From positions 434,001 to 498,000 of the forward strand of contig NZ_JAZGLW010000001.1 of the NCBI RefSeq assembly GCF_036409155.1: 64,000 nt of DNA, read 5' to 3'. Every line of letters begins with the position of its first letter. Within the stretch, counting starts at the first letter, position 1. Positions 1-64,000 of this stretch are shown here, in pieces. This DNA comes from Mycobacterium sp. 050128. GTDB lineage: Bacteria; Actinomycetota; Actinomycetes; Mycobacteriales; Mycobacteriaceae. The notes under the pieces are model-generated. The model ran no database searches, was not told where the DNA came from, and was given only the letters and a program-made list of their open reading frames with translations. Made by a program: the position numbers and the translations under genes.

Positions 1-47
1 CACTCTGGCGTGACGCCCGGCGGTGGCGTGACGCCCGACGCCGAAAC

Positions 48-2899
<2,852 letters not shown>

Positions 2900-2930
2900 C
2901 TACCACGGCCTGGCTGCGTAGGCTAGGGGC

Positions 2931-3344
2931 GTGCGTGACCACCTCCCCCCGGGTTTGCCACCCGACCCCTTCGCGGACGACCCATGTGACCCGTCGGCGG
3001 CGCTGGACGCTGTCGAACCTGGACAACCGCTGGATCAACAAGAGCGGATGGCGGTAGAGGCGGACCTGGCCGATCTGGCCGTATACGAAGCCCTGTTGGC
3101 GCACAAGGGAATTCGTGGCCTCGTAGTGTGTTGCGACGAGTGTCAGCAAGACCACTACCACGACTGGGACATGCTGCGCGCCAACCTGCTGCAGCTGCTG
3201 ATCGACGGCACCGTCCGCCCGCACGAGCCTGCTTACGACCCCGAGCCGGACGCCTACGTCACGTGGGATTACTGCCGGGGGTACGCCGACGCCTCGCTCA
3301 ACGAAGCGACGTCAGACGCCGACGGATTCCACCGCCGCCACTGA
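2931..3344 (+). CDS. Rv3412-like conserved actinobacterial protein (DUF5319)
   Basis: A 137-residue acidic protein matching the conserved Rv3412 family. The GTG start follows AGGGG by a few bases. Residues about 65-75 hold CCDECQQDHYHDWD, a Cys/His-rich stretch that could bind metal, and the C-terminal half carries YVTWDYCRGYADA. There is no membrane segment or signal peptide. It diverges from guaB2 and converges on rsdA with a 17-bp gap. No biochemical function is established for the family; the Cys/His cluster next to the sigD locus makes a regulatory or redox role conceivable, but this is a guess. Confidence 0.85.
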   Translation: MRDHLPPGLPPDPFADDPCDPSAALDAVEPGQPLDQQERMAVEADLADLAVYEALLAHKGIRGLVVCCDECQQDHYHDWDMLRANLLQLLIDGTVRPHEPAYDPEPDAYVTWDYCRGYADASLNEATSDADGFHRRH

Positions 3345-3361
3345 GCGATTGCGCTTCCCGC

Positions 3362-4057
3362 TCAGGGCGATTTACGGGGCACCGAAGGGGTTGCGCTCGG
3401 GCTGATCGCCTTCGGGGACTGCGGAGCCGGCAGCACCACCGAGTTCGGCGCCGGCGCGGCGGGCGGCAGCGTCGCGTTCGGATCGCGCGAATCGACTTTC
3501 GCGTTCAGCAGATCGATCTCGTCCAACAATTCCTTGCGGCCGGCACTGTCGTTCATCGACGCAACGGTGCTGCTGACTTCCGCCAGCTGATCCTCGGCCT
3601 GGGTCCACTGCCCCTTGTCGATCAGTTGCTGCACCTTCGCCAAATCGGCCTTGGCGGACAACATGATCTGGTTCTGGTTGCTTCGCGGCTCGTCGAAGAA
3701 CATCGAGTGCAGGCCGTAGAGCGTTCCACCGGGACGCGCCTCGACCACCATGGCGCCGAAACCGCTGAGGGCGATCAACGTCGCCGCCACCGAGCCGATC
3801 GCCGCCAGGCCGCGCCGGCTACGCCGCTGCTCGACCATTCCGGCGCGCAGCGCCCCGACGGCCTCCTCCGGCGAGACCAGGGCGCTGGCCGGTGGCCACC
3901 GCAGGTCGTCGCGCCAATCCCCCAACAGTGCGGTGAGCGCGTCCTCGTTGGGATCGTCGACGTCGATCGGCGCGCGTTCGGCGAGCGCGTCGAGGAGCAG
4001 GTCGCTCCGGGTCAACTCGTCGAGCCCCGGTCGGTCCGTAAAACCAGATTCAGGCAT
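3362..4057 (-). CDS. rsdA: Anti-sigma-D factor RsdA
   Basis: Membrane-anchored anti-sigma factor that should hold SigD inactive until proteolysed. The cytoplasmic N-terminus carries the sigma-binding region (LLLDALAERAPIDVDDPNEDALTALLGDWRDDLRW), followed by one membrane segment (about residues 84-103, LAAIGSVAATLIALSGFGAMVV) and an extracytoplasmic Pro/Ala-rich tail. It lacks the zinc HxxxCxxC motif of many anti-sigma factors, as does M. tuberculosis RsdA (Rv3413c). I chose the ATG at 4057, which overlaps the sigD stop by eight bases; a TTG at 4072 is possible. At about 231 residues it is clearly shorter than the M. tuberculosis protein, mostly in the C-terminal tail. Confidence 0.9.
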   Translation of the reverse strand: MPESGFTDRPGLDELTRSDLLLDALAERAPIDVDDPNEDALTALLGDWRDDLRWPPASALVSPEEAVGALRAGMVEQRRSRRGLAAIGSVAATLIALSGFGAMVVEARPGGTLYGLHSMFFDEPRSNQNQIMLSAKADLAKVQQLIDKGQWTQAEDQLAEVSSTVASMNDSAGRKELLDEIDLLNAKVDSRDPNATLPPAAPAPNSVVLPAPQSPKAISPSATPSVPRKSP

Positions 4058-4688
4058 AGTCCCCCGCCGCAACCATCTCGGATTTGAGCCGCGACAAAGC
4101 TCGGTGTTGAGCCACCCGGACGGCTCCTGGTGTCGCGCCCACGGCGGCAGCGGTCTCTTCGGCAGACAGACCGACGACGACGCGAAGAATCAGAATCTCG
4201 CGCTGCTTGGCGGGCAGGATATCGAGTAATTCATTCATGCGGCTGACCGAATCGGCTTCGAGAGCCCGCTGCTCAGGGCCCGCCTCGGACGACCAGAGCT
4301 CGGGAACGGATTCGGAAGGGTAGGCGAGATCGCGACCGGCGGCGCGATGGGCGTCGGCCACCTTGTGCGCCGCAATGCCGTACAGAAAGGCCAGAAAGGG
4401 ACGTCCTCGATCGCGGTAGCGCGGCAGGGCTGTCAGTGTCGCCAAGCACACCTCCTGAGCCACATCGTCGGCTGTCAAGCCACCCCGCTCGACTGTGCCG
4501 ACTCGCGCCCTGCAATATCGCACCACTATCGGACGGATGGTCTCCAGCACCTCCCGTAGGGCGTTTCCGTCTCCCGCTACGGCTTCGGCAACCACAGCGT
4601 CGAGACGTTCCGCTTGAATTGTCATCGACGGCGGTATCTCCAACGTTACAAACGAGGCACATCGCGGGCTAACTCTCGCAATGACCAT
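4050..4688 (-). CDS. sigD: RNA polymerase ECF sigma factor SigD
   Basis: ECF-type sigma factor with region 2 (DDVAQEVCLATLTALPRYRDRGRPFLAFLYGIAAHKVADAHR) and region 4 (LPAKQREILILRVVVGLSAEETAAAVGATPGAVRVAQHRALSRLK), corresponding to Rv3414c. The open frame continues upstream to 4832, but homology to known SigD begins at the ATG at 4688, giving 212 residues as in M. tuberculosis. A further ATG at 4625 has a GGAG at longer spacing and could be used. It is the middle gene of an Rv3415c-sigD-rsdA operon, overlapping rsdA. In M. tuberculosis SigD controls a stationary-phase and starvation regulon; that role is assumed here from orthology. Confidence 0.94.
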   Translation of the reverse strand: MVIARVSPRCASFVTLEIPPSMTIQAERLDAVVAEAVAGDGNALREVLETIRPIVVRYCRARVGTVERGGLTADDVAQEVCLATLTALPRYRDRGRPFLAFLYGIAAHKVADAHRAAGRDLAYPSESVPELWSSEAGPEQRALEADSVSRMNELLDILPAKQREILILRVVVGLSAEETAAAVGATPGAVRVAQHRALSRLKSEMVAAGDYA

Positions 4689-4705
4689 AACGGCCGGAAG
4701 CCGTT

Positions 4706-5521
4706 TCAGCCGGAAGGCCAGGTTCCACCGGCGCGCCGCACCTGGCCTGCGCAGATATCCCGAATTTCGGCCAATTTCGGCCCCGAAATCGTGACGCTTT
4801 GGATATCGAACAGCAAGCAAGCCGAGGCCCAACGAAGGGGTATCAGGCCCAGACGGCCGGTGGCGTCCAGCGCGGCGTCGGCCACGGCGCGTGCGCGGTC
4901 CATCTCGCCGGCGCTACACAACGCGGCGGCGAGCACCACATCGCTCTTAACCCGGTGCCGCTCGGAGCGTCGCTCCATGGCTCGGGCGAGCTCGACGGCT
5001 GCCTCGGCATGACCGACCGCGACCGCGCCGTCACCGCTGGCCATCGCCAACTCGGCGGCCACCCAGCTCCGGCGCACCGGCAGCCGGTCCGGCACGCCCG
5101 CCGCCAACTCCGCGTCCGCGCGAGCCAACAACGTCGCCGCGGCAGCGAAACGGCCGACGCCCAATGCGTCGGCCGCCAATCCGATCAGCGCGTCGGCGCG
5201 GGCTTCGGGATCGGCGCCGGCCAGCGCGAGCGCACGACCGTCCCAGCCCCTTGCCCGCGCGTGCCAGCCGAGTTGGCGCAGAAACGATCCCTGCGTGCTG
5301 TGGGCCAACGAAACCAACCGGCCGGCCGGGCGGTCGCGGCGTAACACCGCCAGATCTCGGTAGGCGCTGCCGTAGCGGCCCTGCCCGCCGGCCGCGACGG
5401 CGCGCAACCAGAGTTCGCTCGGGGTCCTCGCCGCCGGCAGTGGCCAGAGGGCCGGCTGGTCGCCGAACGCGGCCGCGGCCAGCCTCGGCGCAATCATCGA
5501 AGTGTGACGAGTTTCAATCAC
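4706..5521 (-). CDS. Rv3415c-like TPR-type helical protein
   Basis: A 271-residue Ala-rich, helical protein in the same position as Rv3415c, 17 bp upstream of sigD and probably its operon partner. The sequence reads as repeated helical pairs (SAYRDLAVLRRDRPAGRLVS, ARADALIGLAADALGVGRFAAAA, AVGHAEAAVELARAMERR, VLAAALCSAGEMDRARAVADAAL), which resembles tetratricopeptide-like repeats and would fit a protein-protein interaction role. There is no signal peptide or membrane segment. The start is uncertain: GTG at 5521 or ATG at 5497 (263 residues), neither with a clear ribosome site. A link to SigD regulation is inference from linkage only. Confidence 0.82.
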   Translation of the reverse strand: MIETRHTSMIAPRLAAAAFGDQPALWPLPAARTPSELWLRAVAAGGQGRYGSAYRDLAVLRRDRPAGRLVSLAHSTQGSFLRQLGWHARARGWDGRALALAGADPEARADALIGLAADALGVGRFAAAATLLARADAELAAGVPDRLPVRRSWVAAELAMASGDGAVAVGHAEAAVELARAMERRSERHRVKSDVVLAAALCSAGEMDRARAVADAALDATGRLGLIPLRWASACLLFDIQSVTISGPKLAEIRDICAGQVRRAGGTWPSG

Positions 5522-5877
5522 GGTGATAGTAGTAAACAGTTCGTGCTGCTGATGTTACTGAAATGTTAATCACGATCATCTCTGTAATAAATGGCTTCGG
5601 GCCGCCCTCACGCTCTGAGCTGGGAAATCTCGGTTTGATCAAGCGCCTGGTAGCAGGCTTCTCCTACGCCAAATGCGTGGCTGATGAACGCAGAGTTAAT
5701 TCTGCTCCAACCTCTATATACTTTGTCACACTAAGGGCCTATTGACGTAAATTCACCGCCCCACCTAAGTTCTAGCAATGACGGGTAGTCATCGGTGACG
5801 CCACCCTTAAATCAGTTGCACACTCACTTTGCGAACCAAACCTCACTTGGGCGTGCCGTGCAGAGAGGGAACTAGCC
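5522..5877. promoter_or_regulatory. Divergent intergenic region, whiB3 promoter side
   Basis: A 356-bp gap between the Rv3415c-like gene and whiB3, noticeably richer in A/T than its flanks. No ORF with coding character was found. The whiB3 ATG at 5878 is preceded by AGAGAGGG at suitable spacing. The region must carry the promoters of whiB3 and of the Rv3415c-sigD-rsdA operon, but I could not assign -10/-35 boxes with confidence. Confidence 0.5.
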
Positions 5878-6186
5878 ATGCCACAGCCGGAGCAGCTACC
5901 TGGGCCCAACGCAGACATTTGGAGCTGGCAGCTGCAAGGACTGTGCCGCGGCGTCGACTCCTCGATGTTCTTTCACCCCGACGGGGAGCGTGGCCGGGCC
6001 CGCATGCAGCGTGAGCAGCGCGCCAAGGAGATGTGCCGGCAGTGCCCGGTGATCCAGCAGTGCCGCTCGCACGCACTCGATGTCGGTGAGCCGTACGGGG
6101 TTTGGGGCGGCCTGTCCGAATCCGAGCGCGACATGCTGCTCAAGGGTGACATCGGCCGCAACCGCGGCATCCGCCGCTCGGCCTGA
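5878..6186 (+). CDS. whiB3: Redox- and NO-responsive regulator WhiB3
   Basis: A 102-residue WhiB-family [4Fe-4S] protein. The four cluster ligands are C23, C53, C56 and C62 (LCRG, MCRQC, QQC), followed by the family turn GVWGG (residues 74-78) and a basic C-terminus (RNRGIRR) for DNA contact. WhiB3 (Rv3416) senses O2/NO and redox state, binds the principal sigma factor SigA and tunes lipid synthesis and virulence functions in M. tuberculosis. It has a good ribosome site (AGAGAGGG) and a long upstream region, and is transcribed alone. Its position beside the sigD operon is conserved with M. tuberculosis. Confidence 0.97.
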   Translation: MPQPEQLPGPNADIWSWQLQGLCRGVDSSMFFHPDGERGRARMQREQRAKEMCRQCPVIQQCRSHALDVGEPYGVWGGLSESERDMLLKGDIGRNRGIRRSA

Positions 6187-6250
6187 TCGACGGTCTCCGC
6201 CTAATCAAAGGGTCCGCGCCCTACGCTGGCCCGTCCATCGGACCCTGACG

Positions 6251-6763
6251 TCAGAAGTCCACATCGCCACGTCCTTGCGCTGCCGGCCGCATCGAGCCCG
6301 CCGCGACATACGCGAGTGACAGCACGAGCACAGCGAATTTGATCAGCGCTGCGGTCCGCGCGTGCCGTGCATTCTCCGCGACGCGGGTGCCGTGGAGCAC
6401 GTTGAGCAGCGAGACGCCCTCGACGGCGTCGCCGGCGACGGCAACACCCACGACCACGGGCAGGCCGACCGGGTGGCCACACCGCCTGCGGGTGCGTTCC
6501 ACCAGCAGGGCCAACAGGTTGCCGTAGGTTGCCATGTAGCCGAAATCCAGCCAGGTCGATATCCGTGCGGCACGCTGACCGTCGGCGCCCCAGCGGGCCA
6601 TGATGGCCTCGGCTCGAGAAGCGTTGCCGGCCAACTCAAATGGGATGATCCCTGGGCCGCCGGTCGCACGCATGCGCCGTTCCAGCACCAGCATCAGCGC
6701 GGTCGCGCCGGCGAAGGCGATCGTCGAGGCCCCGATGCGCTGGGTAAGGGTGTGGCTCCTCAT
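6251..6763 (-). CDS. Small membrane protein of unknown function
   Basis: A 170-residue protein with about four hydrophobic segments (GASTIAFAGATALMLVL, FGYMATYGNLLALLV, LPVVVGVAVAGDAVEGVSLLNVL, LIKFAVLVLSLAYVAAG). The ATG at 6763 has AAGGTGA six bases upstream and is preferred over the TTG just before it. The arrangement, with polar loops bearing RWGADGQRAARISTWLDF, resembles uncharacterised actinobacterial membrane proteins; I do not recognise a named family. It is divergent from the SodC-like lipoprotein gene with only about 50 bp between starts, so the two may share regulation. Not part of the M. tuberculosis whiB3-groEL1 interval, so probably accessory. Confidence 0.75.
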   Translation of the reverse strand: MRSHTLTQRIGASTIAFAGATALMLVLERRMRATGGPGIIPFELAGNASRAEAIMARWGADGQRAARISTWLDFGYMATYGNLLALLVERTRRRCGHPVGLPVVVGVAVAGDAVEGVSLLNVLHGTRVAENARHARTAALIKFAVLVLSLAYVAAGSMRPAAQGRGDVDF

Positions 6764-6813
6764 CAAGGTTCACCTTCGTTTCGGCGCCCGCCGAGACGGG
6801 TAGTTCCCGGCCT

Positions 6814-7542
6814 ATGAATAACCGCGTATCCTTCGCCGTCGCGGCGCTGACCGCAACCATGGCTGCGCTGGCCGCATGCGCGAATCAGCAGGGCAACCAG
6901 GCCGCCACGTCGTCGTCCAGCGCGCCGCCCGGCACGGAACGGTTCACCACGCAGCTGAAGAGCGCCGACGGGACCCAGGTCGGCACCGCCACCATCGATT
7001 TCGCGAGCGGCTACGCGACGGTGACCGTGGAAACCGGCCCCAACCAGGTGCTGACTCCCGGTTTCCACGCGCTGATGGTCCACGCGGTCGGCAAATGCGA
7101 TGCGCCGGACTTCGAATCGGCTGGCAGCGTCTACCAGGCGGCCGATCACACCGGTTTTCCGGCCAGCGGTGACCTGACCGCATTGCAGGTGCGCTCCGAT
7201 GGCTCGGCGAAACTCGTCACCACCACCAACTTGCTGACCGCTGCGAACCTGCGGAGCAGTTCGGGTTCAGCGTTGATCCTGCACCAAACTGCGGACAATC
7301 TGAGCGCTGCCCCGACCGATGAGTCCAACAAGCGGGTGGCCTGCGGTGTGATTGCCGCGCCGTCTGCGTCGTCGACCTCGCCCACCACGACGACGAGCAG
7401 CGTGACGACGGTGACCACCACCGCCGTCGTGCCCTCGCCGTCGGTCAGCACGAGCACCGTCACGGTCACTACCAGCACGCCGACCATCAACACCGTGCCG
7501 ACCACGACGACTCAGCCCACTCTTCCGCCGGGCGCGCACTGA
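6814..7542 (+). CDS. Degenerate Cu/Zn superoxide-dismutase-like lipoprotein
   Basis: A 242-residue exported protein with a lipobox ending at C22 (MAALAAC). Residues about 45-185 align with mycobacterial Sod[43 protein letters not shown], and a C-terminal KRVACGVI whose cysteine can pair with that of GKC. Compared with SodC, the first histidine of the copper HxH motif is Met here, and the GGHYH segment carrying further ligands is replaced by SVYQ; the second histidine and the later HQTADN histidine remain. It may therefore bind copper differently or not act as a dismutase. Residues about 190-242 are a Ser/Thr/Pro-rich tail that could be glycosylated. Confidence 0.85.
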
Positions 7543-7615
7543 GACGCTCACGACCGGGACCGGGTCGAGACCGCACGTTGGATCGTCGACGGTACCGTCG
7601 TCGCGTGCCACTCTT

Positions 7616-8110
7616 GTGCCCGCCGTGCTCACGCACCTACAAAGAGGCATGACCACACACGACGCCGGCGGTGACGGGGCGCCCACCGAGGGCACCGTGA
7701 CCGTCATGGAAACCGGCAGGGGAACTTACACCCAGCAGATCAGCGCCGGGCGCCACGAACTCCTCGCCGACGAGCCGGCGCCGGTCGGCGACGACGCCGG
7801 GCCGACACCGTACGACCTGCTGCTGGCCGCGCTCGGTTCGTGCACATCCATGACCATCCGGATGTACGCCAACCGTAAGGGTTGGCCGCTGGAGCGGGTC
7901 CGAATCACGTTGCGGCACTCGCGCATTCACGCGAAAGACTGCGCCGAATGCGAAACCGCCGTCGGATTCATCGACCAGATCGACCGGCGGATCGAGCTGA
8001 CCGGCGACCTCGACGAATCGCAACGAGATCGGCTATTGCAGATGGCCGAGCGCTGCCCCGTCCACCAGACCCTCACCTCGGAGGTCCGGGTCACGACTTC
8101 TCTGGAGTGA
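7616..8110 (+). CDS. OsmC/Ohr-family peroxide-reducing protein
   Basis: A 164-residue OsmC-fold protein. The two redox cysteines sit in [20 protein letters not shown] and [15 protein letters not shown], the usual positions for a thiol-dependent hydroperoxide reductase. [14 protein letters not shown] is the family signature. It would detoxify organic or inorganic peroxides in the cytosol; the substrate cannot be read from sequence. The annotated GTG start at 7616 adds 11 residues before an ATG at 7649; neither start has a well-spaced Shine-Dalgarno. It follows the SodC-like gene by about 70 bp on the same strand, forming a plausible oxidative-stress pair, and abuts the convergent F420 enzyme. 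Confidence 0.9.
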
Positions 8111-9028
8111 TTACGCGTCGACCAGAGGCCGCAGCGCCTCGCCCACCTTCGTGATCACGCCGGGCGTGTAGCCATGGGTGGGCAGGTTGACGATCACGCC
8201 GTCGACGCCCACGTCGAGCACCCGGCGCTTGATTTGATCGGCTACCTGGTCCGCAGTGCCGATGACCGCCCGGCCACCGAGCGCCTCGCCAATGTCGGCG
8301 GGCGCGCCGTCGAGCACCACCGTCAGCAACGTGCTGGTCTCCAAAGTTGCTGGTTCGCGATCGATTTCGGCGCAGCGTTGCCGCAGTACCTCGAGCTTGT
8401 GGGGCAGCGCATCGATGTCGGCAATGAGGTTGAGGTGGTCGGCGTAGCGGGCTGCCAGCCGGAAGGTCTTCTTCTCGCCGCTGCCGCCGAGCATGACCGG
8501 GATGTGGTCGCGGTAGCGGGGCTCGTTGATCGCGCTCTCGGTGTGATACCACTTCCCGTCGAAGGTGGGTCGCTCGCCGTGCAGCATCGGCACGATGATC
8601 TGCAGCGCTTCGTCGAGTTTTTCGAAGCGTTCGGTGAACGTGCCGAAGTCGAATCCCAGCTGCTGGTGTTCCAGTTCGAACCAGCCCGCCCCGATACCGA
8701 GAATCGCGCGCCCGGCGCTGACGACGTCCAGCGTCGTGATCGCCTTGGCCAGCAGGGTCGGGTTGCGATAGGTATTGCCGGTCACCAGCGTCGAGAGCTG
8801 CACCCGTTCGGTCGCCGTGGCCAGCGCTCCCAGCGCGGTGTAGGCCTCCAGCATGGGCTCGTCGGGCTCGCCCAATCCCGGCAGCTGATAGAAGTGGTCC
8901 ATCAGCAGAACGGTGTCGAATCCGGCGGCCTCGGCCTCGGCGGCCTGCGCCTTGACCGCGGGAAACAGCTCGGCCACCGGCGTGCCATAGGAAAAGTTCG
9001 GGATCTGCAATCCAAGTCTGATAGTCAC
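8111..9028 (-). CDS. LLM-class F420-dependent oxidoreductase
   Basis: A 305-residue luciferase-like (beta/alpha)8 flavin/F420 enzyme. The start MTIRLGLQIPNFSYG, the segment LSTLVTGNTYRNPTLLAKAITTLDVVSAGRAILGIGAGW and ENLEF-type helices are typical of the TIGR03560-like mycobacterial group that reduces or oxidises substrates with coenzyme F420. GTG start preceded by AGGAG at short spacing. The substrate is unknown. It converges tail to tail with OsmC and is read in the same direction as the methyltransferase/MetF-like genes upstream, from which it is separated by about 45 bp, so it could be co-transcribed with them. Confidence 0.9.
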   Translation of the reverse strand: MTIRLGLQIPNFSYGTPVAELFPAVKAQAAEAEAAGFDTVLLMDHFYQLPGLGEPDEPMLEAYTALGALATATERVQLSTLVTGNTYRNPTLLAKAITTLDVVSAGRAILGIGAGWFELEHQQLGFDFGTFTERFEKLDEALQIIVPMLHGERPTFDGKWYHTESAINEPRYRDHIPVMLGGSGEKKTFRLAARYADHLNLIADIDALPHKLEVLRQRCAEIDREPATLETSTLLTVVLDGAPADIGEALGGRAVIGTADQVADQIKRRVLDVGVDGVIVNLPTHGYTPGVITKVGEALRPLVDA

Positions 9029-9074
9029 GCTCTCCTACAACGACACGGACCGGGCATTGCATTCCGGACCACTG

Positions 9075-9830
9075 TCAGGCGCGGCGCAGCACCAGCAATT
9101 CGCCGGTGAGCTTGCCGTCGGCCAGCAGGTCGCCGATGGCCGAACTCTGACGCTCGGCCAGCCGCCACACCTCGGTGTGCCCGTACCGCTCGCTGAGCGC
9201 CCTCTCCACGGTGTCGACGCGCCGATTCCACTCCTGGGGTATGGCGGGCAGACCCGAAGTCCCCGTCCACTGCTCGACCTTCAGCCCGGATCTGTCTATC
9301 AGGCCGAGCAGGTTATCGGATGTCGGAAAGTGGTTCCCCTCAAGCTGATTGGACGCATCCTCGTGGTGCGCGACGAACGCGAGCAACCCGATACTGCCGC
9401 CGGCCCGCACGCTGCGACGTAGTTCCTCGAGCACCGCGAGTTGATTCGGCGTCGTGCACAACACCCCCAATGACCAAGCGGCGTCGAATGTTTCGTTCGG
9501 CCACGGCAACGTGGCCCCATCCGCACAGACCACCGGATAGCCGAACAGCTTTCGGGCAGCGCGGCAGGCGCCGACTGCCGGCTCTGCGAGCACCGGGTGC
9601 ACCGAACACGATTGCGCCGCATAGGCGGCGGGACCCCCGACACCCGCCCCGGAGTCCAACAACCGCGCGCCCGGCCGCAGCCCCATCTGCTCGATCAGCC
9701 AGTCCAGAGCCGCGGGGCTGCCGCTGCCCCGGCACCCCGCGGGCACGTGATATTGCGGGCCAAGGTCCGCCGCGACCTGCGCCGTCCATTCCGCAACCGT
9801 GTCGAACTCGGCCTCCATCGCCTCGCTCAC
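9075..9830 (-). CDS. Class I SAM-dependent methyltransferase
   Basis: A 251-residue Rossmann-fold methyltransferase. Motif I is LLDSGAGVGGPAAYAA (about residues 55-70), followed by acidic and motif II/III strands (PVVCADGATLPWPNETFDAAWSLGVLC). The open frame extends far upstream, but homology and signals place the start at GTG 9830: it overlaps the TGA of the preceding MetF-like gene as GTGA and has GGAGG about four bases upstream. Translational coupling to a MetV/MetF-type protein hints at one-carbon or methyl transfer on a shared substrate, which is inference. Closest in style to ubiquinone/sterol-type small-molecule methyltransferases, but the acceptor is unknown. Confidence 0.87.
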   Translation of the reverse strand: MSEAMEAEFDTVAEWTAQVAADLGPQYHVPAGCRGSGSPAALDWLIEQMGLRPGARLLDSGAGVGGPAAYAAQSCSVHPVLAEPAVGACRAARKLFGYPVVCADGATLPWPNETFDAAWSLGVLCTTPNQLAVLEELRRSVRAGGSIGLLAFVAHHEDASNQLEGNHFPTSDNLLGLIDRSGLKVEQWTGTSGLPAIPQEWNRRVDTVERALSERYGHTEVWRLAERQSSAIGDLLADGKLTGELLVLRRA

Positions 9831-10807
9831 AGCGCCTCCGCTCGGATCAGGCGGCCGACCTCGGCTTTGATTTCGGCGCCCACCCGGCCACCCGAGGCCG
9901 ATGCGAGGCCGGAGACGTTGACGCCTTGCACGCCCTCGATGGCAAGCAGAGCGCGCGCCTCCTCGACCGCCGCGGCGATCCCGGCCGCCACCGGATCGGC
10001 CGCGTCGAGCACTTGCTCGGTCACGTTTTCGTCGAGTTCGAGACCGGGCAGCCCTTGTAGCACCGCCGCCGAAACGCTGTCGGTGAACACCGCGACGGCG
10101 GCGATCACCGGGATCGACAGACCCACCGACGTTGCCGCGGCCATGAACTCGGCAATCATTTTCGGAAACGGAACGTGGTTGAGCACCGCCAGACTCGCGC
10201 CCGCGCGTTGCTTCTGCATCAGGCGATCGGGGCGGGCGTGAATGGGCGGCGCGCTCGGTGTCTCGGGTACCGCCGCGATCATCCCCACCGAGGCGGCCAG
10301 GGACACCAGCCTTGGCCCGTCGAGATCGAAGGTCTGCGTGACGTCCGGCCGCACGTCGTAACCGCGTCCGTCCCCCGTCACACACAGCACCGTTTCCACG
10401 CCGATGGTGCGCAGCCCCCGGAGTTCCTGCTCGAGTACCACGCGGTTGCGGTCCCGGCACGACAGCGTGATCCAGGGCGTGACGCCGGCGTCCAGCAAGA
10501 GCGACCCCATCAGCGTGGGCGGGAAGTCCGGTTTGTTCTGATGCTCGCCGACCAGGACCGCGTCACACCCGGAAGCGAGGGCCGCGGCCGTCGCCGCAAT
10601 ATCGTTGCGGTCGAACGGGGTAGCGCTGAAGTCGGTCAACACCAGCGGCGCGCGGACCGGTCGCGGTGCCCGCTCGGCTCCCGACCAGGGCACGACGTCG
10701 ACGAACGCGCAATCGCCGGGGCGCATTTCGCACTGACCGTCCGGCCGCACCCCGCCACAGGGACCGAACTCCATGCGCTTCGGGCAGTCCGACTCCGTCG
10801 ATGTCAC
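9827..10807 (-). CDS. MetF-like methylenetetrahydrofolate reductase-family protein with MetV-type Cys motif
   Basis: A 326-residue protein with an N-terminal Cys-rich motif (CPKRMEFGPCGG..GQCE..GDC; C8, C17, C26, C33) of the MTHFR C-terminal-domain/MetV type, followed by a MetF-like TIM barrel (GCDAVLVGEHQNKPDFPP, ETVLCVTGDGRG, RLMQKQRAGASLAVLNHVPFP). In acetogens MetV and MetF are separate subunits; here a reduced MetV-like segment is fused to the barrel. It may bind FAD/folate and zinc or an iron-sulfur cluster. The GTG at 10807 is preferred; a TTG at 10840 would add 11 residues. Coupled to the downstream methyltransferase and just downstream of an FAD monooxygenase, so the three may process one methylated substrate. 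Confidence 0.82.
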   Translation of the reverse strand: MTSTESDCPKRMEFGPCGGVRPDGQCEMRPGDCAFVDVVPWSGAERAPRPVRAPLVLTDFSATPFDRNDIAATAAALASGCDAVLVGEHQNKPDFPPTLMGSLLLDAGVTPWITLSCRDRNRVVLEQELRGLRTIGVETVLCVTGDGRGYDVRPDVTQTFDLDGPRLVSLAASVGMIAAVPETPSAPPIHARPDRLMQKQRAGASLAVLNHVPFPKMIAEFMAAATSVGLSIPVIAAVAVFTDSVSAAVLQGLPGLELDENVTEQVLDAADPVAAGIAAAVEEARALLAIEGVQGVNVSGLASASGGRVGAEIKAEVGRLIRAEAL

Positions 10808-10843
10808 TGCGGACGTGTACCCCGCCGCGGACGTCGGCAAGCG

Positions 10844-12052
10844 TCAAGCAGCGTGTACGTCCGGAGTGCGGACATGCTCGGGGCGGAAGCCGCGGCCGAC
10901 GAAGATTGGCGGAAGCGCTTGCAGCGGGCCCCATCCGACGATCTTCGGAATCCGGATCGGCGACAGGTCACCGCTCAGATTGGGCGCGACTACCCGGTCC
11001 TGCACGAACACCTGAGCTGCCTGGATGATCCGGGTGGGCAGCTCGCGGCGCCGCTGCACCTTGGCCAGGTCGGCGTCGGCCGGCCGGCCTTCGCGCAGCG
11101 GAGCACACAGGATGTTGGCCGCGGCCACCGCGTCGGCCACCGCAAGGTTGATGCCGACCCCACCGGCCGGTGACATGGCATGCGCGGCATCGCCGATGCA
11201 CAGCAGCCCGGTGCGCCACCACGTCTGCAGCCGGTCTACCCGCACGTCGAGCTCGCTGGTGTCATCCCACGAGGTCAGATCGTTGACATGCGCACGCAGC
11301 CGCGGTTGCGCGGTGACGATCTTTTCCTTGAACTCCTCCAGCGATCCACCGCGCGGGCTGGCTCCCTTCGGCATCAGATAGGCGACCTGCCAGTAGTCGC
11401 CGCGGTAGATCATGGCCATCATCAGGCCCTTCCGAGCGACGCCGAACAGTTCCCGGGGATCGCCGGGACGCCACTTCAGCCGGAACCACAGCACGTCCAT
11501 CGGGGAGTGTGCCTGCGCGGTCTGCAGTCCCGCGGCGGCGCGCACCGCGGACTTGCGCCCGTCGGCGGCCACCACCAACTGCGCCCGCACTTCCAGATCC
11601 GGCGTGCGCACGCCAATCACCCGATCGCCGTCAAAGATCAGGTCGGTGACCTCGGCGTTGCGGACCAAGGTGAATTCCGGATAGGCAGAAGCCTTTTCAG
11701 CGAGGAAGTCGAGAAAGTCCCACTGCGGCATCATGGCGATGTAGGGCTGTTTGAAGCCGAGCCGTTTGAGTACCTTGAAGTCGCCTAGCGTGCGAATCGA
11801 GCCACCGGTGTCGAAGGCGAGGCGGTCGATCTTGGTGTGTGGCAGCGTCAAGAACTCGTCGATGAACCCCAGCTCGTCCATGATCCGCAGGGTGCTTGGG
11901 TGCACGGTGTCGCCGCGGAAGTCACGCAGGAAATCGTTGTGCTTTTCCAAGACCACCACCGGGATGCCGGCGCGGGCGAGCAGCAGAGCGTGCACCATGC
12001 CGGCCGGTCCGCCACCGGCGACACATACCTGGGTCTGCAGAACTTTCGTCAT
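10844..12052 (-). CDS. FAD-dependent aromatic-ring monooxygenase-type oxidoreductase
   Basis: A 402-residue PHBH-fold flavoprotein. The dinucleotide-binding motif is VCVAGGGPAGMVHALLLARAGIPVVVLEKH (GGGPAG at residues 13-18), the DG motif is VVAADGRKSAVR, and the second FAD motif is LLCIGDAAHAMSPAGGVGINLAVADA. These are the family's NAD(P)H-dependent hydroxylase hallmarks. ATG start with GAGGAG nine bases upstream. It is the first gene of a probable monooxygenase/MetF-like/methyltransferase operon and is divergent from a TetR-type gene across 77 bp containing an inverted repeat, so it is likely repressed by that regulator. Substrate unknown; phenols or quinones are typical for the family. Confidence 0.9.
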   Translation of the reverse strand: MTKVLQTQVCVAGGGPAGMVHALLLARAGIPVVVLEKHNDFLRDFRGDTVHPSTLRIMDELGFIDEFLTLPHTKIDRLAFDTGGSIRTLGDFKVLKRLGFKQPYIAMMPQWDFLDFLAEKASAYPEFTLVRNAEVTDLIFDGDRVIGVRTPDLEVRAQLVVAADGRKSAVRAAAGLQTAQAHSPMDVLWFRLKWRPGDPRELFGVARKGLMMAMIYRGDYWQVAYLMPKGASPRGGSLEEFKEKIVTAQPRLRAHVNDLTSWDDTSELDVRVDRLQTWWRTGLLCIGDAAHAMSPAGGVGINLAVADAVAAANILCAPLREGRPADADLAKVQRRRELPTRIIQAAQVFVQDRVVAPNLSGDLSPIRIPKIVGWGPLQALPPIFVGRGFRPEHVRTPDVHAA

Positions 12053-12091
12053 GCTTTACGACTCCTCGCGCGTCTGGAATACAATTGCAGC

Positions 12092-12109
12092 ATACGTCAA
12101 GTAATGTAT
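12092..12109. promoter_or_regulatory. Candidate TetR operator between monooxygenase and regulator
   Basis: An imperfect inverted repeat, ATACGT-N6-ATGTAT, lies in the middle of the 77-bp divergent gap. One position in the arms mismatches. Its location between the FAD monooxygenase and TetR starts is where an autoregulatory TetR operator is expected. No experimental support. Confidence 0.5.
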
Positions 12110-12129
12110 CACGGAACCAGGGAGGTGGT

Positions 12130-12954
12130 ATGGCGCGACCGGTGGAAGCACCCGACGTGGTGGCGGCCGCGTTACGCGCCGCGGAAAAGCTGGGCAAGGA
12201 TGTGGCCGACGTCCCGGTCGCGATGATCGCTGCGGAGGCGGGGATATCCCGCAGCACGCTGTTGCGGCGCTTCGACGGATCCCGCGCCGCCCTCAACGAC
12301 GCCGTGCGCGCGGCGGGAGTCGACCCCGGCGGCTTACCTCCCGTTCGCACCCGGGCGGTGGCGGCCGCCGCAGCATTGATCAGCGAATCCGGCCTTGCCG
12401 CAGCAACATTGGAAGCCGTCGCGGCCCGCGCCGATTGCTCGGTTTACAGTCTGCATGCGGTTTTCGGCGGACGCGACGAGTTGATGCGAGCGGTCTTCGA
12501 ACTGCACAGCCCGATCCTGGACATCGAGGCATACCTGGCGCGTCCCGGCGATGACCTGCTCGAGACTGTGCGCGGCTTCTACCGAACGGTGTCGTACGCG
12601 CTGAGCCGCGAACCCCGCGTTGCCCCGGCGATTTTCGCCGAAGCCTTCGCGCGGCCCACCAGTCCGGCCGTGCAATCCCTGGCGGCCTACGGTCCACCTC
12701 GCATGCTCGCCGTTCTCGGTGGCTGGTTGGGACCCGAGATCCGTGCCGGGCGTATCCGCGACCTGCCTCTACCGCTGGTGGCCCAACAACTGTTGGGCCC
12801 CATCATGCTTCACATGCTCACCCGGCCGGTGTTGCCGAATGTCCCCGAGTGGTCGATGCCTGAGGTCGACACGGTCTGCGACGTCTTCGCCGAGAACTTC
12901 GTGCGCGCCGTCGCGCCCAAGCCGGGCGAGGTCAGCGCGGGGGGCCAAGAATGA
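12130..12954 (+). CDS. TetR-type regulator with two apparent HTH modules
   Basis: A 274-residue transcriptional regulator. The ATG at 12130 follows GGAGG at good spacing; the frame is open further upstream but that part overlaps the divergent gene. Residues about 5-60 read as a TetR-type HTH (VPVAMIAAEAGISRSTLLRRFDGSRAALNDAV) and residues about 75-125 as a second one (LAAATLEAVAARADCSVYSLHAVFGGRDELMRAVF), followed by an alpha-helical ligand domain. Most TetR proteins are near 200 residues with a single HTH. Divergent orientation to the monooxygenase operon suggests it controls that operon. Its last 23 bp overlap the convergent cupin gene. Confidence 0.88.
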   Translation: MARPVEAPDVVAAALRAAEKLGKDVADVPVAMIAAEAGISRSTLLRRFDGSRAALNDAVRAAGVDPGGLPPVRTRAVAAAAALISESGLAAATLEAVAARADCSVYSLHAVFGGRDELMRAVFELHSPILDIEAYLARPGDDLLETVRGFYRTVSYALSREPRVAPAIFAEAFARPTSPAVQSLAAYGPPRMLAVLGGWLGPEIRAGRIRDLPLPLVAQQLLGPIMLHMLTRPVLPNVPEWSMPEVDTVCDVFAENFVRAVAPKPGEVSAGGQE

Positions 12955-13399
12955 TCTGTCCGAACTTATCGGCTCCCTCGGCCATCTGTTCAGGCGAGAT
13001 CTCGAAACCCTCGGGCCGCGGAGTAGCTCTATCACGACCGGAGTACCGGAACATACCCTCGATTCCTGCGGGAGTGTTGATCATGAGCAGATCCGCTTTT
13101 TTAGATGTGATGCGGTAGGCGTGCGGAATGTTCTTGGGCAGGAATACAATTCCGCCTTCGGATAGCTCGAACTCCTGGTCGTCCAACCAGAGCAGCGCGG
13201 TCCCCTTGATCAGCAGGAAGACCTCGTCTTCACGCGTGTGCTTGTGATACGGGGGCGCTTCGCCCTCGCTGACATCGAAGCGCCCGACCATCAACTGGCC
13301 ATCTGTGGCATTGCCGTCGAGCAAGATCGCCAACGTGGCACCGTCGAGCCACTCCAATTGCTGCTGCTGTTCCGGTTGCGCCAGGTATGCCATGCTCAT
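12932..13399 (-). CDS. Cupin-domain protein
   Basis: A 155-residue single-domain cupin. Cupin motif 1 is PPYHKHTREDEVFLLIKG (H-x-H...E) and motif 2 is EGGIVFLPKNIPHAYRITS (P...H), giving the expected three-histidine/one-glutamate metal site. Similar to quercetin-dioxygenase-like cupins; the reaction could be dioxygenation or isomerisation, or simple ligand binding. ATG at 13399 is preceded by GGAGAGGG. It ends inside the 3' end of the TetR gene. Proximity to the aromatic monooxygenase cluster makes a role in the same catabolic pathway possible but unproven. Confidence 0.88.
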   Translation of the reverse strand: MSMAYLAQPEQQQQLEWLDGATLAILLDGNATDGQLMVGRFDVSEGEAPPYHKHTREDEVFLLIKGTALLWLDDQEFELSEGGIVFLPKNIPHAYRITSKKADLLMINTPAGIEGMFRYSGRDRATPRPEGFEISPEQMAEGADKFGQIILGPPR

Positions 13400-13612
13400 C
13401 TGTCGTCCCTCTCCGTTATCCGCGAAGCACCGCGTGTTCGCGAGTCACTCCATGGGGCGACGTCGATGTCGGGTATGAGGATTGTGCCCCAGGGACGCAT
13501 AGCTGTGAAGCGCGAGGCGGGAACGCCATTTCAGCCGATGGGAGTCACCGCTAAGTCGAGGCCGAAGACCTGCACAGGCGCCGACTTTCCCTTCAGTTCT
13601 CGTGATCCCCGG

Positions 13613-14353
13613 TCACCGGTGCGCGAATTCAGCGAGCTTGGCGTCGACTGCCGCATGATCGGGTCCCGCGTAGGCTTTCCGCTCGCGTTTGTTGACCCAT
13701 AACAGGAAGGGGCAGCTGGCCGCGGGACCGTCGACCGTTCCCAGTTGTTCGATCCGCTTGCCCGTCTTCGCCTCGCGCAGTTCGATGTTGTACTGCACGG
13801 CGTAGTAGTCGACGCTCACGTGTTCGCCCGTGTCAGTTTTGAAGTCGCAGGTAAGTGACTTCACCTCGGTCTCAGACTTGCGGGTAAGGCAGGCAACAAC
13901 ATTCACTGACCGGAAGTCGTCGGGATTCGCCCGATAATCGGCACGGGAGTCGAGCAACACTTCGCTCCAGTGAGTGTCTGTCATTTCGCGCATCGGGTTC
14001 GGCTCGTCGTCTGGTGCGAACGCGGCGATCTGGTACGGCTTCGCGTAGGTGGCGGCGTTGCTGATCGACCCGCCATCGCATACCGCGCTGAAGTCCGTGA
14101 TGGAGGCGGCCTTCCTGCTTTCGCCGCGCCCGTCGCGGGCAATATCGCGGACCACGAAAAACCCGATGATCGCCGCGGGTACGAGCAGGACGATCGCGGC
14201 GATCGAAAGCACAACTATCAGTGCGCGATTCGTCTTACGCGGCGCGGGCGCCGGCGGGTAGGGCGCCGGCGGATAAGGCGGCGGGTAGGGCGGCGGCCAT
14301 TGCTGCGGGTGGTGCGGTGGTTGCGGCGGCGGCCACTGCTGCGGATAGCTCAC
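13613..14353 (-). CDS. Proline-rich single-pass membrane protein
   Basis: About 246 residues: a Pro/Tyr/Gln-rich cytoplasmic N-terminus (repeats of QQWPPP and PYPP), one membrane segment (ALIVVLSIAAIVLLVPAAIIGFFVV) and an extracytoplasmic domain of about 170 residues with four cysteines (VCDGGS, VACLTR, LTCDFK, ASCPF) likely in two disulfides. I favour the GTG at 14353 (protein beginning SYPQQW, common in mycobacterial Pro-rich membrane proteins) over the ATG-like start five codons earlier at 14368. No named family is recognised with confidence. It precedes the groEL1 terminator and is absent from the same interval in M. tuberculosis. Confidence 0.8.
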   Translation of the reverse strand: MSYPQQWPPPQPPHHPQQWPPPYPPPYPPAPYPPAPAPRKTNRALIVVLSIAAIVLLVPAAIIGFFVVRDIARDGRGESRKAASITDFSAVCDGGSISNAATYAKPYQIAAFAPDDEPNPMREMTDTHWSEVLLDSRADYRANPDDFRSVNVVACLTRKSETEVKSLTCDFKTDTGEHVSVDYYAVQYNIELREAKTGKRIEQLGTVDGPAASCPFLLWVNKRERKAYAGPDHAAVDAKLAEFAHR

Positions 14354-14413
14354 CCTCGTGCCCCCCACGTCATGGTGCGGTCAGCCTAGCAATCGACGCG
14401 CAGACGCCTAAGA

Positions 14414-14449
14414 CGAAGCACCCCCGGCCAAACGACCGGGGGTGCTTCG
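14414..14449. terminator. Strong hairpin downstream of groEL1
   Basis: A perfect inverted repeat with 14-bp arms (left 14414-14427, right 14436-14449) and an 8-base loop, starting 11 bases after the groEL1 stop. It is probably an intrinsic-like terminator, bidirectional with the Pro-rich membrane gene start region. No long T tract follows, as usual in mycobacteria. Confidence 0.75.
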
Positions 14450-14460
14450 CACAAACTCAC

Positions 14461-16092
<1,632 letters not shown>

Positions 16093-16103
16093 TTAAACGC
16101 ATG

Positions 16104-16150
16104 CCGCCCCGGAAATCACCCGTGCTCGCGCACAGGGATCGCCGGGGCGG
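16104..16150. repeat. Hairpin between groES and groEL1
   Basis: Nine-base inverted arms (16104-16112 and 16142-16150, CCGCCCCGG/CCGGGGCGG) with a 29-base loop in the intercistronic space. It could tune the relative groES/groEL1 transcript or mark an RNA processing site. Function unproven. Confidence 0.5.
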
Positions 16151-16161
16151 AACACGGTTCG

Positions 16162-16464
16162 TTACTTGGATACGACAGCCAGCACGTCGCGTGCCGACAG
16201 AATCAGGTATTCCTCGCCGCCGTACTTGATCTCGGTGCCGCCGTACTTGCTGTAGATGACGGTGTCACCCTCCGACACGTCAAGCGGGATCCGCTTGTCG
16301 CCGTCCTCGTCCCACCGGCCGGGGCCGACTGCGACGACGGTGCCTTCTTGCGGCTTCTCCTTGGCGGTGTCAGGAATGACCAGACCGGACGCGGTCGTGG
16401 TCTCGGCCTCGTTGGCCTGCACGAGGATCTTGTCCTCGAGTGGCTTGATCTTCACCTTCGCCAC
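16162..16464 (-). CDS. groES: 10-kDa co-chaperonin GroES
   Basis: A 100-residue co-chaperonin that caps the GroEL ring. It has the mobile loop ([24 protein letters not shown]) and the conserved [15 protein letters not shown] segment, and ends [12 protein letters not shown]. Identical in length to Rv3418c. First gene of the groES-groEL1 operon; its promoter region contains the CIRCE element about 170 bp upstream, so heat-shock repression by HrcA is expected. Confidence 0.98.
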
Positions 16465-16633
16465 GATTGGAGCCCTCCACTATTTGGATCGGGTCCGGGA
16501 CGCTCGCCCGGACTGGAGTTGGCGGTCGGCCCAGGGCTTGCCCGAACCGGCCAGTAACCAGATGTTTCGGCATTCGGCCGTGCCCTTGGGTCGTCGTCGC
16601 GGGTGCCGACACAGGGGATCGTCCGATTGCCAC

Positions 16634-16665
16634 CTAGCACTCTATACATGAGAGTGCTAGCACTC
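16634..16665. promoter_or_regulatory. CIRCE (HrcA operator) upstream of groES
   Basis: CTAGCACTC-N9-GAGTGCTAG, a perfect inverted repeat at 16634-16660 matching the CIRCE consensus TTAGCACTC-N9-GAGTGCTAA except at the end bases. The right arm continues into CACTC, so 16652-16665 reads GAGTGCTAGCACTC, itself a perfect 14-bp palindrome. HrcA repression of the groES-groEL1 operon is established in mycobacteria. Confidence 0.93.
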
Positions 16666-16705
16666 AAGGCCACCCCGCTGCTTCCTACGGAATTACGCTC
16701 TGAGC

Positions 16706-17731
16706 TCAGCCCACCTGGCCTTTTACCACCGGCAGCCCCGGGTCGCTGGGTACGTCCAGCGGTGACGGAGCCGCACCCGCACCCACCAGGTGAGCAGCGA
16801 ACGACGCGATCATCGCGCCGTTGTCGGTGCACAGCCGTGGCCTGGGGATACGCAGCGCCAGGCCCGCCTCGGCGCAGCGCGCGGTGGCCAGCTCCCGCAG
16901 CCGCGAGTTGGCGGCCACTCCCCCGGCGATCAGCAGCGTCTGCACGCCGAGCCCGGCGGCCGCGCGCACTGCCTTCATGGTCAGCACGTCGGCGACGGCT
17001 TCCTGGAATCCGGCGGCGATGTCGGCCTGAACCGCATCGGGGTTGCTTTCCACGTACCGCGCGACCGCGGTCTTGAGGCCGGAGAAGCTGAACGTGTGCG
17101 GGTCGTCTCGCGGGCCGGTCATGCCGCGCGGGAACGTGATGGCGTCGCGGTCGCCGGTGCGGGCCAGCTCGTCGAGGACCCGGCCGCCCGGATAGCCCAG
17201 ACCCAGCAGGCGGGCCACCTTGTCGTAGGCCTCGCCCGCGGCGTCGTCGACGGTGCTGCCGAGTTCGCGGATCGGCTCGCCGAGCGACCGCACGTGCAGC
17301 AGATGCGTATGCCCGCCGGACACCAGCAATGCCACACACTCGGGCAGCGGCCCGTGCTCGTATACATCGGCGGCCAGGTGCCCGCCCAGGTGGTTCACCG
17401 CGTAGAACGGCACGCCCCACGCGGCCGAATACGCTTTGGCCGCAGCCACTCCCACCAGCAAGGCGCCGGCCAGCCCGGGTCCGATGGTCGCGGCGACGAC
17501 GTCCGGCTTGTCCAGTTCGGCGGCGTCCAGCGCGCGACGCATGGCCGGTCCGAGCGCCTCCAGGTGGGCGCGGGAGGCGATTTCGGGGACCACACCGCCG
17601 AACCGGACGTGCTCGTCGACGCTGGAGGCCACCTCGTCGGCCAGCAGTGTGACCGTGCCGTCGGCGTCGAGCCGGGCGATGCCGACTCCTGTTTCGTCAC
17701 AAGAGGTTTCGATGGCCAGGACGGTGGTCAT
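16706..17731 (-). CDS. tsaD: tRNA N6-adenosine threonylcarbamoyltransferase TsaD
   Basis: Transfers the threonylcarbamoyl group to A37 of ANN-decoding tRNAs, forming t6A. The 341-residue ASKHA protein begins [18 protein letters not shown] (phosphate-1 motif) and has the metal-binding histidines in [12 protein letters not shown], plus LVSGGHT and the adenosine motif [11 protein letters not shown]. It corresponds to Rv3419c (gcp). Start overlaps the rimI stop as ATGA. It works with TsaB and TsaE, encoded upstream in the same operon, and with TsaC elsewhere. Confidence 0.97.
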
Positions 17732-18195
17732 AGTGCTTCCCGCCGCATCGTGTACGCGTCCGCGCCGCTGACTCGGTAGTAGCGCTTTCGCAGGCCGATC
17801 TGCACGAAACCCACGCTACGGTACAGCGCGATGGCCGCCTCGTTGTCGGTGCGGACCTCCAGGTAGACGACGCCACCGTCGGCGAACTCCAGCAACTCCC
17901 CAAGCAGCCGGCGGCCGATGCCCTGGCCCTGGTATTGCGGGTCGACGCCGATCGTGTGGACCTCGTATTCGAACGGCGGGGTGCGGCCCAACCTGGAGAT
18001 GCCGGCGTAGCCGACGAGGATGCCGGCGGTACGCGCACCCACGTAATGGTTGTGGGCACTGGCTAATTCGCGGTGGAACGCGGCCGCGGGCCAGGGGTCG
18101 TCGCCGTCGAAGAGCTGGGCTTCCAGTTGCGCACACCGCTGCGCGTCGGCGCGGGTCAGCGCGCCGATCGTCACGGGTTCACTGCAGGCGGTCAT
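17728..18195 (-). CDS. rimI: Ribosomal-protein-alanine N-acetyltransferase RimI
   Basis: A 155-residue GNAT acetyltransferase. Motif A is [26 protein letters not shown] with the acetyl-CoA loop QGQGIG, and the C-terminal [18 protein letters not shown] is typical of RimI. It acetylates protein N-termini such as ribosomal S18 in other bacteria; substrates in mycobacteria appear broader. The frame is open to 19029, but that is a GC artefact over tsaB/tsaE; the ATG at 18195 overlaps the tsaB stop by four bases. Sits between tsaB and tsaD as in Rv3420c. Confidence 0.95.
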
Positions 18196-18821
18196 CCCCG
18201 GACCGACTGGGGCTTGGCGTCGGGCCGGCGCAGATACAACGCCACCAGCGGCAATGGCGGCTGCGACCAGTCGGGAACCGCGGCGACCAGGCCGGCCGGA
18301 GTCGGATGGACGGGTTCGCAGACCGCAAGACCGAACAGCGCAGCGTGCGCGGGCGAGCCGGCGACCGCTGTCGCCGGTCCGGGGTCGACGTCGCCGGGCG
18401 CGTTGACCGCCGGGCCGGCCGTGCGGAACCCGTCGTTGTATCGGGCCCAGTAGACCTCGCGCCGCCGAGCATCGGTGACCACCAGGGTGTCGCCCGTGGT
18501 CAGCGCGCCGATGGCGTCCAAGCTGCAGACCCCCCGCACGGGGATATCCAGCGCATGGCCGTAGGCGGCGGCCGAAGCCATCCCGGCGCGCAGACCGGTG
18601 AAGGGGCCCGGGCCGCAGCCGACCACGACGGCGTCCAGGTCGGTCATCGCCAGCCCGGCTTCGGCCAGCGCGGCAAGGACATTCGGGGTAAGCCGTTCGG
18701 CGTGGGCGCGCGCGTCGACGGTGACCTGCTGGGCCAGCACCGTGCACTCGGCGCCGTCGCGGCGGACGACGCCGGCCGTCACCGCGGGGGTGGCGGTGTC
18801 CAGGGTCAAGATCAGGCTCAC
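18192..18821 (-). CDS. tsaB: TsaB, t6A-synthesis scaffold protein
   Basis: A 209-residue inactive ASKHA-fold paralogue of TsaD that forms the TsaB-TsaD heterodimer required for t6A formation. It begins with LILTLDTATPAVTAGVV and contains VVVGCGPGPFTGLRAGMASAAAYG, the family signature. The GTG at 18821 overlaps the tsaE stop as GTGA. Ortholog of Rv3421c. All four genes tsaE-tsaB-rimI-tsaD overlap by four bases, so their translation is coupled. Confidence 0.95.
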   Translation of the reverse strand: MSLILTLDTATPAVTAGVVRRDGAECTVLAQQVTVDARAHAERLTPNVLAALAEAGLAMTDLDAVVVGCGPGPFTGLRAGMASAAAYGHALDIPVRGVCSLDAIGALTTGDTLVVTDARRREVYWARYNDGFRTAGPAVNAPGDVDPGPATAVAGSPAHAALFGLAVCEPVHPTPAGLVAAVPDWSQPPLPLVALYLRRPDAKPQSVRG

Positions 18822-19291
18822 GGCCGGCCCCACTCCCACGTCGCGATCCGCACGTCGGATCCGCTGACCCGCTCCAGCCGGATGTCGAGATGCCGTTCGG
18901 AGAGGCGTTCGGCCAGGCCCTCGCCCCACTCCACCACGACGACCGCGTCCTCGAGATCGCTGTCGAGGTCCAGTGAATCGAGTTCCCCGAGCAGGTCCGC
19001 GCCCTGGTGGTCCAGCAGCCGGTAGACATCGACGTGAATCATCGTCGGCGCGCCGGCCCGCCGCGGCGGGTGCACGCGGGCCAACACGTACGTCGGCGAG
19101 GTGACCGGGCCGTCGACGTCCATCGCCTCCGCAATTCCCTTGGCCATCACGGTCTTTCCCGCGCCGAGCGGGCCGGACAGCACCACGACATCACCGGCGC
19201 GCAGCTGCTGTCCCAACCGCGACCCGAGCGCAATCGTGTCCTCGACGCGCTCGCAGGTCGCCGTGCCTGAACCGGATCTCAGCTCAGCCAC
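18818..19291 (-). CDS. tsaE: TsaE, t6A-complex ATPase
   Basis: A 157-residue P-loop ATPase that resets the TsaB-TsaD complex during t6A synthesis. The Walker A motif GPLGAGKT is at residues 40-47, the switch region is DGPVTSPTYVLAR, the conserved HVDVYRL follows, and VVVVEWGEG forms the Walker B-like strand. GTG start overlapping the preceding hydrolase stop by eight bases (GTGGCTGA). Ortholog of Rv3422c. Confidence 0.95.
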   Translation of the reverse strand: MAELRSGSGTATCERVEDTIALGSRLGQQLRAGDVVVLSGPLGAGKTVMAKGIAEAMDVDGPVTSPTYVLARVHPPRRAGAPTMIHVDVYRLLDHQGADLLGELDSLDLDSDLEDAVVVVEWGEGLAERLSERHLDIRLERVSGSDVRIATWEWGRP

Positions 19292-20399
19292 GGCGCCGCA
19301 ACCGCTGCCGAGTTCGCCGGTACCACAGGGTCATTCTGCCCGGAATGGCCCGATTGACCAGCCGGACCAATCCGTCGTTGATGGCCTCGGGCTTGTCCAA
19401 CAGGGCCAGGTGACTGGCCCCGTTGACGATGACCAGCTCCGAGCGCGGCAGCGAGGCCGCCATCTTCCGCGAGTACTCGTCCGGCGTGATCAGATCGTGG
19501 TCGCCGCAAGCGATCAGGGTCGGGATCCGCAACAACGTCCACAGGCCGGCGGTTTCGTCGTGGGTTTCCAGCGCGTGCAGGAACCCCACCATCGTGGGGA
19601 TCGGGGTGCCGTTCATCATCCGCTGGGAGAATGCGTCCAGACTGCGGCTGACATGCAGATCGCTGTAGGACGCGGCCCGCAAAATCGGGCCTATCAGCGA
19701 GCGCGACACATTGCGGCCGCGATGCATCAGCTTCGGCGCCGACCGTGCGGTGAACCGCAGTGCCTCCACCGCAGGGTTTTTCAGGATCTCACCCAGCGGC
19801 GAGCGGGTAACCCCTTCGGCGGCAGAGGAAATCAGCGCCGCACCGACGATGCGGCTACCGTAGAGGTTCGGGTATTGGCGGGCATGCGACAACACCGTCA
19901 TGCCGCCCATCGAATGGCCGACCAACACGATCACCCCACGCGGCGCCACCTCGGTCAGGACGCTTTGCAGGTCCTGCCCCAGCTGGGTCAGCGTGTAGGT
20001 CTCGGGTGAGGCCGCGCCCGAGCGCCCATGCCCGCGCTGGTCGTAGAAGACCATGCGCACCCGCGGACCCCACTTCTCGGCGAGTCGCTTCCGCTGAAAG
20101 TAGAAGGCACCCATGCGCAGACAGAAGCCGTGCACGAAGACCATCGTCAGCGGAGCGTCCAGTGGGCCGACTTCGCGCACCGCCAAAGGCACGCCGTCGG
20201 GTGTGGTCACCACATAGCTGCGGTCGCTGTTGAGGCGTTCGAAATCCTCGTCGGCATACGGGTCCTCGGTGCGCGTGACGCGTTGCGTCATCGACCGGCG
20301 AACCGAAGCACCGACGATGGTGGCGACCGCAGTCAGCCCCGCCCCTCCCGCAAGCCAAGCCCCTCCCCTCAGGCGCCTGCGAGTTTGCTCATCGTCCAA
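19284..20399 (-). CDS. Alpha/beta-hydrolase, membrane-anchored
   Basis: About 371 residues with a short N-terminal hydrophobic anchor ([22 protein letters not shown]) and a complete alpha/beta-hydrolase fold: oxyanion strand [11 protein letters not shown], nucleophile elbow GHSMGG, acid [10 protein letters not shown] and histidine [11 protein letters not shown]. Substrate unknown (ester, lipid or epoxide). The TTG at 20399, with GAGG about nine bases upstream, overlaps the alr stop by 11 bases. It lies between alr and tsaE, where the M. tuberculosis order has no such gene to my knowledge but other mycobacteria do. Probably co-transcribed with alr and the t6A genes. Confidence 0.87.
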
Positions 20400-21564
20400 C
20401 GGTTTCGGCCTCGCGATAGGTCCTGGCGATGCGGCCCCGCGGACTGGTGACCACTTCGTAGTGGATGGTGCCAAGCAGATCGGCCCAATCCTGGGCGGTG
20501 GGTTCACCGTTGGCGCCGGGGCCGAACAGAATCGCCTCGTCACCTTCTGCCACGTCGACCGGTCCAGGACCGAGGTCGACGAGGAATTGGTCCATGCAGA
20601 TCCGCCCGACGCCGGGGCGTCGCCGGCCATTGATCAGCACGTCGAGTCGCCCGCCCAGCGCCCGGAAGACACCGTCGGCGTAGCCGACCGGCATCAGCGC
20701 CACGGTCGTGTCGTGCGGCGCAATCCAGGTGTGGGCGTATGACACACCCTCGCCCGCACGGACCGACTTCACCAGTGCAACAGCGCATTTCACCGTCATG
20801 GCAGGAATCAGTCCCATGTCGCCGAGCTCGGGAACGGGACTCAGGCCGTACACCGCGATCCCGGGCCGCACCATATCGAAGGCCAGGTCGGGGCGAGACA
20901 TCGTGGCCGAGGAGTTCGACAGGTGGGCAACCTCGAACCGCACGCCCTGATCGCGCGCGAACGCCAACATCTCGCGGAATCGTTGCGCCTGAACGTCATT
21001 GATGGGGTTGTCCGGCTGATCGGCGAACACCAGGTGCGACATCAGTCCCCGCAGGCAGAGTGCGCCGGCCGCGACGCCGGAGCCCAATGCCTGCAGCATC
21101 GCCGGGTATTCCGCGGCGGGCACGCCATTGCGGTTCAGCCCGGTGTCGACCTTGATGGTCACCGTCGCGGTGCGCCCCGTCCGGTCCGCCGCGTCGAGCA
21201 CCTGGTCGAGCTGGCGCACCGACGACACGGCGATCTCGACGTCGGCGAGCAGCGCGGGACCGAAGTCGATGCCGGGCGGATGCAGCCAGGCAACCACCGG
21301 CGCGCAGATTCCGTCGGCCCGCAGCGCCAGGGCCTCGGCGACCGTGGCCACACCCAGTTCGGCGGCCCCGGCGGCGAGCACGGCCCGGGCGACCCGGATG
21401 GCGCCGTGGCCGTAGCCGTCGGCCTTCACGACGGCCATCACCCGGGCGGAACCGGCATGCTCACGCAGCACGCGCACGTTGTGTTCGATGGCACCGAGGT
21501 CCACCACGGCCTCAGCGAGGACGCCGGGGGTCAGGGATATCGGGGTAACGGCCACGGCCGCCAT
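20389..21564 (-). CDS. alr: Alanine racemase
   Basis: PLP enzyme that makes D-alanine for peptidoglycan. The 391-residue protein carries the PLP lysine in [11 protein letters not shown] (K47) and the catalytic tyrosine in EGVSYAHTW, plus [27 protein letters not shown] for PLP contact. The ATG at 21564 matches the start of homology with Rv3423c; an upstream in-frame start at 21654 reaches into the hairpin region and is unlikely. In M. tuberculosis a block of PPE and IS genes lies between alr and gadB; here only about 93 bp with a hairpin separate them. Confidence 0.96.
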
Positions 21565-21594
21565 TGTCCCAGAAGTGCGCCAAGCGCCGTCGAG

Positions 21595-21643
21595 CGTCGA
21601 CTTGTTGCGGAGGTTTCGGCCTGGTCGGCCCGACAAGTCGACG
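21595..21643. repeat. Inverted repeat between alr and gadB
   Basis: Eleven-base perfect arms CGTCGACTTGT (21595-21605) and ACAAGTCGACG (21633-21643) flank a 27-base loop. It lies between the gadB stop and the alr start and could terminate gadB transcription or be a small dispersed repeat. Confidence 0.6.
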
Positions 21644-21657
21644 TTCGGCGCCAAGAA

Positions 21658-23055
21658 TCAGTGCGCGAAGTGTTCGGCCCGGTAGTGGCCGCCGGGCTTG
21701 AGCTTGTCCAGCGACGCCAGCGCGCTGCGGGCATCGTCGTGCAGGGCCCGGGCCAGGTCGGCGGACAGTCCCTCGCGCACCACGACGCGCAGCACGGAGA
21801 TGTCCGTGGCGTTGTCCGGCATGGTGTAGGCGGGCACCTGCCAGCCGTAGCCGCGCAGCTCGTGGGAGACGTCGAACTCGGTGTAGCCCAAACCGCGGGC
21901 CAGCCGGAAGCTGACGACCGGGATGGCCGAGCCGTCCGAGATCAGCTCGCAGTGGTCGCCGACGCGCAACTGCTCGCCCAACCACCGCGCGGTCGCCGAC
22001 AGCGACTGCATGACCTGGGTGTAGCCCTCGCGGCCCAACCGCAGGAAGTTGTAGTACTGGCCGACGACCTGGTTGCCCGCCCGGGAGAAGTTCAGCGTGA
22101 ACGTCGGCATGTCACCGCCCAGGTAGTTGACCCGGAAAATCAGGTCCTCGGGCAGGTACTCCTTGCTGCGCCACACGACAAACCCAACGCCGGGATAGGT
22201 CAGGCCGTACTTGTGGCCGCTGACATTGATCGACACCACCCGGGGTAGCCGAAAATCCCACTTCAGCTCGGGATGCAGGAACGGCACCACAAAGCCCCCG
22301 CTGGCGGCATCGACGTGCACCGGGACGTCCACACCTCCGCCGGCGGCCAGTTTGTCGAGCGCCGCGCAGATCTCGGCGATGGGTTCCAGCTCGCCGGTGT
22401 AGGTGGTGCCCAGGATCCCCACCACCCCGATGGTGTCCTCGTCGACGGCATCGACGACCTGCTCGGGGGTGATGACGTAACGCCCCTCCTCCATCGGCAG
22501 GTAGCGCGGTTCGACGTCGAAGTAGCGGCAGAACTTCTCCCACACCACCTGGACGTTGGAGCCCATCACCAGGTTCGGCGTGCGGCCCTTCCAGCCTTCC
22601 TGTTTTCCGGAGCCGACCTTTTCACGCCACCGCCATTTCATCGCCAGACCGCCCAGCATCACCGCCTCGCTGGAGCCGATGGTGGATGCCCCGCAGGCGC
22701 TGAACGGGTCGTCGTCGCGCAGATAGTCGGCGTGGAACAGGTCGGCCACCATACACACGCAGCGCTGCTCAATCGCCGCGGTCGCCGGATATTCGTCTTT
22801 GTCGATCATGTTCTTGTCGAACGTCTCGGCCATCAGTTTCCCGGCCTCGGGATCCATCCAGGTGGTGACGAAGGTGGCCAGGTTCAGCCGGGAACTGCCG
22901 TCGAGCATCAGCTCGTCGTGGATGAAGCGGTACGCCGCCTCCGGATCCATCGATTCCTCGGGCAGCCGTAGCGCCGGCACCGGGGTGGTGAACATTCGTC
23001 CGGTGTAGGCGGGCGCGATCGAGTGAGTGGGGACGGACGGATGGGTGCCGGTCAT
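21658..23055 (-). CDS. gadB: Glutamate decarboxylase
   Basis: PLP-dependent decarboxylation of glutamate to GABA, consuming a proton. The 465-residue protein has the typical segments SRLNLATFVTTWMDPEA and the PLP lysine in INVSGHKYGLTYPG (K282), with VHVDAASGGFVVPF providing the PLP aspartate. Ortholog of Rv3432c. Group II decarboxylase, length as expected. It is followed downstream by the alr hairpin and preceded by nnr by about 20 bp, so nnr-gadB may be an operon. Confidence 0.95.
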   Translation of the reverse strand: MTGTHPSVPTHSIAPAYTGRMFTTPVPALRLPEESMDPEAAYRFIHDELMLDGSSRLNLATFVTTWMDPEAGKLMAETFDKNMIDKDEYPATAAIEQRCVCMVADLFHADYLRDDDPFSACGASTIGSSEAVMLGGLAMKWRWREKVGSGKQEGWKGRTPNLVMGSNVQVVWEKFCRYFDVEPRYLPMEEGRYVITPEQVVDAVDEDTIGVVGILGTTYTGELEPIAEICAALDKLAAGGGVDVPVHVDAASGGFVVPFLHPELKWDFRLPRVVSINVSGHKYGLTYPGVGFVVWRSKEYLPEDLIFRVNYLGGDMPTFTLNFSRAGNQVVGQYYNFLRLGREGYTQVMQSLSATARWLGEQLRVGDHCELISDGSAIPVVSFRLARGLGYTEFDVSHELRGYGWQVPAYTMPDNATDISVLRVVVREGLSADLARALHDDARSALASLDKLKPGGHYRAEHFAH

Positions 23056-23076
23056 GGCGGATCCTCTCGTGGACGA

Positions 23077-24507
23077 TTACAGAGCGGCCAGGGCGGCGCG
23101 GATGTGGGGCACGATGCGCGACGCTGAGGTAGGTGCCTCACCGGGACCCGGGTCGGCGGCCGAGAGCGCCGCGGCGTGGGAGTGGACGTAGGCGGCGGCG
23201 GCGGCCGCCTCGGCCGGCTTCAAACCCGCGGCCAGCAGCGCGCCGATCATCCCGGACAGCACATCACCCGACCCGGCGGTGGCCGCCCAGGACTGCCCGG
23301 CCGGATTGAGGTAGACCGGGCCGCCGGGGTCGGCGATGACGGTGACGTTGCCCTTGAGCAGAACGGTCGCGCCGAACGTGTCGGCCAGCTTGCGGGTGGC
23401 CGAGATCCGGTCGTCGCCGGGCGGCGCCCCGGCCAATCGAGCGAACTCCCCCGCGTGCGGGGTCAGCACCGTCGGCGCGCGCCGGCTGGCCACCAGCTCG
23501 GGGTGGGCGGCCAGAATCGTCAGCCCGTCGGCGTCCACCAGCACCGGCAGGTCGGTTCCCAGCGCGAACCACAGGGCGGCGGCGCCGACGTCGTCGGTGC
23601 CCAAACCCGGTCCGACCACCCATGCCTGCACCTTCCCGGCCGCCGCGGGAGACGGCGTCGCGATGACCTCGGGCCAGACCGCCAGTACCTGGCGGTGCGC
23701 GCTGCCCGCATAGCGGACCATGCCTGAGGTGGCCGCGACCGCGGCGCCGGTGCACAGCACGGCCGCCCCCGGATACGTCGACGAGCCGGCCAGGATGCCG
23801 GTCACTCCCTGCGTGTACTTGTCGTCATGCGGGCCCGGGACCGGCCAGCGGGCGGCGACGTCGTCGGCCTCGAAACCGAGCACCGATGTCTTTGAGGTGT
23901 CCGGCAGGTCGAGCCCGATGTCGATCAGCGTGACTTCGCCGCAGTCGGCGAGCGCGTGCACGGGCTTGAGGCCACCGAACGTCACCGTCCGCGCGGCGTG
24001 CACCGCCGGGCCGGTGATCGCCCCGGTCGCCACGTCGATGCCGCTGGGGATGTCGACGGCGACCACCGGGATCTGGTCGACGTCGACCGCGGCGAACACT
24101 TCCGCCGCCGCCGGCCGCAGCGGACCCGAGCCGGAGATGCCGACCACGCCGTCGATGACGAGATCGGTTGTCGTCGAGACACTGTCCACGATGCGACCGC
24201 CGGCTTTTCGGAACGCGGCCAGGCCCTTGCGGTGGGTATGGTCCGGGCTGAGCAACACCGCATCCGCGGCCGCGCCGCGACGCAGCACAAAGGTCGACGC
24301 CCACAGCGCGTCACCGCCGTTGTCGCCCGAGCCGACGACCGCGCATACCCGTCGGCCGGCCACCCCGCCCGTACGAGCGATTAGCTCGCCGATGATCTCG
24401 GTGGCCAGCCCGAAGGCCGCGCGCTTCATCAGGGCGCCATCGGGCAGGCTGGCCAGCAGCGGAGCTTCGGCGTCGCGGATCGCATCTACAGAGTAGTAAT
24501 GCCGCAT
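23077..24507 (-). CDS. nnr: Bifunctional NAD(P)HX epimerase/dehydratase
   Basis: Repairs hydrated NAD(P)H: the N-terminal YjeF_N domain ([33 protein letters not shown]) epimerises NAD(P)HX and the C-terminal kinase-like domain ([32 protein letters not shown]) performs the ADP-dependent dehydration. At 476 residues it matches Rv3433c. The frame is open upstream to 24705, but the family start is the ATG at 24507. Divergent from a methyltransferase gene across about 92 bp. Confidence 0.95.
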
Positions 24508-24599
24508 CGAATTCAGCATTCCATGCTCGGCTGTGTTTGCGCACAGCGCTCGTTCAGCAGCCGTCCGTACATTCGGTGGCAACGACGAACGGAGGGGCG

Positions 24600-25532
24600 A
24601 TGGCGCGGACGGATGACGACACTTGGGACCTGGGAAATAGCGTGGGAGCCACCGCAACCGGCGTGGCCGTGGGCCGCGCGCTGGCCACCCGCGCACCCCA
24701 GCCACTGATCAACGACCCGTTCGCCGAGCCGTTGGTGCGCGCCGTCGGCGTGGAGTTCTTCAGCCGCCTGGCCAGCGGCGAACTCGATCCCGCCGCGGTG
24801 GACGACAACGGCGACTTCGGGATGCTGGGGATGGCCGACATGATGGGCATCCGCACCCGCTTCTTCGACGACTTCTTCGTGACCGCGGCCGCCGCGGGCG
24901 TCCGGCAGGTGGTGATTCTGGCCTCGGGGCTGGACGCCCGTGCGTACCGGCTGCCCTGGCCGGACGCAACGACGGTGTTCGAGATCGACCAGTCGCAGGT
25001 CATCGAGTTCAAGAGCGCGACCCTGGCCGACCTGGGCGCCGCCCCGACCGCCGATCGGCGTGCGGTGCCCGTCGACTTACGCCACGACTGGCCGGCCGCG
25101 CTGCGCGCCGCGGGACTGGACCCCGGCAAGCCGACCGCGTGGAGCGCCGAGGGCCTGATGCCGTTCTTGCCGCCCGACGCCCAGGATCGGCTGCTGGACA
25201 ACATCACCGAGCTCAGCGCGCCGGGAAGTCAGTTGGCCACCGAAAACCTGCAGGGCACCAGCGATGTCATACAGACGATGGCCGACCGCATGCGTGAGGT
25301 CACCGAGCAATGGCGCGAACACGGCTTCGACGTCGAGATGTCCGACCTCTGGTATACGGGTGAACGCAACGACGTGGTCGAGTACCTGAGGTCCCACGGC
25401 TGGCAAACGACGGCCACCGCGGTGCCGGATCTGGCTGCCAATTATGGTCTTTCGCTGCCGCCGAGGCCGGCCGCACCCGGCGAACAGGAGACACTCTCCT
25501 CGATGCAATACGTGACCGCGACGCGACGCTAA
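24600..25532 (+). CDS. S-adenosylmethionine-dependent methyltransferase, mycobacterial LCM-like family
   Basis: A 310-residue protein of the large mycobacterial family related to leucine carboxyl methyltransferases (TIGR00027/PF04072). It starts [28 protein letters not shown], then [20 protein letters not shown], the SAM motif [18 protein letters not shown] and the acidic VFEIDQ. The ATG at 24600 follows GGAGGGG. Most members are of unknown substrate; some methylate fatty or polyketide acids. It converges on the S9 peptidase with a 4-bp overlap of the stops. Confidence 0.92.
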
Positions 25533-27424
25533 GTCGGCTTCTCGCCGATCGCACGTAAGGCCGGCGAAAGGTCGTCGGCGCCGAACGCTGCGGTTAGCCA
25601 CTGACTCATCGAGCTGGCCAACGTCTCCCGGTTCTCGCGCTTGGCGATGCCATGTCCGTCGTCGCTGAACACCAGATAACCAACCCGACGACCGGCTTTT
25701 CGCAGCGCGTCGACGATCTGTTCCGATTGGCTCATCGGCACATTGGTGTCCTTGGCTCCGTGGACCACCAACAACGGCGCCGTCAACGCGTCCACCCGAT
25801 GCAGGGGCGACAGGTGCTCGAGCAACTCACGATCGCTCACGGGATGGCCGTACTTCGGATAGGCCGCGGCGGCAATCCACGGCTCGGTGTGGCGGTAAAA
25901 CGTGCCGAGGTCGCTCATCCCGCAGATGCTGATGCCCGCCGCGAACAACGCGGGATGAAACGTCAGCGCCGCCATGGTCAGATAACCGCCGTACGACCAG
26001 CCCGCGCAGGCAATACGCCGCGGGTCGGCCAGGCCGTTGTCCACCAGGAATCGCACGCAGTCGGCGACATCGTCGATGGCGGCGAACCGCTTCTCCTTGT
26101 CGTCGGCATGCATGAAGGTCCGGCCGAAGCCGCCGGAGCCTCGCACGTTGGGTGCCAACACCAGGATCCCGTCGTTGACCAGCCGCGCAAAGATCTCGCT
26201 GTAACCGGGACGAGCCTGACCTTCCGGTCCGCCGTGCAGGTATACCACCGCCCCTTTGACGGCGTCTGCAGCCGGCGGCCGGTAGAGCCAGGCGTTCAGG
26301 CTCAGCCCGTCGCGCGCGGTGATCGTCTGCGGCCTCGTCGCGGCGGAAAATCCGGGGACGACCGGGCCCTGGCTCGGTTCGCGGTCGATGAGTTCCCATC
26401 GGCGCGATCGAGGATCGACCAGCTCGACCGTGCGCGGCGCCGCCGGGCCTTCGACGGTCATCGCGATCATCGAGCCGCCGGCACTGATGGACAGCTCACC
26501 GGCGACCAGCCCGGGCAGTGGGATCGGGTCGGTCAGGGTGTTGTCGGCATATTCGAGAATCTGTAATTCGCTGCGGCCCTGCATGTTCCACAGCAGAACC
26601 ACGGTGGACAGGTCGTCGCTGACGGCGAATGCGTCGAGTTCACAGTCGGGGCGCTCGGCCACCACGCTATAACTGACGCCGTCGTGGGTGGCCGTCACTT
26701 CCAGCAGCCGGGCGTATTCACAGCCATTATCGCTGCGGATCAGTGCCCGCACATATCCGTTCGCGCCCGTACCCGGGTAGTAAAGCTTGGTCAGATCGCG
26801 GTCCGGACCGTAGCGGATGCGGCGCGGATGATGGTCGTCGAGGATGACGCCGTCGGCCGTCGTGGACCCGGGATCGGCTGGCAATAAGGCGATCTCGGTC
26901 GGCCCGTGCAGCATGATCAGTTCGTGATAGCCGCGCGGTCCGACCCGGATCAGCGCCGCTCCGGCCCAGGCGTCGACCAGGCGGCCACCGGACCGTCGGT
27001 CCAACACCGTGCAACAGCCGTCGGCCGGATCGATCAGACACGATTCCCCGACCCCGTCCTCACCGGTCAGGATCGCCGCGACGCGGCTACCGTCCCAGCC
27101 GACGAGCTCAGCGGTCCCGGCGTGCTCGCCGTCGATGCGCCGGGCCAACCTGTCGTCGGGATCGGTGGTGACGACCCAGATCTGGGTGCGGGTGCCGCCG
27201 CTGGGTGCCACCTCGCACGCCAGCCACTGACCGTCCGCCGAGTGGATTACCCGCGAAACAGGACCCTCGACCGGCAGCACGACGTCGCGCGACGAGCTTG
27301 CCCGGCGGCCTCGTAGAAAGCGTTGCACCGCACGGGGATAACCGCCGTCGTCGATCAGGTGTGCAAATGCGGTCGCGTCCGGGGACAGCGACGCGCCGTA
27401 GATGGCGCGCACGTGTTGCGCCAT
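25529..27424 (-). CDS. S9-family prolyl-oligopeptidase-type serine peptidase
   Basis: A 631-residue protein with an N-terminal beta-propeller (about residues 1-380) and a C-terminal alpha/beta-hydrolase domain. Nucleophile: [14 protein letters not shown]; acid: [11 protein letters not shown]; histidine: [13 protein letters not shown]. These are hallmarks of acylaminoacyl/prolyl oligopeptidases that cleave short peptides. No signal peptide, so cytosolic. The ATG at 27424 is the first consistent with homology; the longer frame to 27574 overlaps asnB. Directly downstream of asnB (4-bp gap), so it is likely in one operon with asnB and the ligase gene and may process their peptide product. Confidence 0.92.
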
Positions 27425-27428
27425 CGAC

Positions 27429-29210
27429 TCAGACCCCCAGGCTCTGCAGCCACATTTCGAGCACCGCCAGTTGCCACAATGCGTTGGAGCCCAATGTGGT
27501 TCGCGTCTCGTTGGGCGCGGCCAGCAAGGCATCGACGGTGTCGGCGCGATACAGGCCGCGGTTGCGGGCCGCACCGTTGGTCAGCGCGTCGCGCACCATC
27601 TCGAGCACCTCGCCGTGCAGATGTCGGATGCCCGGCACCAGAAAGTGGCCTTTGGTCCGGTCGATCACCTCCGACGGAAGTAGATCTCGCGCACCACCTT
27701 TCAGGACCCCCTTGCCGCCCGAGGCCAGCTTCAACTCGGGCGGACATGCTGCGGCAAGCTCGACGAAATCATGGTCAAGGAACGGCACGCGAGCCTCGAG
27801 GCCCCACGCCATCGTCATCGTGTCGACCCGCTTGACGGGATCGTCGACGAGCATCACCTGGGTGTCCAGGCGCAGTGCCGCGTCGACAGCACAGTCGGCA
27901 CCCGGCGCGCCCTGATGGGCTGCCGCGAACTCGCGACTAACGTCGGCATCAATCATGTACTCGGGAGCCAAGATTGACCGTAGATCGTCATGGCTGCGAT
28001 CGAAGAAAACCTTGGCATACGCCTCGGTGGTCTGCTCACGGGCGATATCGGCCAGCGGCGGATACCACGAGTAACCGGCCAGGATCTCGTCGGCACCCTG
28101 ACCCGACTGCACCACCTTCACCGACCTGCTCACCTCTTGCGAAAGCAGGTAAAAGGCGACGCAGTCATGGCTGACCATTGGTTCGCTCATCGCGGCGATG
28201 CATTTCGGTACGGCGGGTACCAGTCGCGATTCGTCGATGTGAATCTTGTGGTGGTCGGTGTCGTACGTCTTGGCGACCAGATCGGAATAGAAGTACTCGT
28301 CTCCGGATTCCCCGTCGGCGGAGTCGAACCCGATGCTGAAGGTTGCCAGCCCCTGCTGTCCCTGCTCTGCCAGTAACGCGACCACGATCGATGAATCGAT
28401 GCCGCCGGAAAGCAGAACACCCACCGGAACGTCGGCGACCATCCGGCGTTTGACCGCGGTGCGCAGTGCCTGCATCAGCGAAGCTTCCCAATCACGGTCT
28501 GACCATGCCGCTTTCGCCGGGTCACGGCCGAACTGCGGTGTCCAGTAAACAGTGTCGGCCTGGGTGCCGTCGGGTTGGATCACCCGCACGGTTGCCGGCG
28601 GCAGCTTGCGCACTCCGCGAAATATCGTCAGCGGCGCCGGTACCACGGAGTGAAAAGTCATGTAATGGTGCAGCGCTTCACGGTCGAGCTCGGTGTCCAC
28701 CCCGCCGGCCTCGAGCAACGCCCGCACCGAGGATGCAAACCGCAGCCCGCCGGGTGAAGACGCGATATAGAGCGGCTTGATGCCCAGCCTGTCGCGGGCC
28801 AGCGTCACCGCGCCGGAGTCCCGGTCTGCGATGGCGAACGCGAACATCCCTTTGAACTTCTCGACACAGCGCTCCCCCCATTTGTGGAACGCCTTTATCA
28901 CGACCTCACTGTCGGCGGTCGAGAAGAATCGGTACCCGTCGGCTTGCAGTGTCTCGCGCAGCTCCTGGTAGTTGTAGATGCAGCCGTTGAACACCAGCGT
29001 CAACCCGAGATCCGCGTCCACCATGGGCTGAGCGCCGCGGGCGGACAAGTCGATGATGGACAGCCGCCGGTGCCCGAGAGCGACGGGTCCGTGCGCCACC
29101 ACACCATCGGCGTCCGGCCCGCGCGACGTCATCGCCCCCGTCATGCGGGCGACGGCACCGACGTCCGCCGCGTGCCCGTCCCAGCGGATTTCACCGCAAA
29201 TACCGCACAT
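27429..29210 (-). CDS. Glutamine-dependent asparagine-synthase-type amidotransferase (NAGGN-amidotransferase-like)
   Basis: A 593-residue class II amidotransferase. Cys2 (MCGICGE) is the N-terminal nucleophile; the glutaminase domain continues with SRGPDADG, SIIDLS and LVFNGCIYNYQELRE. The C-terminal synthetase domain has the PP-loop LLSGGIDSSIVVALL. Length and domain sequence resemble N-acetylglutaminylglutamine amidotransferases that make the osmolyte NAGGN rather than house-keeping AsnB. The start follows the preceding ligase stop as TGATATG, so they are coupled. The acceptor carboxylate is unknown; the neighbour ligase could supply a dipeptide. Confidence 0.88.
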   Translation of the reverse strand: MCGICGEIRWDGHAADVGAVARMTGAMTSRGPDADGVVAHGPVALGHRRLSIIDLSARGAQPMVDADLGLTLVFNGCIYNYQELRETLQADGYRFFSTADSEVVIKAFHKWGERCVEKFKGMFAFAIADRDSGAVTLARDRLGIKPLYIASSPGGLRFASSVRALLEAGGVDTELDREALHHYMTFHSVVPAPLTIFRGVRKLPPATVRVIQPDGTQADTVYWTPQFGRDPAKAAWSDRDWEASLMQALRTAVKRRMVADVPVGVLLSGGIDSSIVVALLAEQGQQGLATFSIGFDSADGESGDEYFYSDLVAKTYDTDHHKIHIDESRLVPAVPKCIAAMSEPMVSHDCVAFYLLSQEVSRSVKVVQSGQGADEILAGYSWYPPLADIAREQTTEAYAKVFFDRSHDDLRSILAPEYMIDADVSREFAAAHQGAPGADCAVDAALRLDTQVMLVDDPVKRVDTMTMAWGLEARVPFLDHDFVELAAACPPELKLASGGKGVLKGGARDLLPSEVIDRTKGHFLVPGIRHLHGEVLEMVRDALTNGAARNRGLYRADTVDALLAAPNETRTTLGSNALWQLAVLEMWLQSLGV

Positions 29211-29211
29211 A

Positions 29212-31833
29212 TCAGTCGCTTTCGCTCAATGGCTCGCTGAGGATCCAGGTATCTTTGCTGCCGCCGCCGTATGACGAGTTGACGATGCGCGACCCGCGGC
29301 TGGCTACTCGGGTCAGCGCGGCGGGCATCACATGCGCCGATACCGCGCCATTCGCCGCCGCACGGAGATGCACGAATGCGCGCAGGTCGACGTGATGAGG
29401 GTATAGGCCGTCGCCGTCAAAGGTGGGATGGGTCGACAAGTTAACCGGCTCCTGAGCGATGAACCGCTCCGGTTGAGTTTCCAGCTCGCGTCGGCGCGCG
29501 TCCAGCGCAGCCTCGGAGGCGTCGGGCCCGATCAGCACCCCGCTGCCGCCCAGCCCGTCGATCGGTTTGACCACCAGGTCGCCCAGATTCGCCAGTACGT
29601 GGTCACGCTGGTCGCGTTCGGCGCAGATCCAGGTGGGCACCTGGGCCAGGCTGGGCTTCTCGCCAAGATAGAACTTGATCATTTCCGGCACATAGGCATA
29701 AATCGCTTTGTCGTCGGCGACTCCGTTGGCCAGCGCGTTCGCAACGGTGAGATGGCCGTTGGCGATAGCGCGAAGCAGGCCCGGCCGCAGCGGCGCGCCG
29801 TCGTATCCGGTCGACGACAAGAGCATGTCCTCGTCCATCCGCGCATACACCACATCGATGCGCCGGACACTCGATCCGACGTGCTGTACCAGCTTGCCGT
29901 CGCGCAGTGACAGGTCTGACGGCTGCACCAGCGCCACGGGCATTTCCTCGGCCAAAAAGGTGTGCTCGAACCATGCGCTGTCCTTCCAGCCGGCCGACAG
30001 CACCGCGACGGTCGGGTCGTCGGGCGCGTGCGCCGGCGCCGCGGCGCGCAGCGTCTCCAGCAGCATTGCGGGTGCCTGGGCGACGTCCTCGACCGCGACC
30101 GGTGGTTGCAGTTCGCCGAGGTGCTTGGTGACCAGGCGATGGTTGACGATGGCGTAGGCCATCCCCGATGGCACTCGCAGATTGTCCTCGAGCACCATCC
30201 ACCCGCCGGCTCGGTCGCACACGATGTCGGTGCCGCTGATGTGGGCTCGGACGGTATCGCCCGCCAGCCGGCCCGTCGAGCGAAAGCCGGGTGCACGGTC
30301 GAGGATCTGGTCGCCGATGATGCCTGCCGCCATGATCTCTTGCGCGGAGTAGATGTCACGCAGGAACGCGTCCAGTGCGCGCGCTCGCTGCGCCAGGCCT
30401 TCGCGCAGCTGCGCCCACTCCTGAGCGATCACCATGCGCGGCACCAGGTCGACGGGGAACAGTTGGGCCCGGCTTTGACCAGTGACGCGAAAGGTGACGT
30501 TGTCGGCGCGCTGCTCCTGCTCGATGGCCGCTTCCCGAGAACGCAGTTGGGCCACGCCGATCTGGGCGATGGCGTCCAGGACATTCCGATAGTGGGGGCG
30601 CGGTTGGCCGGTGCCGTCGACCGCTTCGTCGTAGCTGTCGTCGAGATTGCCACGAGCGGTATCGACCGGCAGTTTGCTGCCCGGTTGGTAGCCGAACAGC
30701 AGCGTCCGATCGTCACTGACGGTCATCAAGGTCGGACCCGAGGCGGCCGTCTCGGCGATCAGTTGGTCGACAACGTCGGTGAGACGCCCGCGACGGCGCA
30801 GCGCCCGCCGCTGCCGCGCCGACGACGTACCCCTCTGGAGGGCTTGGCGACTGAGCTCGCTGACGGTTTCCCAGTCACCGGTTTGCTCTAATTGCGGGCG
30901 CAGTCCCTCGACCAGCTCGCCAACCACCTCGGATGCCGGGCGGCTGACGGGTCCGCGGACGTCGATCAGCTCGCCCTCTAGCCCCGACCGGGCGGCTCGC
31001 CACACCGCGGCCCGGCTCACCGCCGGCGAGAGGACCGTCGGCGCAGTTCCCGCCTGCGCGGCCGCGGCCTCGCGCTCCACCAGGGCCCGGAATATCCCGG
31101 CGATCAGGACGACCGTGTCCACGGACGGGCAGCTGTCGCACACACGCAGCTCCAGCGTCGGCGCCGCGCTCGCCGGTCGCACGTCGAAATAGACCATCCC
31201 GACGTCCGAGATGACTCCGCTGGCCACCAGGTCGGCGACCAGTTGGTCGTATTCTGCGGCCGTCTGCACCGGAGCGGCCGGACCCGTTGTAGGCCAGCGC
31301 TGCCAAACCAGCGTGCGCAGACTCGCGTAACCCGTGTCAGACCCGTCCGAAGCGAACGGCGAGCTGGCGGACAAGGCCAGCAACGTCGGGAGATACGCGG
31401 CCACCCGGTAGCCGACCTCGACCGCTTCGTCGCGATCCGCGACACCCACATGTATCTGGGTGCCGCAGATCAGCTGCTCTCGGGCCAGCAGCTGATAATC
31501 GGCGAGCATCTGCCGATAACGCGGCGTTTTGGTCACCTGCATTTCGGCCGGCACCGCCAGCGGCACCGCACCGGCCGCGACGACCCCCATCCCCAATTCC
31601 GTGGCGGTCTCGACCAAAACCTTGCGCTGACGGACGAGTTCCTGGCGCAACTCGCCGATCGAATCAACCACTTGGGTGTTCGTCTCGACGACACACCGCT
31701 GCAGCTCAGCCACGTAGTCGTCGGTCAGCTCGGCCAGCAGTTCGGGCGCACGGGCCGTGAGCCGCCTCGTCTTCAGATCGACAAGGTGGAATTCCTCTTC
31801 GACGCCCAGCGTTCTCGCCGATTCAGGTCGCAT
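29212..31833 (-). CDS. Carboxylate-amine ligase fused to circularly permuted ATP-grasp
   Basis: An 873-residue two-domain enzyme. Residues 1 to about 370 are a GCS2/YbdK-type carboxylate-amine ligase (GVEEEFHLVD near residue 10; CGTQIHVGV; FFDVRP-like VYFDVRPASAAPTLELRVCDSCP). From about 380 onward it is a circularly permuted type 2 ATP-grasp (PSGMAYAIVNHRLV, DGLGGSGVLIGPDAS, IAQEPVNLSTHPTF). Both classes form peptide or gamma-glutamyl bonds with ATP. With the adjacent amidotransferase and S9 peptidase this suggests a pathway for a small amide or peptide, perhaps an osmolyte; the product is not known. ATG at 31833. Absent from the M. tuberculosis Rv3433c-Rv3434c interval. Confidence 0.9.
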   Translation of the reverse strand: MRPESARTLGVEEEFHLVDLKTRRLTARAPELLAELTDDYVAELQRCVVETNTQVVDSIGELRQELVRQRKVLVETATELGMGVVAAGAVPLAVPAEMQVTKTPRYRQMLADYQLLAREQLICGTQIHVGVADRDEAVEVGYRVAAYLPTLLALSASSPFASDGSDTGYASLRTLVWQRWPTTGPAAPVQTAAEYDQLVADLVASGVISDVGMVYFDVRPASAAPTLELRVCDSCPSVDTVVLIAGIFRALVEREAAAAQAGTAPTVLSPAVSRAAVWRAARSGLEGELIDVRGPVSRPASEVVGELVEGLRPQLEQTGDWETVSELSRQALQRGTSSARQRRALRRRGRLTDVVDQLIAETAASGPTLMTVSDDRTLLFGYQPGSKLPVDTARGNLDDSYDEAVDGTGQPRPHYRNVLDAIAQIGVAQLRSREAAIEQEQRADNVTFRVTGQSRAQLFPVDLVPRMVIAQEWAQLREGLAQRARALDAFLRDIYSAQEIMAAGIIGDQILDRAPGFRSTGRLAGDTVRAHISGTDIVCDRAGGWMVLEDNLRVPSGMAYAIVNHRLVTKHLGELQPPVAVEDVAQAPAMLLETLRAAAPAHAPDDPTVAVLSAGWKDSAWFEHTFLAEEMPVALVQPSDLSLRDGKLVQHVGSSVRRIDVVYARMDEDMLLSSTGYDGAPLRPGLLRAIANGHLTVANALANGVADDKAIYAYVPEMIKFYLGEKPSLAQVPTWICAERDQRDHVLANLGDLVVKPIDGLGGSGVLIGPDASEAALDARRRELETQPERFIAQEPVNLSTHPTFDGDGLYPHHVDLRAFVHLRAAANGAVSAHVMPAALTRVASRGSRIVNSSYGGGSKDTWILSEPLSESD

Positions 31834-31906
31834 TAAGCCACGCTATGGCGGCGCAATTACCGTGGCGTTAAACGCAGATCGCGTTCGCACAGCAAATCGC
31901 GACTCG

Positions 31907-32620
31907 TCAGACCGGATCCTCGCGGGAACGGAATCGCCGGACCCCGGCTCTGAACCGCGCCGGACTCCATGGCTTGTCCTTTCTCGCCCGGGCCATCGGA
32001 TAGAAGCAGAGCCCGATGAGGATCGACGTGAAGTGCCCGATCGCGGTGAAGTTCAGCCCATGTTTGGACATCGTGATCAGCGGAAAGCCGAAGACGACCA
32101 ATAGCACGCCGAGATAGAGCCAGCGCCATGGCCGTTCGATGCGATATGCCAACACGGCCATGATGCCGACCAGGAAGTAGCTGACCCCGATGTCACGTGA
32201 GCGCACCAGCCGTTCCGATGCGTCGTGTTCCTCGATCGCGAAGTACAGGATGCCTTCACTGATGTAGGTCGACAGGATATGGCTGGTCAATCCCACGGTG
32301 AGCCAGTTCAAGTGGCCGAGCCAGTGTTCGGCCGGGGCGAGAAACAAGGTGAACAGCAGCAGGTAGGGCTCCAGGCTTTTGCCGTCGATCCACAGCAGGC
32401 TGGAAAACAGCACGGAAAGGGGATCGGTGCCCAACTCGTGAATGTTGGTGGAGCGGTGCAGCAACACCGAGTGCAATTGCCGCCCGGAGAGTTGGTTCTG
32501 GATGAGCGTCGTGATCATCAACACGAGTAGCCAGCCGTAGGTCAGCGGCGCGCCGGCGACGAAATGCCAGATCCCGATAGCCAAGCTCCGTAGTCGCGCC
32601 CCCACCGATACATCCGCCAC
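31907..32620 (-). CDS. Rhomboid-like integral membrane protein (Rv3434c-like)
   Basis: A 237-residue protein with about six membrane segments (APLTYGWLLVLMITTLI, YLLLFTLFLAPAEHWLG, WLTVGLTSHILSTYI, VSYFLVGIMAVLAY, WLYLGVLLVVFGFPLI, TAIGHFTSILIGLCFYPM). The same length and position as Rv3434c. The layout resembles rhomboid proteins, with a histidine in the last segment (IGHFTSI), but a GxSG serine is not clear, the nearest being DIGVSYFLVG, so protease activity is uncertain. GTG start. Followed upstream by two DUF4436 genes in the same direction. Confidence 0.8.
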   Translation of the reverse strand: MADVSVGARLRSLAIGIWHFVAGAPLTYGWLLVLMITTLIQNQLSGRQLHSVLLHRSTNIHELGTDPLSVLFSSLLWIDGKSLEPYLLLFTLFLAPAEHWLGHLNWLTVGLTSHILSTYISEGILYFAIEEHDASERLVRSRDIGVSYFLVGIMAVLAYRIERPWRWLYLGVLLVVFGFPLITMSKHGLNFTAIGHFTSILIGLCFYPMARARKDKPWSPARFRAGVRRFRSREDPV

Positions 32621-32659
32621 GGCGTCAACCTTCGCATGCCCAGCGGCTTGGGCAAACTG

Positions 32660-33499
32660 TTATGCCGCCTTTTCAGGTTCGGGTCGTAGATGCCGCCACC
32701 AGCTATAGATGTACAGCACCATCGACATCACCAGTGTGACGATCACCCAGAGCGTGACCGTGACGTCAACCCACGACCCGATCGGGGGCGCGTCGGGCAG
32801 CGCATTTCGCAGTGGTATCACCGCGAACAGCATTGCCGCGTACCACGTTGTCATCGGCGGCTGGAATTTTCGACGGTCGCGCGCCGTCTGAATGGAGACG
32901 AAGGCGCCGACTCCGGCGAGCGCGAGCATCACCACGACGATGACGGCCGCGAACACCGCAATGCTGGGCGAGCGCCGCAGCTCCACTCGGTACGGCGACT
33001 GTGGATTGCCGTCCCCAGCAACAGAAAGCTGCCAGCCCGAGACACGGTCGACGAATTTCACCGGCAGCTGTTGGGGTGGCTCGGTGCCGTAGATGAGGTC
33101 GACCGTGATCGGGCCCGAATGGTATTTGTCCATCGGCCACACCGACGGATCGCCGCTAATCGTCAGCGGGACAGGGTATTCGCCGGGAAGCATTCCTTTC
33201 GTCCAAGCGCGCTTGCTGGGCGTGGCCGAGGAGTGGACCACGACGGCGAAGTCTGAGTTGAGGCCGCGGGTTACCGGATCCAGCAGCCCGGGGCCGGGGG
33301 TGACGGTGACGTTGGCGTGAACCGACCCCTTCATCGACTCGGTCTCGAGGAAGTCGATTGTCACCGTGGTCCCGTCGGCCGCCGGCTTGCCGGGGGTCAG
33401 TTGAAGAGGGCAACCGCAGCCCGACCTGGCGTAGAGCCCGACGGTGGTGGCGTATGCGCCGATGAAAAAGATGACCAAACCAATGATCGAAAACTTCAT
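32660..33499 (-). CDS. DUF4436 membrane protein, copy 1
   Basis: About 279 residues with an N-terminal membrane segment (FSIIGLVIFFIGAYATTVGLY) and three C-terminal ones (IAVFAAVIVVVMLALAGVGAFV, WYAAMLFAVIPL, VTVTLWVIVTLVMSMVLYIY) enclosing an extracytoplasmic beta-rich domain (VTVTPGPGLLDPVTRGLNSDFAV). DUF4436, as in Rv3435c; function unknown. ATG at 33499 has AGAGG about ten bases upstream and is preferred over a TTG at 33535. Shares many identical segments with the next gene upstream, e.g. the run RKFQPPMTTWYAAMLFAV. Confidence 0.87.
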   Translation of the reverse strand: MKFSIIGLVIFFIGAYATTVGLYARSGCGCPLQLTPGKPAADGTTVTIDFLETESMKGSVHANVTVTPGPGLLDPVTRGLNSDFAVVVHSSATPSKRAWTKGMLPGEYPVPLTISGDPSVWPMDKYHSGPITVDLIYGTEPPQQLPVKFVDRVSGWQLSVAGDGNPQSPYRVELRRSPSIAVFAAVIVVVMLALAGVGAFVSIQTARDRRKFQPPMTTWYAAMLFAVIPLRNALPDAPPIGSWVDVTVTLWVIVTLVMSMVLYIYSWWRHLRPEPEKAA

Positions 33500-33692
33500 G
33501 AACGAAGTGCCTCTGGCGAAGCCGCTCGATGCCAAGGTTGCCTCCCCCTAACTGTGCCGTCCGAGATGCATTACCGGCCAGAAATACCAGACTCGCTTCC
33601 CGCGCCGCTACCAGACGCTAAGTCGGCCGGTGCGAGTGTTCTCAAACGTGGCGCCACCGCCAGGAGATGTAGATCGATTGTAGAAACGTCGA

Positions 33693-34616
33693 CTACAAGC
33701 GGCCACTCGAGAATGACGCCGGCTCATCGGGTTCGGGCCGCAGATGCCGCCACCAGCAAGAGACATAGAGCCCCATCGAGATCACCAGGATGACAGTCAC
33801 CCAGAGCACGATCGTGACGTCGATCAAAACTCCGATCGGGGGCGAATCGGGCAGCGCATTTCGCAGTGGCACCACCGCGAATAGCATCGCCGCATACCAG
33901 GTTGTCATCGGCGGCTGGAACTTTCGTTTGTCCCGCACCGTCTGGACCGCGACAAAGAAGGCAAAGAAGGCGAGGGCGATCAGCACAACGAGGATGACGA
34001 CCGCGAACGCCACGGTGCTCGTCGACCGGACCAAGTCGACTTGGTAGGGGCCGACCAGATCGTCCTCGTGGATGCGGTCCGTAGCGACATCCCAGCCCAG
34101 CAAGCGGTCGACCATGGTCACTACCGCCGGCACCCGGGTGGAGCTGGGGCCCGACACGAGTTGGGCGACGACGGGCCCCGAATGGTATTCGTCGAACGGC
34201 CATGCGGCGACCTCGCCGTCGAGGGCCAGCGAAATGCGAAACACGTCGGGCAGCGTGCCTTTCGGCCAGGTGCGCTTGCTCGCGCTCACCGCGGAGGAGA
34301 CCGCGATGGTGAGATCTTCCTTGAGATTGTGAGTCTGCGGATCCAGCAGCCCGGGTCCCGGATAAACGTTGATGCTGGAAACAACCAGGCTGTTGGCCGA
34401 CTGGACTTCTTGTATGTCGATCGTCACCCTGGTCGCGTCGGGTACCGGCTCGCCCCGAACAACGACATTGGGATGGCCCATTCCACCGTCGACGTACAGC
34501 CACACCGAGAAGGCATAGGCGGCGACGAACAACACGACACCGACGATGCCGAATATCCTGCGGCGGTTATTCAACCGTGACCGACTTGGCCAGGTTTCTC
34601 GGTTTGTCGACGTCAT
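33693..34616 (-). CDS. DUF4436 membrane protein, copy 2
   Basis: A paralogue of copy 1 with the same topology: N-terminal membrane segment (IFGIVGVVLFVAAYAFSVWLY), extracytoplasmic domain (INVYPGPGLLDPQTHNLKEDLTIAV; DEYHSGPVVAQLV) and three C-terminal membrane helices. The start is uncertain: ATG at 34616 or 34646 overlap the glmS 3' end by 50-80 bp, while a TTG at 34574 overlaps it by only eight bases. Function unknown. M. tuberculosis has one DUF4436 gene here (Rv3435c), so this is a tandem duplication or the M. tuberculosis line lost a copy. Confidence 0.85.
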   Translation of the reverse strand: MTSTNRETWPSRSRLNNRRRIFGIVGVVLFVAAYAFSVWLYVDGGMGHPNVVVRGEPVPDATRVTIDIQEVQSANSLVVSSINVYPGPGLLDPQTHNLKEDLTIAVSSAVSASKRTWPKGTLPDVFRISLALDGEVAAWPFDEYHSGPVVAQLVSGPSSTRVPAVVTMVDRLLGWDVATDRIHEDDLVGPYQVDLVRSTSTVAFAVVILVVLIALAFFAFFVAVQTVRDKRKFQPPMTTWYAAMLFAVVPLRNALPDSPPIGVLIDVTIVLWVTVILVISMGLYVSCWWRHLRPEPDEPASFSSGRL

Positions 34617-36432
34617 AACCACGGGCTTGCGCCACCGACGCCGCAAACACCTGCAGCGGGATGGTCGACAGCAGCGGCTGTAAAAGCGTTGACACCGAAG
34701 GGATTTCGATCAAATGATCCGCGTAGGGGCGCACGGTGTCGTCCCCTTCCTCGGCGATGACAATGGTCACCGCACCACGGGACTGAATCTCGCGGATGTT
34801 GGACATCAGCTTGGCGTGCAAGGTGGCAGCGCTCTTGGGTGACGGCATCACGACGATGACCGGCAGATCGTCTTCGATCAACGCGATCGGGCCGTGCTTG
34901 AGTTCGCCGGCGGCGAAGCCCTCAGCGTGCATGTAGGCCAGCTCTTTGAGTTTGAGCGCGCCTTCGAGCGCCACCGGGTAGCCGACATGGCGGCCCAGGA
35001 ACAGCACGGTCGAGGATTGGGCGAACCGATAAGCCAGGGCGGCAACCGGTTCGATCGTCGCGAGCACCCGCGACACCAAATCTGGCATGGCTTCCAGCTC
35101 CCGGTATTCGCGCTCGACCTCGTCCGGGTACTTGGTGCCACGGGCCTGCGCAAGCGCCAGGCCGACCAGGTAATTGGCGGTGATCTGGGCCAGGAAGGTC
35201 TTCGTCGAGGCCACCCCGATTTCCGGCCCGGCGCGGGTGTAGAGCACCGCATCGCATTCGCGGGGAATCTGCGAGCCGTTGGTGTTGCAGATCGCCAGCA
35301 CCTTGGCCTTCTGCGCCTTCGCGTGGCGGACCGCTTCCAGGGTGTCCGCGGTTTCACCGGACTGCGAGATGGCCACCACCAGTGTGCTGCGGTCCAAAAC
35401 CGGGTCCCGGTAACGGAATTCGCTGGCGAGCTCGACTTCCACCGGCAGTCGCGTCCAGTGCTCGATCGCGTACTTGGCCAGCAGCCCGGAGTGATAGGCG
35501 GTGCCGCAGGCCACGACGAATACCTTGTCGACCTCGCGCAGTTCCTGATCGGAGAGGCGTTGCTCGTCGAGCACGATGCGGCCGTTGACGAAATGGCCCA
35601 GCAGCGTGTCGGCCACCGCCGTGGGTTGCTCGGCGATCTCCTTGAGCATGAAGTACTCGTAGCCACCCTTTTCGGCGGCGGCCAGGTCCCAATCGATATG
35701 GAACTCGCGATATTCCACATCTTCGTTGCCGTCGAAGTCGGTGATCCGGTAGCCGTCGGCGGTGAGCACCACGCATTGGTCCTGGCCGAGTTCGACGGCG
35801 TTGCGGGTGTGCGGGATGAACGCGGCCACGTCCGAACCGACGAACATCTCGCCGTCGCCGACTCCGACCACCAGCGGGGTCGACCGTCGCGCGGCCACGA
35901 TGGTGCCGGGCTCGTCGGCGTTGGCGAACACCAGAGTGAAGTGGCCCTCAAGCCGGCGCAGCACCGCGAGCACCGAAGCGGCGAAGTCGCCGGCCGTCTC
36001 ACCCTCGCGATACGCCTGGGCGACCAGGTGCACGGCGACCTCGGTGTCGGTGTCGCTGGCGAACTCGACGCCGGCAGCCTCCAGCTCCTGACGCAGGGTC
36101 GCGAAGTTCTCGATGATGCCGTTGTGGACCACGGCGATCTTGCCGGCGGCGTCGCGGTGCGGGTGGGCGTTTCGGTCGGTCGGGCGGCCGTGGGTGGCCC
36201 AGCGGGTGTGGCCCAGGCCGGTGGTGGCGCCCAGGTCCTCCGGCCGCATGTCGGCCACCGCTTTGCTTAGGTTTTCCAATCGGCCGGCCCGGCGGCGCAC
36301 GGTGAGCCTGCCCGTGCCGTCGACCAGCGCGATGCCCGACGAGTCATAGCCGCGGTACTCCATGCGCCGCAGTGCGTCCATGACGACTTGGCAGGCAGGG
36401 GCCTGCCCGACGTAGCCGACGATTCCACACAT
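34567..36432 (-). CDS. glmS: Glucosamine-fructose-6-phosphate aminotransferase GlmS
   Basis: Makes glucosamine-6-phosphate from fructose-6-phosphate and glutamine, first step of UDP-GlcNAc synthesis. The 621-residue protein begins MCGIVGYVG with the Cys nucleophile and has RMEYRGYDSSGIA, then two SIS isomerase domains (VVAISQSGETADTLEA; VLFLGRHVGYPVALEGALKLKE) and ends with LAKSVTVE. The frame extends to 36567, but the family start is the ATG at 36432. Ortholog of Rv3436c. Its partner GlmM is encoded in the same window. No glmS ribozyme signature was recognised upstream. Confidence 0.97.
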   Translation of the reverse strand: MCGIVGYVGQAPACQVVMDALRRMEYRGYDSSGIALVDGTGRLTVRRRAGRLENLSKAVADMRPEDLGATTGLGHTRWATHGRPTDRNAHPHRDAAGKIAVVHNGIIENFATLRQELEAAGVEFASDTDTEVAVHLVAQAYREGETAGDFAASVLAVLRRLEGHFTLVFANADEPGTIVAARRSTPLVVGVGDGEMFVGSDVAAFIPHTRNAVELGQDQCVVLTADGYRITDFDGNEDVEYREFHIDWDLAAAEKGGYEYFMLKEIAEQPTAVADTLLGHFVNGRIVLDEQRLSDQELREVDKVFVVACGTAYHSGLLAKYAIEHWTRLPVEVELASEFRYRDPVLDRSTLVVAISQSGETADTLEAVRHAKAQKAKVLAICNTNGSQIPRECDAVLYTRAGPEIGVASTKTFLAQITANYLVGLALAQARGTKYPDEVEREYRELEAMPDLVSRVLATIEPVAALAYRFAQSSTVLFLGRHVGYPVALEGALKLKELAYMHAEGFAAGELKHGPIALIEDDLPVIVVMPSPKSAATLHAKLMSNIREIQSRGAVTIVIAEEGDDTVRPYADHLIEIPSVSTLLQPLLSTIPLQVFAASVAQARGYDVDKPRNLAKSVTVE

Positions 36433-36491
36433 TGTGACCAGGGTAGTGCAGATGAAGCGGCTGCTCGGCCCGCTGCCAGGCCCAACCCGCA

Positions 36492-36549
36492 TCGAGTGTG
36501 CGCTCAGGGCGGTTTTTCGGCCGAAATGTCGCCCTGAGCGCACACTCGA
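36492..36549. repeat. Long hairpin with nested palindrome upstream of glmS
   Basis: Perfect 19-base arms (36492-36510 and 36531-36549) flank a 20-base loop that itself contains the palindrome TTTCGGCCGAAA. It lies in the divergent gap between glmS and the Rv3437-like gene, about 60 bp from the glmS ATG. It resembles dispersed mycobacterial intergenic palindromes; it could also be a bidirectional control element. Confidence 0.75.
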
Positions 36550-36617
36550 CGCCCTGAAGTGACACACGACGCCCAGCCGGTAACGTTTTGCCCGCCCACC
36601 AGCGCGAAAGGCCCATC

Positions 36618-37124
36618 TTGACCGACCCGTACCGCCGCTTCTCCGTCAGGCTGCATGAGCACACCGGCATCGTGGTCTTTTGGTTCCAGCGCAGCATCAC
36701 CTGCACCGGCACGCTCGAGCAATGCGAGAAGGCATACCGCGATGCGCAGCTGCATTGCCTGGTCACCGGCTGGTGGGGCCTGGTGTCGTTTTTCCTGTTG
36801 AACCCGATAGCGCTGATCTCGAACTACACGGCGATTCGACGAGTGCGCGCCCTGGCGAAGGAGGCTCCCGCGCCCTACGGCGCGACGCCTTACACCCCCA
36901 CCGGCCAGGTCGCGGGCCCAGTCGTCCCGGCCAGCCAGGCCGTCGCGCCCAGCCAGGCCGTCGCGCCCAGCCAGGCCGTCGCGCCTCGCCAGGCCGTCGC
37001 GCCTCGCCCGGTCGCGCCACCCCCACCGGTCGGGCCGCCACCGGGCTGGTACCCCAACCCTGGCGGGCCGGGGCAACGGTACTGGGACGGTGTCGCGTGG
37101 ACTCACTGGACCCATCCCCGCTAA
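36618..37124 (+). CDS. Rv3437-like membrane protein with C-terminal DUF2510
   Basis: About 168 residues. One membrane segment (LVTGWWGLVSFFLLNPIALISNY) is followed by a Pro/Ala-rich linker containing hexapeptide repeats (VAPSQA/VAPRQA) and a C-terminal DUF2510 motif (PPPGWYPNPGGPGQRYWDGVAWTHWT). DUF2510 is a short beta motif found in actinobacterial membrane proteins. The TTG at 36618 with GAAAGG upstream fits the start of Rv3437; an ATG at 36588 is possible. Function unknown. Confidence 0.82.
   Translation: MTDPYRRFSVRLHEHTGIVVFWFQRSITCTGTLEQCEKAYRDAQLHCLVTGWWGLVSFFLLNPIALISNYTAIRRVRALAKEAPAPYGATPYTPTGQVAGPVVPASQAVAPSQAVAPSQAVAPRQAVAPRPVAPPPPVGPPPGWYPNPGGPGQRYWDGVAWTHWTHPR
36933..37004. repeat. 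Four 18-bp tandem repeats inside the Rv3437-like gene
   Basis: Four consecutive 18-base units (36933, 36951, 36969, 36987) encode VAPSQA-type hexapeptides in the Pro-rich linker. Units one and two are identical; three and four differ by one or a few bases. In-frame expansion or contraction would change linker length only, so this could be polymorphic. Confidence 0.85.
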
Positions 37125-37133
37125 CGTCGACGG

Positions 37134-37973
37134 GTGGCCCGCATCCGCAAGCTCGTCACCGCCCTCAGCCGCCGTGGCCCGCACAAGGTTTTGCGTGGTG
37201 ACCTGGCTTTTGCCGGACTGCCGGGGGTGGTCTACACCCCCGAGTCCGGTCTGAGCCTCCCCGGGATCGCGTTCGGCCACGACTGGCTCACCAGCACCGC
37301 CCGCTATTCGGGTCTGCTCGAGCATCTCGCGTCGTGGGGCATCGTGGCGGGCGCGCCCGACACCGAGCGGGGGCTGGCGCCGTCGGTCCTCAACTTGGCC
37401 TCGGATCTGGGCACCGCGCTCGACATCGTGGCAGGTGTGCGCCTGGGGCCGGGCAACATCAGCGTGCACCCCGCCAAGCTCGGCGTGGTGGGCCATGGAT
37501 TCGGCGCCTCGGCGGCCGTGTTCGCCGCTGCCGGAATGCCGACCGCGCTGGCTGCGGCGGTCGCGCTGTTCCCGACCGTCACGACTCCCCCGGCCGAGCA
37601 GCCGGCCGCGTCACTGAAAGTCCCGGGTTTGATCCTGACCGCGCCGGGAGATCCAAAGACATTGAACGCCAACGCGATTGCGCTTTCCAGCGCGTGGAAT
37701 TCGGCCACGCTGCGCATTGTCAGCAAAGCCGAACCCCGTGGGCTTGGCGAAGGCCGACGACTGGCGTCCGTGTTCGGGCTGCCCGGTTCCCACCGCCGCA
37801 CCCAGCGATCGGTGCGCGCCCTGCTGACCGGATACTTGCTCGCTACCCTGGCCGGTGACAAAACCTATCGCGAGTTCGCCGATCCGGATGTGGTGCTGCC
37901 CAAGACAACTCCGGTCGACCCGGAGGCAGAACCGGTCGCCCTCGAAGAGAAGATCGTCGCGCTGCTGAAGTAG
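37134..37973 (+). CDS. Rv3438-like alpha/beta-hydrolase-fold protein, nucleophile lost
   Basis: A 279-residue protein resembling dienelactone/acyl hydrolases (PGIAFGHDWLTSTARYSGLLEHLASWGIVAGAPDTERG). The nucleophile-elbow position reads VVGHGFGASA, i.e. Gly where GxSxG would have Ser, so catalytic activity by the usual mechanism is unlikely unless another residue substitutes. GTG start ten bases after the previous stop, so likely co-transcribed with the Rv3437-like gene. Matches Rv3438 in length and place. Role unknown. Confidence 0.85.
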   Translation: MARIRKLVTALSRRGPHKVLRGDLAFAGLPGVVYTPESGLSLPGIAFGHDWLTSTARYSGLLEHLASWGIVAGAPDTERGLAPSVLNLASDLGTALDIVAGVRLGPGNISVHPAKLGVVGHGFGASAAVFAAAGMPTALAAAVALFPTVTTPPAEQPAASLKVPGLILTAPGDPKTLNANAIALSSAWNSATLRIVSKAEPRGLGEGRRLASVFGLPGSHRRTQRSVRALLTGYLLATLAGDKTYREFADPDVVLPKTTPVDPEAEPVALEEKIVALLK

Positions 37974-37975
37974 CG

Positions 37976-38554
37976 CTACGCGGGCCGGCGCGACGTCAAA
38001 GCGCTCGGCGCCCAGGCCGGCCATGTCGGTGCTCCGACGAGTTGGCCACCACTCATTTGGGCGACGATGCGAGGACCTTTGAGCGCGCTGTTGTCGAAGA
38101 CGGTCGCGGAGTCGCAGCGCACGAACGCGGTAGCGACCAGTGGCCAAAGGCGTTGATAGCGTTGACGAATTTTATCCTCGGGCACAGCATGGCCGCCGGA
38201 GGCAACTCGACGTTTCACCCGCTCCACCGCGAGTTCCTCGGGAATGAGCAGTACGTGCAGAACGACGGTGTAGGACGCCGCTTGCGCGGTGTCGATCAGC
38301 TCGAGTTTGGACGGGTGAGAAAACACGGTCTCGGCGATGAACGCTCGGCGTAGTTCGATGAGCCGCGTTCGGGTAGCAGCCGCGATCTTGGCGGCCTCGT
38401 AGGCATGCGCGTCGGAATCGGCAGGCCACCGCCGTCTGGCTATCTCGTAAGCGTTGACGAACACACTCCTCGGCAATAGCGGCGCGAGCGTGAATTCGAC
38501 GAAAGTTGACTTTCCGGCGCCATTGGGCCCGACGACCAGGTCAAGCCGGTTCAT
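37976..38554 (-). CDS. Zeta-toxin-family P-loop kinase
   Basis: A 192-residue P-loop protein starting MNRLDLVVGPNGAGKSTFVEF (Walker A, residues 9-17). It has FVNAYEIARRRWP, IAETVFSHPSKLELI and VKRRVASGGHAVPEDKIRQRYQRLW, the zeta-toxin/UDP-GlcNAc-kinase pattern with RxxxGGHxVP. Zeta toxins phosphorylate UDP-N-acetylglucosamine or similar and block cell-wall synthesis. The upstream gene (13-bp gap, same strand) is a ParD-like antitoxin, making a type II toxin-antitoxin module. Substrate is not proven. Confidence 0.9.
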   Translation of the reverse strand: MNRLDLVVGPNGAGKSTFVEFTLAPLLPRSVFVNAYEIARRRWPADSDAHAYEAAKIAAATRTRLIELRRAFIAETVFSHPSKLELIDTAQAASYTVVLHVLLIPEELAVERVKRRVASGGHAVPEDKIRQRYQRLWPLVATAFVRCDSATVFDNSALKGPRIVAQMSGGQLVGAPTWPAWAPSALTSRRPA

Positions 38555-38567
38555 CGAGTCCCGACAT

Positions 38568-38978
38568 TCACTTCTTGCGTCGTGCGGGACGCGCGGTGGC
38601 CGTCAACACCGCCGAACCCCCATCAGGCCGGTACTCGACGATCTCACCGGCATCGTTGAGGGCGACCGTGGTGATGCCGCGCTTGGCCAAGAGCTCACCG
38701 TAGTTGGCTTCGTTGAGGTTTTCCTGGATTGCGGCGGCGATTTCGGCATTGAAGACGACACCTTCTTCGACGCTCAGCTCGCCGGGTTCGAGCTCTCCGG
38801 CCAATGCTGCCTCGACTCGGCGTCGCGCCGCGGTGTGCTGACTCGACACCGCGCGCCCGACCCGGGCCCAGTGATCGAGCTGCTGTTTCGCCGACCGGCT
38901 CTGCCGCGCACCCTCGGCGGCGGCGCTGTCGACCAAATCCGCGGCAAACCGGGTCACCCGATCGCCAGTGTCCGCCAT
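38568..38978 (-). CDS. ParD-like antitoxin of the zeta-toxin module
   Basis: A 136-residue protein of the TA-system ParD-like family. Its N-terminus (RFAADLVDSAAAEGARQSRSAKQQLDHWARVGRAV) is the expected DNA-binding/ribbon-helix-like region, and the C-terminal half (VVFNAEIAAAIQENLNEANYGELLAKRGITTVALNDAGEIVEYRPDG) likely wraps the toxin. It precedes the zeta-toxin gene in the same direction, the usual antitoxin-first order. An inverted repeat 30 bp upstream may be its operator. Confidence 0.88.
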   Translation of the reverse strand: MADTGDRVTRFAADLVDSAAAEGARQSRSAKQQLDHWARVGRAVSSQHTAARRRVEAALAGELEPGELSVEEGVVFNAEIAAAIQENLNEANYGELLAKRGITTVALNDAGEIVEYRPDGGSAVLTATARPARRKK

Positions 38979-39007
38979 CCCGTTCTCAATTCTGTAGCAG
39001 GATGTAA

Positions 39008-39032
39008 CGAGTGTAGCAATTAGCTACGCTCG
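39008..39032. promoter_or_regulatory. Candidate operator of the zeta-toxin/antitoxin module
   Basis: Arms CGAGTGTAGC (39008-39017) and GCTACGCTCG (39023-39032) form an inverted repeat with one mismatch and a 5-base AATTA spacer. On the minus strand TACACT within it could serve as the -10 box of the antitoxin gene, so binding by the antitoxin would repress transcription. Confidence 0.6.
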
Positions 39033-39096
39033 TGCTGGACTGAACTAAGAGCACCGCGGCGAGACCCGCTGCATCCGGCGTGATTAAGTGTCGGTC

Positions 39097-40140
39097 ATGC
39101 GAATCGGAATCGCTCTGGACTATTCGGGCGGCTTTCATGAAGCCGTCGACCGCATCGTCGAACTCGAAAAGGCCGGCCTCGACATCGCCGTGGTGGCCGA
39201 GGCGTATTCCTACGACGCGGTCAGCCAACTGGGGTACCTGGCCGCCAAGACCAACACGATCGAATTGGCCACCGGCGTGGTTCCCATCTACATCCGCACG
39301 CCGTCGCTGCTGGCGATGACCGCCGCGGGCCTGGATTTCGTGTCGGGCGGCCGATTCCGGCTTGGCATCGGGACCTCGGGGCCTCAGGTGATGGAAGGGT
39401 TTCACGGCGTCGCGTTCGACGCCCCGATCGGTCGCACCCGCGAGGTCGTGGAGATCTGCCGGAAAGTGTGGCGGCGCGAGCGAGTCCAATACGACGGCAA
39501 GTACTACCAGCTGCCGCTACCCGCGGACCGCGGGACGGGTTTGGGCAAGCCGCTTCAGCTCATCAATCACCCTGTGCGCGAACGTATTCCGATAACAATT
39601 GCGGCGCTTGGCCCGAAGAACGTCGAGCTCACCGCGGAGATCGCCGAGGGCTGGCAGCCGGTGTTCTACCTTCCGGAGAGGGCTCATACCGTCTGGGGCG
39701 AGGCGCTGGCCACCGGTAATGCCAAACGGGATCCGGCCTTGGGGCCGCTGGACATCATGGTGCACGCCTCGGTGGCCATCGGCGACAACGTCGAGGAGCG
39801 GCTGGCTTGGGTCAAGCCGCAGCTGGCGCTCTACATCGGCGGCATGGGTGCCAAGGGCAAGAATTTCTACCACAACCTGGCCACGCGCTACGGCTACGGC
39901 GAGGTCGCGGACAAGATCCAAGAGCTGTACCTGTCCGGCCGCAAAAGCGAGGCCATCGACCTGGTGCCCGACGAGCTGGTGCGCGGTATGTCGCTGATCG
40001 GCCCGCGCGGTTTCGTCAAAGAGCGCATCGCCGCCTTCGCCGAGTCCGGTGTGACGACGTTGCTGGCAAGTCCGGCCGCGGCCGACCCTAACGAGGCCGT
40101 GCGCTTCGTCGAAGAGGTGCTCGAACTGCGGGGCGCCTGA
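39097..40140 (+). CDS. LLM-class F420-dependent oxidoreductase (Rv3520c-like)
   Basis: A 347-residue luciferase-like enzyme. It starts MRIGIALDYSGGFHEAVDRIVELEKAGLDIAVVAEAYSYDAVS and has LATGVVPIYIRTPSLLAMTAAGLDFVSGGRFRLGIGTSGPQV, the TIGR03559-type F420 pattern. The ATG at 39097 is preferred over a GTG three codons earlier. Substrate unknown. It diverges from the toxin-antitoxin module across about 118 bp that include its operator, and converges tail to tail with the Rv3439c-like gene (3-bp gap). Confidence 0.9.
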   Translation: MRIGIALDYSGGFHEAVDRIVELEKAGLDIAVVAEAYSYDAVSQLGYLAAKTNTIELATGVVPIYIRTPSLLAMTAAGLDFVSGGRFRLGIGTSGPQVMEGFHGVAFDAPIGRTREVVEICRKVWRRERVQYDGKYYQLPLPADRGTGLGKPLQLINHPVRERIPITIAALGPKNVELTAEIAEGWQPVFYLPERAHTVWGEALATGNAKRDPALGPLDIMVHASVAIGDNVEERLAWVKPQLALYIGGMGAKGKNFYHNLATRYGYGEVADKIQELYLSGRKSEAIDLVPDELVRGMSLIGPRGFVKERIAAFAESGVTTLLASPAAADPNEAVRFVEEVLELRGA

Positions 40141-40143
40141 GCG

Positions 40144-41538
40144 TCACTGCCCCGCCTGCGGAACCTGGTCTGCGGCAATCTCACACGGCGTTGCTCCGTC
40201 CGTTGGCGGCGCCGGTGCGGCCGCGGGCGTTGCCGCCGGATTAGGCGGGTCAGCGGGCGCCGGCTCGCCAACCGGTAGTGGCGGTGTCCCGGCAGCCGGC
40301 GGCGCGCTCACGGGCTGAGCCTCCTCGGCTTCCTTTGCCGCATCGGTCTTTTCAGCGTCGGCATTGTCATGCTCTTTTTCGGCGTCGTCATGCTCGTTGT
40401 CGGGTTTGAATGGATCCTCATCATCGTCGAACGGATCTTTACCCACCGGATCGTCGAGCCCCGACGAATCGCCGAGCCCGTCGGTGGCCGAGCCCAGCAG
40501 ACCACCCAGTGCATCGACGATTCGGCCGGCCAGCCCGCTGAGGCCGCCGGCTCCGCCACCCACATCACCAAGCCCGCCGCCAGCCGTTGGCAGGCCAGCA
40601 GCATCGCCCAGGCCGGCGCCCAGGTCCGATAGCGGTGGCGCAAGATCAGATCCCGCGGGCATCGGAGTCGCAGCAGGGGCGGCTACTGGTGCGGGGGCGG
40701 CGGCTACTGGCGCGGGGGCCGGGTCCGGCGCGACGGCGGGAAGCACAGCCGCGGGCGCCGTCGCAGCCTCAGGCACCATCGCAGCGGGAGGCGGCGCGGG
40801 CTGGGGAGGTGGCGCCGGGGACGGTTGGGGCGGTGGGAAACCGGGGGCGAGGTCGCCGGGCATATCGAAGTACACCGCGGGTGCGCCGGCCATCCGGTCG
40901 TTCACCATGTCGTAGGCAGTGCCGAACGCCGTCAGCGACGAACGCATGGCCGCTAGCCAGTCGTTACGAATATCGTTGTCCACGTATGGCATTAGCTGCC
41001 CACGGACGACCTGCTCGGCGGTCGATCGCTCCCCTGCCCCGGCCGTCACCACCGCGGCGGCGGCCAACCACGGCGACCGCTGCGCCTGGCTGCGATCGTC
41101 GATGGCGATGGCAGTACCGACCTTCGAGTCGAGCAAGTACCACAAGTTGTCGCGTAGCGATTCGCACCGCTGCGCGGCAGCCCGCATTTCGGTGGCCACC
41201 ACGTTGGCGGCATCGCAATGCCGTTGCAAGAACGAAACCGCGGCATCGCTTCCCGCTCCCATCCAAGCCGCCACCAACTCGGCAACCTGATCCTGCTGAA
41301 TCCGCAGGCCTTCCAAAGCCGCGGCGCCGGCCGCCCGCAGCTGCGCACAGTCGCGGTCGAGGGCACGAAGATCGAGGCCGTCTTCGCTATCGAACCAGCC
41401 GCGAATCTGCGACGGGTGCGACGTCAAGTCCGGATGTTCGTATCCCAGTGTCTGACAAGCCCGTACGTAGGCCTGGGTGTGTTCGATCGCGACCCGGCCT
41501 TCGGCGAGGCGTTCGGCGACGTCCAACCGATCGGCCAC
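40144..41538 (-). CDS. Rv3439c-like Ala/Pro-rich protein, probable secreted ESX-type partner
   Basis: About 464 residues, matching Rv3439c in length. The N-terminal half (to about residue 230) is helical (ALDRDCAQLRAAGAAALEGLRIQQDQVAELVAAWMG; FLQRHCDAANVVATEMRAAAQRCESLRDNLWYLL), resembling EspB/EspA-like ESX-secreted proteins. The C-terminal half is a long Pro/Ala- and then Asp/Glu-rich low-complexity tail. The frame continues to 41637, but the GTG at 41538 lies just after the stop of the small upstream gene. No signal peptide. Type VII secretion is inferred from the fold and partner gene. Confidence 0.8.
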   Translation of the reverse strand: MADRLDVAERLAEGRVAIEHTQAYVRACQTLGYEHPDLTSHPSQIRGWFDSEDGLDLRALDRDCAQLRAAGAAALEGLRIQQDQVAELVAAWMGAGSDAAVSFLQRHCDAANVVATEMRAAAQRCESLRDNLWYLLDSKVGTAIAIDDRSQAQRSPWLAAAAVVTAGAGERSTAEQVVRGQLMPYVDNDIRNDWLAAMRSSLTAFGTAYDMVNDRMAGAPAVYFDMPGDLAPGFPPPQPSPAPPPQPAPPPAAMVPEAATAPAAVLPAVAPDPAPAPVAAAPAPVAAPAATPMPAGSDLAPPLSDLGAGLGDAAGLPTAGGGLGDVGGGAGGLSGLAGRIVDALGGLLGSATDGLGDSSGLDDPVGKDPFDDDEDPFKPDNEHDDAEKEHDNADAEKTDAAKEAEEAQPVSAPPAAGTPPLPVGEPAPADPPNPAATPAAAPAPPTDGATPCEIAADQVPQAGQ

Positions 41539-41540
41539 GG

Positions 41541-41858
41541 TCAGGCGATTCGCGCCGCGGCGTACAACTCGGCGTCGGCATAGCGTTGCGCACCGGAGCG
41601 CAGCGCGACGGCGATCGCGACCGACGCACGTGACCACTGCGACAACTGCGTCGTCAATCGCTCCAGCTCGGCCCGCAACGCATCGCCGCGCGCGGTGTAT
41701 GCCCGTCCGGCCGTCGCGCCGCTAAAAGCCAACGCCGCCAAGTGATCACCGACCGCGCTGTCGACCAGCTCGGCGGCAGCCCGCAGTTGATCGGCAACGC
41801 GATGTACCGCCGCGACGTCGATCCCGGTGCGGTCGAATGTGGCGTGTCGTATTCCCAT
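41541..41858 (-). CDS. Small type VII secretion-target protein (Rv3440c-like)
   Basis: A 105-residue WXG100-sized helical-hairpin protein (VAAVHRVADQLRAAAELVDSAVGDHLAALAFSGATAGRAYTARGDALRAELERLTTQLSQ) ending YADAELYAAARIA, which contains a YxxxE motif like the C-terminal YxxxD/E secretion signal of ESX substrates. It resembles EspC/DUF2580 proteins. It is immediately upstream of the Rv3439c-like gene, a typical small/large ESX substrate pair. Which ESX system exports it is not known. Confidence 0.8.
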   Translation of the reverse strand: MGIRHATFDRTGIDVAAVHRVADQLRAAAELVDSAVGDHLAALAFSGATAGRAYTARGDALRAELERLTTQLSQWSRASVAIAVALRSGAQRYADAELYAAARIA

Positions 41859-41905
41859 GCCTAGTCCGACGCCGGACTAGCGCATGGGGTTCCAGCGAAA
41901 AGAAA

Positions 41906-43243
41906 CTAGCGTTGGTCGCTGACCGCTTCGGCGACGCGGTTGGCCACCCGCTGCGCGATATCTTCTTCGGGCGCTTCCACCATCACCCGGATCATCGGCT
42001 CAGTTCCTGAGGGGCGCAACAGGATTCGACCGGTGTCGCCGAGTTCGGCCTCGGCTTCGTCGACCGCGCTGCGCACCGACGGCGCGGCGGCCGCGGTGGT
42101 CTTGTCGGCGACCTCGACGTTGATCAGCACCTGCGGGAACGACTGCATCGGCGCGGCCAGGTCGGCCAGCGACAAGCCGGTCTGCACCATGCGGGTCATC
42201 AGGCGCAGCCCGGTGACGATGCCGTCGCCGGTGGAGCCCAGCGCGGGCATCACGATGTGGCCGGATTGCTCGCCGCCCAGGCTGTATTCGCCGGACCGTA
42301 GCTCCTCGAGGACGTAGCGGTCGCCGACGCCGGTGGTGCGGACGGTGACGCCTGCCGAGCGCATCGCCTGGTGCAGTCCGAGGTTGCTCATCACGGTGGT
42401 GACCAAGGTGTTGGACGCCAGCTCACCGGCTTCCTGCATCGCCAGCGCGAGCACCACCATGATGGCATCGCCGTCGACCAGCTCACCCTTGGCGTCCAGC
42501 GCCAGGCAGCGGTCGGCGTCGCCGTCGTGTGCCAGGCCCAGGTCGGCCCCGTGCTCAAGTACCGCGGCCCGCACCGAGTCCAGGTGCGTCGATCCGCAGA
42601 GATCGTTGATGTTGAGGCCGTTGGGCTCGGCGTTGATCGCGATGACCCGGGCACCGGCGGCGCGATAGGCGCGCGGCGCGGCCGACGATGCCGCGCCGTG
42701 GGCGCAGTCGACGACGACGGTCAGGCCGTCGAGCGGCTGCGTGCTGGCCTTGCCGACGTGGCGCAGGTAGCGATCGGCGGCGTCCTCGGCGTCGATCACG
42801 CGGCCGATCGCGGCACCGACGGGGCGCATGCCCGGACCGGCGGCGACCAGCTCTTCGATCTGGTCCTCGGTGTCGTCGTCCAGCTTGTGGCCGCCGGGCC
42901 CGAAGATCTTGATGCCGTTGTCGGGCATCGGGTTGTGTGACGCCGAGATCATCACGCCGAAGTCGGCGTCGTAAGCGCCGGTCAGGTAGGCCACCGCCGG
43001 GGTGGGAAGGACGCCGACGCGCAGCGCGTCAACACCCTGGCTGGTCAGGCCGGCGATCACCGCGGCTTCGAGCATCTCGCCGCTGGCCCGCGGGTCGCGG
43101 CCGATCACGGCGACGTGCCGGCCCGGTTTACCCGAACCCGCCAGCCGTCGCGCGGCCGCGCTGCCCAGCGATAGTGCCAGCTCAGCGGTCAATTCGCGAT
43201 TGGCGACTCCGCGTACACCGTCGGTGCCGAATAGTCGACCCAT
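41906..43243 (-). CDS. glmM: Phosphoglucosamine mutase GlmM
   Basis: Interconverts glucosamine-6- and -1-phosphate for UDP-GlcNAc synthesis. The 445-residue phosphohexomutase carries the catalytic phosphoserine S102 in [11 protein letters not shown], the metal-binding HDGDADRC loop, the sugar-binding GGEQSGHI and the phosphate-binding [12 protein letters not shown]. Starts [12 protein letters not shown]. Ortholog of Rv3441c. Next step after GlmS, encoded about 5.5 kb away. Upstream, 136 bp separate it from rpsI and carry its promoter. Confidence 0.97.
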
Positions 43244-43379
43244 CGGACAAACCTCTCACAGTGACGTCATGCGCACAAAGTGCACTTACTTTTGTGACCG
43301 TAACCGCGCACGTTTGTGCGACGACACGCCGCACAGGACTGATAACAATGCGCGGTCGCGGCCAGAAAGTGATCGCTGA

Positions 43380-43912
<533 letters not shown>

Positions 43913-43916
<4 letters not shown>

Positions 43917-44356
43917 TGGGCCACCTGCTTGATCTCGAACGGAACCGGCTGCTGCGCCGCGTGGGGGTGCTGCGGGCCGGCGTAGACGTGGAGTTTGCGC
44001 TGGATCTGCTTGCTGAGCTTGTTGTGCGGAAGCATGCCGACGATCGCGTTCTCGACGACGCGGGTGGGGTGCTTTTCCAGCAGCTCGCCGATCGTGCGGC
44101 TGCGCAGACCGCCGGGATACCCCGAGTGGCGGTAGGCCAGCTTGCTCTGCAGTTTGTCGCCGCTGATGGCGACCTTGTCGGCGTTGATGACGATGACATA
44201 GTCGCCGCCATCGACATTGGGGGCGAACGTCGGCTTGTGCTTACCGCGCAACAGGGTGGCTGCCGCGACGGCAAGGCGTCCAAGCACTACGTCCGTGGCG
44301 TCGATGACGTGCCACGACCGCGTGGTGTCACCCGCCTTTGGCGCGTAGGTGGGCAC
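43913..44356 (-). CDS. rplM: 50S ribosomal protein uL13
   Basis: A 147-residue L13 starting [28 protein letters not shown], with [19 protein letters not shown] and [10 protein letters not shown]. The frame is open to 44515, but the family start is the GTG at 44356 with AGAAGG upstream. First gene of rplM-rpsI. In M. tuberculosis (Rv3443c) esxT follows upstream; here the convergent-like neighbour is the island ASCH gene on the same strand. The 281 bp upstream (44357-44637) must contain the rplM promoter and the end of the ASCH/PIN operon. Confidence 0.97.
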
Positions 44357-44637
44357 AGCGCTTACCTTCTCTTCTCTCGGGTGGATCCCGGTTCGAGCCG
44401 GGTGCCGGTCAAGGCGGCCCTGGTGGGTCTGCGGTTGGGGTTTGGTCTCGGCGACCGACATTGACCCGAGTCCCCGGCGTACCGCACGCCAACAGAGCAG
44501 CTTACCGACCCACATCCCCGCAGGTCAAAATGACTGTGTGGTCCCAGGGCTCTGCCAGGTCCGCAGGCGAGGCGCACGTGAGCCTTGCGTTACCACGCTT
44601 AGGCACTCGTTTGAGGGCGCCAGGTTCAACGGAGGTT

Positions 44638-45120
44638 TCAGCTGCCGAGCATCCTGGCTAAGTGGCTGTGCGCGAGGTGGCCGCCGACTAGTTGCGTGAG
44701 CCTTAAGTGGTCGTAGAAGTGCCACGTCTGTGGGGGGTTGTAGGAGTGTTGCCGCGACCGTAGCTCCTCAAGAGTTACGACATTATTCAGAGCTGTAATC
44801 GCACTCAGGTGGATCGCTACCGCGCGGCAAGATCCGTGGAAATAGTCATCGAACTCCTTTCCGGAAATTGCCGAGCGATGGAGGTAGCGGTGTTTGATCT
44901 TTGACGGCGTGCTCGCCTCGATCGCGCTAACCCGACAAGTCGCAACAACCGCCGCCATCGGGGCCGTTCCATACACGGCGACCGGCTGCCCTGCTAAGAC
45001 GTGGGGTCTCACGCGCCGCAACTCCACTGTCTTGGTGCCGTTCAAGATATCTCGCACATGACGTGGCCGAATCGACAGCAGCATCAGCCTGGTTTGACCG
45101 GCACGGTATTCCTCAGTCAC
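44638..45120 (-). CDS. ASCH-domain protein
   Basis: About 160 residues, nearly all one ASCH (PUA-like) domain: LLSIRPRHVRDILNGTKTVELRRVRP is the characteristic start, followed by PVAVYGTAPMAAVVATCRVSAIEASTPSKI and AVAIHLSAI. ASCH domains are predicted to bind RNA or modified nucleotides. GTG at 45120 overlaps the stop of the PIN gene as GTGACTGA with GGAAAGG upstream; a TTG at 45126 is also possible. It probably acts with the upstream GNAT-PIN-ASCH protein, which carries a second ASCH domain. Substrate unknown. Confidence 0.85.
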   Translation of the reverse strand: MTEEYRAGQTRLMLLSIRPRHVRDILNGTKTVELRRVRPHVLAGQPVAVYGTAPMAAVVATCRVSAIEASTPSKIKHRYLHRSAISGKEFDDYFHGSCRAVAIHLSAITALNNVVTLEELRSRQHSYNPPQTWHFYDHLRLTQLVGGHLAHSHLARMLGS

Positions 45121-47194
45121 TTGCAAGGGCCTTTCCGATCAATTCCGCGAACAGCGCCTTGTCGATCTTGGTAGCGGACCATAGCTGCAGAGTCCGACTC
45201 CTACGCCCCGCAACTCGCCGAAGCCGCGCCAGCGGGACTGGGTGATCAAGCAGCTCGGTGTCGGCTATGCGCAAAGCTCGGACTGTGCCCGCGGGACCGG
45301 CGGCCGCTCTCAACCGCTCAAGACCAAAGACACCAAGCCGCTGGTATTTACGATGCGCGACCTCAGGTGTTAGGTCGCGAACTTCTACCAAGGTGCTGAT
45401 CGCGAATACCGCGCACTGAGGTTGGCTGGCATACCAAAGAACACGCCCGGGAGCCACCTCGCCCGATTTCTGCCCACGGAAGAAAACGTGTTCTCGCCGC
45501 ATACCTAAGTCGGATCGCCGGTCGAATAACTGAGGTGGATACCCAAATAGATCCATTGCATACGCCGGCTTTATCGGCAAGATCCATGTGTCTAAGTCTG
45601 AATCAAGCAATCGGAGGGGTCTCAATTGATGCTCCAACATGTACGTATTTAAAGGTGAGTGATCTTGATTTGCAATGTTGCTCAGCGGCACGATCGCTTG
45701 CCGTTGAACTTCCGTCAGTCTAGTTCGCAACTCTCCTATCCGGACTCTTAACTGGTGTAGCGACATTACAGACCGAATAGTCAGACAAATTAAACCGCCG
45801 CTGAAAGAATGATAACCGTCTTCGAGAAGCGCATCGTAAATGGCGCTATCTAAGTGCCGATCTTTTACAATGATAATCTCCGCTGATTCCTCTGCGGCAA
45901 GCTCGCGAAGATGCCCGACGAGTTGAGTGGCCACGCTGGTCTGTAGCGCACACTGCCGAATTCTTAGAAGCGGCACTTCAAGATTCCCGCCAAGCGGCAC
46001 GGTTCCCAGCAACCCAACCGGCGAGCCCTGAGGATCGCGAAGTAGCAGGCGATGGGAGCTGGGTCGCTTAGCGGCTAGTCCATCGCATATTGCTTGATAC
46101 GTTGTCCGTCTTTCCCCGGCAGCATTGTTGATGAACCTCCCGAGGTCGGCGTCGTCACTACCAGCTTCCCCGAGTTTGTAACCGGTCTCCTTCAACGCTT
46201 GAGGTGCGTACGCCGGGTCGCCTTCGCGCTCATCGAGCAGAGCGGCCAGATTGAAGGGGTTGGTGATGACGACATTCGCCAGCTTCAATGCGGGCGCACT
46301 ACTAAGGCGTGATTTCGCTTTGCGGTCTTCGGAAACAACAATGTTGATGCCTGCAGCCATGGCATAAGCAACATGCCGCACATCGCTCCTGTCCTGCAAG
46401 CTCTTCGGACGCCTAGCTAGGCCCCGCAGAATTTGCTCCTCGTGCAAATTGACTACGGAAGGATCAACCGCCAGCTGGGGATATCCCTGCGCAATACGCA
46501 GCAAGCGCTCACGCTCACCACCATCGGAATGCCGATTTAGTTCGTTGAAGAGTTCCGGTGTAATTAGAATCTGTAATCTGTCCTCGACAGCACTGATAGT
46601 TTGAAGGATGCGCTCTTCGGGGCTGCGCGCGTGCAGCGACAAAAATACGTTTGCGTCGATAACGACGGGGACGCTTGATTGAGCCCCGCCTTGCCACGTT
46701 AACAGGTCATGATGACCGAAGTCGTACCACCAGTCAGTAAGTAGGTGGCCTTCCGCGCTGCGCCCTTTGCGATTGCCGCGGGCCACAAAGCCCAGCTTTG
46801 GCCACGCCTGGTTGGCCGGATAGTCCCGTCGGCAGCGTACAGAGATGCCTCTTCGATCCGGGTAACGTCGACGAACTTCTTCGACTAGTTTCCTCGCTAT
46901 CCCGGTTTTCCGCATATCTTCGCGCACAACTAGATGCGTGATTGCGACGCTCTGGCGCGGCAGACGAATAGCGACGTAGCCCAAGAGCTGCTGGGCCGGC
47001 CCAGACTCAGCCGCAGCATCGCCGCCGACCGCACACACTATGCGCTTTTGGGCTGCATACTCTTCCCATGCTGCGTAGGGCAGCAATCCGAGGAACTGGG
47101 ACTGTGAGTCGCCCAGTTCACGGGCCGCCCGAAATAGATCGGAGTCTGGCGGGGGCGCGCAAAAGCTCAAGTTCGAGTTGCCTCCGCCAAGCAT
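45113..47194 (-). CDS. GNAT-PIN-(GNAT-like)-ASCH multidomain protein
   Basis: A 693-residue protein with at least three recognisable modules. Residues about 30-155 are GNAT-like (AITHLVVREDMRKTGIARKLVEEVRRR; acetyl-CoA loop RKTGIA at 95-100). Residues about 175-315 are a PIN nuclease domain: D180 in VVIDANVFL, E214/E218 in TPELFNEL, D271 in QDRSDVRHVAYAMA and D290 in VVSED form the acidic metal site. Residues about 380-475 look like a second, degenerate GNAT. Residues about 540-670 resemble ASCH (IKPAYAMDLFGY, RVLWYASQPQCAVFAI, PVPLARLRR). PIN plus RNA-binding-type modules suggest an RNase toxin or RNA-cleaving effector, possibly with acetylation; not proven. Confidence 0.85.
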   Translation of the reverse strand: MLGGGNSNLSFCAPPPDSDLFRAARELGDSQSQFLGLLPYAAWEEYAAQKRIVCAVGGDAAAESGPAQQLLGYVAIRLPRQSVAITHLVVREDMRKTGIARKLVEEVRRRYPDRRGISVRCRRDYPANQAWPKLGFVARGNRKGRSAEGHLLTDWWYDFGHHDLLTWQGGAQSSVPVVIDANVFLSLHARSPEERILQTISAVEDRLQILITPELFNELNRHSDGGERERLLRIAQGYPQLAVDPSVVNLHEEQILRGLARRPKSLQDRSDVRHVAYAMAAGINIVVSEDRKAKSRLSSAPALKLANVVITNPFNLAALLDEREGDPAYAPQALKETGYKLGEAGSDDADLGRFINNAAGERRTTYQAICDGLAAKRPSSHRLLLRDPQGSPVGLLGTVPLGGNLEVPLLRIRQCALQTSVATQLVGHLRELAAEESAEIIIVKDRHLDSAIYDALLEDGYHSFSGGLICLTIRSVMSLHQLRVRIGELRTRLTEVQRQAIVPLSNIANQDHSPLNTYMLEHQLRPLRLLDSDLDTWILPIKPAYAMDLFGYPPQLFDRRSDLGMRREHVFFRGQKSGEVAPGRVLWYASQPQCAVFAISTLVEVRDLTPEVAHRKYQRLGVFGLERLRAAAGPAGTVRALRIADTELLDHPVPLARLRRVAGRRSRTLQLWSATKIDKALFAELIGKALASD

Positions 47195-47484
47195 AGGAAG
47201 ACATCGTAATTCGGGATCGGCACGGTCCGTCCCTACATCGCCGTGATTACTTCGCTCGTCCGATGCTTATGCCCAAATACGGCGGAAAGAGGCGGGTCGG
47301 GCAGTCGCGCCCCGCCTGCGACCCACCCGCTCATCGTCGGTGGGTAGCAGGCGGGTGGAGCGACTCACCTCGCCAGGAGCCATCAGCACTGGGACATGAG
47401 GAATCGACACAATCAGGCGACACGCCCGCAGAGCCATCAGGGGAGATACACTCGTGGTACATCCCAATCGGAGGTTCCAAGAAC
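47195..47484. promoter_or_regulatory. Divergent promoter region of the island with a strong hairpin
   Basis: A 290-bp gap between the GNAT-PIN and HIT operons. It should contain both promoters. The main structure is an inverted repeat with 17-base arms (47311-47327 and 47339-47355; one mismatch) around an 11-base loop. A related G/C-rich segment lies just upstream (about 47291). It could be a leader/attenuator, a structured RNA, or an operator. Confidence 0.6.
47311..47355. repeat. 17-bp-arm inverted repeat in the island control region
   Basis: CCCGCCTGCGACCCACC (47311-47327) and GGTGGGTAGCAGGCGGG (47339-47355) pair at 16 of 17 positions with an 11-base loop. It lies about 130 bp before the HIT start and is unusually GC-rich for the island. 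No T tract follows. Function unknown. Confidence 0.75.
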
Positions 47485-48129
47485 ATGCCTACCACTGCAG
47501 GAGCGTTGGGGCTCAACATATTTGACCGGCCGCAGCGTGTGCTCCGCAGCTGCAGGCTCTGCAACATCGAAGCGCAAGAACCGACCATCCACCAATCCGC
47601 GGATGCTTCGGCCGTTCCGTCTCTCGGCTCGTTCATCGCAGGTTGGACTCTCGTGGTCCCTCGCCGTCACGTTCTGGCTCTATCGGACCTAAGTAGCGAC
47701 GAGTGGAGTGGGTTTACTAGCACCGTGAACTATGTCCGAACGCGAATTGAAGGCGCTTACGGCGACGTAATTTCATTTGAGCACGGATCCGCAGGACCGA
47801 ACAGATTAGCAGGCTGCGGTGTCGACCATGCTCACTTACATATCGTTCCGTCTACCACGAATCTTCGGTCAGCGATTGATGCAATCTCGACGACCGTCGG
47901 CCGCTTTCAATGGGAGCCCGCCGAAGGGAAGCCAGAAGCACGGCGATCACTCGACTATCTGTACATCGCCGATAGCTCAGGCCAATGGATTACTTATGGT
48001 GACTCGATTCCTAGCCAAGTAGTCCGCCGCGCCCTTGCCGCTGAGTGTGGTCGCAATATCTGGGACTGGAAAGAGGACCACTGTCAAGATATTGTCGCAG
48101 ACACGCTAAGTATGCTTCTGAACCAATAA
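47485..48129 (+). CDS. HIT-domain (histidine triad) protein
   Basis: A 214-residue HIT-superfamily protein. The triad is DHAHLHI with H115, H117 and H119; C23 and C26 (CRLC) match the zinc-type CxxC of bacterial HIT hydrolases/GalT-like proteins, and SFIAGWTLVVPRRHVLALSDL is the second conserved segment. HIT enzymes hydrolyse or transfer nucleoside monophosphates. The ATG at 47485 follows GGAGG at about ten bases and excludes 74 low-quality residues of the longer frame. First gene of the plus-strand island operon. The nucleotide substrate is unknown. Confidence 0.88.
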   Translation: MPTTAGALGLNIFDRPQRVLRSCRLCNIEAQEPTIHQSADASAVPSLGSFIAGWTLVVPRRHVLALSDLSSDEWSGFTSTVNYVRTRIEGAYGDVISFEHGSAGPNRLAGCGVDHAHLHIVPSTTNLRSAIDAISTTVGRFQWEPAEGKPEARRSLDYLYIADSSGQWITYGDSIPSQVVRRALAAECGRNIWDWKEDHCQDIVADTLSMLLNQ

Positions 48130-48160
48130 TACGTTTCGTCCATCAAAATAGGAGATTCCG

Positions 48161-48910
48161 ATCAGCACCGGCGGCAACAACCCGCCCGAGCCGGTCACGA
48201 CAAATGTCGGCGACCAGGTCACGCCTGCACACCAAGCGACAAACGCCGACGTTAGCCCGGCAACTACACCCGGGTCGACAACGAATCAAGGGGAAAATCC
48301 TCCGGCGCAGAGTGCGCAGAACTCCGTTGCGGCGACGGCCGAAATTAGGACGCACGCTGTGCCCGATTTCGCGCCTAATGAGCCGACGGACGGCAGGCCG
48401 GTAGGCGACTGGAGGAGCCGCTATAACGACCGGCGTGCTCTTGTTCAAATTACCTTGGAGTCCGTATACGTTTTCAGCGTGATGCTGTCATCACTCTTGC
48501 TTCAACTGGCTGTTGTCCTACATTTCCCACAACCCCAAACACACCTGACTGACGCTCAGTGGAATCACTGCTCGCCATTCGTAGTCGCCTATTTGGCCGG
48601 CCTGTTGGGTGGCGCACTTTTTTCGACGAAATGGCTATACCATACCGTTGCACGGGGTACCTGGAATGCTGACCGACTTCTCTGGAGACTATTCACTCCA
48701 ATGCTCTCCGGTGGCGTGGCGGTTGCAGTTATATTATTATCGGCGGGACGAATTATACCCATCTTTGGGCCCGACCTCGTTCGTACTAATGCAGGCGCTG
48801 CAGGTGTGGCAATTTTGGTTGGCTATTTCTCTGACCGCACATTCTCACGCTTGGAGAATCTAGCGGAAAGTCATCTGGGTTCGAGCAAGCACGATGAGGC
48901 TGACGGTTAG
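48161..48910 (+). CDS. Island membrane protein, possible AUC start
   Basis: Two or more membrane segments (VQITLESVYVFSVMLSSLLLQLAVVL, PFVVAYLAGLLGGALFSTKW, MLSGGVAVAVILLSAGRIIPIF, AAGVAILVGYF) follow an N-terminal low-complexity stretch. A GTG at 48359 gives 183 residues. However AGGAG at 48150-48154 sits exactly six bases before ATC at 48161, in frame and 31 bp after the HIT stop, suggesting initiation at a non-standard AUC or a sequence error; that start adds about 66 disordered residues (STGGNNPPEPVTTNVGDQ...). It overlaps the next gene by one base. Family not recognised. A membrane component could act as an effector. Confidence 0.75.
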   Translation: MSTGGNNPPEPVTTNVGDQVTPAHQATNADVSPATTPGSTTNQGENPPAQSAQNSVAATAEIRTHAVPDFAPNEPTDGRPVGDWRSRYNDRRALVQITLESVYVFSVMLSSLLLQLAVVLHFPQPQTHLTDAQWNHCSPFVVAYLAGLLGGALFSTKWLYHTVARGTWNADRLLWRLFTPMLSGGVAVAVILLSAGRIIPIFGPDLVRTNAGAAGVAILVGYFSDRTFSRLENLAESHLGSSKHDEADG

Positions 48911-51366
48911 TGAACCTGGGTTCACAGAACAGGTACGTGTTCGCCGCGCCATCAGGGGAATATACCGGCCTGCCGATAGCTGACATGGCCGACGCTGGCG
49001 GCAAAGGCGCTGGCCTGATGCGCATACCACCGGATTGGTATCCCCCGACGATAATCGTGGGAGCCGGGCTGCATGCATGGTTCGATGCCGCCGACGCGGC
49101 TGCGAAAGCAACTTTGGAACACGCTTTATCCGGCGATGGGTTGGGCGCTGCGCTTAGCCAGTTGGTATCAGTGGAATCCCAGGAGCAAGTCCTCGTCAGG
49201 AGCAGTGCCTTAAACGAAGGTATCGCTGAGCGGGGTGCTTACGAGACGTTCGTTTCCCAACCCGACGTGAATGGAGTAGCTTCCCGACTTCGAGAGATTT
49301 GGGTTGCTGCCCAGCAACTACGAGATGGCGCGTGGATTGCCGCTCTCCTGCAACCCCAAATTGCCGCTAAGCTCGCTGGTCACTTGTCGAATGAGCATCG
49401 AGTAAGTCGAGAAAGCTACGGTTGGCTAGCAACGTTTATTGCTGGCGGGTCGCAGTCGACCGAACGTTGGCGCGTTAGCGGTGACCAAGGTGTGGATGAC
49501 GGGCCCCTTCACTGCTCCACAGTGACCTCACTGACAGCTCAACTCCGTCGCGTGGCAAACTGGTTTAGCAGTAAGCCCACCCGATATCATCTTGAGTGGG
49601 TTTGGGACGGGAATCGCCTGTGGATCGTGCAAGCGGACCCTGTCCATCCCGTTACGGGGAAAAGCCCGGGCGATTGCTGGATTCCGCCGCGCGCGCACGA
49701 AGTAAATTCGAACTCCTTACGGTATTGGGAGCCGGCTGCTCGCCATTTTGAGAAGGTATCGGCATCGCCATGGAGAAAAATTGAGAGTCTACGAGAGTTC
49801 TACCGAGCAGCATTGCCCGTCCCGGAGGTGTGGGCTCTTTCGAATGCGGCTGCTATTGAAATACTAGCCAATGGGGGCACACCTGAAGGGTTACTCAGTG
49901 ATCTTCAAGAGCTTTGCGCTGGGCACATCGTGGTGCGGGTCGACGTGACCTCTAACTTCGAAGGATTGATGTTGCCGAAGATAAACTGTACTAATGATCC
50001 GACAGAGGTGGTTGGATTTCTTCGCAAGGAAACAGGCAGGCTTGTCGGCCAAGGGATTCCTTATCGAAGTATCTGTTTCCTAGCTCATCGCTATCTTCGC
50101 GCTCGTGCGTGTGCATGGACAATTTCGTCTCCCCACTCGTCTGTAGTAACCATCGATAGCTGTTGGGGTTTAGCCGATGGAATGAGTTGGCTGCCCCATG
50201 ACCGATTTATGATTGATGTAGACGGATCAACGATGCAACGTTCGATCGTAGGTAAGCCCTCACTTTACGATGTATTAGAAGACCGCTCATGGGGGTACAG
50301 GGATACGCCGAGCGAATGGATCTGGCGTTCCAGCATGAGTGAGCAGCAATTTGTTAGCGTTGCGCGAGGCGCAAGGCGCCTCGCGGTTCAGGCCGGGGAG
50401 CCAGTACTCACGATGTGGTTTATCGGCCTCCTTGATGGCGCGGACGCGGATTGCATACCGTCGTTTCAAAATCACGAAATACCAGAAAACTCGAACGGTG
50501 TAATTGATGTCAGCCCTACCGCGCTAAGGGCGTCGATTAAAAGTCGCCACGACTTAGCAGCCTTCGACGATCGGTTCACCGCTCAGGATTCCGCGAAGGT
50601 CTTGTTGCTGGCCCCTACATCCGACTTGGTCCGAGATCCGTCATTTATTCATGAAGTAATCGAGGTAGCCCAACGCCGTGCGCTCGCTGTCGAGCTCGAT
50701 GGCAGCCCGCTGTGCCACCCGTTTTATCTTTTGCAGCGCGCAGGCATTCCCGTAGTATGCCGAGGTGTCCGTGAGGCCAAGCCGGTTTCCTTCGGGAAGC
50801 TCGTGCGAGACGCAATTCCGGACCTCATCGCACTAAAAGGCGAGTCGGTGGTGACTTACCGTGCGACTCCCACGGAGATATCAAGGTTGCTAAGAGTCAA
50901 GCTAATTGAGGAAGCAATGGAATTATTTCGGTCAAGCGACCGAGATGCGATTCTCGACGAGATTGCAGACTTGCTAGAGGTTGTAGACGCTTTACGCAGA
51001 AATGCAGGCTTGTCGATCCGCGCCGTAACCGAGCGGCGCAGATCAAAACGAGAAAGCCGGGGGGCCTTTGACGAGGGGCGAGTTCTTGTTGCGACAAGAC
51101 TCGGCCCCGAACCGCAGGAGGAGACATGTCAACTCGCTTTGCCAGTCCTGCCAGAAGGCTCTCGCCGACTCCCGCGATGGCAGGTACAACTCGAGGGCGA
51201 CCGCCTTGCTATCAGCAATATCCCGCCGATGCCGGGTGAAGCGGCTTCGTTTGTCGTTGAGACGGCTAGCGGTGCTCGCTTGGCAGTCGAGTATGCCACT
51301 GACGGCGTTGTGGTCACTCTAGACTCCAAGCCAATACAACCTGATCAACCGACGCTGTTCCAGTGA
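48910..51366 (+). CDS. PEP-synthase-like protein fused to a MazG-like NTP pyrophosphatase
   Basis: An 818-residue fusion. The N-terminal part resembles PEP-synthase/PPDK ATP-binding domains: GGKGAGL (30-36), VLVRSSALNEGIAERGAYETF (95-114) and EWVWDGNRLWIVQADP (229-244). H603, in CHPFYLLQRAGIPVVCRG, sits in a phosphohistidine-swivel-like context. From K630 (KLVRDAIPDLIALKGESV) to about 720 it is a MazG-like/COG4997-type pyrophosphatase with acidic EEAMELF and DEIADLLEVVDALRR. A further about 95 residues are unknown. It might phosphorylate and then hydrolyse a nucleotide, but no reaction is known. GTG start overlapping the upstream stop by one base. Confidence 0.82.
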   Translation: MNLGSQNRYVFAAPSGEYTGLPIADMADAGGKGAGLMRIPPDWYPPTIIVGAGLHAWFDAADAAAKATLEHALSGDGLGAALSQLVSVESQEQVLVRSSALNEGIAERGAYETFVSQPDVNGVASRLREIWVAAQQLRDGAWIAALLQPQIAAKLAGHLSNEHRVSRESYGWLATFIAGGSQSTERWRVSGDQGVDDGPLHCSTVTSLTAQLRRVANWFSSKPTRYHLEWVWDGNRLWIVQADPVHPVTGKSPGDCWIPPRAHEVNSNSLRYWEPAARHFEKVSASPWRKIESLREFYRAALPVPEVWALSNAAAIEILANGGTPEGLLSDLQELCAGHIVVRVDVTSNFEGLMLPKINCTNDPTEVVGFLRKETGRLVGQGIPYRSICFLAHRYLRARACAWTISSPHSSVVTIDSCWGLADGMSWLPHDRFMIDVDGSTMQRSIVGKPSLYDVLEDRSWGYRDTPSEWIWRSSMSEQQFVSVARGARRLAVQAGEPVLTMWFIGLLDGADADCIPSFQNHEIPENSNGVIDVSPTALRASIKSRHDLAAFDDRFTAQDSAKVLLLAPTSDLVRDPSFIHEVIEVAQRRALAVELDGSPLCHPFYLLQRAGIPVVCRGVREAKPVSFGKLVRDAIPDLIALKGESVVTYRATPTEISRLLRVKLIEEAMELFRSSDRDAILDEIADLLEVVDALRRNAGLSIRAVTERRRSKRESRGAFDEGRVLVATRLGPEPQEETCQLALPVLPEGSRRLPRWQVQLEGDRLAISNIPPMPGEAASFVVETASGARLAVEYATDGVVVTLDSKPIQPDQPTLFQ

Positions 51367-51377
51367 TAGGGGACCGG

Positions 51378-51626
51378 GTGAAAACCATCATCCATGTCAA
51401 TCAGCACAAAGTTCGCGCGAAGCATCCTGCACCTTTAACGGTCAAAACCTACAAGTCCAACAGCGAGGCAAACCATATCGACATTGTGGTTGATGGCCGT
51501 GTAGTGGCGACTGTGAAATACCAGCCTGACAAGCCGCTTTCCTGCGGTGCACGAGTATGGATAGAGACACAGGCACGCGTTGTGGTTCATGCACCGAACC
51601 AAGAAGAAGCACTGGACGGTGGCTGA
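51378..51626 (+). CDS. Small HVNQH/PDKPLSCGARVWIET-type conserved protein
   Basis: An 82-residue protein (MKTIIHVNQHKVRAK...VKYQPDKPLSCGARVWIETQARVVVHAP). The GTG at 51378 has AGGGG about seven bases upstream; an earlier GTG at 51363 overlaps the previous stop but lacks a ribosome site. The IHVNQH and PDKPLSCGARVWIE segments recall small uncharacterised bacterial proteins I have seen with these motifs, but I cannot name a family with certainty. Last gene of the HIT operon. It may be an accessory or inhibitor of the fusion enzyme. Confidence 0.82.
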   Translation: MKTIIHVNQHKVRAKHPAPLTVKTYKSNSEANHIDIVVDGRVVATVKYQPDKPLSCGARVWIETQARVVVHAPNQEEALDGG

Positions 51627-51752
51627 TGCTGGTCACTGCCGGACGAGACTGAGTGCACTACCAACTTGATCTGAGCCGCAACCGACTCATCGCTTGTGTT
51701 ATCCACAGGTTTTCGAATTCCGGTTCCCGCTGGAAACGAGTAACATTTCCAC

Positions 51753-52619
51753 GTGTCTTCCCACCGCATAGGTCGCTGGGTGGGCCCGGGGGTTTCTGCA
51801 GTGCTCACCACCGCCGGCCTGCTCCTGTCCCCAGCTGCGACGCCAATCGCCTCCGCCTTCGACTGCCCCGACGTCGAGGTCATCTTCGCCCGCGGCACCA
51901 ACGAGCCGGCCGGGTTGGGCCGCGTCGGCGATGCCTTCGTCGACTCGCTGCGCCAGCAGACCGGTCTGAACATCCTGCCCTACGGCGTCAACTACGCCGC
52001 CAGCAAGCTGCAGCTGCACGGCGGCGACGGGGCCAACGACACCATCGACCGCGTCAAGAAGAGCGTGGAAACGTGCCCCAACACCAAGATCGTGCTGGGC
52101 GGCTACTCGCAGGGCGCGTCGGTGATGGACATCGTGGCCGGCGTCCCGATCGGCGGTATCAGCTGGGGCAACAAGCTGCCGCCGCAGTACGCGGACAACA
52201 TCGCCGCCGTCGTCACCTTCGGTGACGTCGCCGACCGCGCCGGCGGCACCCTGCCCAGCCAGAGTGCGATGCTCGGCTCCAAGGCCGTCGACTATTGCAA
52301 CCCCAACGACCCGATCTGCCACGCCGGTCCCGGCAACGAGTGGAGCGGGCACACCGAGGGCTATGTCCCCGTCTACACCACCCAGGCGGCGCAGTTCGTC
52401 GCGTCCAAACTGATGGCCGGCACCGGCCAGTCGGTGCCCGGGTATGGGCCGTCGACGCCGGGCGCTGGCCCCAACACGCCGCAAACGCCGGGGCAGGCAC
52501 CGGGTCCCGGCTCGCCGACCCCCGGCCCGTTGAGCCCCAGCTACGCGCCGCAATCGCCGGCCCCGGCGGCGCCCGGACCTACGGTTCCCCAGACCGACAT
52601 GGTTGCCGCGGTTCACTGA
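51753..52619 (+). CDS. cut3: Secreted cutinase-family esterase, copy 1 (cut3-like)
   Basis: A 288-residue secreted alpha/beta-hydrolase. A signal peptide ([22 protein letters not shown]) precedes [32 protein letters not shown]. The catalytic serine is in [11 protein letters not shown]; the acid is in CNPNDPICH and the histidine in [10 protein letters not shown]; cysteines flank as in cutinases. It ends in a Pro/Gly-rich tail of about 70 residues. GTG start. Mycobacterial cutinase-like proteins are lipid esterases or phospholipases. Next to truA in the same place as Rv3451. Confidence 0.9.
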
Positions 52620-52649
52620 CGCACAGTCAATAACTTGTACTATCGCGGC

Positions 52650-53312
52650 ATGAGCCTTGCCGCGAAAAGATCACGGGCGCATAACTTTTCCTTGTTGGCA
52701 GTCGCCGCACTGGTGGTGGGCGCCGCGCTGGTGTTCGGGTCTCCGCTGATCCCGCGCGCGTTTGCCAGGTGCCCGGATGTCGAGGTGGTGTTCGCCCGCG
52801 GAACCGACGAGCCTCCCGGCCTCGGCAAAGTCGGCGGCGCCTTCGTCAACGCGCTGCGCCAGCAGACCAACCGCAATGTGGGGTCCTACGGCGTCAACTA
52901 CCCCGCTAACGACGATTTCCTGGCCGCCACCGACGGGGCGAACGACGCCAGTGCCCACATCCAGCACATGGCCGAACACTGCCCCGACACCAAGCTGGTG
53001 CTGGGCGGTTACTCCCAGGGCGCCGCGGTCATCGATATCGTCACCGCCGCACCGCTGCCCGCCCTCGGGTTTCGCGATCCGCTGCCGGCCGCGGCCGCCG
53101 ATCACGTCGCCGCGGTCGTCCTGTTCGGGAATCCGTCGGGGCGGGCCGGCAATCTGATGACGGTCCTTAGCACGGATTTGGGCGGCAAGATCCTCAACTT
53201 GTGCAATCCCGGCGACCCGATCTGCTCCGACGGCAACTCGTGGCCGGCCCACCTCAGCTACGTGCCCAAATTGACCAATAAGGCAGCACATTTCGTCGCC
53301 GGCAAGATCTAG
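52650..53312 (+). CDS. cut4: Secreted cutinase-family esterase, copy 2 (cut4-like)
   Basis: A 220-residue paralogue with signal peptide (SLLAVAALVVGAALVFGSPLIPRAFA), CPDVEVVFARGTDEPPGLGKVG, catalytic GYSQGAAVIDIV, acid NPGDPICSD and histidine PAHLSYVP. No Pro-rich tail. The ATG at 52650 (MSLAAKRS) is preferred over one five codons upstream. Follows copy 1 by about 30 bp and likely shares its transcript. Corresponds to Rv3452. Confidence 0.9.
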   Translation: MSLAAKRSRAHNFSLLAVAALVVGAALVFGSPLIPRAFARCPDVEVVFARGTDEPPGLGKVGGAFVNALRQQTNRNVGSYGVNYPANDDFLAATDGANDASAHIQHMAEHCPDTKLVLGGYSQGAAVIDIVTAAPLPALGFRDPLPAAAADHVAAVVLFGNPSGRAGNLMTVLSTDLGGKILNLCNPGDPICSDGNSWPAHLSYVPKLTNKAAHFVAGKI

Positions 53313-53396
53313 CCGCACAAAGATCCGGTCACACTGCGGTCGCGGAGTGGTCACAGCCGTTCACTAGCACCCGCCGAAAATGCGTACCATCGGCTC

Positions 53397-54041
53397 ATGG
53401 GGGTTAGACCGTTCAGCAACGCAGTGCTCGCAGCATTCATGACCATCGGTCCGGCAGTGGCCTTGGCGCCGGTGGCCTCGGCGGGGCCGCCGTGTCCGGG
53501 TGCCGAGGTGGTCTTCGCCCGCGGCCGCGAGGAACCGCCCGGAGCCGGCCTGGTTGGCGATGCGTTCGCCAATTCGCTGCGCGGCAAGACGCAGCTGCCC
53601 GTCGGCGTCTACGGGGTCAACTACCCCGCCGACGTCGATCCGGCCAAGGGCGCCATCGACATGAGCAACCACGTCCAGTACATGGCCAAACACTGCCCGG
53701 ACACCCGCGAGGTGCTCGGGGGTTACTCGCTCGGCGCCGTGTCGGCCGACCTGGTGATCGCGGTGACCCAGCCCTCGTTCGGCTTCAAGAATCCGCTGCC
53801 CCCGGGCATCGATCAGCACGTCGCGGCGGTCGCGTTGTTCGGCAACGGTACTCAGCGGGTGCTCGGCCCGGTCCCCGGCTTCAGCCCGGCGTTCGCCGGC
53901 AAGACGATCGAGGAGTGTGCACCCGGCGACCCGATCTGCAACGGCAACGGTAAGGCGGTGTGGGCGTCGCATCTGCAACCGTCGTACATCGACTCGGGAT
54001 TGGTGGATCAGGCGGCCAGTTTCGCGGCCGGCAAGCTGTAG
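53397..54041 (+). CDS. Secreted cutinase-family esterase, copy 3
   Basis: A third, more divergent cutinase (214 residues): signal peptide MGVRPFSNAVLAAFMTIGPAVALAPVASA, then CPGAEVVFARGREEPPGAGLVGDAF, catalytic VLGGYSLGAVSADLV, acid APGDPICNG and WASHLQPSYI for the histidine. The nucleophile elbow is GYSLG instead of GYSQG. In M. tuberculosis two small membrane genes (Rv3453-Rv3454) occupy this place, so this copy is a lineage-specific expansion. ATG start, convergent with truA. Confidence 0.9.
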   Translation: MGVRPFSNAVLAAFMTIGPAVALAPVASAGPPCPGAEVVFARGREEPPGAGLVGDAFANSLRGKTQLPVGVYGVNYPADVDPAKGAIDMSNHVQYMAKHCPDTREVLGGYSLGAVSADLVIAVTQPSFGFKNPLPPGIDQHVAAVALFGNGTQRVLGPVPGFSPAFAGKTIEECAPGDPICNGNGKAVWASHLQPSYIDSGLVDQAASFAAGKL

Positions 54042-54071
54042 TCGTCGCGATCGCCGACCGCGAGCCTCAAG

Positions 54072-54932
54072 CTAGCGCGTGCGCAGATCGCGGGTGATCA
54101 GGATCCGCGACGCGAGCTCGTCGTCGGGCGGATAGTCCACCCCCACCAGCGTCAGGCCCTCCGCCGGAGCGGCCGCGAAGTCGCTGGATCGTGCTGTGGC
54201 GCTAAGCAATTCACGGCACCATTGCGCGCTGCGCCGGTGTTCCCCGACGGCCAGCAGCGCGCCGACCAGCGAGCGCACCATCTGCCAGCAGAACGCATCC
54301 GCGGTGACGTGCGCGGTGATCAGGTCGCCGTCGCGCGACCAATCCAGCCGCTGCAGGTCGCGAATCGTGGTGGCGCCGCTGCGATAGCGACAGAAGGCCG
54401 CAAAGTCGTTCAACCCCAGCAGATCTTGCGATGCGACGCGCATCGCCTCGACGTCCAGGTCGCGCGGCCAGGCGGTGATGTAGCGCGCTTGCCGCGGCTG
54501 CACACCGTAGGCGGCCGTCGACAACCGGTACTCGTAATGGCGCCGTAGCGCCGAGAACCGCGCGTCGAAACCCGCTGGGGCGCGGGATATTCCGAGTACC
54601 CGGACGTCGGTGGGTAAAAAGCGGCCCAGGCGGCGCAGCAGTGGCAGGAATTCCGGATCGCCCGCGCGTGGCGAACGCGGGTAGGCATTGGGCAAGGCGG
54701 CGGCGGGCACATCGACATGGGCCACCTGTCCGGTGGCATGTACTCCGGTGTCGGTGCGCCCGGCCGCGCACAGCTTTACCGGCGTGCGGAAAACCGTCGT
54801 CAGCGCGTCGTCGATGACGCCGGCGACAGTGCGCTGCCCGGCCTGCGTTGCCCAGCCCGCGAAATCGGTTCCGTCGTAGGCGATATCGAGCCTAAGACGG
54901 ACGGCTTCGCTATTTGTCGGTGGACTCGTCAC
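54072..54932 (-). CDS. truA: tRNA pseudouridine synthase A TruA
   Basis: Forms pseudouridine at tRNA positions 38-40. The 286-residue protein has the catalytic aspartate in [19 protein letters not shown], preceded by [17 protein letters not shown], and [13 protein letters not shown] and [17 protein letters not shown] for RNA binding. The start is uncertain: GTG at 54932, overlapping the rplQ end by 23 bp, or TTG at 54992. Ortholog of Rv3455c, last gene of the rpsM-rplQ-truA operon. Confidence 0.93.
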
Positions 54933-55539
54933 CCTCGCCGGCGACCTCAGCCTCGGGCTGCTCGGCCGCATCGGCCTCGGCGGCCGGCTCAACGGCTTCG
55001 GTCGTGGCCTCTTCGACCTCGGCTTCGGGAGCAGTCGCCTCCTCGGCCGTCGGGCCTTCGGCGGCCTCGGGCTCGACCGCGGCCTGCGGCGCGGCGGCCG
55101 CGACCACCGGCGCCCCTCCAGTCTCGGAAGCCTTCTTCGACGCCTTCACCCGACGCGCACGGTCGGCCTCCGCGGTGACGGTCTTTTCCTGCACCAGCTC
55201 GATCACGGCCATCGGGGCGTTGTCGCCCTTGCGCGCCTCGACCTTGATGATGCGGGTGTAGCCACCCTCACGATCGGCGAAGTGCGGCCCGATCTCCGCG
55301 AAAAGGGCGTGCACCACGTCCTTGTCGCGGATCTTCTTCATCACCTCTCGGCGATTGTGCAGCGTGCCCTTTTTCGCGTGCGTGATCAGCTTCTCCGCGT
55401 ACGGCCGCAGCGCACGTGCCTTCGGCTCGGTCGTCTTGATGCGACCGTGCTCGAACAGCGACGTGGCCAGGTTGGCCAGCAGAGCCTTCTGGTGCGAAGA
55501 CGACCCGCCGAGGCGAGGGCCCTTGGTGGGCTTGGGCAT
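54910..55539 (-). CDS. rplQ: 50S ribosomal protein bL17
   Basis: A 209-residue L17. The conserved core is the first about 120 residues ([56 protein letters not shown]). The C-terminal about 75 residues are Ala/Glu-rich ([17 protein letters not shown]), a mycobacterial extension longer than in most bacteria. ATG start. Ortholog of Rv3456c. Separated from rpoA by 174 bp containing a 57-bp tandem repeat. Confidence 0.96.
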
Positions 55540-55590
55540 TGCACTATCTCCTATTTAGCGGCCGACCCCCGTATCAGGTAGGGCCGGGAC

Positions 55591-55712
55591 GGACGGTGTT
55601 GCAGGTGTCCGGTTCCTCAGCGGCCGCTGCACGGCCGCATCGTCGCCGGACGGTGTTGCAGGTGTCCGGTTCCTCAGCGGCCGCTGCACGGCCGCATCGT
55701 CGCCGGACGGTG
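55591..55712. repeat. 57-bp tandem repeat between rpoA and rplQ
   Basis: Two identical 57-base units (55591-55647 and 55648-55704) followed by the first eight bases of a third copy (55705-55712), just after which the rpoA stop is reached. Each unit contains GCGGCCGC within AGCGGCCGCT, a perfect palindrome. A duplication inside the ribosomal/rpoA operon is unusual; it could change L17 expression or reflect a VNTR-like locus. Confidence 0.9.
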
Positions 55713-55713
55713 C

Positions 55714-56799
<1,086 letters not shown>

Positions 56800-56833
56800 T
56801 TAGGGTTTTCGGGCCGGGCGGCCCGAAATTCCA

Positions 56834-57439
56834 TTACTTCGAGTAGTACTCGACGATGAGCTGCTCGGTGAGCGGCACGTCGATCTGTGCGCGCTCGGGC
56901 AATTGGTGCACGAGGATGCGCTGACGCTCCCCGACCACCTGCAGCCAGCTCGGGATCGGACGGTCGCCCGCCGTCTCCCGCGCGATCTGGAAGGGCACGG
57001 TGTTCAGCGACCCGTCCCGCACGTCGATGATGTCGTACTGCGACACCCGGTAGCTGGGGACGTTGACGTGCACGCCGTTGACGCTGAAGTGCCCGTGGCT
57101 GACCAGCTGGCGGGCCATCCGGCGGGTACGCGCCAGCCCGGCGCGGTACACGACGTTGTCCAACCGGCTCTCCAGGATCTGCAGCAGGTTCTCACCGGTC
57201 TTGCCGGAGTGGCGCACGGCCTCTTCGTAGTAGCGACGGAACTGCTTTTCCATTACGCCGTAGGTGAAGCGGGCCTTCTGCTTCTCCTGCAGCTGCAGCA
57301 GGTATTCGCTTTCCTTGATCCGTGCGCGGCCGTGCTGGCCGGGCGGGTAGGGACGCTTCTCGAAGGCCTGGTCGCCACCGACGAGGTCGGTGCGCAGCCG
57401 GCGCGACTTGCGAGTGATGGGTCCGGTGTAACGAGCCAT
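56834..57439 (-). CDS. rpsD: 30S ribosomal protein uS4
   Basis: A 201-residue primary 16S rRNA-binding protein that starts assembly of the 30S body. The basic N-terminus MARYTGPITRKSRRLRTDLVGG lacks the zinc cysteines found in some S4 forms (C- type). The S4 RNA-binding domain is RLDNVVYRAGLARTRRMARQLVSHGHFSVNGVHVNVPSYRV. Between rpsK and rpoA; 76 bp to rpoA. Ortholog of Rv3458c. Confidence 0.98.
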   Translation of the reverse strand: MARYTGPITRKSRRLRTDLVGGDQAFEKRPYPPGQHGRARIKESEYLLQLQEKQKARFTYGVMEKQFRRYYEEAVRHSGKTGENLLQILESRLDNVVYRAGLARTRRMARQLVSHGHFSVNGVHVNVPSYRVSQYDIIDVRDGSLNTVPFQIARETAGDRPIPSWLQVVGERQRILVHQLPERAQIDVPLTEQLIVEYYSK

Positions 57440-57449
57440 GATTCTCCTC

Positions 57450-57869
<420 letters not shown>

Positions 57870-57875
57870 GGGCGG

Positions 57876-58250
57876 TTACCTGGCCTTCTTCTTGCCGGCG
57901 ATGGTGCGCTTGGGGCCCTTGCGGGTACGCGCGTTGGTCTTGGTGCGCTGGCCACGCACCGGCAGGCCGCGGCGGTGCCGCAGACCCTGGTAGCAGCCGA
58001 TCTCGATCTTGCGGCGGATGTCGGCCTGAACCTCGCGACGCAGGTCACCCTCGACCTTGAGGTTGGCCTCGATGTAGTCACGCAGGTGGGTCAGCTGGTC
58101 ATCGGTGAGGTCCCTGGTGCGCAGATTCCGGTCGATGCCGGTCGCTTCCAAGATCTCGGTGGAGCGGGTACGGCCGATGCCGAAGATGTAGGTCAGCGCG
58201 ATCTCCATCCGCTTGTCACGCGGCAGATCGACGCCTACTAGTCGAGCCAT
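57876..58250 (-). CDS. rpsM: 30S ribosomal protein uS13
   Basis: A 124-residue protein of the 30S head that contacts the P-site tRNA and the 50S subunit. It begins [30 protein letters not shown] and has the C-terminal [26 protein letters not shown] tail that reaches the decoding region. Six-base gap to rpsK. Ortholog of Rv3460c. Confidence 0.98.
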
Positions 58251-58467
58251 AGGTGGCGTTTCCTCTTTTTCTAAGCGGAGGTCTTTTCCCAGCCCGTTCC
58301 CGAATTGATCGGGGCCCGGCCTCCGACCGGGCGTGGATGAAAGGGCCCATCTCTAAAGATGCGAGCCGTTCAGTGGTGCTGGGAGGTCTGCATTCAGTTG
58401 TGGGTGCTACTCGGCCTGGGTCTTGGTTCGTTTGTGCCGACCCGCTACGCCGTGCTTGCGGTCGCGG

Positions 58468-58581
58468 CTAACCCTGGCGCTGCTTGTGGCGTGGATCGGA
58501 GCAGATCACCATGACCCGCCCATGCCGACGGATCACCCTGCACTTGTCGCAAATCGGCTTCACGCTGGGGTTGACCTTCAC
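58468..58581 (-). CDS. rpmJ: 50S ribosomal protein bL36
   Basis: A 37-residue zinc-ribbon protein, too short for most ORF listings: [36 protein letters not shown]. It has the zinc ligands C11, C14, C27 and H32, so it is the zinc-containing (C+) form. GTG start at 58581. It lies 33 bp downstream of infA and 217 bp upstream of rpsM. Ortholog of Rv3461c. Confidence 0.95.
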
Positions 58582-58614
58582 GGCTTTTCGATCCTGTTCT
58601 CGTCTGTTGGTTGG

Positions 58615-58836
58615 TTACTTGTACCGGTACACGATGCGGCCCCGGGACAGGTCGTAGGGAGACAGCTCCACCACCACCCGGTCCTCGGGCAGGATGCGGA
58701 TGTAGTGCTGCCGCATCTTGCCGCTGATGTGGGCAAGCACCTTGTGACCGTTCTCCAGCTCAATGCGAAACATCGCATTGGGCAGGGGCTCGACCACCCG
58801 GCCCTCGACCTCGATGGCGCCGTCCTTCTTGGCCAT
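58615..58836 (-). CDS. infA: Translation initiation factor IF-1
   Basis: A 73-residue S1/OB-fold protein that blocks the ribosomal A site during initiation. It starts [72 protein letters not shown]. Ortholog of Rv3462c. First gene of the infA-rpmJ-rpsM-rpsK-rpsD-rpoA-rplQ-truA run; 257 bp upstream contain its promoter and that of the divergent response-regulator gene. Confidence 0.97.
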
Positions 58837-59093
58837 AACTACTCGTCAAATCCTCGTCGTTTAGTTTCGTTGTCGTCTGCGCCAACGCGGCACAGGATTC
58901 ACACCGACTTTGGAACGTGAGCCGGTGACAGGAAATTCCCAGGGAACGGACACACAAAAAAGCCGGCGCGAAATGTCGCACCGTCGCTCCATGGTACCCG
59001 CTCGTGCGGCATGGCCAAAATCCGCGATCCGGGCGCTCGCGGGCGCCACCTCGACCCACCACAGCACTCCTGACAAGCGCATACTTGACCACG

Positions 59094-60770
59094 ATGACAC
59101 GTCCCCTTGCTGGCGCCGCGCAGTCACGCAAACCGGTGATCCTGACCGTCGACGACGATCCCGCGGTTTCGCGCGCAGTGGCCCGAGACCTGCGGCGCAA
59201 ATACGGCGAGAATCACCGCATCGTGCGCGCGGAGTCTGGTCCCGAGGCGCTGGAAACCCTCAAGCAGCTCAAGCTGCGCGGCGAAACGGTCGCCACGCTG
59301 ATCGCCGACTACCGGATGCCGCAGATGAGCGGCATCGAGTTTCTCGAGCAGGCGATGGATTTGTACCCGGTGGCGCGCCGCGTGCTGCTCACCGCCTACG
59401 CCGACACCCACGCCGCGATCGACGCGATCAACGTCGTGGACCTGGACCACTACCTGCTCAAGCCGTGGGATCCGCCGGAGGAGAAGTTCTACCCCGTCAT
59501 CGACGGGCTGCTCGAGGCCTGGCGGGCGGCACCGGAACACCCCATCCCGCACACCAAGGTGATCGGGCACCGCTGGTCGGCGCGGTCCTGGGAGGTGCGC
59601 GACTTCCTGGCTCGCAACGGCCTCTACTACACCTGGTTCATGGCCGACGAGCCCGACGGCGAGCGACTCCTGCAGGCGGCCGGCGAAGACGGCAAGCGGC
59701 TGCCCGTCGTCGTCACCGAGCACGGCGACCCGCTGGTGGAACCCTCCGACGCCGACCTGGCCGACAAACTGGGCCTGTCCTCCACGCCGTCGCAGGAGTT
59801 TTACGACCTCATCGTCATCGGCGGTGGGCCGGCGGGCCTGGCCGCCGCGGTGTACGGCGCCTCCGAGGGACTGCGCACGGTGCTGATCGAGCACACCGCG
59901 ACCGGCGGGCAAGCGGGGCAGAGCTCGCGCATTGAGAACTACCTGGGCTTCCCCGACGGAGTATCGGGCGGCCAGCTGGCCGAGCGGGCACGCCGGCAGG
60001 CCGAGAAGTTCGGCGCCGAGATCATCACCGCCCGCAGGGCAACCGGCATCGAGGTCAATGGGCCCAAGCGCACCGTGCGGTTCGCCGACGGCGGGTCGAT
60101 CGACGCGCACGCGGTCATCCTGGCCACCGGCGTCTCCTACCGTCAGCTGACCGCCGAGGGACTCACGGAGCTGACCGGCTGCGGCGTCTACTACGGCGCC
60201 GCGGTGTCGGTCGCCTCGGACTGCGAAGACGAAGAGGTGTACGTGATCGGCGGCGCCAACTCCGCCGGCCAGGCCGCGATGTATCTGTCGCGGACGGCCA
60301 AGTCGGTCAACATCGTGGTGCGCGCTCCGTCGCTCGAGGCGTCGATGTCGTACTACCTGATCCAGCAGATCGAGGCGAACCCCAAGATCAACGTCCTGAC
60401 CTGCACCGAGGTGCAGCGCGCCACCGGCGACGGCCACCTGGAGAAGCTGACCCTGGTCAACAACCGGACGGAGCAGGTCGAGGACGTCGCCTGCGCCCGG
60501 ATGTTCATCTTCATCGGCGCCGCCCCGCGCACCGAGTGGCTGGACGGGGTGGTGGCCCGCGACGACCACGGCTTCATCCTGACCGGCCCGGACCTACGCA
60601 ACGTGTGCGGCTGGACGCTGGACCGGCCACCGCATCACCTGGAAACCAGCGTGCCGGGCGTCTTCGCCACCGGCGACGTCCGCTCCACCTCCGCCAAACG
60701 GGTCGCGGCCGCCGTCGGTGAAGGGTCGATGGCCGTGATGCTGGTCCACCGCTACCTGGCCGAGTCCTAG
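59094..60770 (+). CDS. Response-regulator receiver fused to FAD thioredoxin-reductase-like domain
   Basis: A 558-residue fusion. Residues about 12-140 are a receiver (ILTVDDDPAVSRAVA, phosphoacceptor D72 in IADYRMP, T100 and K123 in LLKPW). Residues about 240-555 are a TrxR-like FAD/NADPH domain (DLIVIGGGPAGLAAAVYGASEG near 242; GGQAGQSSRIENYLGFPDGVSGG; VIGGANSAGQAAMYLSR). The redox CxxC is not present: the site reads GCGVYY with one Cys (about residue 362), so it does not reduce thioredoxin in the usual way. The ATG at 59094 excludes an upstream extension. Paired with the histidine kinase downstream. Confidence 0.9.
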   Translation: MTRPLAGAAQSRKPVILTVDDDPAVSRAVARDLRRKYGENHRIVRAESGPEALETLKQLKLRGETVATLIADYRMPQMSGIEFLEQAMDLYPVARRVLLTAYADTHAAIDAINVVDLDHYLLKPWDPPEEKFYPVIDGLLEAWRAAPEHPIPHTKVIGHRWSARSWEVRDFLARNGLYYTWFMADEPDGERLLQAAGEDGKRLPVVVTEHGDPLVEPSDADLADKLGLSSTPSQEFYDLIVIGGGPAGLAAAVYGASEGLRTVLIEHTATGGQAGQSSRIENYLGFPDGVSGGQLAERARRQAEKFGAEIITARRATGIEVNGPKRTVRFADGGSIDAHAVILATGVSYRQLTAEGLTELTGCGVYYGAAVSVASDCEDEEVYVIGGANSAGQAAMYLSRTAKSVNIVVRAPSLEASMSYYLIQQIEANPKINVLTCTEVQRATGDGHLEKLTLVNNRTEQVEDVACARMFIFIGAAPRTEWLDGVVARDDHGFILTGPDLRNVCGWTLDRPPHHLETSVPGVFATGDVRSTSAKRVAAAVGEGSMAVMLVHRYLAES

Positions 60771-60784
60771 AAGGGTCGCGCGTC

Positions 60785-62308
60785 ATGACCGCCAATACGC
60801 CGTGTGAGCCAGACGAGCTGCGCTCCCTGTTCCTGTTCGAGGCGCTGACCGACGAACAGCTCGCGGTGCTGTGCACCAACGGGCGCATCCAGGAGTACCA
60901 GCCGGGGCCGATCTGCGTGGAAGGCGAACCGGCGACCTGCTTCTACGTGCTGATCGACGGCGAGTTGGCGATGTCGAAGCTGTCCGGCGGGCAGGACATC
61001 GAAACGGTCCGCACCTCGCAACGCGGCGTGTATGCCGGGGCCTGGCGGGCGTTCACCGGCGGGAAGCAGAAGACCTACGACGCCTCGGTCCACGTGACCA
61101 GGCCGTCGCGGTTCTTCGTGATGGAGGCGCCCGTCTTCGCCCAGTTCATGCGCGACCAGTTCCCGATGGCGGTGCATCTGCTCGACGGCATCGCCGTCGG
61201 CACCGACCGAACCCGCCGCATCATCGACAACCGGGAAAAGCTGCTGGCGCTGGGCCGACTGTCCGCCGGGCTGACGCATCAGCTCAACAACCCGGCCGCG
61301 GCGATCTCGCGGGCCGCGGCGGATCTGCGCGAACGCGTCGCCAGCATGCGTCACAAGCTCGCGATGCTCGCCGACGGCACCATCACACCCGAGGCGTTGA
61401 GCGCCCTGGTGCGCCTGCAGGAGCGGGTTGCCGAGCAGGTCGCCAAATCGGCGACCCAGCACCTGAGCGCGCTGGAGAGCTCCGACCGCGAGGATGCCAT
61501 CGGCGACTGGCTCGACGAGCACGGCATCGACGGCGGATGGGACATCGCGCCGACGCTCGTCGAGGGCGGCGTCGACACCGACTGGCTGGAGCGGATTTCC
61601 ACGGTCGCCGAGGAACTCGCGTCGGCAACGTTGGAGCAGGCGGTCCGATGGATCAACTACACCATCGAGAGCGAACTGCTGATGAACCAGATTCTGGAAG
61701 CCAGCAAGCGGATTTCGGCGCTGGTCGCCGACGCCAAGCAGTACTCGCAACTGGATCGGGCGCCGTTCCAGGTGGCCAACGTGCACGACCTGCTGCACAG
61801 CACGCTGGTGATGTTCGCCGACCGGTTGACCAAGGACGGCGGCAAGGATGCCGGCAAGGACGCCAAGACCATCAACCTGGTGAAGGAGTGGGACCGCTCG
61901 CTACCCGAAATCCCTTGCTACCCAGGCGATCTCAATCAAGTATGGACCAACATCATCGACAACGCGATCGCCGCGATGCGCGATCAGGGCGGCACGCTGA
62001 CCATCCGCACCTGCCGCTACAACGACAACATGGCCCGGGTCGAAATCTGTGACACCGGGCCGGGTGTCCCCGCCGATATCCGCGAGCACATCTTCGAGCC
62101 GTTCTTCACCACCAAACCGTTCGGCGAAGGCACCGGCCTCGGGCTGGACCTCGCGTTCAACATCGTCGTCAAGAAGCATCGCGGCGATCTGCGGGTGGAA
62201 TCGGTGCCGGGCGACACCCGGTTCATCGTGTTGCTGCCGCTGGAGAGCCCCGTCGCCGACGTCGCCGCCGTGGATGACGACGAGGTGGACGACGCCGAGG
62301 CTGAATAA
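60785..62308 (+). CDS. Histidine kinase with N-terminal cyclic-nucleotide-binding domain
   Basis: A 507-residue sensor kinase. Residues about 15-130 are a cNMP-binding fold (ALTDEQLAVLCTNGRIQEYQPGPICVEGEPATCFYVLIDGELAMSK), which could also bind another effector. Residues about 155-175 hold the phosphoacceptor H165 in GRLSAGLTHQLNNPAAAI. The ATPase part has N-box DLNQVWTNIIDNAIAAM, G1 CDTGPGVPADI and G2 GEGTGLGLDLAFNIV. No membrane segment, so cytosolic. Starts 14 bp after the receiver-TrxR gene; the two form a two-component system responding to redox or cNMP. Confidence 0.93.
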   Translation: MTANTPCEPDELRSLFLFEALTDEQLAVLCTNGRIQEYQPGPICVEGEPATCFYVLIDGELAMSKLSGGQDIETVRTSQRGVYAGAWRAFTGGKQKTYDASVHVTRPSRFFVMEAPVFAQFMRDQFPMAVHLLDGIAVGTDRTRRIIDNREKLLALGRLSAGLTHQLNNPAAAISRAAADLRERVASMRHKLAMLADGTITPEALSALVRLQERVAEQVAKSATQHLSALESSDREDAIGDWLDEHGIDGGWDIAPTLVEGGVDTDWLERISTVAEELASATLEQAVRWINYTIESELLMNQILEASKRISALVADAKQYSQLDRAPFQVANVHDLLHSTLVMFADRLTKDGGKDAGKDAKTINLVKEWDRSLPEIPCYPGDLNQVWTNIIDNAIAAMRDQGGTLTIRTCRYNDNMARVEICDTGPGVPADIREHIFEPFFTTKPFGEGTGLGLDLAFNIVVKKHRGDLRVESVPGDTRFIVLLPLESPVADVAAVDDDEVDDAEAE

Positions 62309-62356
62309 GGCTGGACAAGGTGGAATAGCCGCACCGGCGGCCGGGTTGGAGACGGC

Positions 62357-63220
62357 ATGACCGATGCAGCTGCGAGCAAGCCCAATCTTGGCCGGTTCGG
62401 ATCGTTCGGACGTGGCGTAACGCCACAGCAAGCAAAGGAAATCGAGGCACTGGGCTACGGAGCCGTCTGGGTAGGCGGCTCACCGCCCGCCGAACTGGCT
62501 TGGGTGGAGCCCATCCTGGAAGCGACGAGCACGTTGCAAGTGGCCACCGGCATCGTGAACATTTGGACCGCGCCAGCCAACGAGGTCGCCGAGTCGTTCC
62601 ATCGGATCGACAAGGCCTACCCGGATCGTTTTGTGCTCGGCATCGGCGTCGGCCACCGCGAGGTGATCAGCGAATATCGCAAGCCCTACGACGCGCTGGT
62701 CGAATACCTGGACGCGCTCGACGAGTACGGCGTGCCCGCCCATCGGCGGGTGGTGGCCGCCCTGGGCCCACGGGTGCTGAAGCTCTCGGCGCAGCGCAGC
62801 GCCGGCGCGCACCCGTATCTGACGACGCCGGAGCACACCGCGCACGCGCGCGAGCTGATCGGGCCGTCGGCGTTCTTGGCACCCGAGCACAAGGTGGTGC
62901 TGACCACCCCGGACAAGGCGGGAGCCGACCAGGCCCGCGCGGTCGGACGCAAGGCGCTGGACATGTACTTCAACCTGGCCAACTACCGCAACAACTGGAA
63001 GCGGTCGGGCTTCGGCGAGGACGAGGTCGTCCGTCCGGGCAGCGACCGCCTGGTCGACGCGGTGGTGGCCTACGGCACTCCCGACGCGATCGCCGCACGC
63101 CTTAACGAGCACCTGGAGGCAGGGGCCGACCACGTGGCCGTGCAGGTCCTCACCGAAGATGAAAACCTGGTCTCGGCTTTGGCTGAACTGGCGGGGCCGC
63201 TCGGACTGAACCGCTCGTAA
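62357..63220 (+). CDS. LLM-class F420-dependent oxidoreductase (Rv3463-like)
   Basis: A 287-residue luciferase-like F420 enzyme: GRFGSFGRGVTPQQAKEIEALGYGAVWVGGSPPAELAWVEPILEATSTLQVATGIVNIW and RFVLGIGVGHREV. TIGR03620 type. ATG start. Corresponds to Rv3463. Followed 21 bp later by a close paralogue. Substrate unknown. Confidence 0.92.
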   Translation: MTDAAASKPNLGRFGSFGRGVTPQQAKEIEALGYGAVWVGGSPPAELAWVEPILEATSTLQVATGIVNIWTAPANEVAESFHRIDKAYPDRFVLGIGVGHREVISEYRKPYDALVEYLDALDEYGVPAHRRVVAALGPRVLKLSAQRSAGAHPYLTTPEHTAHARELIGPSAFLAPEHKVVLTTPDKAGADQARAVGRKALDMYFNLANYRNNWKRSGFGEDEVVRPGSDRLVDAVVAYGTPDAIAARLNEHLEAGADHVAVQVLTEDENLVSALAELAGPLGLNRS

Positions 63221-63241
63221 TCAACCGCGGAGGGGACCTCG

Positions 63242-64000
63242 ATGAATGACGCCGCAGCACTCAAGCCCAACCTCGGTCGCTACGGCGCCTGGCTGCCCAC
63301 CCGATCCATCACACCCGAGCTGGCCGCCGAGATCGAAGCCCTCGGGTATTCGGCGGCCTGGATCGGCGGATCACCGGACGCCGATCTGGCCTGGGTGGAA
63401 CCGGCACTGGCGCAGACCAATTCGTTACAGCTGGCCACCGGCATCGTCAACATCTGGACGGCGGCGGCCGCACCCGTCGCCGAATCGTTCAAGCGCATCG
63501 AAAGTGCTTACCCTGGAAGGTTTTTGCTCGGTATCGGGGTGGGCCACCCCGAGCACACCCAGGAGTATGTCAAGCCCTACGCCGCACTGGTCGGCTATCT
63601 CGATGCCCTCGACGAGGCGCTGGTGCCGACCAGCCGGCGGGTCCTCGCCGCGCTCGGGCCCAAGGTGTTGGCGCTGTCCGCGGAACGCAGCGCCGGTGCG
63701 CACCCGTACCTGACCACGCCGGAGCACACGGCCAGGGCGCGCGAACAGCTCGGCAATTCGGTGTTCCTGGCCCCGGAGCACAAAGTCGTGCTGACCACCG
63801 ACCGCGACAAGGCGCGCGAGGCCGGCCGTCAGATCGTCCAGCACTATCTGGGGCTGAGCAACTACGTCAACAACTGGCTGCGGCTGGGATTCACCGAGAA
63901 CGACGTGCGCGGGGCCGGCAGCGACCGGCTGATCGACGCGGTGGTCGCCTACGGCACCCCGGAGGCCATCGTGAAGCGTCTGGGCGAGCACCTCGACGCC
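63242..64000 (+). CDS. LLM-class F420-dependent oxidoreductase, tandem paralogue (cut by window end)
   Basis: At least 253 residues, continuing past 64000. ATG with GGAGGGG upstream. It repeats the previous protein's pattern: GRYGAWLPTRSITPELAAEIEALGYSAAWIGGSPDADLAWVEPALAQTNSLQLATGIVNIW, GRFLLGIGVGHPEH, RRVLAALGPKVLALSAERSAGAHPYLTTPEHTARARE and VVAYGTPEAIVKRLGEHLDA. Tandem duplication with the preceding gene; M. tuberculosis has one copy here (Rv3463). Substrate unknown. Confidence 0.92.
   Translation, partial: MNDAAALKPNLGRYGAWLPTRSITPELAAEIEALGYSAAWIGGSPDADLAWVEPALAQTNSLQLATGIVNIWTAAAAPVAESFKRIESAYPGRFLLGIGVGHPEHTQEYVKPYAALVGYLDALDEALVPTSRRVLAALGPKVLALSAERSAGAHPYLTTPEHTARAREQLGNSVFLAPEHKVVLTTDRDKAREAGRQIVQHYLGLSNYVNNWLRLGFTENDVRGAGSDRLIDAVVAYGTPEAIVKRLGEHLDA

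What the first reader, a model, noticed from the sequence alone, without database searches (positions are those of the whole stretch)
44638..51626. Seven-kilobase AT-shifted island in the ESX-4 slot: candidate new defence or RNA/nucleotide-surveillance system
Between rplM and the cut3-like cutinase, where M. tuberculosis has ESX-4, sit two divergent operons encoding ASCH, GNAT-PIN-ASCH, HIT, a membrane protein, a PEP-synthase-like/MazG fusion and a small protein. The base composition is visibly lower in G+C (29/60 at 48721-48780 against 48/60 at 43801-43860 in rpsI). A nuclease-type domain, RNA-binding-type domains, nucleotide hydrolases and a membrane protein in tight operons are the usual parts of anti-phage or abortive-infection modules, but I know of no described system with this set. 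Function is inference.
Basis: partly seen in the sequence, partly recalled or inferred. Interest (0 to 1): 0.92.

Follow-up and report, generated by a model that had tools for sequence, protein, structure and literature searches.

The report
Two conserved defence-type cassettes side by side
A foreign stretch in what looks like a mycobacterial genome holds two gene cassettes, one a variant of a predicted defence operon and one a widespread but apparently undescribed three-gene cassette built on an odd energy-using enzyme, which may help bacteria fight viruses or other invading DNA.

Summary
In detail: six ORFs at 44638-51626 in a block of 56.4% G+C against 66.8% outside it. It is not one six-gene system but two conserved modules.

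Left: ASCH plus GNAT-PIN-GNAT-ASCH, a variant of the (PIN)-GNAT-EVE/ASCH operons of Bell et al. 2020 and of PADLOC candidate PDC-M11. The pair stands in 14 of 14 full-length loci of the order and 3 of 3 alphaproteobacterial loci.

Right: HIT, membrane protein, and an 818-aa protein with two tandem ATP-grasp domains, a phosphohistidine domain and MazG. The order recurs in 48 of 49 assessable loci, 12 phyla. Its membrane and 818-aa proteins match no PADLOC model; four targeted paper searches found no description. One clade is tied to a DNA adenine methyltransferase (25 of 52 loci).

The modules usually live apart: 0 of 50 such genomes carry the left family. But all five main families recur in one same-strand array on a Caulobacter plasmid, so the pairing is probably not accidental.

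Best reading: two defence-type modules that can cooperate. Defence is inferred; the mechanism is weakly supported.

The parts
44638..45126 (-). ASCH-domain protein (162 aa from TTG; likely real start 45084)
   Evidence: PADLOC PDC-M11B 1.1e-23; solved ZmASCH chains 7e-11 (names in that call say helix-turn-helix protein, ZmASCH is from PMC5615036 and recall of the entry codes), an ssRNA-cleaving protein per the abstract
45113..47194 (-). GNAT-PIN-GNAT(weak)-ASCH-like protein (693 aa)
   Evidence: Pfam GNAT 3.8e-8 and PIN_3 6.7e-8; profile positions 329-460 to GNAT 1z4e E 0.073, positions 562-657 to ASCH chain 5gus E 0.0016; ASCH partner in 14 of 14 full-length loci of the order
47263..48129 (+). 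HIT protein, CWF19/CwfJ-like (288 aa from listed ATG; likely start 47485)
   Evidence: Pfam HIT 3.6e-5, above cut-off; profile of 38 rows matches CWF19-like protein 1 over positions 39-210, 3.2e-5, behind ordinary HIT proteins at 8e-7; H191, H193 invariant
48359..48910 (+). Membrane protein (183 aa), helical bundle, with conserved basic loop K91..R110
   Evidence: homologue in 48 of 52 loci; invariant D11 R13 G81 K91 W102 D105 R106 W109 R110 P114 G155 F157 D159 in 41 rows; model pLDDT 89.5
48910..51366 (+). PpsM (my name): tandem ATP-grasp 1 (~7-250) and 2 (~270-530), phosphohistidine swivel domain (~540-621, H603), MazG (~628-725), C-terminal beta region (818 aa)
51363..51626 (+). Small protein of a very widespread ~71-aa family (87 aa)
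   Evidence: 6192 homologues, phrog_8676 1e-18; not found in the 52 PpsM loci
47195..47484 (.). Divergent intergenic region between the two operons (if HIT starts at 47485)
   Evidence: gene arrangement; no promoter was tested

Best explanation
The island is a horizontally acquired defence-type insert in the ESX-4 slot, made of two modules. Module A (ASCH + GNAT-PIN-GNAT-ASCH) recognises, and perhaps acetylates and cuts, particular RNA or modified nucleic acid: PUA-like ASCH domains read, GNAT modifies, PIN/ASCH cleave. Module B (HIT, membrane protein, PpsM) is an energy-using nucleotide module. The first ATP-grasp domain of PpsM phosphorylates His603, the phosphoryl group goes to a nucleotide-like substrate held by the second, RPH-like ATP-grasp domain, MazG strips pyrophosphate from an NTP or from the product, and the CwfJ-like HIT protein cleaves or edits the product. 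The membrane protein binds it through its conserved basic loop and stops growth or damages the membrane. In relatives a DNA adenine methyltransferase supplies self-marking; here module A may play the matching nucleic-acid part. Shown: gene sets, conservation, domain make-up, conserved catalytic motifs, clade-wise methyltransferase link. Inferred: defence, order of steps, product, effector role.
For: Order HIT-membrane-PpsM in 48 of 49 assessable loci, 12 phyla. A D12 adenine MTase in 25 of 52 loci, beside or inside the triad in 23 of 25; the two of these that I scanned match PADLOC PD-Lambda-5_B at 1e-112 and 2e-116. On the PpsM tree that label needs 3 changes against 16.2 shuffled, 0 of 500 as low. 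5 of 9 large neighbours, chosen by size, match RM, Hma or PDC-S37 models; integrases, resolvases and transposases nearby. Five-family recurrence on NZ_CP048816.1. Conserved ATP-grasp positions (K32, R97, E229, Q241 invariant; all but Q241 near-invariant), invariant H603 and MazG E667 E668 E671 E684 D687. Left pair: PDC-M11B 1.1e-23; PMC7641849 sections 10 and 24. Foreign composition. Rarity (lower bounds, 2 candidates scored per genome): besides the search centre, full PpsM in 1 of 393 genomes of the class and 1 of 346 alphaproteobacterial genomes.
Against: No phage assay exists. No PADLOC model matches the window's PpsM or membrane protein at E <= 1, and Pfam and NCBIfam matches of PpsM stay under their cut-offs. 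No nuclease or DNA-sensor profile was matched in the triad. The window's clade lacks the methyltransferase and its genome has no PF02086 hit. The modules are apart in 53 of 55 loci seen, a few of these on short contigs. No relative in viral contigs (the second used one short pattern) or, for PpsM and the membrane protein, in phage records. The control neighbour set also matched PADLOC profiles (35 families among 81 proteins, against 76 among 119), so the defence-island signal is modest. Loss of the metal ligand in ATP-grasp 2 rests on a non-significant alignment.
Confidence: 0.42

Rival explanations
1. Two independent defence-type modules that merely landed in the same hot spot; no functional link between them.
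For: 0 of 50 genome handles with PpsM carry the left family, 0 of 13 left-family genomes have full PpsM, 0 of 53 PpsM loci and 0 of 3 alphaproteobacterial left-family loci have the other half as neighbour; defence genes cluster anyway.
Against: All five families are contiguous on a Caulobacter plasmid, the only one of 72,556 plasmid records in which tblastn with PpsM covers at least 80%, although each family is rare in Alphaproteobacteria (1 of 346 besides the search centre; 3 of 362).
Confidence: 0.38
2. The triad is a metabolic or house-cleaning cassette: an RPH-like dikinase with MazG removing non-canonical nucleotides or phosphorylating a small toxic molecule or antibiotic, with a HIT hydrolase and a membrane partner; mobile because it is useful, not because it fights phage. 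This overlaps with the rival above, so the odds do not add to one.
For: Closest folds are rifampin phosphotransferase and PEP synthase; names given by a source say house-cleaning MazG; HIT hydrolases give resistance to microcin C-type peptide-nucleotide antibiotics (PMC7157772, start of abstract in the listing).
Against: Clade-wise tie to a D12 DNA methyltransferase and RM neighbours; residues 271-526 align to an ATP-binding domain where RPH has its drug domain.
Confidence: 0.25
3. Module A is a toxin-antitoxin operon (PIN/GNAT toxin, ASCH as antitoxin or regulator) as proposed by Bell et al. 2020, stabilising the island. It concerns the left half only and can be true together with the others.
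For: Tight two-gene operon, conserved pair, the published proposal (PMC7641849 passages of section 19; sections 10 and 24).
Against: The small ASCH is close to a protein with RNase activity; no toxicity data.
Confidence: 0.3

Closest known systems
(PIN)-GNAT-EVE + ASCH operons (Bell et al. 2020, PMC7641849, passages and sections 10 and 24 seen; Iyer et al. 2013 known only through it)
   Same: PIN, GNAT and a C-terminal PUA-like domain in one protein, with a neighbouring ASCH gene
   Different: Here a GNAT precedes PIN, the C-terminal domain matches ASCH chains rather than EVE, and no AAA_17 protein is among the six
PADLOC PDC-M11 (phage defence candidate)
   Same: ASCH gene matches PDC-M11B at 1.1e-23; the PIN part matches PDC-M11A
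   Different: PDC-M11A match is weak (2.3e-6) and limited to residues 177-334; no paper with that name was found
Rifampin phosphotransferase / PEP synthase dikinases
   Different: Two ATP-grasp domains, MazG fused at the C-terminus; neither the drug domain nor the PEP barrel is among the aligned ranges shown
PD-lambda-5 (Vassallo et al. 2022, PMC9519451, passages seen)
   Same: Two scanned methyltransferases of the coupled clade match PD-Lambda-5_B at 1e-112 and 2e-116
   Different: No PD-Lambda-5_A match in the triad proteins scanned; the window locus has no methyltransferase
CWF19-like / CwfJ proteins (spliceosomal role recalled)
   Same: HIT profile matches CWF19-like protein 1 over positions 39-210, E 3.2e-5
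   Different: Stand-alone ~215-aa bacterial protein in an operon

Membership tests
(PIN)-GNAT-EVE/ASCH operon | adjacent gene with ASCH domain | tested here: met
   (Pfam ASCH itself stays under cut-off)
(PIN)-GNAT-EVE/ASCH operon | PIN domain | tested here: met
   PIN_3 6.7e-8, above Pfam cut-off
(PIN)-GNAT-EVE/ASCH operon | GNAT domain between PIN and the C-terminal domain | tested here: inconclusive
   profile match to 1z4e over 329-460 at E 0.073 only
(PIN)-GNAT-EVE/ASCH operon | C-terminal EVE domain | tested here: inconclusive
   no EVE Pfam hit; match to ASCH chains, E 0.0016; PMC7641849 puts EVE and ASCH in one superfamily
(PIN)-GNAT-EVE/ASCH operon | PIN at the N-terminus when present | tested here: not met
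   a GNAT domain (68-142) precedes PIN (177-292)
PADLOC PDC-M11 | both PDC-M11A and PDC-M11B | tested here: inconclusive
   B strong, A weak and partial
RPH/PEP-synthase-like dikinase | ATP-grasp with nucleotide-binding K/R and metal-binding E, Q (motif roles recalled) | tested here: met
   K32, R97, E229, Q241 invariant in 20 rows and aligned to an RPH-like protein
RPH/PEP-synthase-like dikinase | swivelling domain with catalytic His | tested here: met
   H603 invariant in 71 rows, aligned range of RPH reaches residue 620; residue-level superposition and activity not tested
RPH/PEP-synthase-like dikinase | rifampin-binding domain or PEP-binding TIM barrel | tested here: inconclusive
   not visible in the ranges; residues 271-526 align to an ATP-binding domain
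MazG superfamily | EExxE..ExxD metal motif (recalled) | tested here: met
   E667 E668 E671 E684 D687 invariant in 71 rows
HIT superfamily | HxHxH motif (recalled) | tested here: met
   H191, H193 invariant, first His variable in some members; Pfam HIT above cut-off
Restriction-modification system | DNA methyltransferase | tested here: not met
   no PF02086 match in the window genome, other methyltransferase classes not searched genome-wide; present in 25 of 52 relatives' loci
Restriction-modification system | restriction nuclease | tested here: inconclusive
   no nuclease profile of note in the triad
Thoeris with HIT protein (PADLOC ThsC) | ThsC HIT match with a TIR partner | tested here: not met
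   ThsC2 E 0.051 for the window HIT, 1.5e-4 for the HIT of L028, generic HIT likeness; no TIR match in the six proteins
Validated anti-phage system | protection against phage | not testable with these tools
   needs an experiment

The most novel reading that the evidence does not exclude
The HIT-membrane-PpsM triad is a new class of bacterial immune core: a phosphohistidine dikinase with two ATP-grasp domains and a MazG domain makes or remodels a nucleotide signal, a CwfJ-like HIT enzyme (kin of the spliceosomal CWF19 proteins) edits it, and a membrane protein executes. It plugs into different nucleic-acid modules: a DNA adenine methyltransferase in one clade, the GNAT-PIN-ASCH/ASCH pair here and in Caulobacter.
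Probability: 0.27. Interest if true: 0.9.

Novelty: new variant of a known kind. Interest (0 to 1): 0.68.

Why it matters
A strictly ordered three-gene cassette in 12 phyla with an unusual enzyme architecture has no PADLOC-DB 2.0 model for its two larger novelties (PpsM, membrane protein) and turned up in none of four targeted searches of open-access papers. If it is immune, it links phosphohistidine dikinase chemistry, MazG pyrophosphatase and a CWF19-like HIT enzyme to phage defence, and gives PIN-GNAT-ASCH operons a defined partner to test. The clade-wise methyltransferase link gives a ready test of self/non-self marking.

Tried and rejected

Paper searches: ten in all; those aimed at the triad are 25, 26, 29 and 140, and none listed a description. 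Supplementary tables could not be searched, so a listing there is possible. DefensePredictor (PMC13092281; passages and section 8) names a MazG domain among predicted systems, architecture not seen. PMC10853773 and PMC12629846 were looked at by passages only.

Dropped rows and limits: of the 52 loci, L053 and L063 are cut inside PpsM and L068 is a fragment; of the other 49, L044 is the exception (weak HIT match, 1.2e-4, in a 763-aa ORF, no membrane homologue). L043, L045 and L061 are near-identical, so not independent. In L038 and L059 the methyltransferase lies between membrane protein and PpsM. The tree left out L053, L060, L063, L067, L068. One search used 49 of the 52 loci (not L045, L053, L068) plus L128, which is the genome of L019, hence 49 distinct genomes; it had no positive control of its own. 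Genome searches scored few candidates per genome (5 in 20, 52 and 119, 3 in 132), so rates are lower bounds; include the search centre among their two hits. In one search, 91 of 397 genomes matched, 14 of them full-length; the rest are mostly GNAT-only or other partial hits. One search tested 9 neighbours chosen for size. Two of 119 neighbours match PD-Lambda-5_A, so at two loci the methyltransferase may belong to a separate PD-lambda-5 (perhaps L030 and L041; not tested). One search ignored ORFs under 90 aa, so absence of the small protein rests.
Full report
What is there. Six ORFs lie between rplM and a run of cutinase genes: on the minus strand ASCH (44638-45126) and GNAT-PIN-GNAT-ASCH (45113-47194), on the plus strand HIT (47263-48129), a membrane protein (48359-48910), an 818-aa protein I call PpsM (48910-51366) and a small protein (51363-51626). 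The block is 56.4% G+C against 66.8% for 7-kb windows outside it (s.d. 1.25%), and GC3 falls from 0.84-0.92 to 0.54-0.69. One relative (L121) carries an EccC-like ESX-4 gene (1178 aa) in this slot, and 5 of 7 other relatives' stretches hold a copy at 47-64%; L125 and L126 do not. The own genome's best match to it is 39% over residues 351-1162, with one piece at 52% over about 250 residues. So the island probably replaced ESX-4. In 198 genomes of the genus no other showed the GNAT-PIN protein or more than the MazG part of PpsM (14 partial hits), at most 5 candidates being scored per genome; named mycobacterial strains elsewhere do hold the GNAT-PIN protein.

Left module. The 693-aa protein has GNAT (68-142) and PIN (177-292) domains, a weak second GNAT-like stretch (E 0.073) and a C-terminal domain that matches solved ASCH chains (5gus and kin) at E 0.0016. 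The small ASCH protein matches the same chains at 7e-11; I identify them by recall with ZmASCH, which cuts single-stranded RNA (PMC5615036 abstract). PADLOC calls the pair PDC-M11 (B 1.1e-23, A 2.3e-6). Bell et al. 2020 (PMC7641849; passages, sections 10 and 24) describe (PIN)-GNAT-EVE operons with an ASCH gene near RM systems and propose toxin-antitoxin or defence roles. Of 397 genomes of the order, 14 (the window's included) have a full-length homologue, all 14 with an ASCH gene beside it; of 362 alphaproteobacterial genomes 3 have one, 3 of 3 with ASCH. The window protein departs from the published order by a GNAT ahead of PIN.

Right module. A scan of the species-genome collection with a 26-row PpsM alignment gave 52 loci. 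HIT and membrane homologues (E < 1e-6) were found in 48 of 52 each. Two loci are cut inside PpsM and one is a fragment; of the other 49, 48 have HIT, membrane protein and PpsM in that order (in two of them a methyltransferase lies before PpsM), L044 being the exception. The tree rows carry 12 phylum labels, many of them of MAGs. Full PpsM is rare: besides the search centres, 1 of 393 genomes of the class, which is Microbacterium sp. K24 = L019, and 1 of 346 alphaproteobacterial genomes.

HIT and membrane proteins. The HIT profile matches ordinary HIT proteins best (8e-7) and CWF19-like protein 1 over profile positions 39-210, E 3.2e-5, further than the others reach; I call it CwfJ-like. PADLOC gives it only weak ThsC (HIT family) matches, 0.051 here and 1.5e-4 in L028. 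The membrane protein is modelled at pLDDT 89.5 with helices 25-53, 65-98, 104-129, 144-156 and 158-174 and invariant K91, W102, D105, R106, W109, R110 around the turn between the second and third. Structure comparison gave only generic bundles. Both have weak homologues in phage protein families, but the membrane protein matched no phage record by tblastn.

Methyltransferase. A D12-class adenine methyltransferase lies at 25 of 52 loci, in 23 of 25 directly beside or inside the triad; the two scanned match PADLOC PD-Lambda-5_B at 2e-116 and 1e-112. On a tree of 48 PpsM rows, 24 methyltransferase rows fall in one 26-row set and the window in the 22-row set without it; the label needs 3 changes against 16.2 in shuffles, 0 of 500 as low. 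The window genome has no PF02086 match. PD-lambda-5 is called a compacted prophage version of an RM+Abi system (PMC9519451 passages). This is the best hint that the triad acts against foreign nucleic acid.

Neighbourhood. Of 9 large neighbours chosen by size, 5 match type I or III restriction enzymes, a type IIG enzyme, HmaA or PDC-S37. Pfam finds integrases, resolvases and transposases. A control of 81 proteins from 12 stretches of the same genomes also matched PADLOC models, so I call the signal moderate.

Do the halves belong together? Mostly not: 0 of 50 handles (49 distinct genomes) with PpsM have a GNAT-PIN-ASCH match (no positive control in that run, but the same query gave 14 full hits), 0 of 13 GNAT-PIN genomes have full PpsM (with G724 as positive control), and 0 of 53 PpsM loci have it as neighbour. 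But plasmid NZ_CP048816.1 of Caulobacter rhizosphaerae carries HIT, membrane protein, PpsM, GNAT-PIN-ASCH (profile comparison 99.7%, 612 columns) and an ASCH ORF missing from the gene table I saw (1.6e-20), all on one strand within 6.4 kb. PpsM is 23% identical to the window's and GNAT-PIN-ASCH 24% over 291 residues. It is the only one of 72,556 plasmid records in which tblastn with the window's PpsM covers at least 80%. So 2 of 55 loci seen have the pair adjacent. Given how rare each family is, I take this as evidence of an optional partnership, not proof. An annotated class I methyltransferase stands upstream of the Caulobacter block.

Small protein. The 87-aa ORF belongs to a family with 6192 homologues and was not found in the 52 PpsM loci. 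Two of its listed homologues have a longest contig equal to that of two PpsM homologues (23264 and 20456), which may be linkage or chance, as the rejected 7378 case shows. I treat it as accessory.

Mechanism and judgement. The most likely reading is defence by a nucleotide-centred core with exchangeable nucleic-acid modules; the chemistry of each step is inferred from domain families. Confidence 0.42 for the paired reading, 0.38 for two unlinked defence-type modules.

Noticed in passing
44400-51750: The ESX-4 EccC gene that most examined relatives carry near rplM is missing here, and no close copy is found elsewhere in the genome (best 39% over a long stretch).
   Followed up: partly
51363-51626: The small 87-aa ORF belongs to a family of over six thousand members with no known function (phrog_8676).
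   Followed up: partly
L179:13509-13967: An ASCH ORF on the Caulobacter plasmid is not in the gene table shown for that record.
   Followed up: yes
L044:6807-9098: In a Desulfovibrio MAG the triad is altered: a 763-aa ORF with a weak HIT match stands upstream and no membrane homologue is found.
   Followed up: partly
L045: A contig of a Bacteroidetes MAG carries a PpsM identical to that of a Nitrosomonas MAG, perhaps a binning error.
   Followed up: no
51753-54041: Three cutinase-like genes in tandem follow the island.
   Followed up: no
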